Assembly (NCBI GenBank): GCA_003151935.1
Contig: PLYZ01000060.1
Coordinates: 1 to 64,000 of the forward strand
From: Candidatus Dormiibacterota bacterium
Lineage (GTDB): Bacteria; Chloroflexota; Dormibacteria; Dormibacterales; Dormibacteraceae
Direction: 5' to 3'
DNA length: 64,000 nt
Of the stretch, positions 1 through 64,000 are shown piece after piece (positions within the stretch are counted from its first letter, which is position 1; each line of letters starts with the position of its first letter). Made by a program: the position numbers and the translations under genes. The notes beneath the pieces are model-generated. The model was not told the origin of the DNA and made no database searches. It saw nothing but the letters and a program-made list of their open reading frames with translations.

Positions 1-707
1 CGGCGCTGGATCGAGCACTCGCGCTCGCCCAGGTGCACCGCGTTGCCATGGGTGTCGCAGACGACCTGGATCTCGATGTGCCGCGGCTTGCGGATGTACC
101 GCTCCAGGTAGACCGTCGGGTCGCCGAACGCCGAGCGTGCCGCCTGGGCGCTGCTCTCGATCGCGGCCACCAGCTCCTGCTCAGACTCCACGACCTTCAT
201 GCCGATCCCGCCACCGCCGCCCGATGGCTTGACCATGACCGGAAAGCCGATCGCATGCGCCGCCGCCGCTGCGGCCGACGGCTCGATCGCGCCGCTGCCC
301 GGGGTCACCGGCACGCCGTGGTCCACGGCCAGCTTTCGCGCCTCCAGCTTCGAGCTGAGCGCGCGCATCGCTGAGGCCGGGGGCCCGATGAACCGGATGC
401 CTGCGGCCTCGCACGCATCCGGGAACGCCGCTTTCTCGGAGAGAAACCCGTAGCCCGGATGAATCGCGTCGGCGCCGCAGTCGTGCGCGACCTTGACTAT
501 GCGCTCCAGCTGTAGGTACGACTCGCTCGGAGGAGCGGCTCCGATGTGATGAGCCTCATCGGCGTAGCGAACGTGGATCGCATTGCGGTCGGCGTCGGAG
601 TAGACGGCCGCGGTGGCGATGCCCAGCTCGCGACATGCCCGCATCACACGGATCGCGATCTCGCCCCGATTGGCGACGAGAACCTTATTGAAAAGCTTGC
701 TTTTCAT
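1..707 (-). CDS. accC: biotin carboxylase (acetyl-CoA/pyruvate carboxylase subunit A), 3' part outside window
   Basis: Reverse complement reads MKSKLFNKVLVANRGEIAIRVMRACRELGI...HPGYGFLSE...VMVKPSGGGGGIGM...LERYIRKPRHIEIQV; biotin carboxylase N-terminal and ATP-grasp motifs; open at left edge. Confidence 0.9.
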   Translation of the reverse strand, partial: MKSKLFNKVLVANRGEIAIRVMRACRELGIATAAVYSDADRNAIHVRYADEAHHIGAAPPSESYLQLERIVKVAHDCGADAIHPGYGFLSEKAAFPDACEAAGIRFIGPPASAMRALSSKLEARKLAVDHGVPVTPGSGAIEPSAAAAAAHAIGFPVMVKPSGGGGGIGMKVVESEQELVAAIESSAQAARSAFGDPTVYLERYIRKPRHIEIQVVCDTHGNAVHLGERECSIQR

Positions 708-739
708 CCTTCAGCAGACGAGTTGCGCTTCACTCGGAG

Positions 740-2545
740 TCAGCTGACCACGAGCAGCGGCTGGTTGGGGCTGACGATCTCTCCCTCTTTGACATAAACG
801 TGGCTGACGCGACCGGCGACGTTCGTGACGATGTCGTTCTGCATCTTCATCGCCTCCAGCACGGCGACGACGTCGCCGAGCTTCACCTCGTCGCCAGCCT
901 TGACGGGGATCTTCACGATCAATCCTTGCATCGGAGCGATCACGGTGCCCTCGCCGGCCTTCGGCGGTGGGCCCGCGCTCGCACCGGCAGCAGATGCGCC
1001 GCCGGCAGCGGACATGACAGTCATGCCGGCGCCGGTGACCCGCACCTTGAAGACCTCGCCCTCCACCTCGACCTCGAACTCGGCGGTCGAGACAGGTTCG
1101 GGCGTCGGAGGCTCTGCCGCCTCGGCCTGAGCGGGCGCGGGAGCCGGCGCGGGCGTGGAATGAGTCACAGACTGCGGCCGTGACTTGTCGGCCGGCGGCG
1201 CCGGCGGTCCACTCAGGTATTCCTGGGCGAGGCTCGGAAACATCAGGTGTATCAGCACGTTGTCGTCGGTTGGCTCGAAACCCAGCTTCCTGACCTGCGC
1301 ACGCGAGTTCTCCACCTGGGGCTCGAGCAGGTCCGCCGGCCGGATCGTGATCGGCTCCTCGCGGCCCAGGACGAGCCTGCGAAGCTCGTGGTCGGCCGGC
1401 ACCGGCGGCCGGCCGTACAGTCCCTGCAGGTAATCCTTGAGCTCCTGCGTGACAGTGGCGTAGCGGTCGCCGCCGATCACGTTGTAGACCGCCTGCGTGG
1501 CGATCACCTGGCGGATCGGCGCGACCAGCGGCGGATATCCGAGCTCACGGCGCACTCGATTGGCCTCTTCCATCACCTCCGAGATGCGCCCGGCGGCGTT
1601 GCGGGCGGCGAGCTGGTGAAAGATGTCCTCCAGCATCTGGCCGGGCATCTGGTAGCGGAGGATGCTGGCGTCGACCCGGTCGGCGAGCGGGTTGAGGTGC
1701 TCGATGTGCCGGCGCTTCAGCTCCTCGACATCGTGCTGGACCTCCCACATCGTGTCGAGGTCGAGACCGGTGTCGTATTCGCCGCCGTGGAGAGCCGCGA
1801 CGACGCTCTCGGCCGCCGGCTGCGAAGTGCCCCACGCGAGGGGCGACATGGCGACGTCCAGGATCTCAGCGCCTGCTTCGACTGCCGCCATGTACGCCAT
1901 AGGCGCCATTCCGCTCGAGCAGTGCGAGTGCACGTCGATCGGGACCTTGACCACGCTCTTGAGGGTCGTCACGAGCTCCCATGTCGCCTGCGGGCTGAGC
2001 AGCCCGGAGGTGTCCTTGATCACGATCTCCTCGCAGCCCATGTCCGCGAGGCCTTTGGCCAGCGAGCCCCATAGCTCGATGTTGTGCGCGGGAGAGATGG
2101 CGTAGCTCAGCGCGCCCTGCACCTTCTTCTTCGCCTTGAGGGCCGCGCCGATGGCCGCTTCCATGTTGCGAAGGTCGTTGAGGGGATCGAAGACTCGAAA
2201 CACGTCGACGCCGCATTTGGCCGCGTGTTTCACGAAGAGCTGGACGACGTCATCGGCGAAGTTGCGCTTGGCCACCAGGTTCTGCCCGCGGATCAGCGCC
2301 TGGATGGGGGTATTCGGCGTCACCTTCCGCAGCTTGCGGAGGAAGTCCCACGGGTCTTCGTGGCTGCGCAGCTGCGTCTCGAAAGTCGCTCCGCCGAAGG
2401 CCTCCATGGCGGCAAACCCGATCTTGTCCATCTTCGCGGCGATCGGGATGATCTCGTCGCTGCGCAAGTTGCCGCCGAGCAGCGATTGCTGCGCGTCGCG
2501 GAACGTGGTGTCGACCAGGCGGACGCGCGCTTTCTTCTTCGCCAT
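740..2545 (-). CDS. pyruvate/oxaloacetate carboxyltransferase subunit with C-terminal biotinyl domain
   Basis: DTTFRDAQQSLLGG HMGL-like carboxyltransferase start; C-terminal biotin site EAMKMQN. Confidence 0.92.
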   Translation of the reverse strand: MAKKKARVRLVDTTFRDAQQSLLGGNLRSDEIIPIAAKMDKIGFAAMEAFGGATFETQLRSHEDPWDFLRKLRKVTPNTPIQALIRGQNLVAKRNFADDVVQLFVKHAAKCGVDVFRVFDPLNDLRNMEAAIGAALKAKKKVQGALSYAISPAHNIELWGSLAKGLADMGCEEIVIKDTSGLLSPQATWELVTTLKSVVKVPIDVHSHCSSGMAPMAYMAAVEAGAEILDVAMSPLAWGTSQPAAESVVAALHGGEYDTGLDLDTMWEVQHDVEELKRRHIEHLNPLADRVDASILRYQMPGQMLEDIFHQLAARNAAGRISEVMEEANRVRRELGYPPLVAPIRQVIATQAVYNVIGGDRYATVTQELKDYLQGLYGRPPVPADHELRRLVLGREEPITIRPADLLEPQVENSRAQVRKLGFEPTDDNVLIHLMFPSLAQEYLSGPPAPPADKSRPQSVTHSTPAPAPAPAQAEAAEPPTPEPVSTAEFEVEVEGEVFKVRVTGAGMTVMSAAGGASAAGASAGPPPKAGEGTVIAPMQGLIVKIPVKAGDEVKLGDVVAVLEAMKMQNDIVTNVAGRVSHVYVKEGEIVSPNQPLLVVS

Positions 2546-3004
2546 CTACTGGGCCAGAGCCGCGCGCTTTTCCGCGTGGCGACGCTCGATCACGTCGTCG
2601 TTCAGGCCGAGGATCCGAGCCGCGAGCCATGCGGCGTTTTTGGCGCCGGCTTCGCCGATGGCGACAGTTGCAACCGGGATTCCCGCGGGCATCTGCACGA
2701 TGGAGTAGAGCGAGTCGACACCGCCCAGGTGCTGGGTCGGCACCGGCACGCCGATCACGGGCAGATCGGTCCAGGCCGCGACCACGCCCGGCAGATGAGC
2801 CGCCCCTCCGGCGGCGGCGATCACCACCTTGAGCCCGCGCTCGCGGGCGGAAGACGCCCACTCCATCACGCCTCGCGGATTACGGTGCGCCGAGCACACC
2901 TTGACCTCGTGCTCGATCCCCAGCTCGTCGAGCACTTTGACGCACGCCTCCATCAGCGGCAGGTCCGACTTGGAGCCGAGGATGACGCCGACGACTGGGC
3001 TCAA
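2546..3004 (-). CDS. purE: 5-(carboxyamino)imidazole ribonucleotide mutase
   Basis: [56 protein letters not shown]. Confidence 0.95.
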
Positions 3005-4275
3005 CTAACCGCCTCCTCTGCTATGTCGCTCCTGAAAAAAGCCCCGTCGAATCGTACCTTCCGGGCCGCGGCCAGCGCCTTTTCGCGGGCCTGGGAGACG
3101 GTGTCGCCGAGGGCGACGGAGGTCACCACCCGGCCGCCGTCGGTGACCAGACCACGGCCTGGCTCGAAGCGTGTGCCGGCATGAAAGATGAGCACGCCCG
3201 GCGGCATCTCGGCCAGGCCGCGAATCTGAAACCCAGTCTTGACCGCCAACTCGTCGGGGTAGTGCGCTGACGCAACCACGACGCCGACGCAGGGCTGCGG
3301 GCTCCAGCGCAGGTCCGGGAAGTCCGCTAGCGTGCCCTTTGCCGCGGCCAGGGCCAGGGCGACGAAGTCGGTCTGCAGGCGGGGCAGCACCACCTGGGCT
3401 TCCGGGTCGCCGAAGCGAGCGTTGAACTCGATCGTCCGGATGCCGGCCGGGGTGAGCATCATCCCCGCGTACAGGACGCCCCGAAACTCGTCGCCGCCGT
3501 TGGACAGCTCGAGCACCGCCGGACGGAGGACTCGATCCACGACCTGTTGCACCACGGAGTCGTCAACAGAAATCGGCGGTGAGTAGGCGCCCATTCCGCC
3601 GGTGTTGGGGCCGGTGTCGCCTTCGTGCGCGCGTTTGAAATCACGGGACGGGGCAAGCGCGACCACGTCCTTTCCATCGGTCACGCCCAGGATGGTCAGC
3701 TCAGGGCCTTCCAGCAGCTCTTCGACCACGATCGTCGCGCCGCTGCGTCCGAAGCGGTTCTCGACCAGCATCGCCTCGATCGCGGCATCCGACTCCGCGA
3801 CGCTCGAGCACACGATCACGCCTTTGCCGCGGGCCAGCCCGTCCGCCTTCACAGCGACCCGCCCGCCGCGATCCTTCGCCCAGCCCTTGGCCGGCGCCGG
3901 CTGGGTGAAGACGTCGAACTCCGCGGTCGGGATGTTGGCACGCCTCATCAACGCCTTAGCGAACGATTTGCTCGACTCGATACGCCCTGCTCCGCGATTG
4001 GGACCGAAAACGTTGAAGCCCGCGCTGCGCAGGGCATCGCCCACGCCGGCGTCCACTGCCGCCTCCGGCCCGAGGATCACAAGGCCCAGGCGCTCGCGCT
4101 TGGCGAAGTCGAGGAGGCGCACCACGTCAGCGGCGCCGATCGCCACGTTGCGCGCCATTCCGCCCGTGCCGCCGTTGCCGGGGGCGCAGTAGACGCGTTC
4201 CACGAGCTCCGACTGCACGCACTTCCACACGAGCGCGTGCTCGCGAGCCCCCGAACCGACGACAAGGACCTTCAC
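3001..4275 (-). CDS. purD: phosphoribosylamine--glycine ligase
   Basis: [18 protein letters not shown]...; ATP-grasp [16 protein letters not shown]; start placed at GTG 4275 (ORF track extends to TTG 4284); 4-bp overlap with purE. Confidence 0.95.
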
Positions 4276-4287
4276 CGGTGGCAAAGT

Positions 4288-4318
4288 ATGAGAGGGAACC
4301 CGGATGGTTCCCTCTCAT
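4288..4318. promoter_or_regulatory. perfect 13-bp-arm inverted repeat abutting the purD -10 box
   Basis: ATGAGAGGGAACC-ATCCG-GGTTCCCTCTCAT (minus strand) directly followed by TACTTT-N7-GTG of purD. Confidence 0.6.
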
Positions 4319-4425
4319 CGACCGTGCGGCTAGCGCCGCAGGGTCTGCTCTCTTTCCGGTATATCGATGGGCTTGTCCGAAAGATTTCTACACGCGACGA
4401 TTGGGAGACCGATAGAAACAAAGTC

Positions 4426-4448
4426 GCGGCCGGGATGAACCCGGCCGC
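4426..4448. repeat. REP-like palindrome (solo copy of the GCCGGGTTCATCCCGGC motif)
   Basis: gcggccgggatgaacccggccgc; same core as the hairpin in repeats at 20480, 20620 and 20780. Confidence 0.55.
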
Positions 4449-4476
4449 CATCGCGGCGCTGGTAACGAGTCGATTT

Positions 4477-6018
4477 TTACTCCCACTCGATCGTGCCGGG
4501 CGGCTTGCTCGTGATGTCGAAGACGACGCGGTTGACGCCTTTGACCTCATTCACGATCCGGTTGCTGATGCGCGCGAGCACCTCATACGGCACGCGCGCC
4601 CAGTCCGCGGTCATGGCGTCCTCGCTGGTCACGACGCGCACGGCGACCACGTTGGCGTAGGTGCGATAGTCGCCCATCACGCCAACCGTTTCGAGCGGGG
4701 TGAGCACCGCGAACGACTGCCAGACCTGGCGGTACAGGCCGTTGCGCTTGATCTCGTCCACGACCACCCAGTCGGCATTGCGCAGTATCTCCAGCCGCTC
4801 CGCGGTCACCTCGCCCAGGCAGCGGATCGAAAGACCAGGGCCCGGAAACGGCTGGCGGTACACCATCTCTTCGGGCATGCCGAGCTCGAGTCCGACCGAC
4901 CGGACCTCGTCCTTGAACAGGTATCGCAGAGGCTCGATGAGCTGGAAGCGCAGGCCGGGCGGGAGCCCGCCCACGTTGTGGTGGGTCTTGATCTTGACCG
5001 CAGTGGACGAGACGTCCGGCGCGGTCGACTCGATGACATCGGGGTACAGCGTGCCCTGCGCCAGGAAGTCGATGTGACCGAGTCTCGTCGCCTCCGCCTC
5101 GAAGACGGAGATGAACTCCCGGCCGACGATCCGCCTCTTCTGTTCGGGGTCGATCACTCCGTTGAGCGCCTGCAGGAAGCGCTCGGTGGCGTCGACGTGG
5201 CGGATGTCCATGGCGAGGTTGCCGTGCATGACGGCCAGTACCCGCTCCGGTTCTTCCTTGCGCAGCAAGCCGTTGTTGACGAACACGCAGGTCAGCTGGT
5301 CGCCGATGGCGCGGTGCACAAGGGTCGCGGCGACAGCCGAGTCCACTCCACCTGACAGGGCGCAGATCACGCGCCCGCCACCGACCTGGGCGCGGATACT
5401 CTCGGTCGCCTCTGCGATGAAAGATCCTGCCGTCCACGAAGCGTCGCAGTGGCAGACGCCGTAGAGGAAGTTGCGCAACACCTCGCGTCCGCTTGGCGTG
5501 TGAACCACCTCGGGGTGAAACTGGATACCGAAGATGCCGTGGCCGTTCGTGAACGCGGCCACCGGCGAGTTGCCGCTGGAGGCGAGCGAGTGGAACCCAG
5601 GCGGCAGCTCGCTGACGTGATCGCCGTGGCTCATCCAGACGGGGAGCTCGTCGTTCAGGCCCTGGAAGAGAGCGTTGGGCTCGCGCACCGCCAGCAGCGC
5701 GGGGCCGTACTCGCGGGCATGCCCTGGATCGACCTTGCCGCCGAGGTGGTGCGCGATGAGCTGCATGCCGTAGCAGATGCCGAGCACCGGGATTCCCGCG
5801 CGCAGGGCTTCGGGGTCGACCTGCGGAGCTCCGGGCTCGTAGACGCTGGCCGGGCCGCCACCGAGGATCAGGCCGGACGGGTCGCGCTTCTTCAGCTCGG
5901 ACCACGGCGTGGTCCCGGGGACCAGCTCGCAATAGACGTTCGCCTCGCGCACGCGGCGCGCGATCAACTGGCTGAACTGCGAACCGAAGTCGAGTACGAG
6001 GATCGTCTGCTGCCGCAT
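4477..6018 (-). CDS. guaA: GMP synthase (glutamine-hydrolysing)
   Basis: [58 protein letters not shown]. Confidence 0.95.
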
Positions 6019-6100
6019 TTCATGTTCTGAGCGCCCTGCGCGCGCCCGGCTGCCCTTGACTGCTTCGCGGTCGTGCGCGGCCGCGGCGGTCATGCTCAGC

Positions 6101-7315
6101 TCAGCTCTTTCCCATGCCCACGTGCTGGGCCTGCTGGAAGGATTTGCCTTCGGATGTGATCGACGGCGCGATGACCATCTCCACGTGCTGGAACTCAGGG
6201 ATGTCGCGCGCGCCGCACACGCCGAGCGCGGAACGCAGCGCACCGGCGAAGTTCTGGCTTCCGTCGTCGACTCGCGCGGGCCCCAGCAAGATCTCGTGCA
6301 GGGTCGCTTTCGTGCCGACGTGGATCCGGGTGCCGCGTGGAAGGTTGGGGTCGGGGGTCGCCATGCCCCAGTTGAAACCCTTCGACGCAGATTCCTCGGC
6401 GCCGGCGAGAGGTGTGCCGATCATCACCGCATCCGCGCCCGACGCGAATGCCTTGCAGACGTCCGCTCCGATCCGCATGCCGCCGTCGGTGATCACCGCC
6501 ACTCGCATTCCGCCACGGCGCATGTGCTCGTCGCGAGCGGCGGCGATGTCCGCGGTGGCCGTCACCTGAGGAACCCCCACGCCCAGGACCCCGCGCGTCG
6601 TGCAGGCGGCGCCAGGGCCGACGCCGACGAGGATGCCGGCGATGCCGGTCTCCATCAGCTCCAACGCGGTTTCGTAGTGCACGCAGTTGCCCACGACGAC
6701 CGGGATGGCACACGCGCGGACGAGCTGCTCAAACGACAGCTGGTGGTACGACTGAGACGAGTGGCGTGCGGTGAGCACCGTCCCCTGCACGACGAGGACG
6801 TCGGCCCCGGCCTTCTGCACGACCTCCGCACGCTCGGCGGCGCGCGCAGGAATGGTCGAAACCGCGCACGGGACGCCTGCGGCTTTGATGGCCTTGATAC
6901 GCTCGGCGATCAAGTTCGGCTTGACCGGCTCGCGATATACCTCTTTGAGCAGCGCGTTGATCTGCGACTTGTCCGCCTCGGCGATGCGCTTGATGATCGG
7001 AGCCGAATCCTGGTAGCGCGTGTGCACGCCGTCGAGGTTGAGCACCGCGACTCCGCCAAGCTTTCCCATCGCGATGGCGAAGTCGACGTCAACGACGCCG
7101 TCCATGGCCGAGCCCCAGATGGGAAGAGGGAGCTTGAAGCGCTCACCCATCGAGAAGGAGATGTCGACCTCGTCGGGATTCAGCGTGACGCCGCCGGGAA
7201 CGAGTGCGACCTCGTCAAACCCGTACGCGCGGCGCGCCCGCCGGCCGATACCGATCTCGAGGCCAGACTGCTCCCCGGGAATCGTTCCGCGGGTTTCAAG
7301 CCGGCTCTGATTCAG
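6101..7315 (-). CDS. guaB3: GuaB3-type IMP dehydrogenase family protein (start codon uncertain)
   Basis: [43 protein letters not shown]; no CBS insertion; no ATG/GTG/TTG near the expected N-terminus, in-frame CTG at 7315 used as placeholder. Confidence 0.85.
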
Positions 7316-7401
7316 GGGTGTGTTTACTCCAATGGCGGCGGGGTTCGTTGAATTATACGGAATGCCGGCGACGTCAACGTTGGCCGCATAAACTTTTACT
7401 C

Positions 7402-7824
7402 GTGTATCGGACGCTGGAGTACCTGCGCGGAATCTCCGATGTCGACGTCGCGAGGCTTCGAGCCCGCGGCATCCGGCATACCAATCAGCTCCTGCATCGC
7501 ACGTCGCTCGCCATCGACCGCGAGCGGCTGTCAAAGAAGACCGGCATCAGCACCGACCGGCTCCTGGAGTTCGTGAACCAGTGCACCCTGCTCGAGGTTT
7601 CGGGGATGGATCATTTCCTGCCGATCATCCGGCGCCTCGGCATCGATTCGATGGGAGACCTGCGCGCGCAGGACGCCCGCGCGCTGCACGCCAAGGTGGT
7701 CGATGCCGTCGGGCTGTCCGGCGCGCCCAGCTTTTCCGACGTTCAGTACTGGATCAGCCAGGCGACGGCGCTGGACATCGTCGAGGCCCCGGAACCGAAC
7801 CCGCCGATACCTGTGGTGAAGTAG
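7402..7824 (+). CDS. DUF4332-like helix-hairpin-helix protein
   Basis: LEYLRGISDVDVARLRARGIRHTNQLLHRT...GMDHFLPIIRRLGIDSMGDL; GTG start preceded by TAAACT-N7. Confidence 0.65.
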   Translation: MYRTLEYLRGISDVDVARLRARGIRHTNQLLHRTSLAIDRERLSKKTGISTDRLLEFVNQCTLLEVSGMDHFLPIIRRLGIDSMGDLRAQDARALHAKVVDAVGLSGAPSFSDVQYWISQATALDIVEAPEPNPPIPVVK

Positions 7825-7825
7825 C

Positions 7826-7942
7826 TCAGCCACCGGGTTGGGTCACCGCCTCGACGACCCTGCCCTCGAGACGCACCTCGATTGCCCGGCGCACCGAATG
7901 CGGCAGCCCTTCCCAGTGGACGCGAACTCCCGCTGCCGGCGG
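7826..7942 (-). pseudogene. possible remnant of an aminoglycoside phosphotransferase-family N-terminus
   Basis: Minus strand reads NPPAAGVRVHWEGLPHSVRRAIEVRLEGRVVEAVTQPGG*; resembles the W..LP..VR.AIE..LG..VV.A..QPGG start of APH-family proteins, then stops. Confidence 0.35.
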
Positions 7943-7943
7943 G

Positions 7944-8978
7944 TTAGAGAAAGACACCTCGGCGCAGCTTCAGGTTGTCGTAGATGCCCTGCTGGATGGT
8001 GTCCCGCACCTGGTCGGACAGGGCCATCACAAGGTTGTTGTCGTCGGCCGCTTCCGGCGGATGCTCCTCGACGTGGATAGGTGAGTGGAACCGGATATGC
8101 CACTTGCTGGGTAGGGGGATCATGCCCAGCGGCCCCAACCACGGCCAGAACGGCGTGATCGGGAAGTAGGGCAGGCCGAAGAACTTCGCTACAGGCGCAA
8201 GGTCCGCGACCATCGGGTAGATCTCTTCCGAACCCACCACCGACACCGGGATGATCGGCGCCCCCGACCTGATCGCGGTCGCGACGAAGCCTCCACGACC
8301 GAAGCGGCGCAGCTGGTAACGATCTTTGAAGCTCTTCCCGGACCCTCTCACGCCCTCCGGAAAGACAAGGACGAGCTCGTCGCGCTCGAGCAGCCGGCGG
8401 GTGTCGTCGGGGTGCCCGACCGTCTGGCCGGTGCGCCGCAGGAACCAGCTCAGCATCGGCATGCCCATGTAAAGGCTCGCCACCAGCGCGCGCACGTGAC
8501 GCGGATGCGAATGCTCCGCGAAGACCGCCGTTTTGATCATGGTGCCGTCCCAGGGCAGGACGCCGGCGTGATTCGAGACGAGCAGGGCGCGGCCTGTCGC
8601 CGGCACGTTCTCCACACCGGTGGTCTCCACGCGCCAGTAGTCGCGGTAGAGAACCATGAAGACCGAGATGAACGACTCGGTCCACTGCGGATCGAAGCCG
8701 AAGTCGTCGACCTCGTAGTTCGGACCGCGGACCGCAAGCTCGCGCTGCTTGTACATGAACTGGGCGAACTCCATGACCCGGTTGAGGTCGATGACATCGC
8801 GCCCTGTGAGCTGGCGAAGCCGGACCGACAGCTCGCTGAGTCCCTGGAAAGGCAGCAGCGGCGCCTGCTGCTGAAGACGCTTGACGGACTTCGCGAGTCG
8901 CGGGCCCGATTTCGGCTTCACGATCTCCGCCCGTGTGCTGTCCTTCCGCCGCTGCTTGGGAGATTTCGCCTGGATCAC
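7944..8978 (-). CDS. lysophospholipid acyltransferase (PlsC-like) family protein
   Basis: ALLVSNHAGVLPWDGTMIK (NH-x4-D variant), FPEGVRGSGK; GTG start overlaps upstream stop. Confidence 0.8.
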   Translation of the reverse strand: MIQAKSPKQRRKDSTRAEIVKPKSGPRLAKSVKRLQQQAPLLPFQGLSELSVRLRQLTGRDVIDLNRVMEFAQFMYKQRELAVRGPNYEVDDFGFDPQWTESFISVFMVLYRDYWRVETTGVENVPATGRALLVSNHAGVLPWDGTMIKTAVFAEHSHPRHVRALVASLYMGMPMLSWFLRRTGQTVGHPDDTRRLLERDELVLVFPEGVRGSGKSFKDRYQLRRFGRGGFVATAIRSGAPIIPVSVVGSEEIYPMVADLAPVAKFFGLPYFPITPFWPWLGPLGMIPLPSKWHIRFHSPIHVEEHPPEAADDNNLVMALSDQVRDTIQQGIYDNLKLRRGVFL

Positions 8979-10042
8979 TTGTGCGCCTCGAGCATCGACG
9001 CTGTGCGCTGCCCGTTCCGCCCGTCTCGCCGGCGGCGCTGAAGGTAGACCTGCAGCTCGTACTCCTGAGGCGGTGACGGTGCCTCGATCACCTCCAGGAC
9101 TTTGCCTCTCGCAAGGCCGTCCATGACGGCGCGCGAGCTGTGGGCGGGCTTCCAGCCGAACTCGGCCTCGAGCCTCGAACAGTCCATCACCGAACCGAAA
9201 GCGATCACGTCCGCAAGATGAGCCTGGACCTCGACCCGAGTCAGAGCGCGCAGCGCGAGGCGCCCGATCCAACGCCCGTATGGAGGCAGGATCGGGGCAG
9301 GACTTCCGCCCATGATCGCGATTGCCTGGCTCAACAGGACCACACCGCCGGCGGCGACGTTGAAGATTCCGGCGTGCCCGCCCATGACGGCGCGCACGAT
9401 GGCCTCCGCGGCGTCGTCTTCGTGCAGCAGCTGCAGGCGAGGGTCAAAGCCGGCGAAGGTCGGCACGATGGGAAGCGAGAGATAGCGCGCCAGCGTGGTG
9501 TCCTCGCTGACCCGAAAACCGAGCCGCAGCACGCTGACCTTGGATGACTCGTTGCGCAGGGCGAATTCCGTGACGAGCTGTTCCATGTCGAGCAGGTCGC
9601 GTGTGACCGAGGAGGCCTGGCGCTCGACGTTCGTCATCTCTTCGGAGAAGAACGACGGATCGCCCGGACCCGCTCCGTAGATCGCCTGGCTTGATTTCAC
9701 AATCAGCCTGCGGACGCGGCCGGACGGCGCCGAGCATCCGGCGAGGACGTTCATCATCCCGATCACGTCGGTCTCGTGGATCGAGCGTTCGTCGCGAGGC
9801 GAGTCGACCATGACTGCCAGGTGCACGATGGTGTCGACGTTCAGCTGGCGCACGAGCTTTCCGATCGCTGCGTGGCGCGTATCCGCGTGGACGAAATCCA
9901 TCTCCTCCAGCGCGCTTATCGGATCCTTCACGTCGCATCCGAACAGGTAGGGCACCTGTGGGACCAGCCGTCTCGCCACCTCGGCGCCGAGCGGGTTGGA
10001 CACGCCGGTGATGAGTACGCGGTTGGGCCGTTGGAGACTCAT
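8975..10042 (-). CDS. NAD-dependent epimerase/dehydratase (SDR)
   Basis: RVLITGVSNPLGAEVARRLVPQ...VDTIVHLAVMVD...NVLAGCS; extended SDR layout. Confidence 0.75.
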   Translation of the reverse strand: MSLQRPNRVLITGVSNPLGAEVARRLVPQVPYLFGCDVKDPISALEEMDFVHADTRHAAIGKLVRQLNVDTIVHLAVMVDSPRDERSIHETDVIGMMNVLAGCSAPSGRVRRLIVKSSQAIYGAGPGDPSFFSEEMTNVERQASSVTRDLLDMEQLVTEFALRNESSKVSVLRLGFRVSEDTTLARYLSLPIVPTFAGFDPRLQLLHEDDAAEAIVRAVMGGHAGIFNVAAGGVVLLSQAIAIMGGSPAPILPPYGRWIGRLALRALTRVEVQAHLADVIAFGSVMDCSRLEAEFGWKPAHSSRAVMDGLARGKVLEVIEAPSPPQEYELQVYLQRRRRDGRNGQRTASMLEAHK

Positions 10043-10078
10043 CGCGCTCTCAATCTAAACCAGTGGAGCTTTAGCCCG

Positions 10079-10226
10079 GATTCACTCCGGGCGTCCCCAG
10101 GCTCGTCAGCTGCGTCTTCAGACAACCTGAATGTCAAAGGAGGGTACCGCGGGGATTCACTCCGGGCGTCCCCAGGCTCGTCAGCTGCGTCTCCAGACAA
10201 CCTGAATGTCAAAGGGGGGTACCGCG
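10079..10226. repeat. 74-bp direct tandem repeat, 2 copies
   Basis: ggattcactccgggcgtccccaggctcgtcagctgcgtc[t/c]tcagacaacctgaatgtcaaagg[a/g]gggtaccgcgg at 10079 and 10153, about 2 mismatches. Confidence 0.9.
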
Positions 10227-10248
10227 GGGGGATCCTGATCCCCCCGCG
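10223..10248 (-). terminator. 12-bp-stem hairpin downstream of gdh stop (possible terminator, no U-tract)
   Basis: CGCGGGGGGATC-CT-GATCCCCCCGCG. Confidence 0.45.
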
Positions 10249-10262
10249 CCTTCACACCCCGA

Positions 10263-11519
10263 TTATGGGTAAATCCCGCGCACCGTCGTCGCGTTGGCCA
10301 CCCTCTGCACGGCCAGGGCGTAGGCGGCAAGCCGCATGTCGATGCGCTTGTTGACCGAGGTGTGGAGGATCTCGTAGAACGCGCGGGTGATGACGTGGTG
10401 CAGCTTAGTGTTGATCTCCTCCTCCTCCCAGAAGAAGGCCTGCAGGTCCTGGACCCACTCGAAATACGAGACGATCACGCCGCCCGCGTTCGCGATGATG
10501 TCAGGGACCACGAAGATGTTCCGGTCGTGCAGGATTGGGTCAGCTTCAGGGGAGATCGCCGCGTTGGCTCCCTCCGTGATCAGCCGTGCGCGAATCCGGC
10601 CTGCGTTCTCCCCCGTGATCTGGTCCTGAACGGCGGCTGGGACAAGAACGGTCACGGGCAGCTCGATGATCTCGTCGTTGGTGACGTTGTCGGCCTTCTT
10701 GAAACCTGTGACGCCGCCGCGGACCTGCCGGTGCTCCTCGAGGGCCCCGAGGTCGAGGCCGTTGGGGTTGTACACGCCTCCTCGGGAATCGCTCACGGCC
10801 ACGACTTTCACCCCGGCCTCGGCCAGCAGCCGAGCCGTCGACCGGCCCACCTGGCCGTAGCCCTGCACTGCCACGGTTGGGGTCTCCTCGTCGACGTGTA
10901 GGTACTTGAGTCCTTCGAGCGTGAGGTAGGTCGCCCCGCGACCGGGGGCGTCGATGCGTCCTTCTGAACCACCGACATCGACCGGCTTGCCGGTGACCGA
11001 CGCTGTCACCGAGTGGCCGGAGTGCATCGAGATCGTGTCCATGATCCAGGCCATCACCTGCGGGTTCGTGCCCATGTCCGGCGCGGGGATGTCCTTCTCC
11101 GGTCCGATGAGGATCGCGATCTCGGTCGCGTAGCGGCGGGTCAGGTGCTCGAGCTCGCTCATGGACAGCTTGTTCGGATCGCATGCCACCGCGCCCTTGG
11201 ACCCGCCGTAGGGAAGTCCGACCGCAGCGCATTTCCACGTCATGAGCATCGCCAGGGCCTTGACCAGGTCGAGGTTGATGTTCGGGTGGTAGCGGATCCC
11301 CCCCTTGGCGGGTCCGCGGCTGATGTTGTGCTGAACGCGCCAACCGGTGAACACGCGCACGGACGCGTCGTCCATCCGAACCGGGAAGTGGACGGTCAAC
11401 TCCCTTTTGACGTCACGCAGGCCACGGCGGGCGTCGTCCGAGAGGCCGATCACGTCGGCCGCGGCGTCAAACCGCCGCTGTGCGGTCTGGAAGGCGGAGG
11501 CGCGGGTTTCGACCGCCAT
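10263..11519 (-). CDS. gdhA: Glu/Leu/Phe/Val dehydrogenase (glutamate dehydrogenase)
   Basis: GGIRYHPNINLDLVKALAMLMTWKCAAVGLPYGGSKGAV; PAPDMGTNPQVMAWIMDT. Confidence 0.93.
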   Translation of the reverse strand: MAVETRASAFQTAQRRFDAAADVIGLSDDARRGLRDVKRELTVHFPVRMDDASVRVFTGWRVQHNISRGPAKGGIRYHPNINLDLVKALAMLMTWKCAAVGLPYGGSKGAVACDPNKLSMSELEHLTRRYATEIAILIGPEKDIPAPDMGTNPQVMAWIMDTISMHSGHSVTASVTGKPVDVGGSEGRIDAPGRGATYLTLEGLKYLHVDEETPTVAVQGYGQVGRSTARLLAEAGVKVVAVSDSRGGVYNPNGLDLGALEEHRQVRGGVTGFKKADNVTNDEIIELPVTVLVPAAVQDQITGENAGRIRARLITEGANAAISPEADPILHDRNIFVVPDIIANAGGVIVSYFEWVQDLQAFFWEEEEINTKLHHVITRAFYEILHTSVNKRIDMRLAAYALAVQRVANATTVRGIYP

Positions 11520-11541
11520 TTCGGGACCTCAGAGTTTACTC

Positions 11542-11592
11542 CTAGCCCCACGAACTCCGAGGCTTCGCCGTGAGTTCGCGGGGACCCCTTAA
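11542..11592. repeat. hairpin-forming intergenic element A (pair with 15719-15784)
   Basis: CTAGCCCCACGAACTCCGAGG...GTGAGTTCGCGGGGACCCCTTA. Confidence 0.55.
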
Positions 11593-11627
11593 GCCATGCG
11601 CACCGCTAGCCGCACAATTGGTGGTTC

Positions 11628-12350
11628 ATGTCACGCCGCCAGCTGCTCAGCGTCGCCGTGGTCGCCGCGGTTGCGCTTGCCACCGGGTTCCTCGTCGCCG
11701 GCCAGGTCAAGGCGCAGCTCCTGACCCCCTCCAACCAGGTCGCCCGCTACCAGGCGCTCGTGCGCAGCGTGCAGGACCTGGAGGCGACCAACGCCGGATC
11801 GCGAAGCCAGATCGCAGCTCTTCGGGCCCAGATCGACGCACTGGAATCTGACGCGGCGGGGCGCTCCGCAGTGACCCAGGCGTTGCAGAACCAGGTCGCG
11901 GACCTCCGGGCTCACGCGGGGCTGACCCCTCTGCACGGCCCCGGCGTCGAGGTTGAACTGGCCAACGGAATACCGGGACCCACGACCAGTGGACAGGCGA
12001 GCTACCTGGTCAACTACCAGGACGTCCAGGACATCGTGAATTTGCTTTTCGCTCAGGGAGCGGAGGGCGTTGCAGTCAACGGACGGCGGATCACGCCGCT
12101 CACGGCGTACTCGGGCTCGGAGGGCCAGGTCGTGATCGACCAGGGCCCGCCGCAATCGTCTCCGCTCAAGCTGGTCGCGGTCGGCGACCGCAACCGGATG
12201 GTGGCCGCGCTCGACGATGCTTCGGCGCTCCCGGACATCCGCGCCCGTGAGGTCCAGTTCCAGCTTCATCTGAGCTTCTTCGGCAGCCCCGACGTTCCTC
12301 TGCCCGCGTACGACTCGAGCTTGCAGATTCCTCATGTCAGCGCGATTTAG
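11628..12350 (+). CDS. DUF881 family protein
   Basis: N-terminal TM, coiled coil, then GPGVEVELANG...DVQDIVNLLFAQGAEGVAVNGRRITPLTA. Confidence 0.75.
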   Translation: MSRRQLLSVAVVAAVALATGFLVAGQVKAQLLTPSNQVARYQALVRSVQDLEATNAGSRSQIAALRAQIDALESDAAGRSAVTQALQNQVADLRAHAGLTPLHGPGVEVELANGIPGPTTSGQASYLVNYQDVQDIVNLLFAQGAEGVAVNGRRITPLTAYSGSEGQVVIDQGPPQSSPLKLVAVGDRNRMVAALDDASALPDIRAREVQFQLHLSFFGSPDVPLPAYDSSLQIPHVSAI

Positions 12351-13026
12351 GCCCGCGTCGCGGCGGCGGTCGACCGGCCGCGCGATCAGCGTCTGGCTGA
12401 TCGCCCTGCTGGTCGCTCTCGTGGCAACGGTACAGATTCGAAGCCAGGCCGAGGTCGAGCGAAGTCTGGTCGGCACCGACACGACTTCGCTCGCCTTCCT
12501 GATCGACGACCTCCACCGCGCCAACGACTCGCTCCAGGCTGAGGCCGCCGACCTGCAGGCGCGACAGGCCACGCTTCGGTCCGGGACCAGCGGGGCGGCA
12601 GACCAGGTTCTAACCGATGAGGCCAGCCGCCTGCGTGCGATCGAGGGCCTGGTACCGGTGCACGGCCCGGGTGTCGTGATCGTGGTCGACGCCACCGGGC
12701 TGACGGCGCTCGACCTGCAGGACGCGATCAACAACCTGACAGCGGGAGGCGGCGAGGCGACGGCGGTCAACGACCATCGCGTGGTCGTAGGCGTCGCGGT
12801 CGAACAGACAGGCTCCGGCGTCGCGATCGATGGTGTCGTTGTGAATCCACCGTGGACGATCACGACGATCGGGGATGCCAGTCGCCTCGCTGAGGTTGCC
12901 GACCTGATGACCAATGCGCTGCGCGCCGACCGCCGCGTGCGACAGGCGACCTATCGCGTCGAAGCGGATGTCGCGATCCGGTCGGTGATCAGCGCGCGGC
13001 CTTTCGTTTACGCGCTCGGTTCTTAA
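12334..13026 (+). CDS. DUF881 family protein (second paralogue)
   Basis: TM plus coiled coil, VHGPGVVIVVDATGLTALDLQDAINNLTAGGGEATAVNDHRV. Confidence 0.75.
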   Translation: MSARFRPASRRRSTGRAISVWLIALLVALVATVQIRSQAEVERSLVGTDTTSLAFLIDDLHRANDSLQAEAADLQARQATLRSGTSGAADQVLTDEASRLRAIEGLVPVHGPGVVIVVDATGLTALDLQDAINNLTAGGGEATAVNDHRVVVGVAVEQTGSGVAIDGVVVNPPWTITTIGDASRLAEVADLMTNALRADRRVRQATYRVEADVAIRSVISARPFVYALGS

Positions 13027-13501
13027 CCGGCTCGGCGGCAAGCAGCTTCTTGAGCTGCGCTGAGATGCGATCCAGCCGGGCATTGATGCGATCGATGTCG
13101 GTATGGCTCGGTATGCGCAGCCGCCTCAGCGCGCCCGCGATCGCCTCATCCGCCCGCTCCTCGATGTCCTCGCGCCGCCGCTCCATCTGGTTTCTCAGAT
13201 CGGATGGCACGTTGAGGGTCTTGCGAACGTAATCGAGCAGCGCCTGTCCGCGCTCGTGGATGACCTCGCCGCCCGCGTCGACCAGCGCCGCGGGACCGCG
13301 CTTCTCCTGCGAGAGGACGACCTGGGACAGAGTCACCTGTGTCAGGTCGTGACCGTTATTTCGATCGACGACCTTGATCTCGTGCCCGGCGCGGACCAGC
13401 TCCGCGATTCCTTCGAGCGTGATGTAGCGGCTCGTGCGCGTGTCGTACAGCTTGCGATTTGCGTACTTCTTGATAAGGTGTCGATCAGGGGCTGTCGTCA
13501 C
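12989..13501 (-). CDS. phaR: polyhydroxyalkanoate synthesis regulator (PhaR DNA-binding domain)
   Basis: LIKKYANRKLYDTRTSRYITLEGIAELVRAGHEIKVVD, hallmark of PHA accumulation regulator DNA-binding domain. Confidence 0.85.
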   Translation of the reverse strand: MTTAPDRHLIKKYANRKLYDTRTSRYITLEGIAELVRAGHEIKVVDRNNGHDLTQVTLSQVVLSQEKRGPAALVDAGGEVIHERGQALLDYVRKTLNVPSDLRNQMERRREDIEERADEAIAGALRRLRIPSHTDIDRINARLDRISAQLKKLLAAEPVKNRARKRKAAR

Positions 13502-13602
13502 GGCCGCGCCCATTCTAAGGCGGTGCGTCAAATGCTCCGCCCGGCATTCAGGCGTCGAGCGCATCAGGTTGGGACATCATTGAATTTGACGGAGGTTGAG
13601 GC

Positions 13603-14190
13603 ATGGCAGCAAAGAAGCGGAAGTCGTCTCGATCCAGGCCATCCGGGCTGGTTGACCGCGCCGTCAGGGCCGGCCGGAAGGCTCTCCGCGAGGCCGAGAG
13701 CCGCGTGCCGAGGGACGTGCGCCGCCAGCTCGAACGCTCGATCAAGGACGGCCAGAAGACGCTCAAGACGGCGATCGACCAGCTCCAGGTTCAGGTCCGG
13801 CGAACGGCGAAGCAGGCCGACGTGGAGAAAGCTCTGAAACGCCTCGACGGACTGAGCAAGCAGGTGCAGGACCTGGCGCGCGCCGCGGCTTCGCGAGGAG
13901 CATCCACGACCCGACGTGCGACAAGCACGGCGAAGCGAACGACGCGCAAGGCTGCAAGCACGGCCAAGCGCGCAGCGCCCACAAACAAGAACACGGCCGG
14001 AGCGACGCGGCGCACCACCCTCACTCGCAAGCCTGCCGCCCGCACGACCTCTCGAACGCCGGCATCTGGAGCAACGACCGTGCGTAGGGCTGCGTCGCCG
14101 CGGCGCGCACCGGCTCGACGGGCCACACCGTCGGCGCCGCCCGAGCCGGAATCGGGGCCGATACCCGAATCAGGCGACTCCGAGAGCTAA
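13603..14190 (+). CDS. basic histone H1-like / PhaF-like protein
   Basis: N-terminal helical region (VRRQLERSIKDGQKTLKTAIDQLQ...KRLDGLSKQVQDLARAA) followed by Arg/Lys/Thr/Ala-rich tail; good SD GGAGGTTGAGG. Confidence 0.6.
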   Translation: MAAKKRKSSRSRPSGLVDRAVRAGRKALREAESRVPRDVRRQLERSIKDGQKTLKTAIDQLQVQVRRTAKQADVEKALKRLDGLSKQVQDLARAAASRGASTTRRATSTAKRTTRKAASTAKRAAPTNKNTAGATRRTTLTRKPAARTTSRTPASGATTVRRAASPRRAPARRATPSAPPEPESGPIPESGDSES

Positions 14191-15791
14191 AGCCTCCCGA
14201 AGACCGGGATTCCGCCCAGAAGGACAGCCCTCGGTCGGGGTGATTCCGTCCGGGTGCTCGATCCCGGTTTGTCGATCGGATCGTGCTCGTAGACCTGCAG
14301 GTCCGCGAGCATGCCCGGCTCGAGGGTTCCCTTTTTCGATTCCTCGAAGCTCGCGTAAGCGCCGCCGGCGGTGTAGGCCTTGAGCGCCTTCAGCAGCCCG
14401 ATCCCGTTCACCTGGTCGTCCACGGCCACCTGGAGGCCCGCCCAGGGGTTGGGATCGGCCGCCACCGGCAGGTCCGAGCTGAAAGCCACCGGGACGCCGG
14501 CGCGCATCAGCCGGCCGTGCGGCGCCAGGTCTGCGCGGTCGCGCACGGGGAAGAACAGAGCCGACGCGACGCGGCCGAAACGTGCCGCCATCGGCTGCAT
14601 CACGGCCACCATGCGCAGCTTCGCCAGCCGGGCTTGAAGGTCCGGCGGGCAGATGGTGCAGTGCTCGACCCTGTGACGCATCTCGACGCCTCCGGGAGCT
14701 GCTTCAACTGCGTCGCACATCGCTTCGATGGCCGCATCGCCGATCGCGTGGGCGGCCACCTGCAGTCCAGACAGCGTGGCGCCGATGACGAGCTCGCGCA
14801 GCTCGGTGGGAGTCGTACGCCACGTCCCTCCGCCACTGCGCATCGCGACGCGCTCGGCTCCGCCGTCGACGAACACCTTGACCGGCCCGGCTCTCAGGAG
14901 CGAGCCGCCAAAGCCGGCGCGCGCTCCAAGGCTTGAGGCCGCCTCGAGCAGCTCCCAGGAGAGAAACTCGTTGACCCGGATCCGCAACCGGCCGTCTGCG
15001 GCAAGCTGCTGATAGGCGCGCAGGTCGTCCGCAAAGCCTCGGTTGACGGCGGCGCCGACGGAGGTGATACCGCGGGAGAGCAGCAGCTTCTGTGCCAGGA
15101 GGATCCCCGCCTGGCGTCGCTCGAGGCTTGGCGGCGCCTGCACGTCCGCGACGAGGCGCATCGCCGACTCGAGGAGCAGCCCGTCGGGCGAGCCGTCGTG
15201 ATCGCGTCCGATCCGCCCGCCCGGCGGGTTCTTCGTCTCGGACGTGATTCCCGCAGCGGCGAGCGCCGCCGAGTTCGCCACGCGCGCGTGCCCGCCGCGC
15301 TCGTCGATGTACGCAGGCCGCCGGCCTGTTCCCCGGTCCAGCTCCCGGCGGTGAGGCTGGCGGCGTTCGGCGAGCTCGTCGGCGCGGTATCCCATGCCCT
15401 GCTGCCATTCGCCGGGCTTGAGCGTCCGCGAGTGCGCTCTCAACCGCTCGGCGATCTCGGTCGCGCTTCGGGCGCCGCCCAGGTCGGCGCCGAATCGGGT
15501 CAGGCCGTAATAGACGACGTGCGCGTGTGCGTCGTTGAAGCCGGGCAGAACGGTGGCGCCGGCCAGGTCGATCACGCGCGTCCGCGGTCCGCGCAGGCTC
15601 ATCAGCTCCGCTCCGCCGGCGGCGATGACCAGGCCGCCCGCAATCGCGAGATGACTGTGAGCCTTGAGGCCGGAGCGCCCCAGCGTTCGGATGCGGCCGC
15701 GAGCGAGGATTAGGTTGGCTAACCCCCCGAACTCGGAGGACCCGCGAAGCGGCACGCCCTGAGTTCGCGGGGACCCCGTCTTAATGCTCAA
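14187..15791 (-). CDS. YtcJ-like amidohydrolase (start uncertain)
   Basis: LPGFNDAHAHVVYYGL; YIDERGGHARVANSAAL; VAAHAIGDAAIEAMCDA; VAFSSDLPVAADPNPW. Confidence 0.85.
   Translation of the reverse strand: MSIKTGSPRTQGVPLRGSSEFGGLANLILARGRIRTLGRSGLKAHSHLAIAGGLVIAAGGAELMSLRGPRTRVIDLAGATVLPGFNDAHAHVVYYGLTRFGADLGGARSATEIAERLRAHSRTLKPGEWQQGMGYRADELAERRQPHRRELDRGTGRRPAYIDERGGHARVANSAALAAAGITSETKNPPGGRIGRDHDGSPDGLLLESAMRLVADVQAPPSLERRQAGILLAQKLLLSRGITSVGAAVNRGFADDLRAYQQLAADGRLRIRVNEFLSWELLEAASSLGARAGFGGSLLRAGPVKVFVDGGAERVAMRSGGGTWRTTPTELRELVIGATLSGLQVAAHAIGDAAIEAMCDAVEAAPGGVEMRHRVEHCTICPPDLQARLAKLRMVAVMQPMAARFGRVASALFFPVRDRADLAPHGRLMRAGVPVAFSSDLPVAADPNPWAGLQVAVDDQVNGIGLLKALKAYTAGGAYASFEESKKGTLEPGMLADLQVYEHDPIDKPGSSTRTESPRPRAVLLGGIPVFGRL
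15719..15784. repeat. hairpin-forming intergenic element B (pair with 11542-11592)
   Basis: CTAACCCCCCGAACTCGGAGG...CTGAGTTCGCGGGGACCCCGTCTTA. Confidence 0.55.
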
Positions 15792-15810
15792 GCAACGTTA
15801 GATTAAGCGC

Positions 15811-16842
15811 GTGCCCGTGATCGACCTTCGCTCAGATACCGTGACGATGCCTACGCCGGAGATGCGCAAGGCGATGGCGACCGCGCCATTGGGCGATGAC
15901 GTTTTCGGCGACGATCCGATGGTCAACGAGCTGGAGCAGATGGCCGCTGAGCGCCTTGGCAAAGAGGCGGCCCTATTCCTGCCGAGCGGGACGATGGGGA
16001 ACGTGGTCGGGGTGGCCGTCAACACGCGTCCTGGCGAGGAGATGATCGCCGACGCCGACGCTCACGTCTTTTTATATGAGGGAGCCGGCGCCGCTGTCAT
16101 CTCCGGAGTCCAGATCAGGCCGGTGGCAACAGCCACGGGCGTGATGACTCCGGCACAGATCGAGGCCGCGATTCGGCCGCGCGACGACTTCCACCAGCCC
16201 ATCACCGCCGCGGTCAGCTTCGAGGACACCCACAACCGCCACGGCGGCGTCGTCTGGCCGCTGAAAGACTTGCGCGCGGCGGCGCAAACCGCTCGAGGCC
16301 TTGGACTCCGCGTGCACCTCGATGGCGCCCGGATCTTCAACGCGTCGGTTGCCGCCGGGACGGATGTCGCCGACATCGCTGCGTGCGCAGACACGGTGAC
16401 GTTCTGCCTTTCCAAGGGCCTGGGCTGCCCGGCAGGAAGCGTGTTCTGCGGAAGCGCGGAGGATGTGGATCAGGCTCGACGCTGGCGCAAGCGGCTCGGC
16501 GGCGCGATGCGGCAGGCGGGGGTAATCGCGGCGACCGGCGTGATCGCCCTCAGGACCATGGTCGACCGCCTCGCCGAGGACCACGCCAACGCGTGCACCC
16601 TCGCTGAGGGATTGGCGGAGCTCTCTGGCGTACGCTGCGACCTGTCGCGCGTGCAAACCAACCTGGTCTTCTTCGACCTGGAGCGGATGACGGGCTCTGA
16701 ATTCGAGGCGGAGTGCGGCAAGCGTGGCGTGCTGGGTGGGGCGACGGGCCCAAATCGGGTTCGCTTCGTCACCCACTATGGGATCACCGCCGGCGACATC
16801 CAGTCGACGCTGAAGATCTGTGAGGAGGTGTTGAGCACATGA
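15811..16842 (+). CDS. ltaE: low-specificity L-threonine aldolase
   Basis: [53 protein letters not shown]. Confidence 0.93.
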
Positions 16843-17531
16843 GCACCAGGCTCTCGCCGGACGGCATGTACTACTGGGACGGCCAGCAGTGGGTGAGCAC
16901 GCTGTCGCACGACGGCCGCTCCCGGTGGAACGGGACCTCGTGGATCCCGACGGCCCAGGTTTATGGACCCACCAATTACCAACCGCCTGGCCGCGTCGCC
17001 CGCGAGCCCACCTCATGGACGCGGCCGCTTCAGCTCACGGTCGCCGCCTTTTACGCCCTTCAGGGCCTTTACACCCTCACGCTCCCCTTCTGGATGAGCG
17101 GGCCGCTCGCCCAGGCGATGAACCAGAGCATCCAGCGCCAGCAGCAGCTGAACCCGACCGCAAGCCCGCCGCCGGCCGAATTCATGAACGCGATGACCTC
17201 GTTCATGAGCGGAGCACTGTGGGTCGCGGCAGTATTTGGTTTAGCGATCGCCGCGGTCGCGGTGATCGGAGCGCTCAGCCGATGGACCTGGATCTATTAC
17301 GTCGTGCTGGTGTTGCTCGGGCTGGGGACGATCTCCCTTCCGCTGGACCTGGTCAACGCCGCCGGTGGCTCGGCCATCACGAGTGCCTCGGGGTTCAGCA
17401 TGCCGTCATGGACCTACTGGGTAGGACTTGCAACTGCGATCCCGGGCACGGCGCTCTTCGTCTGGATGCTGGTCGCGCTCGTCAAGCGCGGTCCATGGGC
17501 GATGAGGAAGGTCGCGGCGCAGCTCAGCTGA
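16839..17531 (+). CDS. membrane protein with N-terminal DUF2510-like W-rich repeats
   Basis: LSPDGMYYWDGQQWVSTLSHDGRSRWNGTSWIPT then 4 predicted TM helices; 4-bp overlap with ltaE. Confidence 0.6.
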   Translation: MSTRLSPDGMYYWDGQQWVSTLSHDGRSRWNGTSWIPTAQVYGPTNYQPPGRVAREPTSWTRPLQLTVAAFYALQGLYTLTLPFWMSGPLAQAMNQSIQRQQQLNPTASPPPAEFMNAMTSFMSGALWVAAVFGLAIAAVAVIGALSRWTWIYYVVLVLLGLGTISLPLDLVNAAGGSAITSASGFSMPSWTYWVGLATAIPGTALFVWMLVALVKRGPWAMRKVAAQLS

Positions 17532-18441
17532 GAAGATCTGCCAGCAGGAGCGGGTCGATGTTGCCGCCGCTGACGACAGCCACCGTCCGCGGCCCCGGCT
17601 CCAGTTGTTCCAACGCCGCGTAAGCCAGGGCGCCCGCCCCTTCCGCCACCACCTTCGCGGCGGTCGCCAGCTCCGGGATGGCGGACCGTAGGCGCGGCTC
17701 GGGGACGGTCAGCCATCGGTCAACGCACTCCTTCAACAGCTCGAACATCCTCGCGTCGAATGGCGCAGTCGTCCCATCGGCGACCGTCTCCGGCTTGATC
17801 GCAACCGGGCCGCCGGCTTCCAGGCAGCGCGTCCACAGCGCGTAGCCGTCCGACTGAACTCCGATCACCTCAACCTCCGACCGAAGAGTTTTGAGCGCGG
17901 ACGCGATGCCACCGATGAGGCCGCCCCCACCGACTGGAACCAGCACTCGTGCGAGGTCCGGCACGTCTTCTAGAAGCTCGACGGCGAGTCCGCCGTGCCC
18001 CGCCATCACCTGCGGATCGGCGAAGGGGTGCAGAAACGTTTCCGGTTCATTCCGCCATTGCTCGTCTGCCATCCACTGGAGCATCTCCTCGCGCGGCATC
18101 AGGATGGGAGTCGCGCCCCACCTCCTCACGCCTTCGATCTTTAGTGGGGGAGCGGTGTCATACATGACGACTCGGCACCGGACGCCGAGTGTCTTGGCGA
18201 CGTAGGCGCACGCCTGCGCGGCATTGCCGGCGCTGACGGTGATCAGACCGCGGCGGAGCTCCTCCGGATCGAGCCCCAGCGCCGCAGCGAAGAACCCGCG
18301 GACCTTGAAGCTCCCGGTCGGCTGCAGGCACTCGAGTTTGAGCAGCGCGCCCTCGACCGGGATCAGCGGGGTACGCAGGACATGCGGTCGCGCCCGTTCG
18401 GCCGCCGCCCGGATTCGATCGACGCCAATCATTCGGGACAT
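17524..18441 (-). CDS. threonine/serine dehydratase (PLP fold type II)
   Basis: PTGSFKVRGFFAAALGL; VSAGNAAQACAYVAK; VPVGGGGLIGGIASALK. Confidence 0.9.
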   Translation of the reverse strand: MSRMIGVDRIRAAAERARPHVLRTPLIPVEGALLKLECLQPTGSFKVRGFFAAALGLDPEELRRGLITVSAGNAAQACAYVAKTLGVRCRVVMYDTAPPLKIEGVRRWGATPILMPREEMLQWMADEQWRNEPETFLHPFADPQVMAGHGGLAVELLEDVPDLARVLVPVGGGGLIGGIASALKTLRSEVEVIGVQSDGYALWTRCLEAGGPVAIKPETVADGTTAPFDARMFELLKECVDRWLTVPEPRLRSAIPELATAAKVVAEGAGALAYAALEQLEPGPRTVAVVSGGNIDPLLLADLLS

Positions 18442-18457
18442 CGCGATAATCGTAGGG

Positions 18458-18715
18458 ATGCCGATCTACGAATACCGGTGCGAGGAATGCGGCAAGCGCT
18501 CCACCACCCTTCTGCCGAGCTACTCGTCACCCGACCCGCCCTGTCCCCATTGCGGGAAGCCGGCCTTGAAACGCCTGGTATCGACGTTCGCCACGGTCAG
18601 CTCGGGTGAGAGCGACGGCGGAGACGACTTCGATGAGGGCGGCGGCGGAGATGACTTCGGAGGAGGGGACGACTTCGGCGGTGGGGGCGATTTCGGTGGA
18701 GACGACGACTTCTAG
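18458..18715 (+). CDS. FmdB-family zinc ribbon protein with acidic Gly/Asp/Phe tail
   Basis: MPIYEYRCEECGKRSTTLLPSYSSPDPPCPHCGKPALKRLVS. Confidence 0.9.
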   Translation: MPIYEYRCEECGKRSTTLLPSYSSPDPPCPHCGKPALKRLVSTFATVSSGESDGGDDFDEGGGGDDFGGGDDFGGGGDFGGDDDF

Positions 18716-20103
18716 GTAGAGCTCAAACCGAGCACGTCGTTGGCGGCCCGAATCAGCTCGCTGCGGTGAGCCTCGTCGTGCGCAAAGATCCTGAACAGGG
18801 CCATGCGCACGGGCAGGCGCTTGAACAGGTCGAGCACGCGACTCTGCTGGTAGCGATCCTCGAGGGGTTCGTAGATGAGGATGTCCGCGGTCTCGGTCAT
18901 CGGGTTGAACGCCCTCGACTCCTGAGCCGCCACGTCCACTTCGAACACGATGTCGCGAAGTCCTTTGGGGAGGCGCTCCCTCAGCTCACGCGCGAACTGC
19001 TGCCGAGTCACGCTCAGGGCGCCGGCGGGGATCTCCTTCGCGTCGGTATGTCCCTGGTAGATGAGCTTCCACTTGAGCTTGCGCGCGACCACGTCGCCCC
19101 ACGCCGCCCCGAGCTCGCGCTGCCGGGCGTCTCCATGGCCAAGCGCCCAACGGTCCACCTCGGACAGCAGCGACCACTCCGTCAGCATCTGGTACCGATC
19201 GAGCATCTCCAGCGGGTTGCCCCCGAGCAGCAGCTCGACTGTCGGCCGGAACACCTCGCGCAGCTGGAGGTCGATGCGCCGCACGGTCCTGTGGAAGTAG
19301 ACCTGCGAATAAAGGTACAGGCGGGCGCTGAGAAACATATAGAGCGCTTCCGCGCCATGAGCGTGCAGCGTGAGGCCCCGCTCCGAGATGAACGAGTAAT
19401 GGACGATCCGCTCCACGTCGACCGGACCTGTCGCGACGCCGCATATATAAGAGTCGCGAGGGACGTAGTCCATGTTATCGGCCGAGTACGCGCCCACCAG
19501 CGCAGGCTTCAGCGCCGCAAGCCACGAAGGCGGTTGAAAGTCCGCCAGCTCCGCGGACGAGATCAGATATGCGACCCACCGGGGGTCGACCCGTTCTCCG
19601 GGTTCGAAATCCGCGTTGGGCGAGGCTCCGAGCGAGCCGATCATGTCGCCGAGCGGGCCGGAGATCAGCGCCCGGCCGATGACCTCGTGGTCGATGCCCC
19701 ACCTATCCAGGTAGTTCTCGTCGAAGAAATGTCCGAAAGGACCATGCCCGACGTCGTGCAGCAGGCCCGCCATGCGCATCGTCTCTTCAACCAGGGCGGC
19801 CGAAGGCGCGTCCTCATGGCATACGCTCAACGACGGATGCAGGTGACGGGCCCATTCCCCGGCAAGGTGCATCGATCCAAGGGCGTGCTGGAAGCGTGAA
19901 TGCTCGGCGGTGGCGAACACCCACCAAGCGCTCTGAAGCTGGTGGATGCGGCGAAGGCGCTGCATCCAGGCCGAGTCGACCAGGTCCTGCTCGGATGCAC
20001 CGCCGGGCACGCCGCCGGGCCCCCCCTTCGTGATGCGAAGGTATCGGTAGATGGGATCGCTCGACAGGTTGACCCGCGAGTACTCGGCCGGCGTCTGTGC
20101 CAC
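18712..20103 (-). CDS. HD-domain phosphohydrolase (dNTPase-like)
   Basis: DPIYRYLRI...HSRFQHALGSMHLA...AGLLHDVGHGPFGHFFDE; GTG start 20103. Confidence 0.88.
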   Translation of the reverse strand: MAQTPAEYSRVNLSSDPIYRYLRITKGGPGGVPGGASEQDLVDSAWMQRLRRIHQLQSAWWVFATAEHSRFQHALGSMHLAGEWARHLHPSLSVCHEDAPSAALVEETMRMAGLLHDVGHGPFGHFFDENYLDRWGIDHEVIGRALISGPLGDMIGSLGASPNADFEPGERVDPRWVAYLISSAELADFQPPSWLAALKPALVGAYSADNMDYVPRDSYICGVATGPVDVERIVHYSFISERGLTLHAHGAEALYMFLSARLYLYSQVYFHRTVRRIDLQLREVFRPTVELLLGGNPLEMLDRYQMLTEWSLLSEVDRWALGHGDARQRELGAAWGDVVARKLKWKLIYQGHTDAKEIPAGALSVTRQQFARELRERLPKGLRDIVFEVDVAAQESRAFNPMTETADILIYEPLEDRYQQSRVLDLFKRLPVRMALFRIFAHDEAHRSELIRAANDVLGLSST

Positions 20104-20118
20104 GCGGCGATTATCCCC

Positions 20119-20463
20119 ATGAACGCCGGGCTCAAGCAGGGTATCGACCTCTTTAACGGCGGCAGGTACTGGGACGCCCACGAGGCCTGGGAGCACGTGT
20201 GGATGCCTGATCGCACGGGACACGACGCCGGTTTTTACAAGGGACTGATCCAGGTCGCGGCGGGATGCCTCCACTACAGCCGGCACAATCGCCGCGGCGC
20301 GGTCAACAAATGGCGCAGCGGCGCGGACTACCTGCGGCCGTATCTACCGGATCACCTCGGCGTTCGCCTGTCGCCGCTCGTCGCGACCGTCGACCAGTTC
20401 CTGGACGCCATGAATCCGCGCGAGTGGCCCAAGCTGACGATGCCGCAAATCATTCAGGACTAG
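20119..20463 (+). CDS. DUF309 family protein
   Basis: MNAGLKQGIDLFNGGRYWDAHEAWEHVWMPDRTGHDAGFYKGLIQVAAGCLHYSRHNRRGAVNKW. Confidence 0.85.
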   Translation: MNAGLKQGIDLFNGGRYWDAHEAWEHVWMPDRTGHDAGFYKGLIQVAAGCLHYSRHNRRGAVNKWRSGADYLRPYLPDHLGVRLSPLVATVDQFLDAMNPREWPKLTMPQIIQD

Positions 20464-20599
20464 AGGAGCGTCGTGTTCAGGCCGGGTTCATCCCGGCCGT
20501 CACCCGGACTGCCACTACCAAGCTCGTACGGGCGTGGCGGCACACAGGAGGGGGTTCCGTGGGGGAGGACTTACGTCCTCACCCGCGCTTTCAGGAATA
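20463..20599. repeat. 137-bp intergenic repeat, copy 1
   Basis: gaggagcgtcgtgttcaggccgggttcatcccggccgtcaccc...ggagggggttccgtgggggaggacttacgtcctcacccgcgctttcaggaata. Confidence 0.9.
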
Positions 20600-20772
20600 G
20601 AGGAGCATCGCGTCGAGGCCGGGTTCATCCAGGCCGTCACCCGGCCTGCCACCACCAAGCTCGGACGGGCGTGGCGGCACAGAGGAGGGGGTCCCGCGGG
20701 GGAGCAATCAGTAAGGCCCATCCCTAACGCCGCTTGCGCGCGACTACCTCCTCACCCGCGCTTTCAGGAATA
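20600..20772. repeat. 137-bp intergenic repeat, copy 2 with about 36-bp internal insertion
   Basis: same ends; insertion agcaatcagtaaggcccatccctaacgccgcttgcgcgcgactac replaces the terminal hairpin loop region. Confidence 0.9.
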
Positions 20773-20909
20773 AATGAGCGTCGCGTTCAGGCCGGGTTCA
20801 TCCCGGCCGTCACCCAGCATGCCATTACCAGACTCCTACAGGCGCGGCGGCACACAGGAGGGGGTCCCGCGGGGGAGGACTTACGTCCTCACCCGCGCTT
20901 TCAGGAATA
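20773..20909. repeat. 137-bp intergenic repeat, copy 3
   Basis: aatgagcgtcgcgttcaggccgggttcatcccggccgtcaccc...cccgcgctttcaggaata. Confidence 0.9.
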
Positions 20910-21884
20910 AGGTGGGAAGCGGCGCCCAGCGGACTTCTCGATCAAGCCTCCATGGCCGAGCCCGGCCAGGTCGATCGGCGAGCCCGAGAACACGAAGGGC
21001 AGCACCAGGTCGAGCGACGTGTTCTTGCCGAAACCGGCGCAGGATGCGATGCCCAGGACAGCCGCCCGGCCCAGACGCCCCATCCAGAGCATCGAGCCGG
21101 GGTGCGCCGGCATCCCGAAGCGGATCAGCTCGCCGCCCGCCTGCTCCAGCTCCGAGTAGGCGGGGTCGAGCGGGTCGATCGATGACGCCCCGGCGAAAAG
21201 GACGAGGTCGGCACCCGCCTCTGTCGCGTGGGCGTAGGCGGCGGCCACCGCCGCCCGGTTGCGGGCGACTTCCTCGACGCCCAGGAGATCGGCGCCATAC
21301 CAGCCCAGCTTTCGCTGAACGGCGTCCGCGAACAGCGACCGGGCATTCGGCTTCAGCTTTTCGGTCACGACGATCGCCGTGCGCAGCGGAAGAAAAGGCA
21401 GCAGCTCGAGAACTCGGAACTCCAACGCCATGTATGAGGCTTCGCGGACGACTTGCTCGGGCACCGCGACCGGCGTCACCTTGCAGCCGGCAACCTCCTC
21501 CCCAGCCTCCACCGCCTGACCGTCAAAAAGGGTGAAGAGGGCGATCCCGGAGAGGGCGTTGATCTTGCCTACGAGAGCAGCGTTGACGCGCAGCAAGCCA
21601 CGCCTCGTGGCGACGAGCCGGTACTGGCTCTGCTTCGGACCCTCAACCCGAAGCGGCCCCAGCTTCGCGATGGCGTTCGCCAGCCGGCGCCCGGCTTCGT
21701 CCTCGTGGAGATCACCCGGCTCGAGCTCGACGGCGTGGACCTCCGGATGCCCGCGCAGCAGCGAAACGTGCTCGGCCGCCAGGACGGTGCCTTTTCGGAG
21801 GTCGGGCCCAAGGTCGTGGGTGAGCACGCGGCCTTCGATGTCGGCCGCCTGCACTATTGCTCCGTCCAATCGAACTGCCTTCAT
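20901..21884 (-). CDS. molybdopterin-binding (MoeA/MogA-fold) protein
   Basis: DIEGRVLTHDL...; GADLVLFAGASSIDPLD; ELIRFGMPAHPGSMLWMGRLG. Confidence 0.75.
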   Translation of the reverse strand: MKAVRLDGAIVQAADIEGRVLTHDLGPDLRKGTVLAAEHVSLLRGHPEVHAVELEPGDLHEDEAGRRLANAIAKLGPLRVEGPKQSQYRLVATRRGLLRVNAALVGKINALSGIALFTLFDGQAVEAGEEVAGCKVTPVAVPEQVVREASYMALEFRVLELLPFLPLRTAIVVTEKLKPNARSLFADAVQRKLGWYGADLLGVEEVARNRAAVAAAYAHATEAGADLVLFAGASSIDPLDPAYSELEQAGGELIRFGMPAHPGSMLWMGRLGRAAVLGIASCAGFGKNTSLDLVLPFVFSGSPIDLAGLGHGGLIEKSAGRRFPPYS

Positions 21885-21906
21885 TTATTGAGAGGATAGA
21901 TTCGTA

Positions 21907-23319
21907 ATGGTTCCGACCGTCCGGCTCTATAACACCTTCACCCGCTCCAAAGAGGAGCTGAAGCCCCTGCGGGACGGGGTCGTGCGCATCTACTCGTGCG
22001 GCCCGACCGTCTACCGCTACGTGCACGTCGGGAACCTGCGCACCTTCATGCTGCCCGACCTGCTTCGCCGAAGCGTCGAATATCTCGGCTACCAGACCGA
22101 GCAGGTGATGAACATCACCGACGTCGGCCACCTCACGGACGATACGTTCGACCGCGGAGAGGACAAGATGCTCGTCTCGGCCCGGCTGGAGAACAAATCG
22201 CCCGAAGAGATCGCCGCGCACTACACCCTCGCGTTCATGGACGACGCCGCCCGGCTCAACATCCGGCGCGCCGACCATTACCCCCGCGCCACGGACTACA
22301 TACCCCAGATGATCGACCTGATCCAGAAGCTGATCGCTCGAGGACATGCGTACGAGGCCGGGGGGACGGTCTACTACGACATCGCGAGCTTCCCGGCGTA
22401 CGGCAACCTCTCCCGAAATACGACGGACAAGCTCCTCGCGGGCGCGCGCGGCGAGGTGGACCCTCGAAAACGACAGCCCGGGGATTTCACATTGTGGAAG
22501 GCCGCGGGCGAGCACCGGCTGCAGGTCTGGCACAGCCCTTGGGGTCCAGGCTTCCCAGGCTGGCACATCGAGTGCTCGGCGATGTCGATGTCGCTCCTGG
22601 GGGAACGGTTCGACGTCCATACAGGCGGCGCGGACAACGTCTTCCCTCATCACGAAGCCGAGATCGCGCAGAGCGAAGGAGTGAGCGGCCATCGAGTCGT
22701 CACGTGCTGGATGCACGGCGGCCTGCTCATGCTCGGCGGCGCGCGCATGGCGAAGTCCGCCGGAAATTTCTTCCGCATCTCCGAGCTGGAGGAGCAGGGT
22801 TTCGACCCGCTCGCTTTTCGCTATCTCGCTCTGCAGGCGAAGTACCGCACGAAGCTGAGCTTCAGCACCGATGGCCTGGCGGGAGCCGATCGGGCGCTAA
22901 GGCAGCTGAGGGAGCGCGTAGCCGAGTGGTCGAGCGCCGCCCAACTACAGGAACCAGATGACGCTGTCGCCGGCGGCTACGAGTCTCGATTCCGCGCGGC
23001 GCTCGCCGACGACCTCGATTTGCCTGCCGCGATGGCGCTGGTCGCCGAGCTCAATCACTCTGGCGTGGCCGAGGGCACCAAGGCATCGCTGCTCCGCTCG
23101 TGGGATCGGGTGCTTGGATTGGACCTCGACCGAGGAGCGGTCGAGGTCTCATTGCCGGCCGGGGCCTCCGCCCTGCTCGAGGCTCGCGAAAAAGCGCGCG
23201 GAGCGAAGGACTTCGCCACCTCGGACCGGCTTCGCGACGAGCTGGCGACCCTTGGAGTCGCGGTGACCGACACGGCCCAAGGCCAACGCTGGAGGACGAC
23301 CTCGAAAAAATCTCCCTAA
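21907..23319 (+). CDS. cysS: cysteinyl-tRNA synthetase
   Basis: LYNTFTRSKEELKP...VRIYSCGPTVYRYVHVGNLRTF; WHIECSAMS; MAKSAGNFF. Confidence 0.95.
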   Translation: MVPTVRLYNTFTRSKEELKPLRDGVVRIYSCGPTVYRYVHVGNLRTFMLPDLLRRSVEYLGYQTEQVMNITDVGHLTDDTFDRGEDKMLVSARLENKSPEEIAAHYTLAFMDDAARLNIRRADHYPRATDYIPQMIDLIQKLIARGHAYEAGGTVYYDIASFPAYGNLSRNTTDKLLAGARGEVDPRKRQPGDFTLWKAAGEHRLQVWHSPWGPGFPGWHIECSAMSMSLLGERFDVHTGGADNVFPHHEAEIAQSEGVSGHRVVTCWMHGGLLMLGGARMAKSAGNFFRISELEEQGFDPLAFRYLALQAKYRTKLSFSTDGLAGADRALRQLRERVAEWSSAAQLQEPDDAVAGGYESRFRAALADDLDLPAAMALVAELNHSGVAEGTKASLLRSWDRVLGLDLDRGAVEVSLPAGASALLEAREKARGAKDFATSDRLRDELATLGVAVTDTAQGQRWRTTSKKSP

Positions 23320-23325
23320 GAAAAG

Positions 23326-23355
23326 GTGGGACCGAACCATGTGGCCCGGTCCCAC
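23326..23355 (+). terminator. hairpin after cysS (possible terminator)
   Basis: GTGGGACCG-aaccatgtggcc-CGGTCCCAC directly after stop codon; no U-tract. Confidence 0.5.
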
Positions 23356-23385
23356 GAGAGGAAGGGTTTGTCGGCTAAAGCCAGG

Positions 23386-23946
23386 TCACGGCTTTGACGG
23401 ACCGTGGCCGGTGGCCTGGGTCGGCAGGTTCGCGGGCCGCCCATGGCTCTTGACCGGGGCGTTGGCGTTGGCGTTGGGGTTGGGGCTGCCATTGCCTGTA
23501 ACGCCGGTCTTGGTCTTGTCATTCTTCGCGGGCGAGGCGCTCACGGTGCCGCCATGCGTACGCGCAAACGAGGCGACGCACTGACCGATGCCGTTCACGC
23601 CCAGGCGCGCGGCGCTCGCCTTGCACGCATTGACCTGAGTCGTCACCTGCTGGCCCCAGTTGGTTGGGTTGACGCTGCCGGTGATCGCCACCTCGGTGGC
23701 CGCGACCGCAAAGGTCGTCGCCGCCGCCGCGACTGCGATCCCGGTCAGGATCTTGACGCCGAGCGCGGCTCCTGCGCCGCCTAGAAGTTTCTTCATGCTC
23801 CCTCCTGGTTGCATAGACCTCCGAACAGGGATCGGGCCGGCAGTCATCGGATCCAGCATCCGAAGCAGCTCGTACTCCAGGTCCCGCTCGAAATCGTTCA
23901 TGTCTGACATGTCGGGAAGAAGAAACGCACCACAGGGCCGGATCAA
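23386..23946 (-). CDS. small membrane-anchored protein downstream of a sigma factor (possible anti-sigma role)
   Basis: N-terminal soluble segment, one TM (ILTGIAVAAAATTFAVAA), Asn/Pro-rich NPNANANAP tail. Confidence 0.45.
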   Translation of the reverse strand: MIRPCGAFLLPDMSDMNDFERDLEYELLRMLDPMTAGPIPVRRSMQPGGSMKKLLGGAGAALGVKILTGIAVAAAATTFAVAATEVAITGSVNPTNWGQQVTTQVNACKASAARLGVNGIGQCVASFARTHGGTVSASPAKNDKTKTGVTGNGSPNPNANANAPVKSHGRPANLPTQATGHGPSKP

Positions 23947-24483
23947 CCATTGTTGGTTCCCTGGTATCGGCCAAAGTGACCTGAAGCTGCTTGCGCGCGG
24001 CCGCCATTCGGGAGGCGACCGTCTGTCCCGCGACGCCGAGCGCGGCCGCGATCTCGCGGTTGTTGTAGCCGTGGTAGTGGCGCATCACCAGTGCCACCGC
24101 CTGTTTGGTCGGAAGCTTCCGCAGCTCGCGGATCAGGTCCGATCGTTCGGCGAGAGCGGTCGGGTCGGGCGCTGGAGCCGGGCGGCCGAGCCGCCTACCA
24201 GCTCCCCAACCTGGCGAAACCGATAACGCCTCCGATCTGAGATCGCGACATTGATGGCGATCCGGTGCAGCCACGCCTCGACCGGCGCGTCAGGTCGCCA
24301 GGAGGCCAAGCGCTTGTAGGCCCGCTCGAACGTGTCCTGGGCGCAGTCCTCCGCGGCCGAGCGATCCCCCAGCACGGTGATCAGGGTGCCAAGGATCCGG
24401 CGGTACGTGTTCCGGTAGAGCCGCTCGAAGTCGGCCTCCGATCCCGGCTCGTACTGCTCCGGCCCAACCGCATGCTCGCTTGA
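23944..24483 (-). pseudogene. ECF-type sigma-70 factor, frame-disrupted
   Basis: Frame 1: FERLYRNTYRRILGTLITVLGDRSAAEDCAQDTFERAYKRLASW...VEAWLHRIAINVAISDRRR (region 2); region 4 RELRKLPTKQAVALVMRHYHGYNNREIAAALGVAGQTVASRMAAARKQL lies in another frame; extra C near 24180 would join them; no ATG/GTG/TTG at the N-terminus. Confidence 0.7.
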
Positions 24484-24493
24484 CTCCGAACGA

Positions 24494-26773
24494 ATGTTCG
24501 TCTACCCTCCCAGGCGCACCATGACCGGCTTCCCGTCATTCAATCCAGCCGACTTCCAAGGGGAGATAACGCTGGACCACGTGATTTCTGAAGCCAAACC
24601 GAATTTTGCTTCGCTGCCCGCCGACCTTCGACCCGAGCTCGTCACGGCTTTGGCCGGTCGTGGCATCGATCGCCTCTACTCCCACCAGGCCGATGCCTAC
24701 CATGCCATCCGGCAGGGCCGGCACCTCGTCGTGGTCACGCCGACCGCGAGCGGAAAGACACTCTGTTACAACCTGCCAGTCCTCCAGCGCCTGCTCGAGG
24801 ACCCCCAGAGGCGGGCGCTGTACCTGTACCCGACCAAGGCCCTCGCGCAAGACCAGCTGGCCGAGCTCAGCGCCTTGAAGCAAGGCCTGCCGATCGAGCT
24901 TCGAGCCGACACCTACGACGGCGACACCCCTCCCGGCCGCCGCACCGCCATCCGTGAGGGGGGCCACGTCGTGATGACGAACCCGGACATGCTCCATGCG
25001 GGCCTGCTGCCGCATCACACGCGGTGGCGTCGCCTCTTCTCGAGCCTGGACTTCGTGGTCGTCGACGAGCTGCACACATATCGCGGGCTTTTCGGGAGCC
25101 AGGTCGCCAATGTCATCCGGCGCCTGAAACGGATCTGCGCCTTCTACGGCTCCAGACCGACTTTCATCTGCGCGTCGGCGACCATCGCCAACCCTCTCGA
25201 GCTCGCCAAGCGGCTGCTCGAAGAGGAAAACGTGGAGCTCGTCGAACGCAACGGCGCCCCGCGCGGTGAGCGGCGCCTCATCTTCTACAACCCGCCGCTG
25301 GTCAACCGGGAGATGGGCATCCGGCGCAGCTCGATGCTCGAGGCGCGGCGCATCGCGGCGCCGTGGATCCGCACCGGTTCGCAGACGATCGTCTTCTGCC
25401 GCAGCCGGCTCCAGGTAGAGGTGATGCTGAGCTACCTGAGGCAGGACCTCGCCCCGCGACTCGACGCCAATCGACGCGTGCGTGGCTACCGCGCCGGCTA
25501 CCTGCCGCTGCACCGCCGGGAGATCGAGGCCGGCCTGCGCAATGGAGAGATCACCGGAGTCGTGAGCACGAACGCCCTCGAGCTCGGTATCGACATCGGC
25601 AGCCTGCAGGCGGCCGTCCTCGTTGGTTATCCGGGCACGATCGCATCGACCTGGCAGCAGTTGGGTCGAGCGGGGCGGCGGTCGGGATCGGTCGGAGTCT
25701 TCGTCGCTTCGAGCTCGCCGTTGGACCAGTTCATCGTCCGCCACCCGGAGTATTTCCTCAGCGCGGACCCCGAGGAGGGCCTGATCGATCCCGACAACCT
25801 TCTACTGCTGGCGGGCCATCTGCAGGCCGGCCTCTTCGAGCTCCCTTTCGAAGACCAGGAACGGCTCGGCCGCGCCAACGTTCAGGAGTTGCTGCAGCTG
25901 TTCGAGGAGGACGGTTCCGCGACCCGGTCGGCCGGGCGGTGGTTCTGGAGCCGGCAGGCCTTCCCGGCGGAAGAGATCCACCTGCGGCGCATCCTCGCCG
26001 ACAACGTGGTGATCATCGACACGTCGCATCCACGACCCCAGGTGATCGGCGAGATGGACCAGTTCACCGCGCCGGTTCTGCTCCACGAGGAGGCCGTCTA
26101 CCTCCATGAAGGGGCTCAGTTCCATGTCGACCGGTTGGACTGGGATGAGAAGAAGGCTTACGTGCGCCCGGTCGAGGTCGACTACTACACGGACGCGCTC
26201 GCGTCGGTGATGGTGCAGGTGCTTGACACATTCGGTGGGCCGGAAGGCGGTGGCGTATCGCGCAGCCATGGCGAGATAAAGATCACGAGCCTCGCGAGCA
26301 TGTTCAAAAAGATCCGGTTCCACACGCACGAGAACATCGGGTCGGGGCCCATCCACCTTCCCGAGCAGACGCTGCACACGACCGGCTACTGGTTCACGGT
26401 CGATGAAGGCCTGTGGCGGTCGCTGGGCCGAGAGACATTGGAAGCCGGGCTTCAGGGGATGGCGCATGCGCTGCGCCATGTCGCAAGCCTGCACCTGATG
26501 TGCGACCCGCGCGACCTGGGTTCGGTCGCGGAGGTTCGCTCGGTCACGACACAGCTCCCGACGGTGACCGTGTACGAGGTCTACCCCGGCGGTGTTGGAT
26601 TTTCCTCGCGGATGTACGAGCTGCACCGCGAGCTGCTCGACGACGCCGCGGCGCTGGTGCGCGACTGCCCGTGCCTCGCCGGTTGTCCTTCGTGTGTCGG
26701 TCCGCTACATCTCGTGGAAGGAGCTAAAGAAGCATGTCTCAGGCTTCTCTCCGCGAACGCCTTACCCGTCTAG
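24494..26773 (+). CDS. DEAD/DEAH helicase with DUF1998 domain (MrfA/YprA-like)
   Basis: VVTPTASGKTLCYNLPVLQ; VVDELHTYRG; QQLGRAGRRSGS; C-terminal CPCLAGCPSCVGP. Confidence 0.9.
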   Translation: MFVYPPRRTMTGFPSFNPADFQGEITLDHVISEAKPNFASLPADLRPELVTALAGRGIDRLYSHQADAYHAIRQGRHLVVVTPTASGKTLCYNLPVLQRLLEDPQRRALYLYPTKALAQDQLAELSALKQGLPIELRADTYDGDTPPGRRTAIREGGHVVMTNPDMLHAGLLPHHTRWRRLFSSLDFVVVDELHTYRGLFGSQVANVIRRLKRICAFYGSRPTFICASATIANPLELAKRLLEEENVELVERNGAPRGERRLIFYNPPLVNREMGIRRSSMLEARRIAAPWIRTGSQTIVFCRSRLQVEVMLSYLRQDLAPRLDANRRVRGYRAGYLPLHRREIEAGLRNGEITGVVSTNALELGIDIGSLQAAVLVGYPGTIASTWQQLGRAGRRSGSVGVFVASSSPLDQFIVRHPEYFLSADPEEGLIDPDNLLLLAGHLQAGLFELPFEDQERLGRANVQELLQLFEEDGSATRSAGRWFWSRQAFPAEEIHLRRILADNVVIIDTSHPRPQVIGEMDQFTAPVLLHEEAVYLHEGAQFHVDRLDWDEKKAYVRPVEVDYYTDALASVMVQVLDTFGGPEGGGVSRSHGEIKITSLASMFKKIRFHTHENIGSGPIHLPEQTLHTTGYWFTVDEGLWRSLGRETLEAGLQGMAHALRHVASLHLMCDPRDLGSVAEVRSVTTQLPTVTVYEVYPGGVGFSSRMYELHRELLDDAAALVRDCPCLAGCPSCVGPLHLVEGAKEACLRLLSANALPV

Positions 26774-27924
26774 GCGCGCCTCCGAGTCCGCGCCCGCGTC
26801 AGGAGCGGCCGCTACCGCGCGGCTTTGAGGAGATTCCGACTCGGTACGGCACCGCGGTGCTTCGCCAGGAAGTCATTCCGCTGCCACCGCTGCAACCGCA
26901 TCCCGGCAACATCGCGTACCTCGACACCGAGACGACCGGTCTGAGCGGTGGCTCGGGAACGCTGGTGTTCGCCGCCGCGGTCGCGCGCCCGATCGACTGC
27001 GGCCTGCGGGTGGCGCAGCTGTTCCTGCCTCAGCCGGGTCTGGAGGCGGCCTTCCTCGAGATGCTCAGCCAGGAGCTCGCAGCGGCGGATGCAATCGCCA
27101 CCTTCAACGGTGCGTCGTTCGACCTGCCGGTGCTGCGCGCGCGATGGGTGATGGCGCGCATGCCGGGGGAGCTCAGCGAACCGCCGCACGTCGACCTGCT
27201 GACACTGGTCCGCGCTCTCTACCGGCATCGCCTCGAAAGCTGCTCCCTGCGCACCGTCGAAGAACGGCTCCTCGGCTATGAACGCGACGACCCGGTCCCG
27301 AGCGCGCTCGTGCCCGACGCTTATTTCGCGTATCTCCATGCGGGGCGCCTCGATTTCCTCGAGGCGGCCCTCGAGCACAACCGGCTCGATGTGATCAGCC
27401 TCGTGCATCTCCACTCGCGTTTGCTGGTGCGCCTGCAGGGTGACGAAGCCGGCATGGATGCTGCTGACTGGCTCGCCCTCGGGCGCCTCCGGTTCCGGCG
27501 CGGCGCTCGAGCCGACGGCTGGAGGGCACTTCGCAACGCCACCTCTTTTGCGCAAGGTGAGGCGTCGGCCACCGCCGGTTTGCTGATCTCCCGACGCCTA
27601 CTTCGACGCGGTGCGGTGGCTGCGGCGGACCGGCTCCTGGGCTGGTTGGAGTCAACAGCAGGGGAAGACGTCCGCGTGTCCATCGCCCGCGCGCGACTGC
27701 TCGAGTGGCGGCGGCGAGACCCTCACCAGGCCCTCAGCATCGTGGAGGCCGCCCAGCGGCGGATGCCTGACCAGGCGCGTGAGCTCGAACACCGACGGGC
27801 CAGACTGCGGCGAAAGGTCGAGTCAGACCGCGGCCTGAACCGGCGCCGCAGGCGCGGCAATGGCCGGAAAGGCCAGCTCCGGGAGGTTCAGCTCGAAGCT
27901 CCCATCGCGGACAGCCCGGGCTAG
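26734..27924 (+). CDS. RNase H-like exonuclease (MrfB/YprB-like)
   Basis: NIAYLDTETTGLSGGSGTLVFAAAVAR (DEDD exonuclease motif I), ATFNGASFDLPVLRARW, HNRLDVISLVHLHSRL; 40-bp overlap with helicase ORF. Confidence 0.85.
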   Translation: MSQASLRERLTRLGAPPSPRPRQERPLPRGFEEIPTRYGTAVLRQEVIPLPPLQPHPGNIAYLDTETTGLSGGSGTLVFAAAVARPIDCGLRVAQLFLPQPGLEAAFLEMLSQELAAADAIATFNGASFDLPVLRARWVMARMPGELSEPPHVDLLTLVRALYRHRLESCSLRTVEERLLGYERDDPVPSALVPDAYFAYLHAGRLDFLEAALEHNRLDVISLVHLHSRLLVRLQGDEAGMDAADWLALGRLRFRRGARADGWRALRNATSFAQGEASATAGLLISRRLLRRGAVAAADRLLGWLESTAGEDVRVSIARARLLEWRRRDPHQALSIVEAAQRRMPDQARELEHRRARLRRKVESDRGLNRRRRRGNGRKGQLREVQLEAPIADSPG

Positions 27925-30009
27925 AGCATCGACGACCGCCGGATCGAACTCCGTGCCGGATCCCGCGGCGACCTGCTCCTGCGCGGCTTTCGGTGTGACC
28001 CGGACGCACGCCCTGCCCGCCGTCGAGGCCTCGAATCTCTCGGTAACGGCCAGGATGCGGGCGAGCATCGGGATGTCCCCTCCGGACACGGCGCCCGCCG
28101 TGCCGCCGGCGTCCCAACGGTCGTGGTGATGGCGCACGGCGGCCACCACCTCGAGCGGAAACTTTGCCCCGGCGACGATTTTCTCGCCCTCCTCCGTATG
28201 TCCGGCGGCCTCCACGTTCTGACCATCGGCGGCCAGGGTCATGTGGCCGACGTCATGCAGGAAGGCGGCCGTGCGGAGGTGGTCGAGCTGGTCCGACGTC
28301 AGGCCTGAGCGGCGGCCGATCGCGTCTGCGATCGACGCCACGCGGCTCGAATGGCCTTGTGTGACCGGGTTGCGATGGTCCACCGCGTGAGCCACGGCCA
28401 CCATCACCTGCGGACCCGCCTCGGCGAGCATCGAAACCAGGGTGCCATCCGCGAGCTCGAGCTCCGTCACCAGCTGGGGGAAGGTGCACGCTCGGTCCTT
28501 GCCCTCCCGCTTCGCAAGGTAGAGGGCCTGGTCCGCGGCCGCGATCAGTTCTCCGGCTGTAAACGCGTCCTCCGGGTACGACGCAACGCCGATGCTGAAG
28601 GTCATGTGCTGATCCGGTGTCGTCGACACCTCCGCCGCATGCACGGCGTCCACGATTCGATACGCGAGCCGCTGCGCGCCGGTGGCGTTGGTGTCGGCGA
28701 CCATCACCGCAAGCTCGTCGCCGCCGTAGCGCGCCACCATGTCCTGGGCGCGGGCTGCCGCCTTGACGATGCGGGCTCCCATCTGGAGCACGAGGTCTCC
28801 GTGCTGGTGACCGAGCTCGTCATTCACCGACTTGAAGTGGTCGAAGTCGATCAGCAGGAGCGAGACGGGGCTGCTCAGCCGGTCAGGCCGCGCAAACGCG
28901 GCCTCGAGCCGGCGGCGGAACTCTCTCACGTTGACCAGGCCTGTCAGGCCGTCCGTCGAGGCCTCCTGGCGACTGCGCTGGTAGCGGAGCGCGTTGGCGA
29001 GTGTCACCGTGGTGCTGCCGGAGAGGGCGTTCACCGCGAAGAGGTCCTGGTTGGTGAAATTGCCTGCGGACTGGTTGAGGCAGAGGATCGCGGTCACGCC
29101 ATCGCCTGAGGCGATCGGGACCACGAGGCCTTTGTTGTCCGCGGCGAAGACAGCTTCGCCGGTGCTTGCGGCCTGCGAAAGCTGGTGCTCATCGATCGGC
29201 TCATCCTCCGGGGCAGGCGTGGAGGTGCCGTTCCGGTTGGCGCTGGCGACAACCGTGAACCCTTCCTGCGAGGAGAGGATCATCCGGCCGCGCTCGGCGC
29301 TGGTCATCTGGACCGCGTGATCCGTCAGCACCACGAACACGTCCTTGATGTCGGTGTCACCCACCAGGGTCATGCTCAGCTCCCGGAGTGAGTCAGCCTG
29401 CGCCGCCCGTTCGACCGCCGAACGCCGTTCGCGCTCCAACTCGCGGGTCATATATCCGGTGGCAAGGGCGACGACCAGGAACAGGAACATCTTGCCGATC
29501 GTGGCGTTGGGGTCGACGTAGAAGTTCGAGGGTGTGAAGCTTCCGCCGATGAACAGGTACAGGAAAGAGATGACCAGCGCCGAGACAAAGCTCGCCGTGG
29601 CGCCGAACCGAACGGCGTTGGTAATCACGGCCAGGAACAGGGCAAGAAAGAACGGGCTGTTGAAACCCTGGGACAGGTAGACGAGCGTGGTCGCGAACAG
29701 GATGTCCAGTGTCATGGTCGACAGGCTGAACTGCTTTCCCGGCTGATATCCCCGCGCCAGGAGAAGGTGGACGGCGACGTTCATCACACCCCATCCAGCG
29801 AGAACGAAGTCGATCGTGAGCTTCTCGTTCGCGTCGGTATGCGGGTTCACGTTGTTCAGGACGCCAAGCACCACGAGAAAAAGCCACCTGAAGACGACGG
29901 CCACGCGCTCGCCGACGCGACGTCGGTCGGCATCGAACGTGGCGTCGATGGCCAGGGCGCGGATGTCCTGCCAGCGTCTTGAGGGGGTAGAGCCGGGTGC
30001 TTTGTTCAT
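27823..30009 (-). CDS. membrane GGDEF diguanylate cyclase with GAF-like and HD (HD-GYP-like) domains
   Basis: multi-TM N-terminus; MVARYGGDELAVMVADT (GGDEL); HDVGHMTLAADGQ, HHHDRWDAGG. Confidence 0.88.
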   Translation of the reverse strand: MNKAPGSTPSRRWQDIRALAIDATFDADRRRVGERVAVVFRWLFLVVLGVLNNVNPHTDANEKLTIDFVLAGWGVMNVAVHLLLARGYQPGKQFSLSTMTLDILFATTLVYLSQGFNSPFFLALFLAVITNAVRFGATASFVSALVISFLYLFIGGSFTPSNFYVDPNATIGKMFLFLVVALATGYMTRELERERRSAVERAAQADSLRELSMTLVGDTDIKDVFVVLTDHAVQMTSAERGRMILSSQEGFTVVASANRNGTSTPAPEDEPIDEHQLSQAASTGEAVFAADNKGLVVPIASGDGVTAILCLNQSAGNFTNQDLFAVNALSGSTTVTLANALRYQRSRQEASTDGLTGLVNVREFRRRLEAAFARPDRLSSPVSLLLIDFDHFKSVNDELGHQHGDLVLQMGARIVKAAARAQDMVARYGGDELAVMVADTNATGAQRLAYRIVDAVHAAEVSTTPDQHMTFSIGVASYPEDAFTAGELIAAADQALYLAKREGKDRACTFPQLVTELELADGTLVSMLAEAGPQVMVAVAHAVDHRNPVTQGHSSRVASIADAIGRRSGLTSDQLDHLRTAAFLHDVGHMTLAADGQNVEAAGHTEEGEKIVAGAKFPLEVVAAVRHHHDRWDAGGTAGAVSGGDIPMLARILAVTERFEASTAGRACVRVTPKAAQEQVAAGSGTEFDPAVVDALARAVRDGSFELNLPELAFPAIAAPAAPVQAAV

Positions 30010-30112
30010 GGTGTGGTGTCGACCCACTCCGTGAAGGGCGCTAATTATTCGCGCTTTCGCGGCTGAAAACAGCCCTTATTTGAGTTAAGGCGACGCAAAT
30101 GGGGCATCTTCG

Positions 30113-30655
30113 GTGCGATCGCATGACCCTGGTCCATTATTTCCATCAGTGTTTCCCGAGCTCAGGTCACGGCTTCGACGTTCCAGGCGCTTTTCGGCCG
30201 TCGAGCTGTGCCTCTGGGTCGCTTGCGTCCTGACCGCGGCCGGGGGTGTGATCGCGCTGGTTGCGCCGGCCGGCGGCACCAATCGACTCTCGGGCGTGGC
30301 GCTTCCGTTCGCAGTTGGCGCCGCCGCGCAGGCGGCCAACGCGCTGACTCAGCGCCGGAGCGGCTGGTTCTCCGGATTGCTCTACGCGGCAGCCGGACTC
30401 GCCATTTTGTACGGAGTGATCCTGGCGTTGTCTCTCCCGCTGCGGCTGACAGTCGAGGGCGTCTGCGAACCTGCTCCAGCGCCGTGCCCTTTGGGATTCG
30501 ACCTACCGATCACACCCGGCGAGAGCCTCGGTGTATACGCCGCGGTGATCTGCGGAGCTCTCTCTCTGCTCTTTGACTCGGTTGCAGCCGAGCTGCGATT
30601 CCGGCCCCGGAGGCCCAGACGTCCGGATCCCGGCGACCCCGAGAAGCCTCTCTGA
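30113..30655 (+). CDS. hypothetical membrane protein
   Basis: 4 predicted TM segments; coding-like composition. Confidence 0.5.
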   Translation: MRSHDPGPLFPSVFPELRSRLRRSRRFSAVELCLWVACVLTAAGGVIALVAPAGGTNRLSGVALPFAVGAAAQAANALTQRRSGWFSGLLYAAAGLAILYGVILALSLPLRLTVEGVCEPAPAPCPLGFDLPITPGESLGVYAAVICGALSLLFDSVAAELRFRPRRPRRPDPGDPEKPL

Positions 30656-30837
30656 GCCGCCGAACGACCTTTTCCGTTTCAAGCGCTGAATCGCCGCGCG
30701 CAGAGCTACCATTCACAGCGCGTATTGCACCAGCAGCCAGATCGTCAGCTTTCCTTAAGCCCCATGCGACCCACCATCGAACCCCGCCACTGGTTGAGAA
30801 CCCCGGCTGAAGCCGACCGGCTTGAGCTGGCATCTGC

Positions 30838-30891
30838 ACGTTCCGGAGAGCGATCTACCAGCAATAACCCGCAAGTCGGAACGTTGCTCTC
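30838..30891 (+). promoter_or_regulatory. potential H-type pseudoknot / nested inverted repeats upstream of tadE-like gene
   Basis: ACGTTCCG-GAGAGC ... CGGAACGT-T-GCTCTC in ABA'B' order. Confidence 0.4.
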
Positions 30892-30921
30892 ATCAGTTCC
30901 CGGCAATTTCTGGAGGTATTG

Positions 30922-31494
30922 GTGATCGAACCTATTGGCAAGCGAACGTGGGCGGCGCTGCGGACCATTGGTCGCAGTGCGCGCAGCCAGCGCAGTCAGG
31001 CGCTGGTTGAGTTCGCCATGGTGTCGCCGATATTTCTTCTCGTCCTCTTCACGGCGATCGACATCAGCCGCCTGCTCTACACGTATTCCGCCGTTTCCTC
31101 CGCGGCTCGTGATGGCGCGCGGACGGCCTCTCTGAGCGGTTCCATCTACACCGACTGCCAGATCATCCAGGAAGTCGAGCTCGTCGGCCAGGGTTTCCCC
31201 GTGAAGATGGACCCCAACTCCATCGTCGGCAATTCGGATCCCAACAACCCCACCGGCGCGCTGCAGCCGACCACACCGCCGCCCAATGTTGCGTATGGCT
31301 ACATCTGGCCGGCGGTAGCCACCGCGGACCCGCCCGACAGCAACTGCACCTCGACCACGCAACGGGCGATATCGCCTTCGGTGAAGCACGTCGCTGTCGA
31401 GATCCAGTATCACTTCACGCCGCTTCTGCCGCTAGTCTCCTACTTCGCATCGAACATCATCGTCAAGACAATTTCGGTGGTCACGACCGAGTGA
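30922..31494 (+). CDS. TadE-like pseudopilin
   Basis: SQRSQALVEFAMVSPIFLLVLFTAIDISRLLYTYSAVSSAARDGARTA; SD TGGAGGT before GTG. Confidence 0.85.
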   Translation: MIEPIGKRTWAALRTIGRSARSQRSQALVEFAMVSPIFLLVLFTAIDISRLLYTYSAVSSAARDGARTASLSGSIYTDCQIIQEVELVGQGFPVKMDPNSIVGNSDPNNPTGALQPTTPPPNVAYGYIWPAVATADPPDSNCTSTTQRAISPSVKHVAVEIQYHFTPLLPLVSYFASNIIVKTISVVTTE

Positions 31495-33980
31495 TGTGGT
31501 ACGTCAGCTCTCGTAAGCGACGACAGAGTGGCCAGATGCTGCCGATTGCGGCGGCCGCGTTCCTCGTGATGTGCGCGCTGGCCGGCCTGGCGATCGACGC
31601 CAGCCGCGACTACCTGGACAAGCGCAACGCCCAGAACGCCGCAGACTTCGCGGTGCTTGCCGCGGGGAAGCAGATGTCATTCCAGAGCAACTTGAGCAGC
31701 CCGATCGTCGCGAACTCTCCCGTGGTTCAGGCCGCGCACGATTACGCCGCGAACAACGGCTTTCCGACCATCTATAACAACACTTGCGACTCGACGGCCG
31801 GAGGCGGTTTCACGACCAGCTGGTTCGATGTCACGGGGGTGGCGTGCGGCGCCACGGTCGGCTTCAACAGCAAGGTCAGCGTCAACCAGCCGGCGGTCAA
31901 CCTTCCGGGATCGCCCGTGGCAGCGCCATGTACTGGGGTCAATCAGTTCTCATGTGTCCAGGTGGTCATAACCAGTCGCATCGCCGAGATGTTCACGTCG
32001 GTGATGGGCATCCCTTTCGCGTACGTGACTGTGGGGGCCGCAGCTCAAGCTGCGCTGCCGAGCTCGTCGTTCGACGCCCCTCCGCCCTACGCGGTCACCC
32101 TCTACCAGCCACAGAGCGGCTGTAACCCTGCGACGCAGCAGTGCTTTAACGAAGCCAAGCCGGTCGTGCGAACACAGCTTTCATGCACCGGCGCCACCAA
32201 CAACTGCCCGACCTTCTGGGTCAGGCCGGGTACCGCCCCCAAGATCTATGGCTATGACGGCTCGATCCTGACCCCGCCGGGTGACTACACCACGCTGCGG
32301 TCCAACGGCGACATGGTCCTCCAGGACCGGACCACTGTCTGCGACCCGTACAACGGCGTGACCTGCGCGGCGAACGTTTCAAGAGGATCGTCTGGTTTCG
32401 CGGTCCCGGGTGGCACCAAGCTCTATTGCTCGAAGTTCGGAACGGGCGCTGTGAGCTTGCAGCCGTGCACCACGACGGGCCAGACCACGCTGAACGAGAT
32501 CGACTCCAACCAGACCGGTTGGTCCGCGCCGGGCTACTGGTCTCCCTCGATCGAGCCGGTAGCGTTCGCTGCGCTTACGAACTGCGGGTCGCTCATCCTC
32601 AACGGACAGCCGATGTACGGCCCGTGCGCGGACCCGGGCGAGCCGTACCTCATCGGTGCCGGTAGGTACAGCTCCATCGTGATCAACCACGGAGACTACG
32701 AGTTCGATGCAGGTTTCTATGACATCACCGGCAAGGCTCCGGTCAACACTCTGACAGGTGGTGGGTACACCGCCAACGGGATCGACCACAGCCAGGAAAA
32801 CGCCAGCGACTTCGACCTGTGCACCGGCGGCCTGCCCAACTCCTGCCCGACCCTCACGGCGGGGGTCTGGATCGGCCACGGCGGCGGGAACTACACGGCT
32901 TACTCTGGGCCCACGCCCGGCTCGTGCACCAACGGCGTGGCCGGTAGCGGTGGTGGCGGCGGCGACCCGACGGTCATCAGCGGCAACGGCGTCCTCTTCC
33001 GATTCGAGGCGAACTCCGGCGGCTTTGTCAGCACGAACGAGGTCAGCGGACTGGCGCTGGCCGGCGCCGGTGTCGGAGCGTTGCCCATCGTGTACGGCGC
33101 GCCTCTTCTCTTCGACATGGAGAACAGCGGGTTCATCCACCTGGACTCGTCGCAACCCAGCAACGGCACTCCGCCCAACACGACCAGCGGCATCATCTAC
33201 CAGACGCCCACCGCCACTGGTGGAGGCGTCGAGTTCGACCCCAGCATGGCCGGCTTTGACGTGAGCGGAAACGAGCTGGCGGCGATCCAGGGCCAGATCC
33301 TCGCCTACACCCTCACCATCTTTGGAAACAGCGGCGGCACGATGGATTTCCAGAATGGCTATGGCGGCGGATCCGTTCCGGGCATCGGAACCAGCGGTAG
33401 GAACGAGAACTCGATCATCACGAGCGTGTCGCTCAAGGCCGGTGCGCCAGGTTATTCGATCCTCACCGTGGACTACTCGGACGAGTGGATGATGGACGGC
33501 TACGACGTCTACGTGAAGCTCAACAACGGCAGCCCGCAATTCTTCTCGCAGGGCATCTGGAACAGCGTGCCAGGTCCAGGCACTCCGCTACCGCCGCCCA
33601 TCAACAACCCGGGCGACTCGAGCCCAGACTATCCAAGTTCAGGCACGCCAGGGTCTTACACGATCATATCGACCGGCCCGCCCCAGGGGCAGAGCGACTG
33701 GCTGTACACCATTCCGAATGGCAACGGCGCGACCATCGAAGCGCAGGGCAGCTGGGCGTGGGGTCATCAGAACACGATCAACAACGCTAGAAGCGCGAAC
33801 TATACGGCCAAGATGATCTACACGTTCCCGAACCCCGCCGGCAGCTACGTCGCCGTCACGCTATTCCTTCTGGACGGTGACCGGTGCGGCGACTATGCCT
33901 ACGCCAACTACACCTTCAAGACCACGGGCGGCCCGGGACCTGGGCAGCAGAGCGTGGGCTCGGTCTCCCTGGTGCAGTGA
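31491..33980 (+). CDS. TadG-like protein with very large extracytoplasmic region
   Basis: RRQSGQMLPIAAAAFLVMCALAGLAIDASRDYLDKRNAQNAADFAVLAAG; 829 aa, Gly/Asn/Ser/Pro-rich. Confidence 0.8.
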   Translation: MMWYVSSRKRRQSGQMLPIAAAAFLVMCALAGLAIDASRDYLDKRNAQNAADFAVLAAGKQMSFQSNLSSPIVANSPVVQAAHDYAANNGFPTIYNNTCDSTAGGGFTTSWFDVTGVACGATVGFNSKVSVNQPAVNLPGSPVAAPCTGVNQFSCVQVVITSRIAEMFTSVMGIPFAYVTVGAAAQAALPSSSFDAPPPYAVTLYQPQSGCNPATQQCFNEAKPVVRTQLSCTGATNNCPTFWVRPGTAPKIYGYDGSILTPPGDYTTLRSNGDMVLQDRTTVCDPYNGVTCAANVSRGSSGFAVPGGTKLYCSKFGTGAVSLQPCTTTGQTTLNEIDSNQTGWSAPGYWSPSIEPVAFAALTNCGSLILNGQPMYGPCADPGEPYLIGAGRYSSIVINHGDYEFDAGFYDITGKAPVNTLTGGGYTANGIDHSQENASDFDLCTGGLPNSCPTLTAGVWIGHGGGNYTAYSGPTPGSCTNGVAGSGGGGGDPTVISGNGVLFRFEANSGGFVSTNEVSGLALAGAGVGALPIVYGAPLLFDMENSGFIHLDSSQPSNGTPPNTTSGIIYQTPTATGGGVEFDPSMAGFDVSGNELAAIQGQILAYTLTIFGNSGGTMDFQNGYGGGSVPGIGTSGRNENSIITSVSLKAGAPGYSILTVDYSDEWMMDGYDVYVKLNNGSPQFFSQGIWNSVPGPGTPLPPPINNPGDSSPDYPSSGTPGSYTIISTGPPQGQSDWLYTIPNGNGATIEAQGSWAWGHQNTINNARSANYTAKMIYTFPNPAGSYVAVTLFLLDGDRCGDYAYANYTFKTTGGPGPGQQSVGSVSLVQ

Positions 33981-34561
33981 TGCAAGCTGAGCGCAGGCGC
34001 GGACAAAAGGTCCGCGAGCGCGGCCAGGCCCTTGTCGAGTTCGCGTTGCTCACGCCGGTGCTGATCCTTTTCGTGCTTCTAACCGTCGACGTGGGCCGGG
34101 CCTACTGGCAGGCGATCGATGCCGCGGGCGCCGCCCGAGCGGGGGTTCGCATGGGAATCCTCTCTGACACGAGCGACATCGGCAGCGCCGTTCGCGACGA
34201 ACCCAACACAGGCATTCCGAACACCCTCGCCGCTTGGGGTTCGGAAGGGCCGGGAACGGCGTGGGGTACATGTACCACGTCCGCTGGTGTGTGCGGCGAT
34301 CCAAGTGGCTGCCCCAAGACCTCTTTCAGCGGTGGCCAGATCGCGTGCTTTGCCATCCGGACATGCATCCTGACCTCCGGAGACCTCGGCAGCTGCTCTT
34401 CGTACAGTGCCTGGGGAGTGCGCCCGGTAAGTGGCGGTCACGGCCTGCAGATTGTCGTCGTCATCAAGTTCGCCGCGGTGACGCCTGTCGCCGCGCAAAT
34501 CATCAACGGGGGCGTTCTCTACCTGACGCAAACGTCAACGGGAGACGAGCTCTACTTCTAG
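33980..34561 (+). CDS. TadE-like pseudopilin (second)
   Basis: RERGQALVEFALLTPVLILFVLLTVDVGRAYWQAIDAAGAARAGVRMG; ATG overlaps TGA of previous gene. Confidence 0.85.
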   Translation: MQAERRRGQKVRERGQALVEFALLTPVLILFVLLTVDVGRAYWQAIDAAGAARAGVRMGILSDTSDIGSAVRDEPNTGIPNTLAAWGSEGPGTAWGTCTTSAGVCGDPSGCPKTSFSGGQIACFAIRTCILTSGDLGSCSSYSAWGVRPVSGGHGLQIVVVIKFAAVTPVAAQIINGGVLYLTQTSTGDELYF

Positions 34562-35235
34562 GGCTGGGACGCCGGGCTCGAATGAAGGAGGTCTGGCGGC
34601 GTTCCTGAGGAGCGCGCCCAACCTGGCTGCAGCGGCCCGTTTGCAGCCCATAGCCCCAAGCCGAAAGTTGCGATGAGCGCGATCAACGCCAGGGTGGCCC
34701 ACAACGGCGGCAAGGTCGGCCACGCCTCCGCCACGCGGTAAGCGATGAAGGCGACGAGGACTCCCGCAACTGCCAGCACGTCGAGCAAAAGGAAGAGCTC
34801 GTTTCGTGCGTCCGATCCGGTGGCGAGCGAATGCACCAGGGCCAGCAACCATCCGATGTACATGGTGCGATGCAACCAGACCCACGTGGCGCGCGGGAGC
34901 CGCCGCAGCGGCCAGCTCGTAAGGATGGCGACCGCATACAGATATCCGGATATCACCCCCAGGCCGAGCCAGGTGGCGCGGTACCCGGAAATGAAAGGCA
35001 CCAGCGCGTCGAATGGACGCAGGCCGGCGAAGGGGTCGAGAATCGCGGCCGCAACATGTAGGCCGGCGAAAACTACGGCCAGCAGCGCCAGGTTGGTGTG
35101 AAGCCCTTCGACCAGCAAGGGGTGAGATCTGGGCAGGGCCGCCCGCACGATTCCGAGCATCACCGCGGCGGTCATCAGCAGCAGGGTGACCTCGCCCGCG
35201 CTGCGGTCGAGAAACCAGAGTGGGCTCGGGGTCAT
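34558..35235 (-). CDS. ferric reductase-like transmembrane (heme b) protein
   Basis: 6 or more TM helices with conserved His pairs (GLHTNLALLAVVFAGLHVAAA; WLHRTMYIGWLLALVHSLATG). Confidence 0.65.
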   Translation of the reverse strand: MTPSPLWFLDRSAGEVTLLLMTAAVMLGIVRAALPRSHPLLVEGLHTNLALLAVVFAGLHVAAAILDPFAGLRPFDALVPFISGYRATWLGLGVISGYLYAVAILTSWPLRRLPRATWVWLHRTMYIGWLLALVHSLATGSDARNELFLLLDVLAVAGVLVAFIAYRVAEAWPTLPPLWATLALIALIATFGLGLWAANGPLQPGWARSSGTPPDLLHSSPASQP

Positions 35236-35257
35236 CCGGCTTGAATCGAGCGCGTGG

Positions 35258-35605
35258 TCACGAACCGCCGGTGGTCACCACCGGCCTGCTGCTCGGCGCC
35301 GGGCTCGGGGGGCTTGAGGGGGGCTGGAGGACCGCACCCGGCAGGAACACATTGATGAACGAGACGATCGAAGCCTGAACAGCGTCTGGGCCGGCCCATC
35401 CGATGCCCGTCTGCGCGAAAAGCACCACATCCAGGCCGGTCGCCACCACGGCGGCCGTGACCGTCATCCGCCTCAGGGTCGCGCGCCCGTCCGAAAATCT
35501 CCGGCGGCGTTTGCGCCGGTCGGCGTCGACTCCGGCTCGCCAGGCCGGCGCCTGATCGGGAGGCGGGTCTGCCGGCGCAGTGCTATCCGTCATCTGGAAG
35601 GCCAT
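35258..35605 (-). CDS. hypothetical single-TM protein
   Basis: basic N-terminus RRKRRRRFSDGRATLRRM then TM then Pro/Ser-rich tail; co-directional with heme-b protein. Confidence 0.45.
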   Translation of the reverse strand: MAFQMTDSTAPADPPPDQAPAWRAGVDADRRKRRRRFSDGRATLRRMTVTAAVVATGLDVVLFAQTGIGWAGPDAVQASIVSFINVFLPGAVLQPPSSPPSPAPSSRPVVTTGGS

Positions 35606-35632
35606 TATGCTGGCCGTCGACTGCCGAGCCGA

Positions 35633-35989
35633 TCAACCGGCCGCATTCCAACCTTCCCCGGCCCGTCTCAACTCCGGCCGGCCCCCGTCTGGCGCCGGCC
35701 GAACCTCGTAGCCGAGCGATCGCAGGGCCTCATCGATCCACAAGAGCGCCATCTCTTCGGTGTTGGGCCAGCCGGTGGGTGACGAGTTGGGGAGACCCAT
35801 GTCGATGACGACGCGAGCGGCCACACGCAGCAGCCGTCTCGCCAGTGGAGCCGCCTCGGGCACGCTAAGACCCAGGTCCTCCAGCGCCCGCGAGAGCATG
35901 AAGCAAGCAGAGTTGAACGTCTGCGCGTCGATGGGCTCACTTCCGGCGAGCCGCTCGGCGAGCCCGGCCCTCAAATCGGTGGGGTCCAT
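35633..35989 (-). CDS. hypothetical protein
   Basis: ORF MDPTDLRAGLAERLAGSEPIDAQTFNSACFMLSRALEDLGL...; coding-like. Confidence 0.45.
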   Translation of the reverse strand: MDPTDLRAGLAERLAGSEPIDAQTFNSACFMLSRALEDLGLSVPEAAPLARRLLRVAARVVIDMGLPNSSPTGWPNTEEMALLWIDEALRSLGYEVRPAPDGGRPELRRAGEGWNAAG

Positions 35990-36020
35990 GCGCCGGGTTA
36001 TCATTTCAGATGGCTGGGAG

Positions 36021-36485
36021 ATGGATCTAAGCGAACCTGTCTTGCTGACGCCGGAGGGGCTGGAGAAGCTCAAGCGCGACCTGGAGGTCGCGCTCAAGCG
36101 TCGTGTCGAGGCCGGCGAACGCCTCAAGGAGGCTTTCCAGCCGGGCGACATCGAGGACAACCCCGAATACGAGCAGGCGAAGGAAGAGGTCGGAATGCTG
36201 GACAGCCGGATCTACGAACTGCAGGAGATGATCGGGCGCGCGCAGATCATCAAGGACACACATTCGAGCGTGGTCGGACCTGGCTCGACGATCGAGGTGG
36301 TCGACACGGAGGGCGACGTCGAGACGTATCACCTGGTCGGCGCGGTCGAAAGCGACCCGTCGGCGGGCCGCATCTCAGTCGAGTCGCCCGTCGGCAGGGC
36401 GCTTGTCGGCCGCAAGAAGGGCGACAAGATCACGGTGAGCGTTCCCGCCGGCTCGCTCACTCTGACGATCAAGGCGGTCAAATAG
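36021..36485 (+). CDS. greA: transcription elongation factor GreA
   Basis: LTPEGLEKLKRDLEVAL...RLKEAFQPGDIEDNPEYEQAKEEVGMLDSRI. Confidence 0.9.
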   Translation: MDLSEPVLLTPEGLEKLKRDLEVALKRRVEAGERLKEAFQPGDIEDNPEYEQAKEEVGMLDSRIYELQEMIGRAQIIKDTHSSVVGPGSTIEVVDTEGDVETYHLVGAVESDPSAGRISVESPVGRALVGRKKGDKITVSVPAGSLTLTIKAVK

Positions 36486-36561
36486 AGCCACGTCGCTAAC
36501 AGCGACCGCGTCGACCCAGGATCTCAATCCGGAATCGATCGCCGACCGCACGACGGTCGGT

Positions 36562-38244
36562 GTGTTTTTCCGGCAAGCCGCGAGATTCGGAGATCGCCCG
36601 CTCATCCACCATAGGCGTGACAACGCCTGGCAGATCGAGACCTGGGCGGACATGCGGCGTGATGTCCTGGCGGTGGCGTCCGGACTGATCGAATCGGGCG
36701 TGCAGGCGGGCGATCACGTGATCCTGATGTCTGAGAACCGCCTGGAGTGGCTCTACTGCGACCTGGCGATCCAGGCCACCGGCGCGATCACGGTACCGAT
36801 CTATCCCAACGTGAGCGATGACATCGCGCAGAGGATCGCGGTCGACTGCCAGGCGGTCATGGCCATCGTCTCGGAGACGACCAAGGACGCGATGGCCGGG
36901 ATTCGGGGTCAGCTTCGCGAGCTTGCGCTCATGGACGGTGAGGTGGCGAAGTGGGTCGCGCAGCCGGCCACCAGGCGGGCGGAGATCGGCTCGCGGCTGG
37001 CCGGGATTCACCCAGACGACGTCTGCACCGTCGTCTATACGTCGGGGACCACAGGAGATCCCAAGGGTGCCGAGCTCGCCCACCGCAACCTGGTCGACAC
37101 TTGCCGGGCGGTCTTGAAGGTGCACCCGCTCAGCGAGAACGATTCGACGCTCTCTTTTCTGCCCTATGCGCACGTTTTCGAACGCATCAACTGCATCTTC
37201 ACCGGCCTGATGTTCGGCGGCGAGGCCTGGATCTCTCGCGGAGCCGACCACCTGGCCGAAGAGCTCGCCGAGGTGCAGCCGACCATCATGTGCAGCGTTC
37301 CGCGCATGTACGAAAAGATGTATGCGGCGGTGATGGCCGCCGTGCGCGAGGCGAGCGCGCCCCGCCAGGCTCTCTTCCGCTGGGCCATCCGCACCGGCAC
37401 GAGATATGCGCATGAAGCGACCAGGGGTCCGCTGCTTTCGGCGGAGCACGCGCTGGCCGACAGGCTCGTGCTGGCGCCGCTCCGCCGGCGCCTGACCGGC
37501 GGCAAGCTGCGCTTCTTCATAAGCGGCGGAGCCGATCTCGCACAGGAGATCGAGGAGTTCTTCTGGGCGATCGGCGTGCCGATCCTCAATGGCTGGGGTA
37601 TGACCGAGACCTCGTCCGGGGCCTGCTCGAACACCCTCCACGAGCACCGTTTCTTGACCGTCGGCAAACCGTTCCCGGGCGTCGAGCTCAGGATTGCCGA
37701 GGACAGCGAGATCCTGGTCAAGAGCCCCGGCAACATGCTGGGGTACCACAACAATCCTGCGGCGACCGCCGAGATGCTGAAAGACGGTTGGATCTACTCC
37801 GGGGACATCGGGGAGATCGACGCCGACGGCTTTCTCAAGATCACCGACCGCAAGAAGTCGATGTTCAAGACCGCCGGCGGCAAGTACATCGCACCGCTTC
37901 AGCTGGAGTTTGCCCTCAAGCGGGATCCTCTAATCACGCGTGCGGTGGTGGTCGGCGAGGGCCGACCCTACGTGACGGCGCTGATCGTGCCCGACCGCGT
38001 GGCGGCAGCGAAACAAGGCCTGGATGAAGCGGGCATCAAAGCACGGATTCAGAAGACCGTCGACGAGGTCAACGCGGGCCTCGGCAACTGGGAGACCATC
38101 AAGTACTTCACCCTCTTGGCGGAGGACTTCACCGAGCAGAGGGGGGAGCTGTCGTTGAAGCTCGACGTCAAGCGGAAAGTGGTGGCCCAGCGCTACCAGG
38201 AGCAGATCGACTCGATGTACGCGGGGAAGACCAAGCCCGCGTAG
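36562..38244 (+). CDS. AMP-dependent synthetase (long-chain acyl-CoA ligase)
   Basis: VYTSGTTGDPKGAELAHRN; NGWGMTETSSGAC; YSGDIGEIDADGFLKITDRKK. Confidence 0.92.
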   Translation: MFFRQAARFGDRPLIHHRRDNAWQIETWADMRRDVLAVASGLIESGVQAGDHVILMSENRLEWLYCDLAIQATGAITVPIYPNVSDDIAQRIAVDCQAVMAIVSETTKDAMAGIRGQLRELALMDGEVAKWVAQPATRRAEIGSRLAGIHPDDVCTVVYTSGTTGDPKGAELAHRNLVDTCRAVLKVHPLSENDSTLSFLPYAHVFERINCIFTGLMFGGEAWISRGADHLAEELAEVQPTIMCSVPRMYEKMYAAVMAAVREASAPRQALFRWAIRTGTRYAHEATRGPLLSAEHALADRLVLAPLRRRLTGGKLRFFISGGADLAQEIEEFFWAIGVPILNGWGMTETSSGACSNTLHEHRFLTVGKPFPGVELRIAEDSEILVKSPGNMLGYHNNPAATAEMLKDGWIYSGDIGEIDADGFLKITDRKKSMFKTAGGKYIAPLQLEFALKRDPLITRAVVVGEGRPYVTALIVPDRVAAAKQGLDEAGIKARIQKTVDEVNAGLGNWETIKYFTLLAEDFTEQRGELSLKLDVKRKVVAQRYQEQIDSMYAGKTKPA

Positions 38245-38254
38245 ATTTGCTTCC

Positions 38255-38617
38255 ATGGCCGGTCCAACCGACATGTCGGAGCTTCACCTGGCGCTCGATC
38301 GGCTGCGGCCGCAGCTATGCCACTGCGGGCTGAAGGGCGAGTGCCTGGGCTGCAAGGGCCTCGAGATGGTTCGGGCGCAGGCCGAGGCCGTGGTGGCGGC
38401 GGCGAGCCAGCCGATCCTGATCCAGGTCGCCCAGGAATCTTCGATGAAGGACATGACCACCCGCTTCCAGGCCATGTCCGAGCGCCTGATGGCGGACCCT
38501 GACATCCGCCGCTCGGCCGAGCAGATGCAGGAGCGCTTGATGGCCGACCCGGAGACGCGACAGCTGCTCGAGGAGCTGATGCGCCGCCTCGGCACCCCGC
38601 CCGAGGAATCGAGCTAA
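38255..38617 (+). CDS. small Cys4-motif protein with tandem RLMADP repeat
   Basis: LCHCGLKGECLGCKG; ERLMADPDIRRSAEQMQERLMADPETRQLLEELM. Confidence 0.5.
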   Translation: MAGPTDMSELHLALDRLRPQLCHCGLKGECLGCKGLEMVRAQAEAVVAAASQPILIQVAQESSMKDMTTRFQAMSERLMADPDIRRSAEQMQERLMADPETRQLLEELMRRLGTPPEESS

Positions 38618-39810
38618 GACCGGCCGCGCGAGCGATGCACGATCGACGCATCCTCTGCGCCTAGCGCGTCCTCCTCTTCCACGTCGATCAGGCGTGGCTG
38701 GAACAGGCGCTGCGCAATCAGGGTCGGGACGACCGCGGACAGGATCACGACCGTCAAGAGCTGCGAGTACTGAGCGCGATTGATGAGGCCGTGGTTGAGG
38801 CCGTAGAGCGCCGAGATGGAGCCGAAAGTCAGGCCGGTGGCCATCAACAGAGTGACGTAGTTGCGGTCACGCCGCCCGACGCCAAAGGCCGCCGCCGTCG
38901 GCCACACGCCCAGCAGCTTGGACGCCATCTTCGTCAGGAACAGGAGGCCGATTCCTCCGGCACCCCCAACGAGGGCCGGCAACGAAATCAGAAGGCCGGC
39001 TCGAAGAAAGAAGAAAGGCGTGAGCAGTGCGAACGCGATTGACCGCATGCGGTCCATGAGCACGCGATCACCCAGGAAGACGCCGGCGCACGCCAGGCCG
39101 ATGAGGTAGGCGGGCAACACAGCTTCACTGCCGGCTGCGCTGGCAAGCCCGCCGAGCCCGAGGAGAACAACGAACAGGAACTTGATCTCGGGCTCGCTCA
39201 CTCGGTGGCCCAGGAATTTCGTCACAAGCTTCAGGGAAGGAGAGACGGCGACGATTGCGATCGCCGTCGCCGCGGCGAAGGCGACGAGAAGCAGGCTGAA
39301 CCCGGCGAAAAGTGCGCCAAGGGCCAGCACAGTTCCCAGGTCGGTTACGAAGCAGGCGGCAAGGATGAGCTTGCCAAGCTCCTGCCGGTTGAGGCCGGTC
39401 TCGACCATCACCGCGTAGACCACCGCCACAGACGTGGTGCTGAGCGCCACCCCGGCGATCTCGGCGGCATGGAGGTTCCAATCGAGCGCGAAATAGGCGA
39501 CCGCAAACGCCGCGGCAAACGGCAGCATGAACGAGACGAAACCGATCGCCAGACTCGCCTTCCAGTGCCGGCGGAGCGACACCGGGTCGATTTCGGCCCC
39601 AGCCAGGAAGGTGAGCGTGATCGAGCCGACGCTCGCCAGAAAAGTCGTGAAAGCCGTCTCCTGGACCAGGCCCGATACGCCAGGTACGTTGCCGGCCAGA
39701 ACTCCGACCAGGATCTCTGCGAGGGCGACTGCAATGCCGGCGCGGATGCTGATCAGCGACGCGATCAGCGCAAGCGCCATCCAGACCGCGGCGATCGCGT
39801 AGACGTTCAT
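38614..39810 (-). CDS. cation:proton antiporter (CPA2/KefB-type)
   Basis: 12-TM profile, LAEILVGVLAGN, FLAGAEIDPVSLRRHWKASL, GVALSTTSVAVVYAVMVETGL. Confidence 0.88.
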   Translation of the reverse strand: MNVYAIAAVWMALALIASLISIRAGIAVALAEILVGVLAGNVPGVSGLVQETAFTTFLASVGSITLTFLAGAEIDPVSLRRHWKASLAIGFVSFMLPFAAAFAVAYFALDWNLHAAEIAGVALSTTSVAVVYAVMVETGLNRQELGKLILAACFVTDLGTVLALGALFAGFSLLLVAFAAATAIAIVAVSPSLKLVTKFLGHRVSEPEIKFLFVVLLGLGGLASAAGSEAVLPAYLIGLACAGVFLGDRVLMDRMRSIAFALLTPFFFLRAGLLISLPALVGGAGGIGLLFLTKMASKLLGVWPTAAAFGVGRRDRNYVTLLMATGLTFGSISALYGLNHGLINRAQYSQLLTVVILSAVVPTLIAQRLFQPRLIDVEEEDALGAEDASIVHRSRGRS

Positions 39811-39814
39811 CAGG

Positions 39815-39855
39815 CTTTCTCCTCTGCCAACTGGTCGTGAATTCGTTGGTAGAGG
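39815..39855 (-). promoter_or_regulatory. riboswitch expression platform: anti-SD helix
   Basis: CCTCTACCAAC (39855-39845) can pair with GTTGGCAGAGG (39831-39821), which includes the SD AGAGGAG of the antiporter ORF. Confidence 0.7.
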
Positions 39856-39914
39856 CCATCAGCCGGAGCCTTCGCTCGGGCGGTTCAAGGAGCGAGCCTC
39901 ATCGCGCCCTCAGG
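39845..39914 (-). ncRNA. fluoride riboswitch (crcB motif)
   Basis: Minus RNA: CCUGAGGGCGCGAUGAGGCUCGCUCCUUGAACCGCCCGAGCGAAGGCUCCGGCUGAUGGCCUCUACCAAC; loop AUGAGGCU pairs with GGCCUCU (pseudoknot), conserved AACCGCC...GGCUGAUG...CUCUACC; preceded by TAAGAT -10 (39926-39921). Confidence 0.9.
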
Positions 39915-39948
39915 CGTTCGATCTTAGCGAAAACCAGCGGTCGGGCGG

Positions 39949-40710
39949 CTAGGTCGTCGAGGTTGCCGGGCTCGCCGGGGCGGCCGGCTTGGGCCGGCGC
40001 ATTGGGGTGCTCCAGAACGGGATCGGGCCCGTCTGCAACCTCTGGATGATCGTCTGCTCCTGAGCCGAGTTCAGCTTCTTGTTCGTGACAGCGGTGTCGA
40101 GGAGCGGCTTCAGCTTGGCGATCAGGCCGGTGCGGAACTGCGCTTCGGTGACCGGCGGCTTCTGTGCCGCGGCGACCTGGGACAGCGTCATCCCGCTCGC
40201 GAGGTCGGTCTTGAGCTGGGCGTCGCTGATGGCGAGGGCCGACGCGGCAGCGCTGATCAGCTGCTGCGTGTAAGCGGCGATGGGGGCGGTGGCGGGGCCG
40301 GTGGCGGGCGCCGGCTTCTTGCCGAGATTGCCGGCCAGAGCGCACGGCGTCTGCGTGGCCGCCAGCTTCTGCTTGATCGTGTCCGCCTGGGCCTGCGTGA
40401 TGTCCTTGTTCTTGACCTCGTCGGCCAGCGTCTCGCCGATCGCCTTCTGGATCGCCGAGCTCACCTGGCTCTGGCTCTTGCCCAGGTCGCTCGACAGGTG
40501 TGAGAGGAAGTCATTGCAGACGGCCGACGCGTTCGCCTGGCCGATCGAGGCTGCATCGGCCTGAGCCGGCTGCACGGCGGACGAGCGGAATCCGACGTTC
40601 AGGCCGGCCGCGGAGGCCGTGACCAGGACCGCGGCGCCTGCGACGGCGACGGCACCGACTGCGAAACCGACGACTCTGAGGTGGCGGAGCTTGGCCAGGC
40701 TTGTCATCAC
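39949..40710 (-). CDS. hypothetical secreted/anchored protein
   Basis: N-terminal TM (VVGFAVGAVAVAGAAVLVTASAA), helical DUF-like body, Pro/Ala-rich tail; GTG 40710 preceded by GATAGT-N6. Confidence 0.6.
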   Translation of the reverse strand: MMTSLAKLRHLRVVGFAVGAVAVAGAAVLVTASAAGLNVGFRSSAVQPAQADAASIGQANASAVCNDFLSHLSSDLGKSQSQVSSAIQKAIGETLADEVKNKDITQAQADTIKQKLAATQTPCALAGNLGKKPAPATGPATAPIAAYTQQLISAAASALAISDAQLKTDLASGMTLSQVAAAQKPPVTEAQFRTGLIAKLKPLLDTAVTNKKLNSAQEQTIIQRLQTGPIPFWSTPMRRPKPAAPASPATSTT

Positions 40711-40781
40711 CGCGTAACTATCCCAACCTCGTGCCCGCACGTTCCTCACGCGGGACGTCAAGGTTTTGTAAGGCCCATCCC

Positions 40782-40976
40782 GGGTGTCCCGCCGTACGAG
40801 ACCGAGTCAGATTCGCGGCATCGGCGGCCGGAGCCAAGGAAAGGGTGGCGCAGCTAGGAGCGCACTTGAAGTGCGCGACGACGCGGCGACAGGCCCCTTG
40901 ACGCAGGCTTCAGCGCCAGAGGCGCCCGGCCGCCTAGGCCGCGAAGATGCGAAGGTCCTCGTACGGCGGGACACCC
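40782..40976. repeat. 195-bp element with perfect 19-bp terminal inverted repeats (MITE-like or large structured element)
   Basis: GGGTGTCCCGCCGTACGAG (40782-40800) / CTCGTACGGCGGGACACCC (40958-40976); inner arms TTCGCGGC-ATC-GGCGGCCGG (40812-40831) / CCGGCCGCC-TAG-GCCGCGAA (40926-40945). Confidence 0.85.
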
Positions 40977-40988
40977 TATATTCGCGAC

Positions 40989-42707
40989 ATGGAATCACCG
41001 CCCAGCTCGGGCTGGTCCGGCAAGCACGCGGTCGAGCTCTACGTGCGGACCTACACCACCATGCTGCAAAGCTCGGGCGAGATCAAGGTCGAGTCCCTCG
41101 TGCAGGCGCACCTCGGCATGGGCTCGGTGCTGCACCCGCTGGCCGCCGAGCCCCAGACCGACATGGGCGCCCTGCTCTACGCGGTCCGGCGGCTTCCGGA
41201 GGCGATCAGCCGCTGCCGGCACGTGCTGATGGGCCAGAGCCCCCAGGGCTTCCTTGCGGTCCTCCACGCGGACATCCTCAGCTGGCATAGGGTCAAGGCA
41301 CCCGCCCGGCGGCGTCGCTGGTACCACGACGGCAAGAACACGCTGGCCGTGCTCATCGCCTCCGCTTCCGACATCGACGACCTCATCCCCACACTCGTCG
41401 CCTACCAGATCGAGTGGAACAAGCTGCACCGCGCCCTGCAAGACGTCGAGCTCTCGGACGACCAGGCACGGCAGGCAGCGGGGGCCACCGAGGACGACTG
41501 GCACCGCCTGCACGATGCATGGGGAGACTCCTTCGAATCCAACCTGGCGGCGATCAAGCGCGAGGAGTGCAGGATCTTGCTTCGGCTCATCGGCGGGAGC
41601 CATCTCGGGTACGCGCGAAACGCGAGCCGTTGGTGGCTTCCCATCGCGGCGGCGATGGGCGACATGGGCGCGCGCGACGCGCCGATCTATTTCGTGTCGT
41701 CCAACTCACACAGTCTCGTCAACGTGCTGACGGGGGTCGCGCGCGAGTTCGAGAGCGACATCGTCGACTGGATCGGCACTCACCACCCAGAGCTCGATGA
41801 GGAGCGCCGGAAGCTCGAAGCCGGCCATATCCGCGCGTCACGTCACAACTGGCTCTACTACGGTGCGCGCCAGGTTCTCGACCAGCATCCCGATCGCGAG
41901 CGGATGCGCAGGCGGCGATCCGAGATGGAAGCGGCGAACGGGGTCCGGCACATCGCCGCCAAGGGCACCGGCGTCGACTCCGCGGCCCAGGTCTTCATGC
42001 TTTCCAAGCTCGACCCCGCGGCGATCGATCCGCGCGTGGGCTCGGTCGACGAGAAAAAGCTGCGCGCGTCCGATGCGTGCATCCTCAACGTCGACTATCC
42101 GCTCGGCGAGGCCGCGTATCACATCCTCCGGCAGGTGGCCGAGCAGGCCTCCTGGATGAGGGGCCTCTACGTCCTCGGAAAAGCAGCGACGTTGAACGCG
42201 GACGTGGGCGACGTGATGATCCCGAACGTCGTCCACAACGAGCACTCCGGCAACACCTACTGGCTCGCCAACTGCTTCACCGCGGCCGACGTGCAGCCGA
42301 ACCTCGTCTATGGCTCAGCGCTCGACAACCAGCGGGCGGTGACGGTGCGCGGAACCTTTCTTCAGAACCGCGACTACCTCGACTTCTACTACCACGGCCG
42401 CTACACGGTGGTGGAGATGGAGGCCGGGCCGTACCTCGACGCCTGCTACGAGATCGTCCAGCCCGACCGCTACCCGCTGGGCGAGAGCGTCAACATGGCC
42501 CAGGTCAACTTCGACCTCGGGATCGTCCATTACGCGTCGGACACGCCGTACACGCAGGCGCGCACGCTCGGCGCGCGCGGGCTCAGCTATAGAGGAATGG
42601 ATTCCACCTACGCGTCGGCTATCGCCGTCGCGCGGAGGATCCTGCAGCGTGAGGAGGTATTGCTCCCCGAGGCTCCGCCGCCGCCCCCGACGCAGGCGCA
42701 GCGCTGA
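40989..42707 (+). CDS. DUF6909-like protein with nucleoside phosphorylase-superfamily-like C-terminus
   Basis: GLYVLGKAATLNADVGDVMIPNVVHNEHSGNTYWLANCF; VVEMEAGPYLDACYE; family name recalled, not searched. Confidence 0.6.
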   Translation: MESPPSSGWSGKHAVELYVRTYTTMLQSSGEIKVESLVQAHLGMGSVLHPLAAEPQTDMGALLYAVRRLPEAISRCRHVLMGQSPQGFLAVLHADILSWHRVKAPARRRRWYHDGKNTLAVLIASASDIDDLIPTLVAYQIEWNKLHRALQDVELSDDQARQAAGATEDDWHRLHDAWGDSFESNLAAIKREECRILLRLIGGSHLGYARNASRWWLPIAAAMGDMGARDAPIYFVSSNSHSLVNVLTGVAREFESDIVDWIGTHHPELDEERRKLEAGHIRASRHNWLYYGARQVLDQHPDRERMRRRRSEMEAANGVRHIAAKGTGVDSAAQVFMLSKLDPAAIDPRVGSVDEKKLRASDACILNVDYPLGEAAYHILRQVAEQASWMRGLYVLGKAATLNADVGDVMIPNVVHNEHSGNTYWLANCFTAADVQPNLVYGSALDNQRAVTVRGTFLQNRDYLDFYYHGRYTVVEMEAGPYLDACYEIVQPDRYPLGESVNMAQVNFDLGIVHYASDTPYTQARTLGARGLSYRGMDSTYASAIAVARRILQREEVLLPEAPPPPPTQAQR

Positions 42708-43620
42708 CGAAAAGTCGGTGCTCGTGGGGGTGATTGTGTTCGCCCGCACCGTGGTGGATCTCGCCGCACGGGTGGCAGCTTTCGACCTGGATCGTCGTGT
42801 GGCCGATCGCGAACTTTCCGCAGAGCCTGCTCTCGAGGTCGCGCACGACGTGCTCCGCGTCGCCAAGCGCGCAATCACCCACCACCACATGGCAGCTGAG
42901 CGCCACCTCGTCCGATGAAAGCGCCCATACGTGCAGGTCGTGCATGCTCGTCACCAGCTCCGTGGCGGTGATCTCGCCGGCGACGGCAGCCAGGTCGATC
43001 TCTGCCGGCGTGCCCTCCATCAAGAGGTTGACCGTCTCTCGCACGATCCGCCAAGCGCCGAAGGCGATGAGGACGGCGATGCCCAGCGAGAGCAGGGGGT
43101 CGATGTAGAGCCAGCCGGTGAGCAGGATCACGACCCCAACCACCACCACGCCCACCGACGCGCCGATGTCCCCGACGACGTGAAGCATCGCGGCCCGAAC
43201 GTTGAGACTGTGTGACTGTCCGCGCAGGCCGAACGCCACGAAGGTATTGATGGCGATGCCTACGAGGGCCGCGACGACCACGACCCCGCCCTGGACAGGT
43301 TCCGGATGGGCCAGCCGTCGCACTGCCTCGTACGCGATCGCCAGGACGATCACGATCAGAGTCACGGAGTTGACGAGCGCCGCCAGGATGCTGACCCGGT
43401 GGTAGCCGTAGCTGCGCCGAGCGTCAGCGGGACGGTTGGCCTGCGCCACCGCAAACCAGGCGAGGCCGAGGGCGAAAACGTCGGTCAGGACGTGCCCGGC
43501 GTCCGAAAGCAGGGCCAGGGAGTGCGAGACCAGGCCACCGGCGAGCTCGACCGCCAGCACGACGCAGGTAAGCGCAAGCGCCAGCTTGAGCGCCGATCCG
43601 CGCGATCTCACCTGTTCCAT
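42619..43620 (-). CDS. cation diffusion facilitator (CzcD/ZitB-like)
   Basis: LALLSDAGHVLTDVFALGLAWFA; HVVGDIGASVGVVVVG; His-rich C-terminus HPCGEIHHGAGEHNHPHEH. Confidence 0.9.
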   Translation of the reverse strand: MEQVRSRGSALKLALALTCVVLAVELAGGLVSHSLALLSDAGHVLTDVFALGLAWFAVAQANRPADARRSYGYHRVSILAALVNSVTLIVIVLAIAYEAVRRLAHPEPVQGGVVVVAALVGIAINTFVAFGLRGQSHSLNVRAAMLHVVGDIGASVGVVVVGVVILLTGWLYIDPLLSLGIAVLIAFGAWRIVRETVNLLMEGTPAEIDLAAVAGEITATELVTSMHDLHVWALSSDEVALSCHVVVGDCALGDAEHVVRDLESRLCGKFAIGHTTIQVESCHPCGEIHHGAGEHNHPHEHRLFVSAAPASGAAAEPRGAIPPHAAGSSARRR

Positions 43621-43650
43621 GGATTCACCATACCCAGCCGGTTCAACGTT

Positions 43651-44544
43651 CTACCGCCACCAATCATTGCCCCGCTCCAGGTAGGCCAGGATCATCCCGT
43701 GGCGCAGGCCCTCGTGGCTGATCTGAAGCACCGCCAGGCCGTACCAGTCCAGGAACAGAAGCAGGACCTCGATGCCCGCCCGCATCGCTTTTACCCGGTT
43801 GGTGGGCAGCCCGATCGCTCGGGCCACCTCGCTTGCGCGCCTTCCATCGAGACGGGCCTCGCAGGTCAGCAGGTCGGCGGTGGTCAACACGGATGGCGGG
43901 TTGCGGCGCGTGAGGACCAACGGCAGGCTGGAGGCCGTCCCACCGGTGGCGACCAGCCGCTCGACCTCACCGTCCGGGGCGTGCGTCAGCTCGCGAAGGG
44001 CGGCCTTGCGCATGCGGGCGCGTTCGTCAGGTTTCGGCGGATCGGACAGGTAGGCGCTGGCCAGCACGCCTGAACCGATGAGCAGGGTTGCGGACCGGAC
44101 CATCTCCTTGCCGCGACCGATGGCGACCTCGGTCGATCCGCCGCCGAGGTCGATCATCGCCCACTCGCGCCGCATCGAATGGCGGCTCGCGACGCCCAGG
44201 AAGCTCAACTCCGCCTCCCTGTGCGGCGAGATCACGTGCACCTGGGTGCCGATCGCTTCACCGGCCACCCGCGCGAACTCGGCCCCGTCCCTGGCCCCTC
44301 GGACCGCCTGGGTCGCCCCGCCGATCAGCACGTCGAAGTTGTGGCGGCGGGCCTGGGCTACGACCAGACGCAGCGCACGAATCGCAGCCCTGGCCCCCGC
44401 ACCGATCTCGCCTGTCCTGGCGACCCGCGCTCCAAGCTCGGGCATCTCGACGTAGTGGGCAACGTCCTCGAGCTTCCCTCGCACCACGTCGGCCACCAGC
44501 GCGTGCACTGTGTTGCTGCCGATGTCGACCGCCGCGAGGCGCAT
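43651..44544 (-). CDS. Ppx/GppA-family phosphatase
   Basis: LAAVDIGSNTVHALVADV; MIDLGGGSTEVAIG. Confidence 0.88.
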   Translation of the reverse strand: MRLAAVDIGSNTVHALVADVVRGKLEDVAHYVEMPELGARVARTGEIGAGARAAIRALRLVVAQARRHNFDVLIGGATQAVRGARDGAEFARVAGEAIGTQVHVISPHREAELSFLGVASRHSMRREWAMIDLGGGSTEVAIGRGKEMVRSATLLIGSGVLASAYLSDPPKPDERARMRKAALRELTHAPDGEVERLVATGGTASSLPLVLTRRNPPSVLTTADLLTCEARLDGRRASEVARAIGLPTNRVKAMRAGIEVLLLFLDWYGLAVLQISHEGLRHGMILAYLERGNDWWR

Positions 44545-44590
44545 TGATAGTTCACTCTAGGTGGTCCGAGCGGACCACTAAAATCTGGCC

Positions 44591-46009
44591 ATGGGGAAAA
44601 GGAAAGTGACTCGCATCGAAAAGGACTCAATGGGCGAGATGGAGGTCCCGGCGGACGCGTACTACGGTGCATCGACCCAGCGCGCGGTCCTTAACTTCCC
44701 GATTTCAGGCCAGCCGCTTCCTCGCCGCTTCATCCGCGCCCTAGGACTGGTCAAGAGGGCGGCGGCCCAGACGAACCTCGAGCTGGGCCTGCTCTCGCGA
44801 CGGCGGGCGCGGGCGATCGCCGCCGCGGCACAGCAGGTGATCGACGGCGAGCTCGACGAGCAGTTTCCGATCGACGTGTATCAGACGGGTTCGGGCACCT
44901 CGACCAACACCAATGCGAACGAGGTCATCGCGACGCGGGCAGCCGAGATCCTCGGTGGCGAGAGAGGTTCACGCCTGATCCACCCAAACGATCACGTGAA
45001 CCTCGGCCAATCCTCCAACGACGTCATTCCGACGGCGATCCAGCTCGCCTCCGCGATGGCCATCCAGGACGAGCTCATCCCGTCCTTGGCGCGGCTGCAT
45101 AAGGCGCTGGAGGCCAAGAGCAAGGAGTTCTGGCCAGTGATCAAGACCGGCCGCACGCACCTCCAGGACGCCACGCCGATCCGGCTCGGGCAGGAGTTCA
45201 GGGGCTATGCGGGACAGGTCGAGGAATCGATCCGGCGCGCGAAGGCGGCCGTGGACGAGCTCGCCAGGATTCCACTCGGTGGCACAGCCGTGGGTACGGG
45301 CATCAACACGCACCCCCAGTTCGCCCGGATCGCGGCTGCCAGGCTGGCCAAGGCCACCGGCGTCCCGGTTCGCGAGACGTCGAATCACTTCCACTCGCAG
45401 GCCACGCTGGATGTGCTGGTCGCGGCGCACGGCGGGCTGCGCACGATCGCGACCAGCCTCTGGAAGATCGGCTCGGACGTGCGGCTCATGGGGACAGGCC
45501 CGATCGCGGGCCTGGGCGAGCTGCGGCTCCCCGAGACCCAGCCCGGGTCGAGCATCATGCCGGGCAAGGTAAACCCGGTAATCGTGGAATCGCTCCTGAT
45601 GGTGATCGCGCGGGTCTACGGCAACGACCTGACGGTCGCGATCTGTGGTCAGTCGGGCAGCTTCTTCGAGCTGAACGTGATGATGCCCGTGGCTTCCGTC
45701 GCAACGCTTGAATCCATCACCCTGCTGGCGGCGTCGGTGCGCAACTTCTCTGAGCGCTGCGTCGAAGGCCTGCAGGCCACCGACCGTGGGCCCGAGCTGG
45801 TGGAGCGAAGCCCGATGCTCGCGACTGCGCTGAATCCCATCCTCGGCTACGACGAGGCGGCCAAGATCGCGAAGGAATCGATCCGCACGGGTAAGAGCAT
45901 CAGGCAGCTGGCGCGCGCCAAAGGCATGAGCGAGGCGGCGCTGAACAAGGTGTTGGACCTCGGGAAGATGACGAAACCTGGCTTGGAAGGTCCAGGCGGC
46001 GGAGGCTGA
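44591..46009 (+). CDS. fumC: class II fumarate hydratase
   Basis: DSMGEMEVPADAYYGASTQRAVLNFPISG; PGSSIMPGKVNPVIVES. Confidence 0.93.
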   Translation: MGKRKVTRIEKDSMGEMEVPADAYYGASTQRAVLNFPISGQPLPRRFIRALGLVKRAAAQTNLELGLLSRRRARAIAAAAQQVIDGELDEQFPIDVYQTGSGTSTNTNANEVIATRAAEILGGERGSRLIHPNDHVNLGQSSNDVIPTAIQLASAMAIQDELIPSLARLHKALEAKSKEFWPVIKTGRTHLQDATPIRLGQEFRGYAGQVEESIRRAKAAVDELARIPLGGTAVGTGINTHPQFARIAAARLAKATGVPVRETSNHFHSQATLDVLVAAHGGLRTIATSLWKIGSDVRLMGTGPIAGLGELRLPETQPGSSIMPGKVNPVIVESLLMVIARVYGNDLTVAICGQSGSFFELNVMMPVASVATLESITLLAASVRNFSERCVEGLQATDRGPELVERSPMLATALNPILGYDEAAKIAKESIRTGKSIRQLARAKGMSEAALNKVLDLGKMTKPGLEGPGGGG

Positions 46010-46032
46010 GGGGCCCGATAGCCGGCTGAACG

Positions 46033-47043
46033 GTGAAAAAAGCCCGGCTGCGCCACCCGCTGACGCGTTTTCGCCTGCCGGTGATCCTTCTCGGCGTCAT
46101 CATCCTGTACGGCATCGTCGGCTACATGCTGATCGATGGATGGAACCTGCTCGACTCCTTCTACATGGTCATCATCACCATCAGCACCGTCGGCTACACG
46201 GAGATCCATCCCCAATCGGCCGCCGGTCGGATCTTCACCTCGACCCTAATCGTCACTGGCGTGGCTACCATGCTGTATGGCTTCGGCGTCTTTGCCGAAA
46301 CCCTCGCTGACAATGCATTTGGCCATTACAGGAGAGAGCGGCAGTTGGAGCGCAGCCTGAACCAGCTCCACGACCACTTCATCATCTGCGGATACGGTCG
46401 CATCGGGACGCAGATCGTCGCGGAGTTCGAGGACCACAAGGTTCCATACGCAGTGATCGACCAGACCGAGGAAGCGGTCGGGCGCCTTCGCTCGGAGGGC
46501 CGCCTGCACATCGAAGGGGATGCCTCGAGCGAGGAGCTTCTGAAGCAGGCCGGCATCGAACGCGCGCGGGGTTTGATCTCCGCGGTCGACTCCGACGAAC
46601 GGGCCGTCTACATCGTCCTGGCCGCTCGAGCGCTCAAGCCGGACCTCTACATCATCGCGAGGGCCGGCCGTCCCGAATCGATCCGCCGCCTCGAGCTCGC
46701 GGGTGCGTCGAGGACGATCTCTCCCTATGGAATGGCCGGTCACCGGATGGCCGAGCTTGCCGTGCGCCCGGCCCTGGTCGACGTGCTCGACACGCTCCAC
46801 CATGGCGAGGCGGGGATCGGAGTCGAGGAGCTGCTGGTCGGAACGGGTATGGCCTCGATCGGCAAGACCATCGAGGAGGCGGGGTTGCTCGACCAGTTGG
46901 CCGCGAAGCTGCTCGCACTGCGGCGCAGCGATGGCACGCTTCACGTCAGCCCCAGCGCAGACCTACAACTCTTGGACGGCGACCTGTTGATCGCTCTGGG
47001 CACCGAGGCACAGCTGCTGACGTCGACGTCCCTGCTCAAATAG
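46033..47043 (+). CDS. potassium channel with TrkA-N (RCK) domain
   Basis: VIITISTVGYTEIHP selectivity-filter-like; FIICGYGRIGTQIVAEF Rossmann motif. Confidence 0.9.
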   Translation: MKKARLRHPLTRFRLPVILLGVIILYGIVGYMLIDGWNLLDSFYMVIITISTVGYTEIHPQSAAGRIFTSTLIVTGVATMLYGFGVFAETLADNAFGHYRRERQLERSLNQLHDHFIICGYGRIGTQIVAEFEDHKVPYAVIDQTEEAVGRLRSEGRLHIEGDASSEELLKQAGIERARGLISAVDSDERAVYIVLAARALKPDLYIIARAGRPESIRRLELAGASRTISPYGMAGHRMAELAVRPALVDVLDTLHHGEAGIGVEELLVGTGMASIGKTIEEAGLLDQLAAKLLALRRSDGTLHVSPSADLQLLDGDLLIALGTEAQLLTSTSLLK

Positions 47044-47087
47044 CCCGCGGCCCGGAGCACCGCAAAGGTGCCGCTACAGTGGGGCCG

Positions 47088-48461
47088 ATGGAGTCTTTGG
47101 CGAAACGGCCGGAGCGTGTGGCGCTCGGCGCAGTTTTCATTGGCGTGGCCCTCGTGCTGGCCAGGCTCGTGGTCGGCGTGCTCACGGGCAGCCTGGGCAT
47201 CCTGAGCGAAGCGGTTCACTCGCTGTTCGACCTCGCCGCGAGCACCTTCACGCTCGTGGCGATACGAACCGCGCGCAAGCCCGCGGACCGCGAGCACCCC
47301 TACGGCCACGGCCGGGCAGAGAACGTAGCGGCTTTCGCCGAGGGCATCCTGCTGCTGATCACGGCCGCGGGAATCGCGTTCGAGGCGATCCGACGCCTCG
47401 CGGTCGGAGGCGCGATCGTCAACCCCGCCGGCTACGCCTTCGCGCTGTTGATCGCAACCCTCGGGATCGAGGCCGGGCGAGCCTTCGTGCTGAAGCGCGT
47501 GGGACTCCTGGCCTCGAGCGAAGCCATGCTCGCGGACGCGACCAACCGCATCTCGGACGTGCTGGCCACGGTCGGTGTCCTCGCCGGCCTGGTGGCGGTC
47601 CGGATGGGCCTGACATGGGGAGACTCGGTCGCGGCCCTTCTCGTCGCGGTCATCATCGGGCGGGCTGCCGCGCAGCTCGCGTGGCGCTCGGGCGACATAC
47701 TCATCGACCGCGCGGCGGCGGGCGCGGAGAGACAGCTTCGCGCAGCCATCCAGGACGTCAACGGAGTGCGCGAGGTCCGCTCGGTTCGCGTGCGCCGGTC
47801 GGGCCCCAACCTGATCGGCGACGCGAGCGTCGCCACCAGGCGGATGCTTTCGGTCGAAGCGGCCGGAGCGCTGGCCGGCGACGTCAAGCGCCACGCGCGC
47901 TCGGTCCTGCCGACGCTCGAGCTCTCCGTGCTGGTGGAAGGCCAGGAGCGGCAGGGCGACCTGGTGGAGCGTATCCATGCCGCGGCCGCTCGCAACGAGG
48001 ACGTGCGAGACCTGCACAACGTGACCGTCGAGCGCGAGGCGGATGGCTCGCTGCACCTGACGATGCACGCCAAGCTGCCGGGCGATATGACGCTTGCTTC
48101 GGCCTCGCGGGCCAGCGCCGGGCTCGAAGAAGCGCTCAGGGCCGAGCTGCCGGACGCCACGCGCATCGACGTCCACCTCGAGCCGCTGGAACCTCACGTT
48201 GTCAGCGGAGAGGACGTGACGGCCAGGCGGGCGCAGCTGGCCGCTCGCATGCGTGAGATCGTCGAGTCGCACCCAGAGGTTCTGCGCTGCGTCGACGTCG
48301 AGCTCAGCGACCGCGGCCAACGCATTCACGCACACGTGGTCGCGGAGGTCGCCGGCGACATCAGCCTCGAACACGCCCACCGCATCGAGACTGAGCTCGA
48401 AGAGATGATCCGGCGCGCATTTCCCGAGGTGCACGAGGTCGTTGCGCGCGCAACGGCATGA
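47088..48461 (+). CDS. cation diffusion facilitator transporter with extended C-terminal domain
   Basis: LGILSEAVHSLFDLAASTFTLVAIRTARKPADREHPYGHGRAENVAAF. Confidence 0.9.
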   Translation: MESLAKRPERVALGAVFIGVALVLARLVVGVLTGSLGILSEAVHSLFDLAASTFTLVAIRTARKPADREHPYGHGRAENVAAFAEGILLLITAAGIAFEAIRRLAVGGAIVNPAGYAFALLIATLGIEAGRAFVLKRVGLLASSEAMLADATNRISDVLATVGVLAGLVAVRMGLTWGDSVAALLVAVIIGRAAAQLAWRSGDILIDRAAAGAERQLRAAIQDVNGVREVRSVRVRRSGPNLIGDASVATRRMLSVEAAGALAGDVKRHARSVLPTLELSVLVEGQERQGDLVERIHAAAARNEDVRDLHNVTVEREADGSLHLTMHAKLPGDMTLASASRASAGLEEALRAELPDATRIDVHLEPLEPHVVSGEDVTARRAQLAARMREIVESHPEVLRCVDVELSDRGQRIHAHVVAEVAGDISLEHAHRIETELEEMIRRAFPEVHEVVARATA

Positions 48462-48477
48462 GCGCTCGGCCCCTTAG

Positions 48478-49374
48478 ATGAGACCTGGCCGGGCGGCAGA
48501 CCTTCCGGCTCTGATTGAGCTGTGGCGGTCGGAGGTGCGCGCAGGGCACCGTGACAGCCTGCCTCGAGCGCCCGAGGTCGAGGGCCTGCTGGCTCATTTC
48601 GACTGGGCTGCGCGGTCCCGGGTGGAGGAAGGCGCGGAGGGTGTTGCCGGCGCGGTCCTGGTCACGAGCCGGCCCACGCCTGAGGGCACGGTCGCGCGGA
48701 TCGACCCCGCGGTGGACGGCGCGGAGTCGGCCAGACTGATGCGGGACCTGGTGCACTGGGGCCTGCAGTTCTCGCGTGCCGCCGGCGCCGGGGCGGCCCA
48801 GGTCTGGGTCGGCCCGCGTCAGGGTGGCGCTGCGCTCCTGGGCCTCGGGCTCGAGATGGTGCGTCCGTGGTGGAGGATGGACCGCAGCCTGGCCGGCGAT
48901 CTCCCGGCGCCGGTGCCGGTCGAGGGTTACGAGCTCCTCGACGCGTCGAAAGTGGCAAAGGGATCTTGGGCGGATATGCACAACCGCTCCTTTGCGGACC
49001 ACTGGCGCTTTTCGCCGCGCACCGAGGGCGAGCTGATGACGGGCAAACGACCACAGCTGTGCCTGATGGCCGTGACGTCCACCTCCGGCGAGCCGGCGGC
49101 TGTGACGCTCTGCCAGCTCGAGGCCTTTGTCGAGGACTCGCGGCCTCAACCGGTCGGCCTGGTGAGCTCGGTCGGGACTGTGCCGGAGCACAGGCGAAGG
49201 GGCCTGGCCACCTGGTTGGTGGCGGAAGGCTTGATCCGGCTCCGGACCGCCGGCGCGCGCCACTCGTCCCTGTACGTCGACGGCCTGAACGAGACCCGTG
49301 CCTTCGACGCGTACCGCAAGCTTGGTTTTGACCTGGCGTTCGAAGCTGAGGTCTGGGAAGCTAGCTTTCCGTGA
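48478..49374 (+). CDS. GNAT-family acetyltransferase
   Basis: LVSSVGTVPEHRRRGLATWLVAEGLIRLRTAGARHSSLYVDGLNETRAFDAYRKLGF. Confidence 0.85.
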   Translation: MRPGRAADLPALIELWRSEVRAGHRDSLPRAPEVEGLLAHFDWAARSRVEEGAEGVAGAVLVTSRPTPEGTVARIDPAVDGAESARLMRDLVHWGLQFSRAAGAGAAQVWVGPRQGGAALLGLGLEMVRPWWRMDRSLAGDLPAPVPVEGYELLDASKVAKGSWADMHNRSFADHWRFSPRTEGELMTGKRPQLCLMAVTSTSGEPAAVTLCQLEAFVEDSRPQPVGLVSSVGTVPEHRRRGLATWLVAEGLIRLRTAGARHSSLYVDGLNETRAFDAYRKLGFDLAFEAEVWEASFP

Positions 49375-51023
49375 GAATCCCCCTGGGTTTAGGTCTGGCC
49401 GTCGTGCTGGCGCTGGCGGCCTGCGGACCTTCCAACTCCGGCTCCCCCACCCTCGCGGCTGGGCCTTTCCTGGCGGCGCCCTCTCCACCGCCAACGCTGG
49501 CGACCGCGATCCGAGATGCGGTCCGCCTCGGCCCTGCCGGCCAGGCGACCACCGTGTCGTTGAGCTTCGCGCTGAAGGTCCGAGACCCGGCCCGCCTGGC
49601 GAAGCTCATCGCCTCGGGGCAGACCGTGAGTCCCGAGGCCTACTCGGCTGAGTTCGGCCCAGACCCTGCGGTGGTTCAGGCTGCGGTGTCGTGGCTGCAA
49701 CAGCTGGGATTCAACACCTCGTGGCAGGCCGGGTCGGGCCTGATCGCGGCCGACGGGCCGGCCCCGCTGGCGGCGGCGCTGCTGCAAGTCGACATCGACA
49801 GCTTCCGCCAGGCTGATGGCACCACCTTCTACGCGGCACTCGGCCTGCCCCACATCCCGCCCGTCCTGGCCGCGGCAGCGAGCAGCGTCAGCGGGCTCGA
49901 CAACTATCGAGGCGCACGCTCGCTCGCGGTGCGCCGGGGCGGCCTCACGCCGACCGACGTGCTCGCCTTCTACAACCTGAAGCCGTTGCGCGATGCCGGT
50001 CTTGATGGGACGGGCCAGACGATCGTGCTGCCTGAGATCGACGACCTGCCGAACCTCACCGACCTGAACAAGTTCGCCGCGGAGTTTCGACTGCCGCCGT
50101 TCGATTCGTACCTCACGGTCAAGCGCGATCCCAACTGGGGCACTCCCGAGAAGCCTCAGGGCGAGACCGTGCTCGACCTGGAGATCCTGCACGAGATCGC
50201 GCCCCAGGCCAAGCTGGTGGTCTACCTCTCGGCATCCGACTTCGGACATGGCGACCGCGCCTTCGATCAGATGGTCACCGATCGCCTTGGCTCGATCATC
50301 TCGGAGAGCCTCGGAGCATGCGAGCCGGACACTCCCAGTGGCCACCGCAACACTTACGCGAGCATCGAGGACCGCGCCGTGGCGGAGGGAATGTCGCACT
50401 TCGTGGCCAGCGGTGATAACGGCGGCTACACCTGCGGCGAGGACCAGGACCCGGCTGGAAGCTTCCCGTCGACACTGCCCACCGTCACGGCGGTTGGCGG
50501 AACGACGGTGTTCGAGTCCACGACCGGGATCTATTTCAAGGAGATGGCCTGGGGTTCCCCTCTCGACGAGAGCGGCAGCGGCGGCGGACCGAGCCAGTTC
50601 TACCCCGCGCCCGACTATCAGAAGGGCGCGATCCAGGCGGCCGGCCACGGCCTGCGGCAGGTCCCCGACGTGTCCGCCGACGCCGATCCCGCCACCGGCT
50701 TCCACATCGTGTTCGGCGGCCAGGACGGGCAGGCGGGCGGCACGTCGGCGGCGACCCCGTTGTGGGCGGCAACCGTCGCGCTGATCAACCAGGACCTCAA
50801 GAAGAAGGGATTGCGGGAGGCAGGTTTCGCCAACCCGGCCCTCTACTGGATGGGCCAGAACTCATCCACCCTGCCGGCGAAGCCTTTCCACGATGTCACC
50901 ACAGGCAACAACCTCGCGTATGACGCCGGCACCGGCTGGGATTTCGCGACAGGCTGGGGGAGTATGGACGGAGCCGCGCTCGATGCAGCGTGGATTCTCT
51001 ACATCAAAGGTGGGGGCGCGTAA
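49371..51023 (+). CDS. S53 (sedolisin/kumamolisin-like) peptidase, putative lipoprotein
   Basis: lipobox LALAAC; pro-domain SAEFGPDPAVVQAAVSWLQQLGF; GETVLDLEILHEIAPQAKLVVY (Glu/Asp); GGTSAATPLWAATVALIN (Ser). Confidence 0.9.
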   Translation: MRIPLGLGLAVVLALAACGPSNSGSPTLAAGPFLAAPSPPPTLATAIRDAVRLGPAGQATTVSLSFALKVRDPARLAKLIASGQTVSPEAYSAEFGPDPAVVQAAVSWLQQLGFNTSWQAGSGLIAADGPAPLAAALLQVDIDSFRQADGTTFYAALGLPHIPPVLAAAASSVSGLDNYRGARSLAVRRGGLTPTDVLAFYNLKPLRDAGLDGTGQTIVLPEIDDLPNLTDLNKFAAEFRLPPFDSYLTVKRDPNWGTPEKPQGETVLDLEILHEIAPQAKLVVYLSASDFGHGDRAFDQMVTDRLGSIISESLGACEPDTPSGHRNTYASIEDRAVAEGMSHFVASGDNGGYTCGEDQDPAGSFPSTLPTVTAVGGTTVFESTTGIYFKEMAWGSPLDESGSGGGPSQFYPAPDYQKGAIQAAGHGLRQVPDVSADADPATGFHIVFGGQDGQAGGTSAATPLWAATVALINQDLKKKGLREAGFANPALYWMGQNSSTLPAKPFHDVTTGNNLAYDAGTGWDFATGWGSMDGAALDAAWILYIKGGGA

Positions 51024-51030
51024 AGGCAAC

Positions 51031-52221
51031 ATGAAGGAAAGAGGGCCCGACCGTCGCCAGGGCCCCGGGCGGAGAGCCGGCGAAACGGGAGCTCGACCGC
51101 TGGAAGGACCGCCACTCGTCACCTGCCCGCACTGCGGCATGCTGGTTCCAGCCGGCGATTTCTGCGGCCACTGCGGTGCGCACCTGGTCACGGCAAGCAC
51201 CTCGCGCACCCACGCTTTCGCCGCCGTGCCTTCGGAGCGCGTGGCGCATCCCTCGATCATCACCACGCTCTTTCCGCACCTGCGTCACCGGCGCGGCGGC
51301 GCCTTTCGCTGGGCTCTGATAGCCGGTGGCGCGGCGGTTCTCCTGCTCGCCTCCCAGCACCTGTTCGCGCCCGCGACCATAGCGGCTACGTTCTTGCTGC
51401 CGGTTCTTTACCTGCTCTACCTGTACGAGGTCGAGGTCTATGAGGACGAACCGTGGCTCCTGGTCGCCGCCACGATGGTCACAGGCGCGGTGCTCGGTTA
51501 TTTCTTCACGGGGTTCGCCGGCGATGCGGTGTCGCGCCTGGACCTTACCGGCGACAGGGAGAACGCGTTTGTCCTGGCCGGCGTCGCCATCCCGATCGTC
51601 GCCCAGGCGTTGATGCTCGCCGGCCCGCTGTTCCTCTACCTGTTCAGGCCCCGATACCGAGAGCCGCTCGACGGCCTGACGTTTGGCGCCGCCTCCGCGC
51701 TCGGATTCACCTTGACCAGCTCGCTGGTGGCGTTCTGGCCGCTCATCGGCGGACCGCTGGTGGCACAGGGCGCGCCACTTGACTGGTCGCTTCGGCTGCT
51801 TCGCGCGGGAATCCTTGTGTCTTTGGTCAACGCGAGCACGACGGCGCTTGTAACGGCGGCCGTGTGGCTGCAGCGATACGACCGCCGGCGAATCGGCTTG
51901 CCCTGGACGACGAGCATCCTGGCCACCCTTGTCGTCGCGACCGTCGCGCAGGTCATTCTCGGGATGCTTGGCTTCGTGCTTTCCGACCTCGTCATCGCGA
52001 CGGCGATCCAGCTCGTCGCCACCATCGCCCTCCTTCTATATGTGAGGCTTGTCATCCACCAGGCTCTGCTGGTCGAAGGAGCCGACCACGAGATCGGTCC
52101 AGACGCGCCGTGTCCTGAGTGTCACAGGGTCGTTCCGTCCATGGCCTTCTGTCCCGCATGCGGTGCGGCGCGCGCCGCGGGCACGAAGCACGGCCGGACC
52201 CGCGCCGGTGGAGTCGCTTGA
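51031..52221 (+). CDS. PrsW-like intramembrane protease family protein with zinc ribbons at both ends
   Basis: CPHCGMLVPAGDFCGHCGAHL ... YEVEVYEDEPWLLVAATMVTGAVLGYF ... CPECHRVVPSMAFCPACGAAR. Confidence 0.75.
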   Translation: MKERGPDRRQGPGRRAGETGARPLEGPPLVTCPHCGMLVPAGDFCGHCGAHLVTASTSRTHAFAAVPSERVAHPSIITTLFPHLRHRRGGAFRWALIAGGAAVLLLASQHLFAPATIAATFLLPVLYLLYLYEVEVYEDEPWLLVAATMVTGAVLGYFFTGFAGDAVSRLDLTGDRENAFVLAGVAIPIVAQALMLAGPLFLYLFRPRYREPLDGLTFGAASALGFTLTSSLVAFWPLIGGPLVAQGAPLDWSLRLLRAGILVSLVNASTTALVTAAVWLQRYDRRRIGLPWTTSILATLVVATVAQVILGMLGFVLSDLVIATAIQLVATIALLLYVRLVIHQALLVEGADHEIGPDAPCPECHRVVPSMAFCPACGAARAAGTKHGRTRAGGVA

Positions 52222-52997
52222 TGGCGGCGCAGGTTCGATTCTGCGGTCGCTGCGGGGCGCCGGCGCCGTTTGGTGCTCCGTTTTGCGGGCGCTGTGGCGC
52301 GCCTCAGATGGCCCAGGTCGGGGCAGCAGCACCGGTTTACAGCTACCGGATGGCACCCCGCGCGACATTTCCGACTGCAGGCCGATGGCGGAGTTCGCAG
52401 ATCGCGGTCGCGGGCGGGCTGCTCGCCATCCTCGCCATCGTGACGGTGGCGGTCAGCATCTTCGCCGTCTCGCATGCCATCGGCGGGAATCATTCGACCT
52501 GCACCGTCAACTGCGCGCCCAAGTTCGTCACCCCACTCCCTGAAGCGGCCACGTACCGGAGCGCGACCTACAAGTTCGAGGTCGACTACAACTCGGTCTG
52601 GACCGTGCGCAGCCAGGACGCGACCGGGATCTCGCTTGGCACCAAGATTGGCCTGGTCCAGGTCGTGGGGATGAAAGGCGGCCAGCCGCTGAGCCAGGTG
52701 CTGCAGTCCACCGTGTCCGCGCTCCCGACGGCGCAGTGGCAGGACGTGGTGCAGGTCTCGGACCTGAAAGGCGGGCACGTCGGCGACCAGGACGGGGTCG
52801 GCGCCGTGTACTCGGCGAACCTGATCGGGACCAACTCCACCTCCGCACAGGTGCGATTCGCCGTCATCGCCGCGACCCGCGGAGGAGTCACAGTGGTCGT
52901 CTTCGCTGCCGATCCGGCCGACCTGAAGAACTCACCGCACGGCATGCCTGAAGGCCAATCGTTCGATTACATGTGCTCTGAGTTTCGCTGGGGCTAG
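52221..52997 (+). CDS. zinc-ribbon single-TM protein
   Basis: VRFCGRCGAPAPFGAPFCGRCGAPQ then TM; ATG overlaps preceding TGA. Confidence 0.65.
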   Translation: MAAQVRFCGRCGAPAPFGAPFCGRCGAPQMAQVGAAAPVYSYRMAPRATFPTAGRWRSSQIAVAGGLLAILAIVTVAVSIFAVSHAIGGNHSTCTVNCAPKFVTPLPEAATYRSATYKFEVDYNSVWTVRSQDATGISLGTKIGLVQVVGMKGGQPLSQVLQSTVSALPTAQWQDVVQVSDLKGGHVGDQDGVGAVYSANLIGTNSTSAQVRFAVIAATRGGVTVVVFAADPADLKNSPHGMPEGQSFDYMCSEFRWG

Positions 52998-53007
52998 CAC
53001 CCAGGCC

Positions 53008-53631
53008 ATGGACACCGAGCTGCTCGCGTTCGCCGGAATTTCGGTGCTGCTCGCCGTCACACCCGGGCCCGACATGGCGGTGGTGACGAAGAACGCGCTG
53101 GCGCATGGCCGTCGAGGAGTGATCCTGACGACCACCGGGATTGCGCTGGCCCTTGCGATCTGGATCCTGGCGACGGCGTTCGGCCTCTCCGCGCTGCTCA
53201 GGGCATCGGGTGAAGCGTTCTTGCTGATCAAGCTCGTGGGCGCCGCATACCTGGCCTACCTGGGTTTGCGCACTCTGATCGATTCGCGCCGCCGTCCGGA
53301 TGACCTGCTCGCGGGCGAGCCCGCTCCCGCACCGGCCCGCGCCATCTTCCGCCAGGGCTTCCTGTCCGCGATGTCGAACCCAAAGCTTGGGGTGTTCTTC
53401 ATGACCTTCCTGCCCCAGTTCGTGGCGCCTGGCCAGCCGGTGCTACCGCGACTGTTGCTGCTGGGCGTGATCTTCGCGGTGATCGGATGGACGTGGATGA
53501 ACGTCTATGGCCTTTTCGTCACGCGAATCCGCGACTTCATCACGGCCCCGCGCGTGCGCCAGTGGATGGAACGTGTCACCGGGGTGGTTCTGCTCGGCTT
53601 CGGCGCTCGACTTGCTGTCGAAAGGCTCTGA
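53008..53631 (+). CDS. LysE-family translocator
   Basis: LAVTPGPDMAVVTKNALAHGRRGV; KLVGAAYLAYLGLRTL; QGFLSAMSNPKLGVFF. Confidence 0.92.
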   Translation: MDTELLAFAGISVLLAVTPGPDMAVVTKNALAHGRRGVILTTTGIALALAIWILATAFGLSALLRASGEAFLLIKLVGAAYLAYLGLRTLIDSRRRPDDLLAGEPAPAPARAIFRQGFLSAMSNPKLGVFFMTFLPQFVAPGQPVLPRLLLLGVIFAVIGWTWMNVYGLFVTRIRDFITAPRVRQWMERVTGVVLLGFGARLAVERL

Positions 53632-53643
53632 CCCCGGGCTCGC

Positions 53644-54174
53644 TCAGTCCGTCCCCGGAAGGTCGAACGAGATGTCGTAGACGCCGCCGCTCAGCTTCGC
53701 ATGGTGAATCCAGCCCATCTTTCTAAGCAGCCCGAGCATCTGACGGTTCTCGGGCAGGACGATGAGCGTGAAGTTCTTGATTCCATGCTGCCGGGCGGCC
53801 CGCGCGAGGATTGCCAGCAGGGCGCCTCCGAGACCTCGACGCTGGAACTCATCGACGACCGCCACCGCCACCTCGGCGACGTCAGTGTTCAGCACTCGGT
53901 CATATCGCGCCACGCCGAGGATGCGTTCCTTGCCTGTTGGTTTGTCGGTCGTCGCGACAAGCGCGAAGCGATCCTTATGATCGACGACCGCCAGCCGGTG
54001 CGCGAGCGCATCCGGCAGCCGCTTCAGCGGTGAAAAGAACCTGAAGTAGACGCTGCGCTCCGACATGGCGGCCACCGCGTCGTGCAGCAGGGGCTCGTCC
54101 TCCGGCGCGATCGGCCTGATCTGAACCTTGGTTCCATCTTCCAGGTCGAGAAACCTTGGCTCGAAATTGGGCAT
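53644..54174 (-). CDS. GNAT-family acetyltransferase
   Basis: VQIRPIAPEDEPLLHDAVAAMSERSVYFRFFSPLKRL; EFQRRGLGGALLAILAR. Confidence 0.88.
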   Translation of the reverse strand: MPNFEPRFLDLEDGTKVQIRPIAPEDEPLLHDAVAAMSERSVYFRFFSPLKRLPDALAHRLAVVDHKDRFALVATTDKPTGKERILGVARYDRVLNTDVAEVAVAVVDEFQRRGLGGALLAILARAARQHGIKNFTLIVLPENRQMLGLLRKMGWIHHAKLSGGVYDISFDLPGTD

Positions 54175-54215
54175 AGCCACCGCTAACAAGGTAACGGCCT
54201 ATACCATCCGCGATC

Positions 54216-55412
54216 ATGCGTGGCTCGAAGCGATGGGGCAACCTCGGCATGGCCGCCGGCGCCGTGACCGCTGCCCTGTTCGCGGTCTTCGACCTCTACC
54301 AATGGGCCCTCGCCTACGCGGGGGATCGCTTCCACAACGACTTCACCTTCTACTACGCTGCGGCCCGGATCGGGCTGGCTCACGGGTGGCCGTCCATCTA
54401 TGACCTCCACCTGCAGCAGGTGGAGCTCGACGCCATCGGCTCCGGCATCAAGATCGCGGAGCTCGCACGCTACATCAGCCCGCCGCCGGTGGCCTGGGCC
54501 GCGATCCCACTTACGGTGCTTCCGTATCCGGCCGCGTACTGGACCTGGAGCGCGCTGCTTCTGATCGCGCTCGCCATCACCTGGCACCTTGCCTCTCCCG
54601 GCCATGGACCCTGGCGGGTCGTCCATTTCGCGGCCGCGGTCGGCTGGCTCCCGGTCATCTACGGCCTGCAGCTCGGCCAGCCCGGAATCTTCGTAGCGCT
54701 CGGCGTCGCCGCGTGCTACGCACTGCTGAGGGCGGAGCGCCCTTTCTGGGCCGGCATCGCTCTTGGTGCGCTCGCGCTGAAGCCTCAGCTTGCGTTCCTG
54801 GTTCCCGCCGCCCTGCTTCTGAGCGGGCGCACCCGGGCCTTCTGGGGCAGCGTCCTCGCGCTGGGCCTTCTCGCCGCAGCTTCGGGGATCGCGCTCGGCC
54901 CGGCCGGCATCGCCGCGTACGAAGCCAGGCTGAGCTTCGCCGCCGGGGTGCCGGTTAACCGTGAGCTGACGATCGCCCCGCTGGTCGGCAGCCTTGCCAG
55001 CGGCGCAGCCCCTTTGGCGCTGACGCGGGTGATCCAGGCCGCGATCGCTCTGTGGGCCCTCCTTCTCACCTACCGGCTGCGTCGCCGAGGGCCCGAGTGG
55101 ATATTCGTCCCGGCACTGATCGGCGGACTGCTGGCCAGCCCATACCTGCACCTCGACGACCTCGCAATGCTCGGCCTGGCGGCCTGGCTCTACTTGCGCA
55201 CCTCGCCGCCCGCCTGGACTTTCGCGTTCATGCTGGCCGTCGCGTTCGCAGCTGAGGGCCTGCCGTTCTGGGGCCCCCTGCCTCTGATCGTCGGTGAGTT
55301 GGGAGCTCTAGTGCTGCTGTCGGTCGAGACGATCAAACATCACGATTCACCGGTCGAGATTCCTGCCCCGTGGCGTCCCGCGCCTTCCGCAAACCGTCGG
55401 GCTCCGTCTTGA
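54216..55412 (+). CDS. DUF2029 / GT87-like membrane glycosyltransferase
   Basis: polytopic; HNDFTFYYAAARIGLAHGWPSIYDLHLQ; GLQLGQPGIFVALGVAACYALLRAERPFWAGIALGALALKPQLAFLVP. Confidence 0.8.
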   Translation: MRGSKRWGNLGMAAGAVTAALFAVFDLYQWALAYAGDRFHNDFTFYYAAARIGLAHGWPSIYDLHLQQVELDAIGSGIKIAELARYISPPPVAWAAIPLTVLPYPAAYWTWSALLLIALAITWHLASPGHGPWRVVHFAAAVGWLPVIYGLQLGQPGIFVALGVAACYALLRAERPFWAGIALGALALKPQLAFLVPAALLLSGRTRAFWGSVLALGLLAAASGIALGPAGIAAYEARLSFAAGVPVNRELTIAPLVGSLASGAAPLALTRVIQAAIALWALLLTYRLRRRGPEWIFVPALIGGLLASPYLHLDDLAMLGLAAWLYLRTSPPAWTFAFMLAVAFAAEGLPFWGPLPLIVGELGALVLLSVETIKHHDSPVEIPAPWRPAPSANRRAPS

Positions 55413-56113
55413 GCCTCACCTGAAGCCAATACGTCGAGGCCACCTCGAGATTCGGCCGCCGCCGCCTCGGCGAGGCCGAGCGACCACTGCGTGAGCACGC
55501 TGCGGCGGTCGGCCCGCAGCGCGCCCTGAGGTAGCTCCGCGATCTGGCGCGCGAGCTGCTGCGCCTCCTCGAGCGCGGCGCCGGGTTCGACGAGCCGTTC
55601 GACCAGACCGATCTGCAGCGCCTCCATCGCCGCGACCGGGCGGCCTGTGAGGATCATCTCGAGTGCCCGGCCCTGGCCGATCATGCGCGGCAGCCGGATC
55701 GTGCCCATATCGATCAGCGGCACCCCGAAGCGCCGGTTCAACACGCCGAACGTCGCGTTGGTGGCGGCGACCCGAAGGTCACACCACAGCGCGAGCTCCA
55801 GACCGCCCGCCACCGCATAGCCTTCGATCGCCGCGATCACCGGCTTGCTGAGTGTCATTCGGGTCGGCCCCATCGGGCCGTTGCGGGTCGGCCCCATCGG
55901 GCCGTCGACGTCATCGGACAACCGGCTCGGAGAGCCCGCCGCCAGCGCTTTCAGGTCGAAACCTGCGCAGAAGGTTCCGCCGGCCCCAGTCAGGACGGCG
56001 ACCGCGAGGGACTCCGACTTTTCGAACTTCTCGAAAGCTACCCTCAACGCGGAAGCGGTTTCCGGGTCGACAGCGTTCCGGACCTCCGGCCGCGTGATCA
56101 TGACCGTCATCAC
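55340..56113 (-). CDS. enoyl-CoA hydratase/isomerase family protein
   Basis: VMITRPEVRNAVDPETASAL; TFCAGFDLKALAAG; KPVIAAIEGYAVAGGLELALWCDLRVA. Confidence 0.9.
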   Translation of the reverse strand: MMTVMITRPEVRNAVDPETASALRVAFEKFEKSESLAVAVLTGAGGTFCAGFDLKALAAGSPSRLSDDVDGPMGPTRNGPMGPTRMTLSKPVIAAIEGYAVAGGLELALWCDLRVAATNATFGVLNRRFGVPLIDMGTIRLPRMIGQGRALEMILTGRPVAAMEALQIGLVERLVEPGAALEEAQQLARQIAELPQGALRADRRSVLTQWSLGLAEAAAAESRGGLDVLASGEAQDGARRFAEGAGRHGAGISTGES

Positions 56114-56153
56114 ACCACCCTCGGCCGTGACCTGGACTTTGGAGGCCGTTCGG

Positions 56154-57788
56154 CTACTCCTCGTCCATGTAGGGGTAGCGGTGATCGGTCGGCGGCGCGT
56201 ATGTCTCCTTGATCGTGCGGGGGCTGACCCAGCGGATCAGGTTCAGGAACGAGCCCGCCTTGTCATTGGTGCCGGACGCTCTGGCGCCACCGAATGGCTG
56301 AAGACCCACGACCGCGCCGGTGGGCTTGTCGTTGATGTAGAAGTTCCCCGCGGCGTTGACCAGCGTCTCGGACGCTGTGCGAATCGCCTGGCGGTCCTGC
56401 GCGAAGATGGCGCCAGTCAACCCGTATGGGCTCGTCCGGTCGCACAGCGCGAGCGTCTCCTCGAACTTCCCGTCGGCGTACGGGTAGACCGTGAGGATGG
56501 GGCCGAACAACTCCTCGCGCAGCAATTTGAAGTCCGGGTCGGTGGTCTCGATCACCGTCGGCCGGATGAACCAACCGACGGTGTCGTCACCCTTGCCTCC
56601 GGCGATCACCTTGGCGCTCTCATCCTTGCGCGCGAAATCGATCGCCTTCATGTGGTTCGAATACGCCTTGCCGTCAATCACGGCGCCCATGAAGTTGCGG
56701 AAGTCGGCGACATCTCCCTGCGGGATGGCGTCTACCTCGTCCGCCATCTCCGATCGCATCCCCTTCCACATCGATTGCGGGATATACGCTCGGGAAGCGG
56801 CGGAGCATTTTTGACCCTGGTATTCGAAAGCGCCGCGGATCAGCGCGGTGCGCAGCGCATCGGGGTCGGCCGACTCGTGCGCGAAAATGAAATCCTTGCC
56901 GCCTGTCTCACCGACAAGCCGTGGGTACGTGCGGTAGTGGTCGACGTTCTGGCCCACCGTCCTCCACATGCCCTGGAATACCTCGGTCGACCCTGTGAAG
57001 TGGATCCCGGCAAGCTCCTTATGCCCGAGCACCTGCTCGGCGATCTTCGAGGCGCTGCCGCTCACCATGTTGATCACTCCGGGCGGCAGGCCTGCCTCGT
57101 TCAGAATCTCCATCAAGAAGTGGCTGACGAGCAGCGTCTGCGTCGCAGGCTTGAAGACCACGGTGTTGCCCATGAGCGCAGCCGCAGTGGGTAGGTTGGC
57201 GCCGATGGATGTGAAGTTGAACGGGCTGACCGCAAAGACGAAGCCCTCCAGCGGCCGGTACTCGAGGCGGTTCCATGCGGTGCCATCGTTAGTCGGCTGC
57301 TGGTTCAGCAGCTGGTCGCCGAAGAAAGCGTTGTAGCGCCAGAAGTCGACCGACTCGCAGGCCGCGTCGATCTCCGCCTGGTGGACGGTCTTGGATTGCC
57401 CCAGCATGGTGGCCGCGTTGATCGTGTCGCGCCAGGGTCCGGCCAGCAGCGAAGCGGCGCGGAGCAGTACCGCCGCCCGCTCGTGATACGAGGTCGCTGC
57501 CCAGGCGCGACGAGCCTTGAGAGCCGCGTTGATGGCGTCACTGAAGTCTTTGTCCGAGCCGACCGCGTACTCGGCGATGCTGAGCTCCTTCCGGTGAGGG
57601 GAGCGGATGTCGGCTCTCGAAGCGCCCCACCGCTTCTCGCCGCCGATCTGCATCGGGACCTCGGTCCGGGCGTCGGTGAGCTCTGCCAGCCTGGCCTTGA
57701 GAGACTTGCGATAGGGATCGCCGGGCGCGTACTGGCGAACCGGCTCATTGACCGGGGTAGGAACTCTGAAGTGTCCGTCGGCGGTCAT
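56154..57788 (-). CDS. pruA: L-glutamate gamma-semialdehyde (1-pyrroline-5-carboxylate) dehydrogenase
   Basis: HRKELSIAEYAVGSDKDFSDAINAALKARRAWA; VGETGGKDFIFAHESAD; EYQGQKCSAASRAYIP. Confidence 0.92.
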   Translation of the reverse strand: MTADGHFRVPTPVNEPVRQYAPGDPYRKSLKARLAELTDARTEVPMQIGGEKRWGASRADIRSPHRKELSIAEYAVGSDKDFSDAINAALKARRAWAATSYHERAAVLLRAASLLAGPWRDTINAATMLGQSKTVHQAEIDAACESVDFWRYNAFFGDQLLNQQPTNDGTAWNRLEYRPLEGFVFAVSPFNFTSIGANLPTAAALMGNTVVFKPATQTLLVSHFLMEILNEAGLPPGVINMVSGSASKIAEQVLGHKELAGIHFTGSTEVFQGMWRTVGQNVDHYRTYPRLVGETGGKDFIFAHESADPDALRTALIRGAFEYQGQKCSAASRAYIPQSMWKGMRSEMADEVDAIPQGDVADFRNFMGAVIDGKAYSNHMKAIDFARKDESAKVIAGGKGDDTVGWFIRPTVIETTDPDFKLLREELFGPILTVYPYADGKFEETLALCDRTSPYGLTGAIFAQDRQAIRTASETLVNAAGNFYINDKPTGAVVGLQPFGGARASGTNDKAGSFLNLIRWVSPRTIKETYAPPTDHRYPYMDEE

Positions 57789-57853
57789 CTCGACTCCTCG
57801 GTGTTGCTGCTTCTGATGGGTCAAATCGTAACCCGGGCTCGTATCCCAACAAG

Positions 57854-58798
57854 TTGGCCGTCAAGACTGTTCGGAGGAGCTCTTTGGTCGGCCTGATCCC
57901 ATCCGCCACCGCTCGCCCTGTCGCCGTTTCGGATCGGGTCTGCCAGACCGTCGCGCTCCTCGGGCGCCGCGGCTATGCCCTTGGCGCCGAACGCCTCGCC
58001 GAGCTGTGCATCGGCGGGCCGGTCTCGACCCGGGAGGTGCGTTGGACGGTGGCCGCAGACGGCGACCTCGTCATCGCGAACGACCTTGTCGTCGATCGGG
58101 CGGAGCTGGCCCGGGTGGACCTGATCCGCTCTCGGGCCATCGGTCATCGGGCCGGCGCAGGCGCCTATATCGAGGTGACGGCTCGGTTCGTGCGGGCACT
58201 GGTCGCCTTTGCGCCCTTTATCCGCGGCGTCTCGATCGCGGGATCGCTGGCCAGCGGCGGCTTCCGTGCGTCAGACGACGTGGACCTGAACCTCATCGTC
58301 GATGACGGCCACCGGCACCTCGCGTACGTTGCGGTGAACGTGCTCGGTTTGGCGCATGCGCTCGCGCACCGGGGAAAGCCCGTCGACGACCTCACGCGAC
58401 GCCCGATCGCGCCTCGCCTGATGACCGCGAACCTGATTCTCGAGCGCTCGCAGTGCCTCCCGCTCGAGCGCCAGGACGAGGACATGGCATTCGAGCTGCT
58501 GATGGCCGAACCGGTCTTCGGCCTCGACGCGATCAAGGAGCTGATTCATGCCAACCCTGGCCTTCTGGAGCATTTTCCTCAGCTGGCGAACAAGCCGGCG
58601 CCACTGCTCATCGAACCCCCCGCCCGCAGCCTGCCGTCGGCGTTGTTCCCTACCTTTCTCGATGGCGCCGCGCGCGTGGTGGGCGAGAGCGCATGGCGCT
58701 ACATGCAGTGGACCCGACGCCATCATCCCGACGCGCTCGCGCGCGTCAGATACGTGCGCTCGACCATGCGCCCATACACATTGTTCGACCGGTCTTGA
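57854..58798 (+). CDS. nucleotidyltransferase-domain protein
   Basis: FIRGVSIAGSLASGGFRASDDVDLNLIVDDG (GS-x-DVDL NTase motif); TTG start. Confidence 0.65.
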   Translation: MAVKTVRRSSLVGLIPSATARPVAVSDRVCQTVALLGRRGYALGAERLAELCIGGPVSTREVRWTVAADGDLVIANDLVVDRAELARVDLIRSRAIGHRAGAGAYIEVTARFVRALVAFAPFIRGVSIAGSLASGGFRASDDVDLNLIVDDGHRHLAYVAVNVLGLAHALAHRGKPVDDLTRRPIAPRLMTANLILERSQCLPLERQDEDMAFELLMAEPVFGLDAIKELIHANPGLLEHFPQLANKPAPLLIEPPARSLPSALFPTFLDGAARVVGESAWRYMQWTRRHHPDALARVRYVRSTMRPYTLFDRS

Positions 58799-61700
58799 TC
58801 CTGTCCCTCGCGGTCACGATTCTCGCCGTCACGAGCGTCCTGCTTTTCGCGTTCGGCCTGAACCTGCTGTATCTAACGTGGCGCGCGACGAGGTTGCATT
58901 CGCGTTCAACGCGCTTGACGGTCGACGGTGACGAGCCACTCGTCTGCGTGCAGATCCCCGTGTACAACGAGCGGTACGTGGCGGAGCGCGTCCTCGACGC
59001 AGTGTGCGCGATCGACTGGCCGCCGGGCCTGCTCCAGGTCCAGGTTCTCGACGACTCGGACGACGAGACGGTGTCCATCGTCGCGAGTCGCGTGGCCACC
59101 TGGCGGCTCAAGGGGATGGAGGTCACGCACGTGCGGCGTGGCACCCGAAATGGTTTCAAGGCGGGCGCGCTCGCTCACGGCCTGACGCTGACGGAGGCTC
59201 CGCTGGTCGCGATCTTCGATGCGGACTTCGTACCACCGCGCGACTTTCTGCGGCGCATCGTCGGCGCTTTCGACGATCCGAGGGTCGGATTCGCGCAGGC
59301 GAGATGGGGTCACCTCGACGAGGGTTATTCATGGTTCACCCGCCTTCAGGCCCGTGCGATCGATTTCCATTTCCTCATCGAGCAGGCGGTGCGTTCCGCC
59401 GACGGCTACTTCACCAACTTCACCGGCACTGCGGGCGTCTGGAGACGCAGTGCCATCGAGGACTCCGGGGGCTGGAGCGCGGACACGCTGACTGAGGATC
59501 TAGACCTGAGCTACAGGGCGCAGCTCCGTGGATGGCGCGCCGCCTACCTCGAAGACCTCGTCGTGCCAGAGGAGCTCCCGGTGTCAATCGACGCCTACCG
59601 CCGGCAGCAGTCGAGATGGGCAACCGGAAGCTTCCAATCCGCATTCAAGCTGCTCGTCCCGGTGCTGCGCAGCAACAATCGTGCCGCCGTCAAGCTGCAG
59701 GCGAGCGTCCATTTACTCGCGTACGGAATCGGCCCGCTGATGCTGCTGCAGCTGATGTGCTACCCCGCCTTGCTGCTCACCCTCAGCCGGCACGGCCTTC
59801 CCTGGCCGCTCGCCGACGCGTCGGCGCTCGTGCTGCCCATCGCAGTGGCGCCATGGTTCGGTTTCATCGTGGCGCAGACACGGCTCGGACGCAAATGGTG
59901 GTCCGCGCTGCCGTCGCTGCTCTGCCAGGTCGTCGGCGCCGGGATGTCGCTGACCGCACTGCTCGCGCTCTTTCGCGCCACCAAACGTGGAGGGCAGTTC
60001 ATTCGAACGCCGAAGCACCGGATCGAACAGCCCGGCCAGGAGTGGCGGCACCAGGACTACGTCCGGGTGGGAGACCCGCGTGCGGTGGGCGAGGCCGTGT
60101 TAGGGCTGGCCGCGCTCGCGATGATCCCTGTTGCCGCCCTCCTGCATCAGTGGCTGCTTGCCCTCTACACGAGCATGTTCGCGCTGGGCTTTCTCAGTCT
60201 TGCCTCCCTAAGCGCAATCGACGCGTTCGAGGTGCTCACGCTCCGCAGCCTGGGCCGGCGTGCCCTCGCGCGCGTCCAGGCGGCGGGTCCCAGGCTGGTC
60301 CTCGTCGGGCTCTGTGCTGTGCTGCTGCTCTTCGCCGCGCAGATGCCAGAGCCGTTCGAGGACGGCTACGGGCACTGGCTGATCGCGGCGAACCTTGCCC
60401 AGACCGGACACCTCCACGATCCGCTTTTCGGGATGGAGGACACATGGCTGCCCGGCTACCACGTTTTGGCCGCGGCAGTCCTGAAGTTGTTCGGATTGGG
60501 GAACCTGGGCGCGTTGAAGGCGCTTGGAGCCTTGCTCGGCCTCGCCACGCTGGCGTGCGTCTACGCTCTCGCGCCGAACACGCGCCAGGCCCGGCTCGCC
60601 GTCGTGCTCCTGGTCCTGAACCCGGTCTTCCTGTTCACCTCGGGATCGGCGGTCGTCGAACCTCTTCTGACGGCGCTGCTCACGGCCGCCGCCCTCGCCG
60701 CGGTCCGCGGCCGGATGAAGGTCGCCGCCCTGCTGGCGGTGCTGGCTTGCCTGACCGCCACCAAGGCCTGGATCTGGTTCGGGGCCGTGGCCGGCTTCGC
60801 GGCGGTCGAGCTGTTGCGCCGGCGAGCTCCCGCCCGGCGTAGCTGGCCGGCGATCGCGTGGGCGGTGCCGGCGATCGCCGTGCTCGTTTTCCTCCAGCTC
60901 GGCTTTGCGCCCGCCAGCCATTCCGTCGCCCGCGGCTCGCTCGAGGTCGCCTCGGCCACGACTCGCGGGAGCCTGCCTGGCGGAGCGCTGGCCCGGGTCG
61001 CCGAGCTTGCTCAAACCTACGGGCGTGCCGCCGTTCCCCTCTTCGCATTCGGGGCGCTGGGCCTGTGGATTGCGATCCGCCGCTTGATCTCGGGAACCGA
61101 CCGGGCGACCATGCGCTTCCTCCATTTCCCTGCCCTGGTTTACCTCGCGGCCGTTTTCGGCCTGGTCGCGATCGGGGCCTACACCGGAAGCCACCGCTAC
61201 CTCTATCCGGCGCTGCCCTCTCTCGCCCTGCTCGCGGCCGCCGCTCTCGACCGGCACGCGGCCGCCGTCCGGCTGGCTGCAGTGGCCGCCTCGGGACTGA
61301 TCGCCGTCGCGTTCCTACCCGTGTTCGCGAGCTTTGCCGCGGACAACGCGGGACTGATCGCCGCGGGCCGGGCCGCCGCCGGAACCCAGGGCCTGCTGAT
61401 CACCGACTCGCCGGTGGTGGCTTATTACAGCGGCCGCCCTCCGTCGCAGATCGCAGGTTCGCAAACGCTGCCCGCCGGCCGTGAGCAGGCGATCGCCTGG
61501 ATGAGCTCCCACGGCGTCACCGATGTGGTGCTCGAGAACATCAGCTATTACCGAGCCACTTCGCTGTTCCCCGACCTGGCCAGCGGTCACGCCACACCTC
61601 CTTTCGCTCCGCTGGGCGAGCAGGCGCAGTACCAGGTCGCGGGCGGCAAACCGGTGTACGCCTATCGGTTGGGGACGGCGCTGCTGACGCAGTCGATCTA

Positions 61701-62361
61701 CCCAGGGGTGGACGCTTGCATCGAGGGTGCTTCCGGCGAGGGCAAGACCACGCCCCTGGCCAAGGGCGTCGTCCTGGAGATAGCGGGTAAAGACGTCGCG
61801 GGTGAGGGCATGGGCTTCGGCGTTCCGATCGTCCAGTACCCCGACGGCTGGGTCTATTCGCGAACCGCGACGAACGCCGACCTGTCCACCGCGGGCACCA
61901 CAGTCTGGAAGCGGACCTACCAGCTCGACGAGATCGGCGGCGACGCCGCACACAATTACGCGTTCGTCCCCGTCGCATCGCGCGGCACGATCGAGGTGAC
62001 GTACACGATCGACCCCACAGGCGTCCAGGTCGGGATCCATGTGGTCCGGCTCGAGCCGGGGTACAGCGAGGTCGGGATCCTCAACGAGCAGTCGGCTGCG
62101 TTCAACGATTTTGCCGCCGACCAGAGCCTCACGCTTCTCGACGGACAATTCGGTAACTGGGAGCCGGTGACGGGCGCTTGGGCACGGCTCCAATCGAGAA
62201 ATCTCGGCGTGCAGTGGTCGGTGCCCTCCCTTGGAGGCGCTCAACTTCACGGTGGGCGCGAGCTGACACCACCTGATTTCAACTGGGCCGGCCTGGACTA
62301 TCTCTTCCCGTCCGGATTCGCCGGCACCAGCTACCACGTCAACGTGGAGGAGGCGAGATGA
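58795..62361 (+). CDS. fusion glycosyltransferase: GT2 (CESA-like) + GT-C-like polytopic domain + C-terminal beta domain
   Basis: VCVQIPVYNERYVAERVLDAV; FDADFVPP; TEDLDLSYRA; RRQQSRWATG; then PFEDGYGHWLIAANLAQTGHLHDPLFG and a further TM array; TTG start overlapping TGA. Confidence 0.8.
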   Translation: MILSLAVTILAVTSVLLFAFGLNLLYLTWRATRLHSRSTRLTVDGDEPLVCVQIPVYNERYVAERVLDAVCAIDWPPGLLQVQVLDDSDDETVSIVASRVATWRLKGMEVTHVRRGTRNGFKAGALAHGLTLTEAPLVAIFDADFVPPRDFLRRIVGAFDDPRVGFAQARWGHLDEGYSWFTRLQARAIDFHFLIEQAVRSADGYFTNFTGTAGVWRRSAIEDSGGWSADTLTEDLDLSYRAQLRGWRAAYLEDLVVPEELPVSIDAYRRQQSRWATGSFQSAFKLLVPVLRSNNRAAVKLQASVHLLAYGIGPLMLLQLMCYPALLLTLSRHGLPWPLADASALVLPIAVAPWFGFIVAQTRLGRKWWSALPSLLCQVVGAGMSLTALLALFRATKRGGQFIRTPKHRIEQPGQEWRHQDYVRVGDPRAVGEAVLGLAALAMIPVAALLHQWLLALYTSMFALGFLSLASLSAIDAFEVLTLRSLGRRALARVQAAGPRLVLVGLCAVLLLFAAQMPEPFEDGYGHWLIAANLAQTGHLHDPLFGMEDTWLPGYHVLAAAVLKLFGLGNLGALKALGALLGLATLACVYALAPNTRQARLAVVLLVLNPVFLFTSGSAVVEPLLTALLTAAALAAVRGRMKVAALLAVLACLTATKAWIWFGAVAGFAAVELLRRRAPARRSWPAIAWAVPAIAVLVFLQLGFAPASHSVARGSLEVASATTRGSLPGGALARVAELAQTYGRAAVPLFAFGALGLWIAIRRLISGTDRATMRFLHFPALVYLAAVFGLVAIGAYTGSHRYLYPALPSLALLAAAALDRHAAAVRLAAVAASGLIAVAFLPVFASFAADNAGLIAAGRAAAGTQGLLITDSPVVAYYSGRPPSQIAGSQTLPAGREQAIAWMSSHGVTDVVLENISYYRATSLFPDLASGHATPPFAPLGEQAQYQVAGGKPVYAYRLGTALLTQSIYPGVDACIEGASGEGKTTPLAKGVVLEIAGKDVAGEGMGFGVPIVQYPDGWVYSRTATNADLSTAGTTVWKRTYQLDEIGGDAAHNYAFVPVASRGTIEVTYTIDPTGVQVGIHVVRLEPGYSEVGILNEQSAAFNDFAADQSLTLLDGQFGNWEPVTGAWARLQSRNLGVQWSVPSLGGAQLHGGRELTPPDFNWAGLDYLFPSGFAGTSYHVNVEEAR

Positions 62362-63695
62362 CGCCAAACGAGAAAACCGATGTCGTCCTCGTGTATCCGC
62401 AGCGCGCGTCGGCACAGGGACGGCACTGGATCATGCCATCGCTCGGGCTCATGTACCTGAGCGCGGCGCTCCGGCGAGCCGGCTACACGGTCCGGCACAT
62501 CGACCACACGTTCATGGAGCGCCGCGAGGTCCTGTCCGAGATCGAGCGCCTCCGTCCGTCGGTGATCGGCATCTACTGCATGATCACCATGCAGGATGAG
62601 GCGCTCTCGCTTGCCGCGCAGGTTCGCGGCAAAGCGCTGACCGTGGTGGGAGGTCCCTACCCGTCCGGCGAGCCGGAGACCTTCGTCGACCAGTTCGACC
62701 TGGTCGCGGTCGGCGAGGGCGAGGAGACGATCGTCCAGATCATGGAGCACCTCGACGATCGCCGGTTCGAGGAGATCGCCGGCCTGGTCTTCAAGCGCGA
62801 CGGAGAGATTGTTCGCGGCGCCGCGAAGATCCGCACCAAGGACATGTCGCACCTGCCCCTGCCCTACCGGGGCGACGTCCCAAACGCCGAGTACATCGCC
62901 TACTGGCGCAAGCACTGGAAGGACGCCACGACTCCCCTGATGTCGACGCGCGGCTGCCCCTTTCGCTGCGACTTCTGCCACAAGTCCGTGTTCGGCGACC
63001 TGTTCAGCGCAAGACCGGTCGAATCGGTCGTGGCGGAGATGAGCGAGATCGCCGAGCTCGGCTACGACCACATCTGGATGTCGGACGACCTCTTCACGCT
63101 CAACTACAAACGCACCTTCGAGCTCGCTCAGGCGATCGAGGCAGCGCACCTCCCCCTCACGTGGGAATGCCTGAGCCGCGTCACGCATGTCGACCGCGCG
63201 CTCTTCGAACAGATGCGCCGCGCTGGATGCAAGAGGATCTTCTTCGGAATCGAATCCGGCGATGAGAACGTGCTGAAGGAGATGAAGAAAGGCATCACGC
63301 CAGACCAGGCGCGAGCGGCGGTGGAAGCCTGCGTCGCGGCCGGGATCAAGGCGGCCGGCTTCTTCATGGTCGGCTACCTGGGCGAGACCACCGACTCGCT
63401 CATCCGCAGCATCAACTTCTCGAGCAGCCTCCCCCTCGACTACGTCAGCTACACGATCGCCTACCCGCTTCCCGGAACCGGCTTCTACGAACGCGTGCGC
63501 GAGCGCCGCCAGCGCGGCGAGTGGCACAAGGTGCGCCACAACAGGCTCCTGTTCAACACCGACTTCTCAGAGCACAAGCTGCGGGCGGCGATCCTCAAGG
63601 GCGCGATCCAGCATCGTCTCAACCGGATGCACCTGCGTCCGGCGGCCAGAGCCTTCCAGCTCGCCACGGATCCGGTGCTACGCGCACTCCGCTAG
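62358..63695 (+). CDS. B12-binding radical SAM protein
   Basis: MPSLGLMYLSAALRRAGYTVRHID; TRGCPFRCDFCHKSVFG (CxxxCxxC); FFGIESGDENVL. Confidence 0.92.
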   Translation: MTPNEKTDVVLVYPQRASAQGRHWIMPSLGLMYLSAALRRAGYTVRHIDHTFMERREVLSEIERLRPSVIGIYCMITMQDEALSLAAQVRGKALTVVGGPYPSGEPETFVDQFDLVAVGEGEETIVQIMEHLDDRRFEEIAGLVFKRDGEIVRGAAKIRTKDMSHLPLPYRGDVPNAEYIAYWRKHWKDATTPLMSTRGCPFRCDFCHKSVFGDLFSARPVESVVAEMSEIAELGYDHIWMSDDLFTLNYKRTFELAQAIEAAHLPLTWECLSRVTHVDRALFEQMRRAGCKRIFFGIESGDENVLKEMKKGITPDQARAAVEACVAAGIKAAGFFMVGYLGETTDSLIRSINFSSSLPLDYVSYTIAYPLPGTGFYERVRERRQRGEWHKVRHNRLLFNTDFSEHKLRAAILKGAIQHRLNRMHLRPAARAFQLATDPVLRALR

Positions 63696-63698
63696 CGA

Positions 63699-64000
63699 TC
63701 GCGCTCGTCGGCGCCGTCGCCGCGATCGCCTGTGCCACGCCGCCCGCCGGCCCGCCGGCGTATCCCGAAACCGGCCTGCTGCTGCTGACCCTCCAGGACG
63801 GCACCCTGGCAGCTTCGGCACCAGTCGGCTCGGATGTGGTCGCGGTGATCGTCTCGGAGGACGGCAAGACGGCGTATGTCGCGGACAGCGCTCCAGGCGA
63901 CGTGTACGCGGTTCGGCTTCCCAGTCTCCAGGTGGCGTGGAAGCAGCACGTCGGCGGGGCGCCTTTCGGACTGCTTCTCCATCAGGAACGCCTCTTCGTG
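63699..64000 (+). CDS. partial secreted protein, possibly beta-propeller (start uncertain, truncated by window end)
   Basis: frame reads IALVGAVAAIACATPPAGPPAYPETGLLLLTLQDGTLAASAPVGSDVVAVIVSEDGKTAYVADSAPGDVYAVRLPSLQVAWKQHVGG. Confidence 0.45.

Follow-up and report, generated by a model that had tools for sequence, protein, structure and literature searches.

On the minus strand of the window (the whole 64,000-nucleotide stretch of Candidatus Dormiibacterota DNA analysed here), the gene for a CPA2-type antiporter is directly preceded by an aptamer of the fluoride riboswitch class. We propose, with a probability of roughly 0.87, that this aptamer belongs to a fluoride riboswitch in the antiporter leader that acts by hiding the Shine-Dalgarno (SD) sequence, and that the protein protects the cell from HF entry. 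The features on which this reading is built are listed in Table 1.

Table 1. Features of the antiporter gene and its leader (window coordinates)
Feature	Position	Strand	Remarks
-10-like hexamer TAAGAT	39921..39926	minus	Just before the aptamer
Fluoride riboswitch aptamer	39843..39917	minus	Full-length RF01734 match; 26.2 bits with an independent, homologue-trained model
P1 hairpin GCG-AUGAGGCU-CGC	39892..39905	minus	Loop GAGGC (39900..39896) serves as 5' strand of the pseudoknot
P3 hairpin GCC-C-GAGC-GAAG-GCUC-C-GGC	39862..39881	minus	Longer than the Rfam consensus; read from sequence
3' pseudoknot strand GCCUC	39852..39856	minus	Covaries with the loop strand in eight Dormibacterota leaders
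Anti-SD helix, 5' strand CCUCUACCAAC	39845..39855	minus	Overlaps the 3' pseudoknot strand
Anti-SD helix, 3' strand GUUGGCAGAGG	39821..39831	minus	Covers the SD; 0/500 shuffles
SD AGAGGAG	39819..39825	minus	Precedes the ATG at 39810 by 8 nt; read from sequence
CPA2-type cation/proton antiporter, 398 aa	38614..39810	minus	Membrane domain only; PF00999; Thr156-Asp157, Lys294, Lys298

A fluoride aptamer upstream of the antiporter gene

The sequence quoted in the original prediction of a fluoride aptamer is present on the minus strand, and in a relaxed Rfam scan of the stretch the RF01734 (Fluoride) model aligned to it from end to end (model positions 1-64 of 64, 23.2 bits, E = 2.3e-4). That prediction had counted failure to reach the RF01734 threshold against itself, and although the match is full-length, its score does fall under the gathering score of 34 bits; the default Rfam scan of the whole window reported no families. 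Two extra bases in P1 probably lower the score, as does the long P3, and the RF01734 cut-off is too strict for a GC-rich variant with an extended P3. Covariance models of this kind are also blind to the pseudoknot in scoring. When RF01734 matches were ranked genome-wide, the aptamer came first, 6.5 bits ahead of the runner-up at 16.7 bits.

A covariance model whose training set of 32 sequences comprised 29 leaders of distant homologues and three other RF01734 hits from the same loci also recovered the aptamer (E = 6e-7 over the window). This model gave 27.3 bits to a second genomic candidate, C82:17626-17676, which we rejected: it reached only 12.4 bits with RF01734, has GAUU rather than GAUG and almost no P3, and lies antisense inside an open frame with no gene properly placed downstream. 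Since a chance-like site can score this highly, single scores near 27 bits are no proof of an aptamer, and the proof lies instead in conserved position and covariation.

P1, the pseudoknot, P3 and the location in a 5' leader are shared between the window aptamer and the fluoride riboswitch class (crcB motif, RF01734), as are the cores GAUG and CUGAUGGC..CUAC. The window aptamer differs from the class in its extended P3, in its score below the curated cut-off and in its pseudoknot strands, which are GAGGC/GCCUC as against a consensus of the GGAGU/ACUCC type.

Our homologue search yielded 80 loci with antiporter relatives, the nearest of them labelled Candidatus Dormiibacterota, and 76 had enough upstream DNA to score. 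An aptamer at the Rfam cut-off lies directly upstream of the antiporter gene, on the coding strand, at 43 of these 76 loci; the homologue-trained model found 22 more among the loci below the cut-off, bringing the total to 65/76. Loci with both aptamer and antiporter span records from Dormibacterota, Acidimicrobiia, Chloroflexota, Bacillota, Desulfobacterota-type and Alphaproteobacteria. In the eight Dormibacterota leaders compared, the pairs of P1, P3 and the pseudoknot are 100% formed, with P1 and P3 invariant. Two pseudoknot pairs are altered on both sides (A-U to G-C and G-C to U-G), these leaders being related and of two sequence types, such that the covariation effectively amounts to one or a few events. 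The end-to-end match, the conservation among homologues and the covariation together support the predicted fluoride aptamer, and the two-sided changes in fully paired leaders do the same for the predicted pseudoknot between the P1 loop and the 3' strand.

The putative switch at the Shine-Dalgarno sequence

The TAAGAT that had been proposed as a -10 element before the aptamer is real, and a TANNNT hexamer recurs 17-23 bases ahead of GATG in 14/14 leaders checked. We searched the leader for a matching -35 element, or a standard sigma-70 promoter pair, and found none. The position of TANNNT is fitting for an mRNA that would start just before the aptamer.

The proposed helix masking the SD is formed by CCUCUACCAAC and GUUGGCAGAGG, which pair at 10 of 11 positions with one A-C mismatch. 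Not one of 500 shuffles of the downstream sequence matched it. The close relatives L019, L020 and L105 retain this helix, and a second group of close relatives has it in altered sequence, CCUACCAA with UUGGUAGG. Across the eight leaders the helix is 82% paired, and a sliding control at +3 gave a similar or higher covariation score. Its rarity among shuffles and its retention in relatives agree with the masking that was predicted.

Without fluoride, CCUCUACCAAC, which comprises bases of the pseudoknot 3' strand and those following it, would pair with GUUGGCAGAGG and hide the SD. Binding of fluoride with Mg2+ would capture the strand in the aptamer pseudoknot, which would free the ribosome site and allow the antiporter to be produced. 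In ViennaRNA calculations on the free leader, AGAGG of the SD is paired (unpaired probability at most 0.13). When the aptamer is held, four of the seven SD bases are free (at least 0.92) and GGA is mostly paired (0.11-0.18 unpaired), so the computed release is partial. Of the earlier idea that two mutually exclusive folds turn translation ON with fluoride, the overlapping strands and the conserved helix therefore stand, but the modelled folds release the SD only in part. Because the pseudoknot covaries, TANNNT precedes the aptamer and the anti-SD helix joins the pseudoknot 3' strand to the SD, translation ON with fluoride appears to be the best reading of this leader.

Alternatively, a real aptamer might control transcription, through Rho or a distant terminator, instead of hiding the SD. 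Distant homologues have a hairpin and a U-run after the aptamer, and an intrinsic terminator is present in most of them as well as in the best-studied fluoride riboswitches (PMC11077080, PMC13273304), such that the comparison class has a terminator where the window has a platform predicted to hide the SD. However, we found no terminator-like site in a search of the window leader, the competing helix falls exactly on the SD, and translational fluoride riboswitches are already known (PMC13273304). Transcriptional control of this gene is thus unlikely; in favour of the proposed SD hiding stand the conservation of the anti-SD helix, the missing terminator and the folds computed for the leader.

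In Acidimicrobial relatives, the aptamer strand pairs with a GCUGGUAGG element located 33-43 nt before the antiporter start codon, and a CCCUGCC stretch after this element could pair with GCUGGUAGG in turn. Leaders L022-L030 have a three-part layout of aptamer strand, GCUGGUAGGG element and CCCCUGCC stretch before the SD. Judging from these sequences, the Acidimicrobial layout is probably a different platform from that in the window and also translational.

The antiporter and the known fluoride exporters

The antiporter domain matches PF00999 (Na_H_Exchanger) with 128 bits (E = 5e-37). The original description of the protein as KefB-type holds insofar as it has a CPA2 membrane domain that is distantly KefB-like, but we reject membership in KefB itself (glutathione-regulated K+ efflux). 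The KefB equivalog model gave 38.1 bits against a cut-off of 804 and, at 398 aa against 602 model positions, the protein has no space for the KefB regulatory tail; TIGR00932 scored 99.7 bits, also under its own subfamily cut-off of 238. The nearest solved structure is NapA, aligned over positions 14-380 (E = 1e-9). The window protein shares with KefB/KefC and NapA the CPA2 membrane domain and the conserved Asp157 and Lys298, and Asp157, Lys294 and Lys298 are invariant in 82/82 aligned proteins. Unlike in NapA, the first core Asp is replaced by Thr/Asn: at the corresponding position 156, the 82 proteins have Thr (57), Asn (22), Cys (2) or Asp (1). Loss of the first core Asp is associated in this superfamily with electroneutral exchange. 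On the plus strand, 40947-42707 encodes a 586-aa protein made up almost entirely of DUF6909 (E = 1e-202), diverging from the gene that lies upstream of the antiporter.

No CrcB/Fluc or CLC-F gene had been noticed in the window, and this absence extends to the whole genome (99.6% complete), in which neither CrcB/Fluc above the cut-off nor CLC was found. Among the 42 genomes of the order (this one and 41 order-mates), none has CrcB above the cut-off and one, an order-mate, has CLC. The genome of this Dormibacterota soil bacterium yielded no gene for a known fluoride exporter, which makes the antiporter a good candidate for its fluoride defence. The protein would probably guard the cell against HF entry, and the likeliest way is that it restores the balance of pH and cations.

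The protein might instead export fluoride itself (F-/H+ or HF-coupled) rather than work as a cation/proton antiporter. Such a role would fit the near-absence of CrcB and CLC from the order, the apparent fluoride control of 65/76 family members and the change of the NapA-type core Asp pair to Thr/Asn-Asp with both Lys residues kept; moreover, EriC/CLC-F genes under fluoride riboswitches were initially labelled chloride transporters (PMC7266159). Yet the studied members of the PF00999/CPA2 fold family move Na+ or K+, and a role in pH and cation balance suffices and is the view taken in the literature (PMC11139923). CrcB above the cut-off is also present in 22/50 homologue genomes and CLC in 19/50, so the antiporter is no simple replacement for either, and we rejected it as a general one since many homologue genomes hold both. 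Fluoride export by this protein is therefore improbable, and it is quite improbable that a CPA2 fold moving fluoride or HF constitutes a third kind of fluoride exporter and the main defence of Dormibacterota, where Fluc and CLC-F are undetected.

That an ordinary 5' UTR precedes the gene and resembles the aptamer by chance, as the sub-threshold score and the chance-like genomic site might suggest, is extremely improbable given a position and sequence conserved before orthologues in many phyla, the covariation and the relatives that score far over the threshold.

Other fluoride aptamers and relation to known systems

Likely fluoride aptamers also precede genes in other Dormibacterota for proteins that resemble NADH dehydrogenase subunit 1/hydrogenase membrane subunit, MutS-type proteins and universal stress proteins; known targets of the class include mutS and formate hydrogenlyase (PMC2864571). 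Near the antiporter in several homologue loci, aptamers above the cut-off lie upstream of dynamin-like GTPase genes (L044:2197-2269(-), L048:459-530(-), L067:307-369(+) and L098:302-359(+)); Dynamin_N matched the three tested products with E down to 3e-31, and L048 was assigned by sequence likeness. We found no mention of a fluoride riboswitch together with dynamin in the literature searched, and these genes are possibly an undescribed target of the class. Further above-cut-off aptamers accompany major-facilitator transporter genes near the antiporter at L043:945-1021(+) and L060:1943-2016(-), the latter with a Pfam-confirmed product, and one of 50.6 bits at L094:1119-1187(+) lies ahead of a cytidylate-kinase-like gene.

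The pairing of a fluoride riboswitch with a cation/proton antiporter is already known, with descriptions of such control over K+ or Na+/H+ transport genes going back to 2010. Weinberg et al. (2010) reported the crcB motif ahead of K+ and Cl- transport genes (PMC2864571), and a 2024 review names Na+/H+ antiporters as the next-most common fluoride-riboswitch genes after exporters (PMC11139923, citing Baker 2012). The window has the same arrangement of an aptamer upstream of a cation/proton antiporter but differs from these cases in its lineage, in which CrcB/Fluc and CLC were undetected in nearly all genomes searched. The Rfam cut-off misses what appears to be a GC-rich translational branch of the fluoride riboswitch class, and the leader described here would add a fluoride response to a phylum with neither known exporter detected in nearly all genomes searched. 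As the antiporter family appears to be fluoride-controlled in most of its members, what it transports, whether in the service of pH and cation balance or fluoride itself, merits a test.
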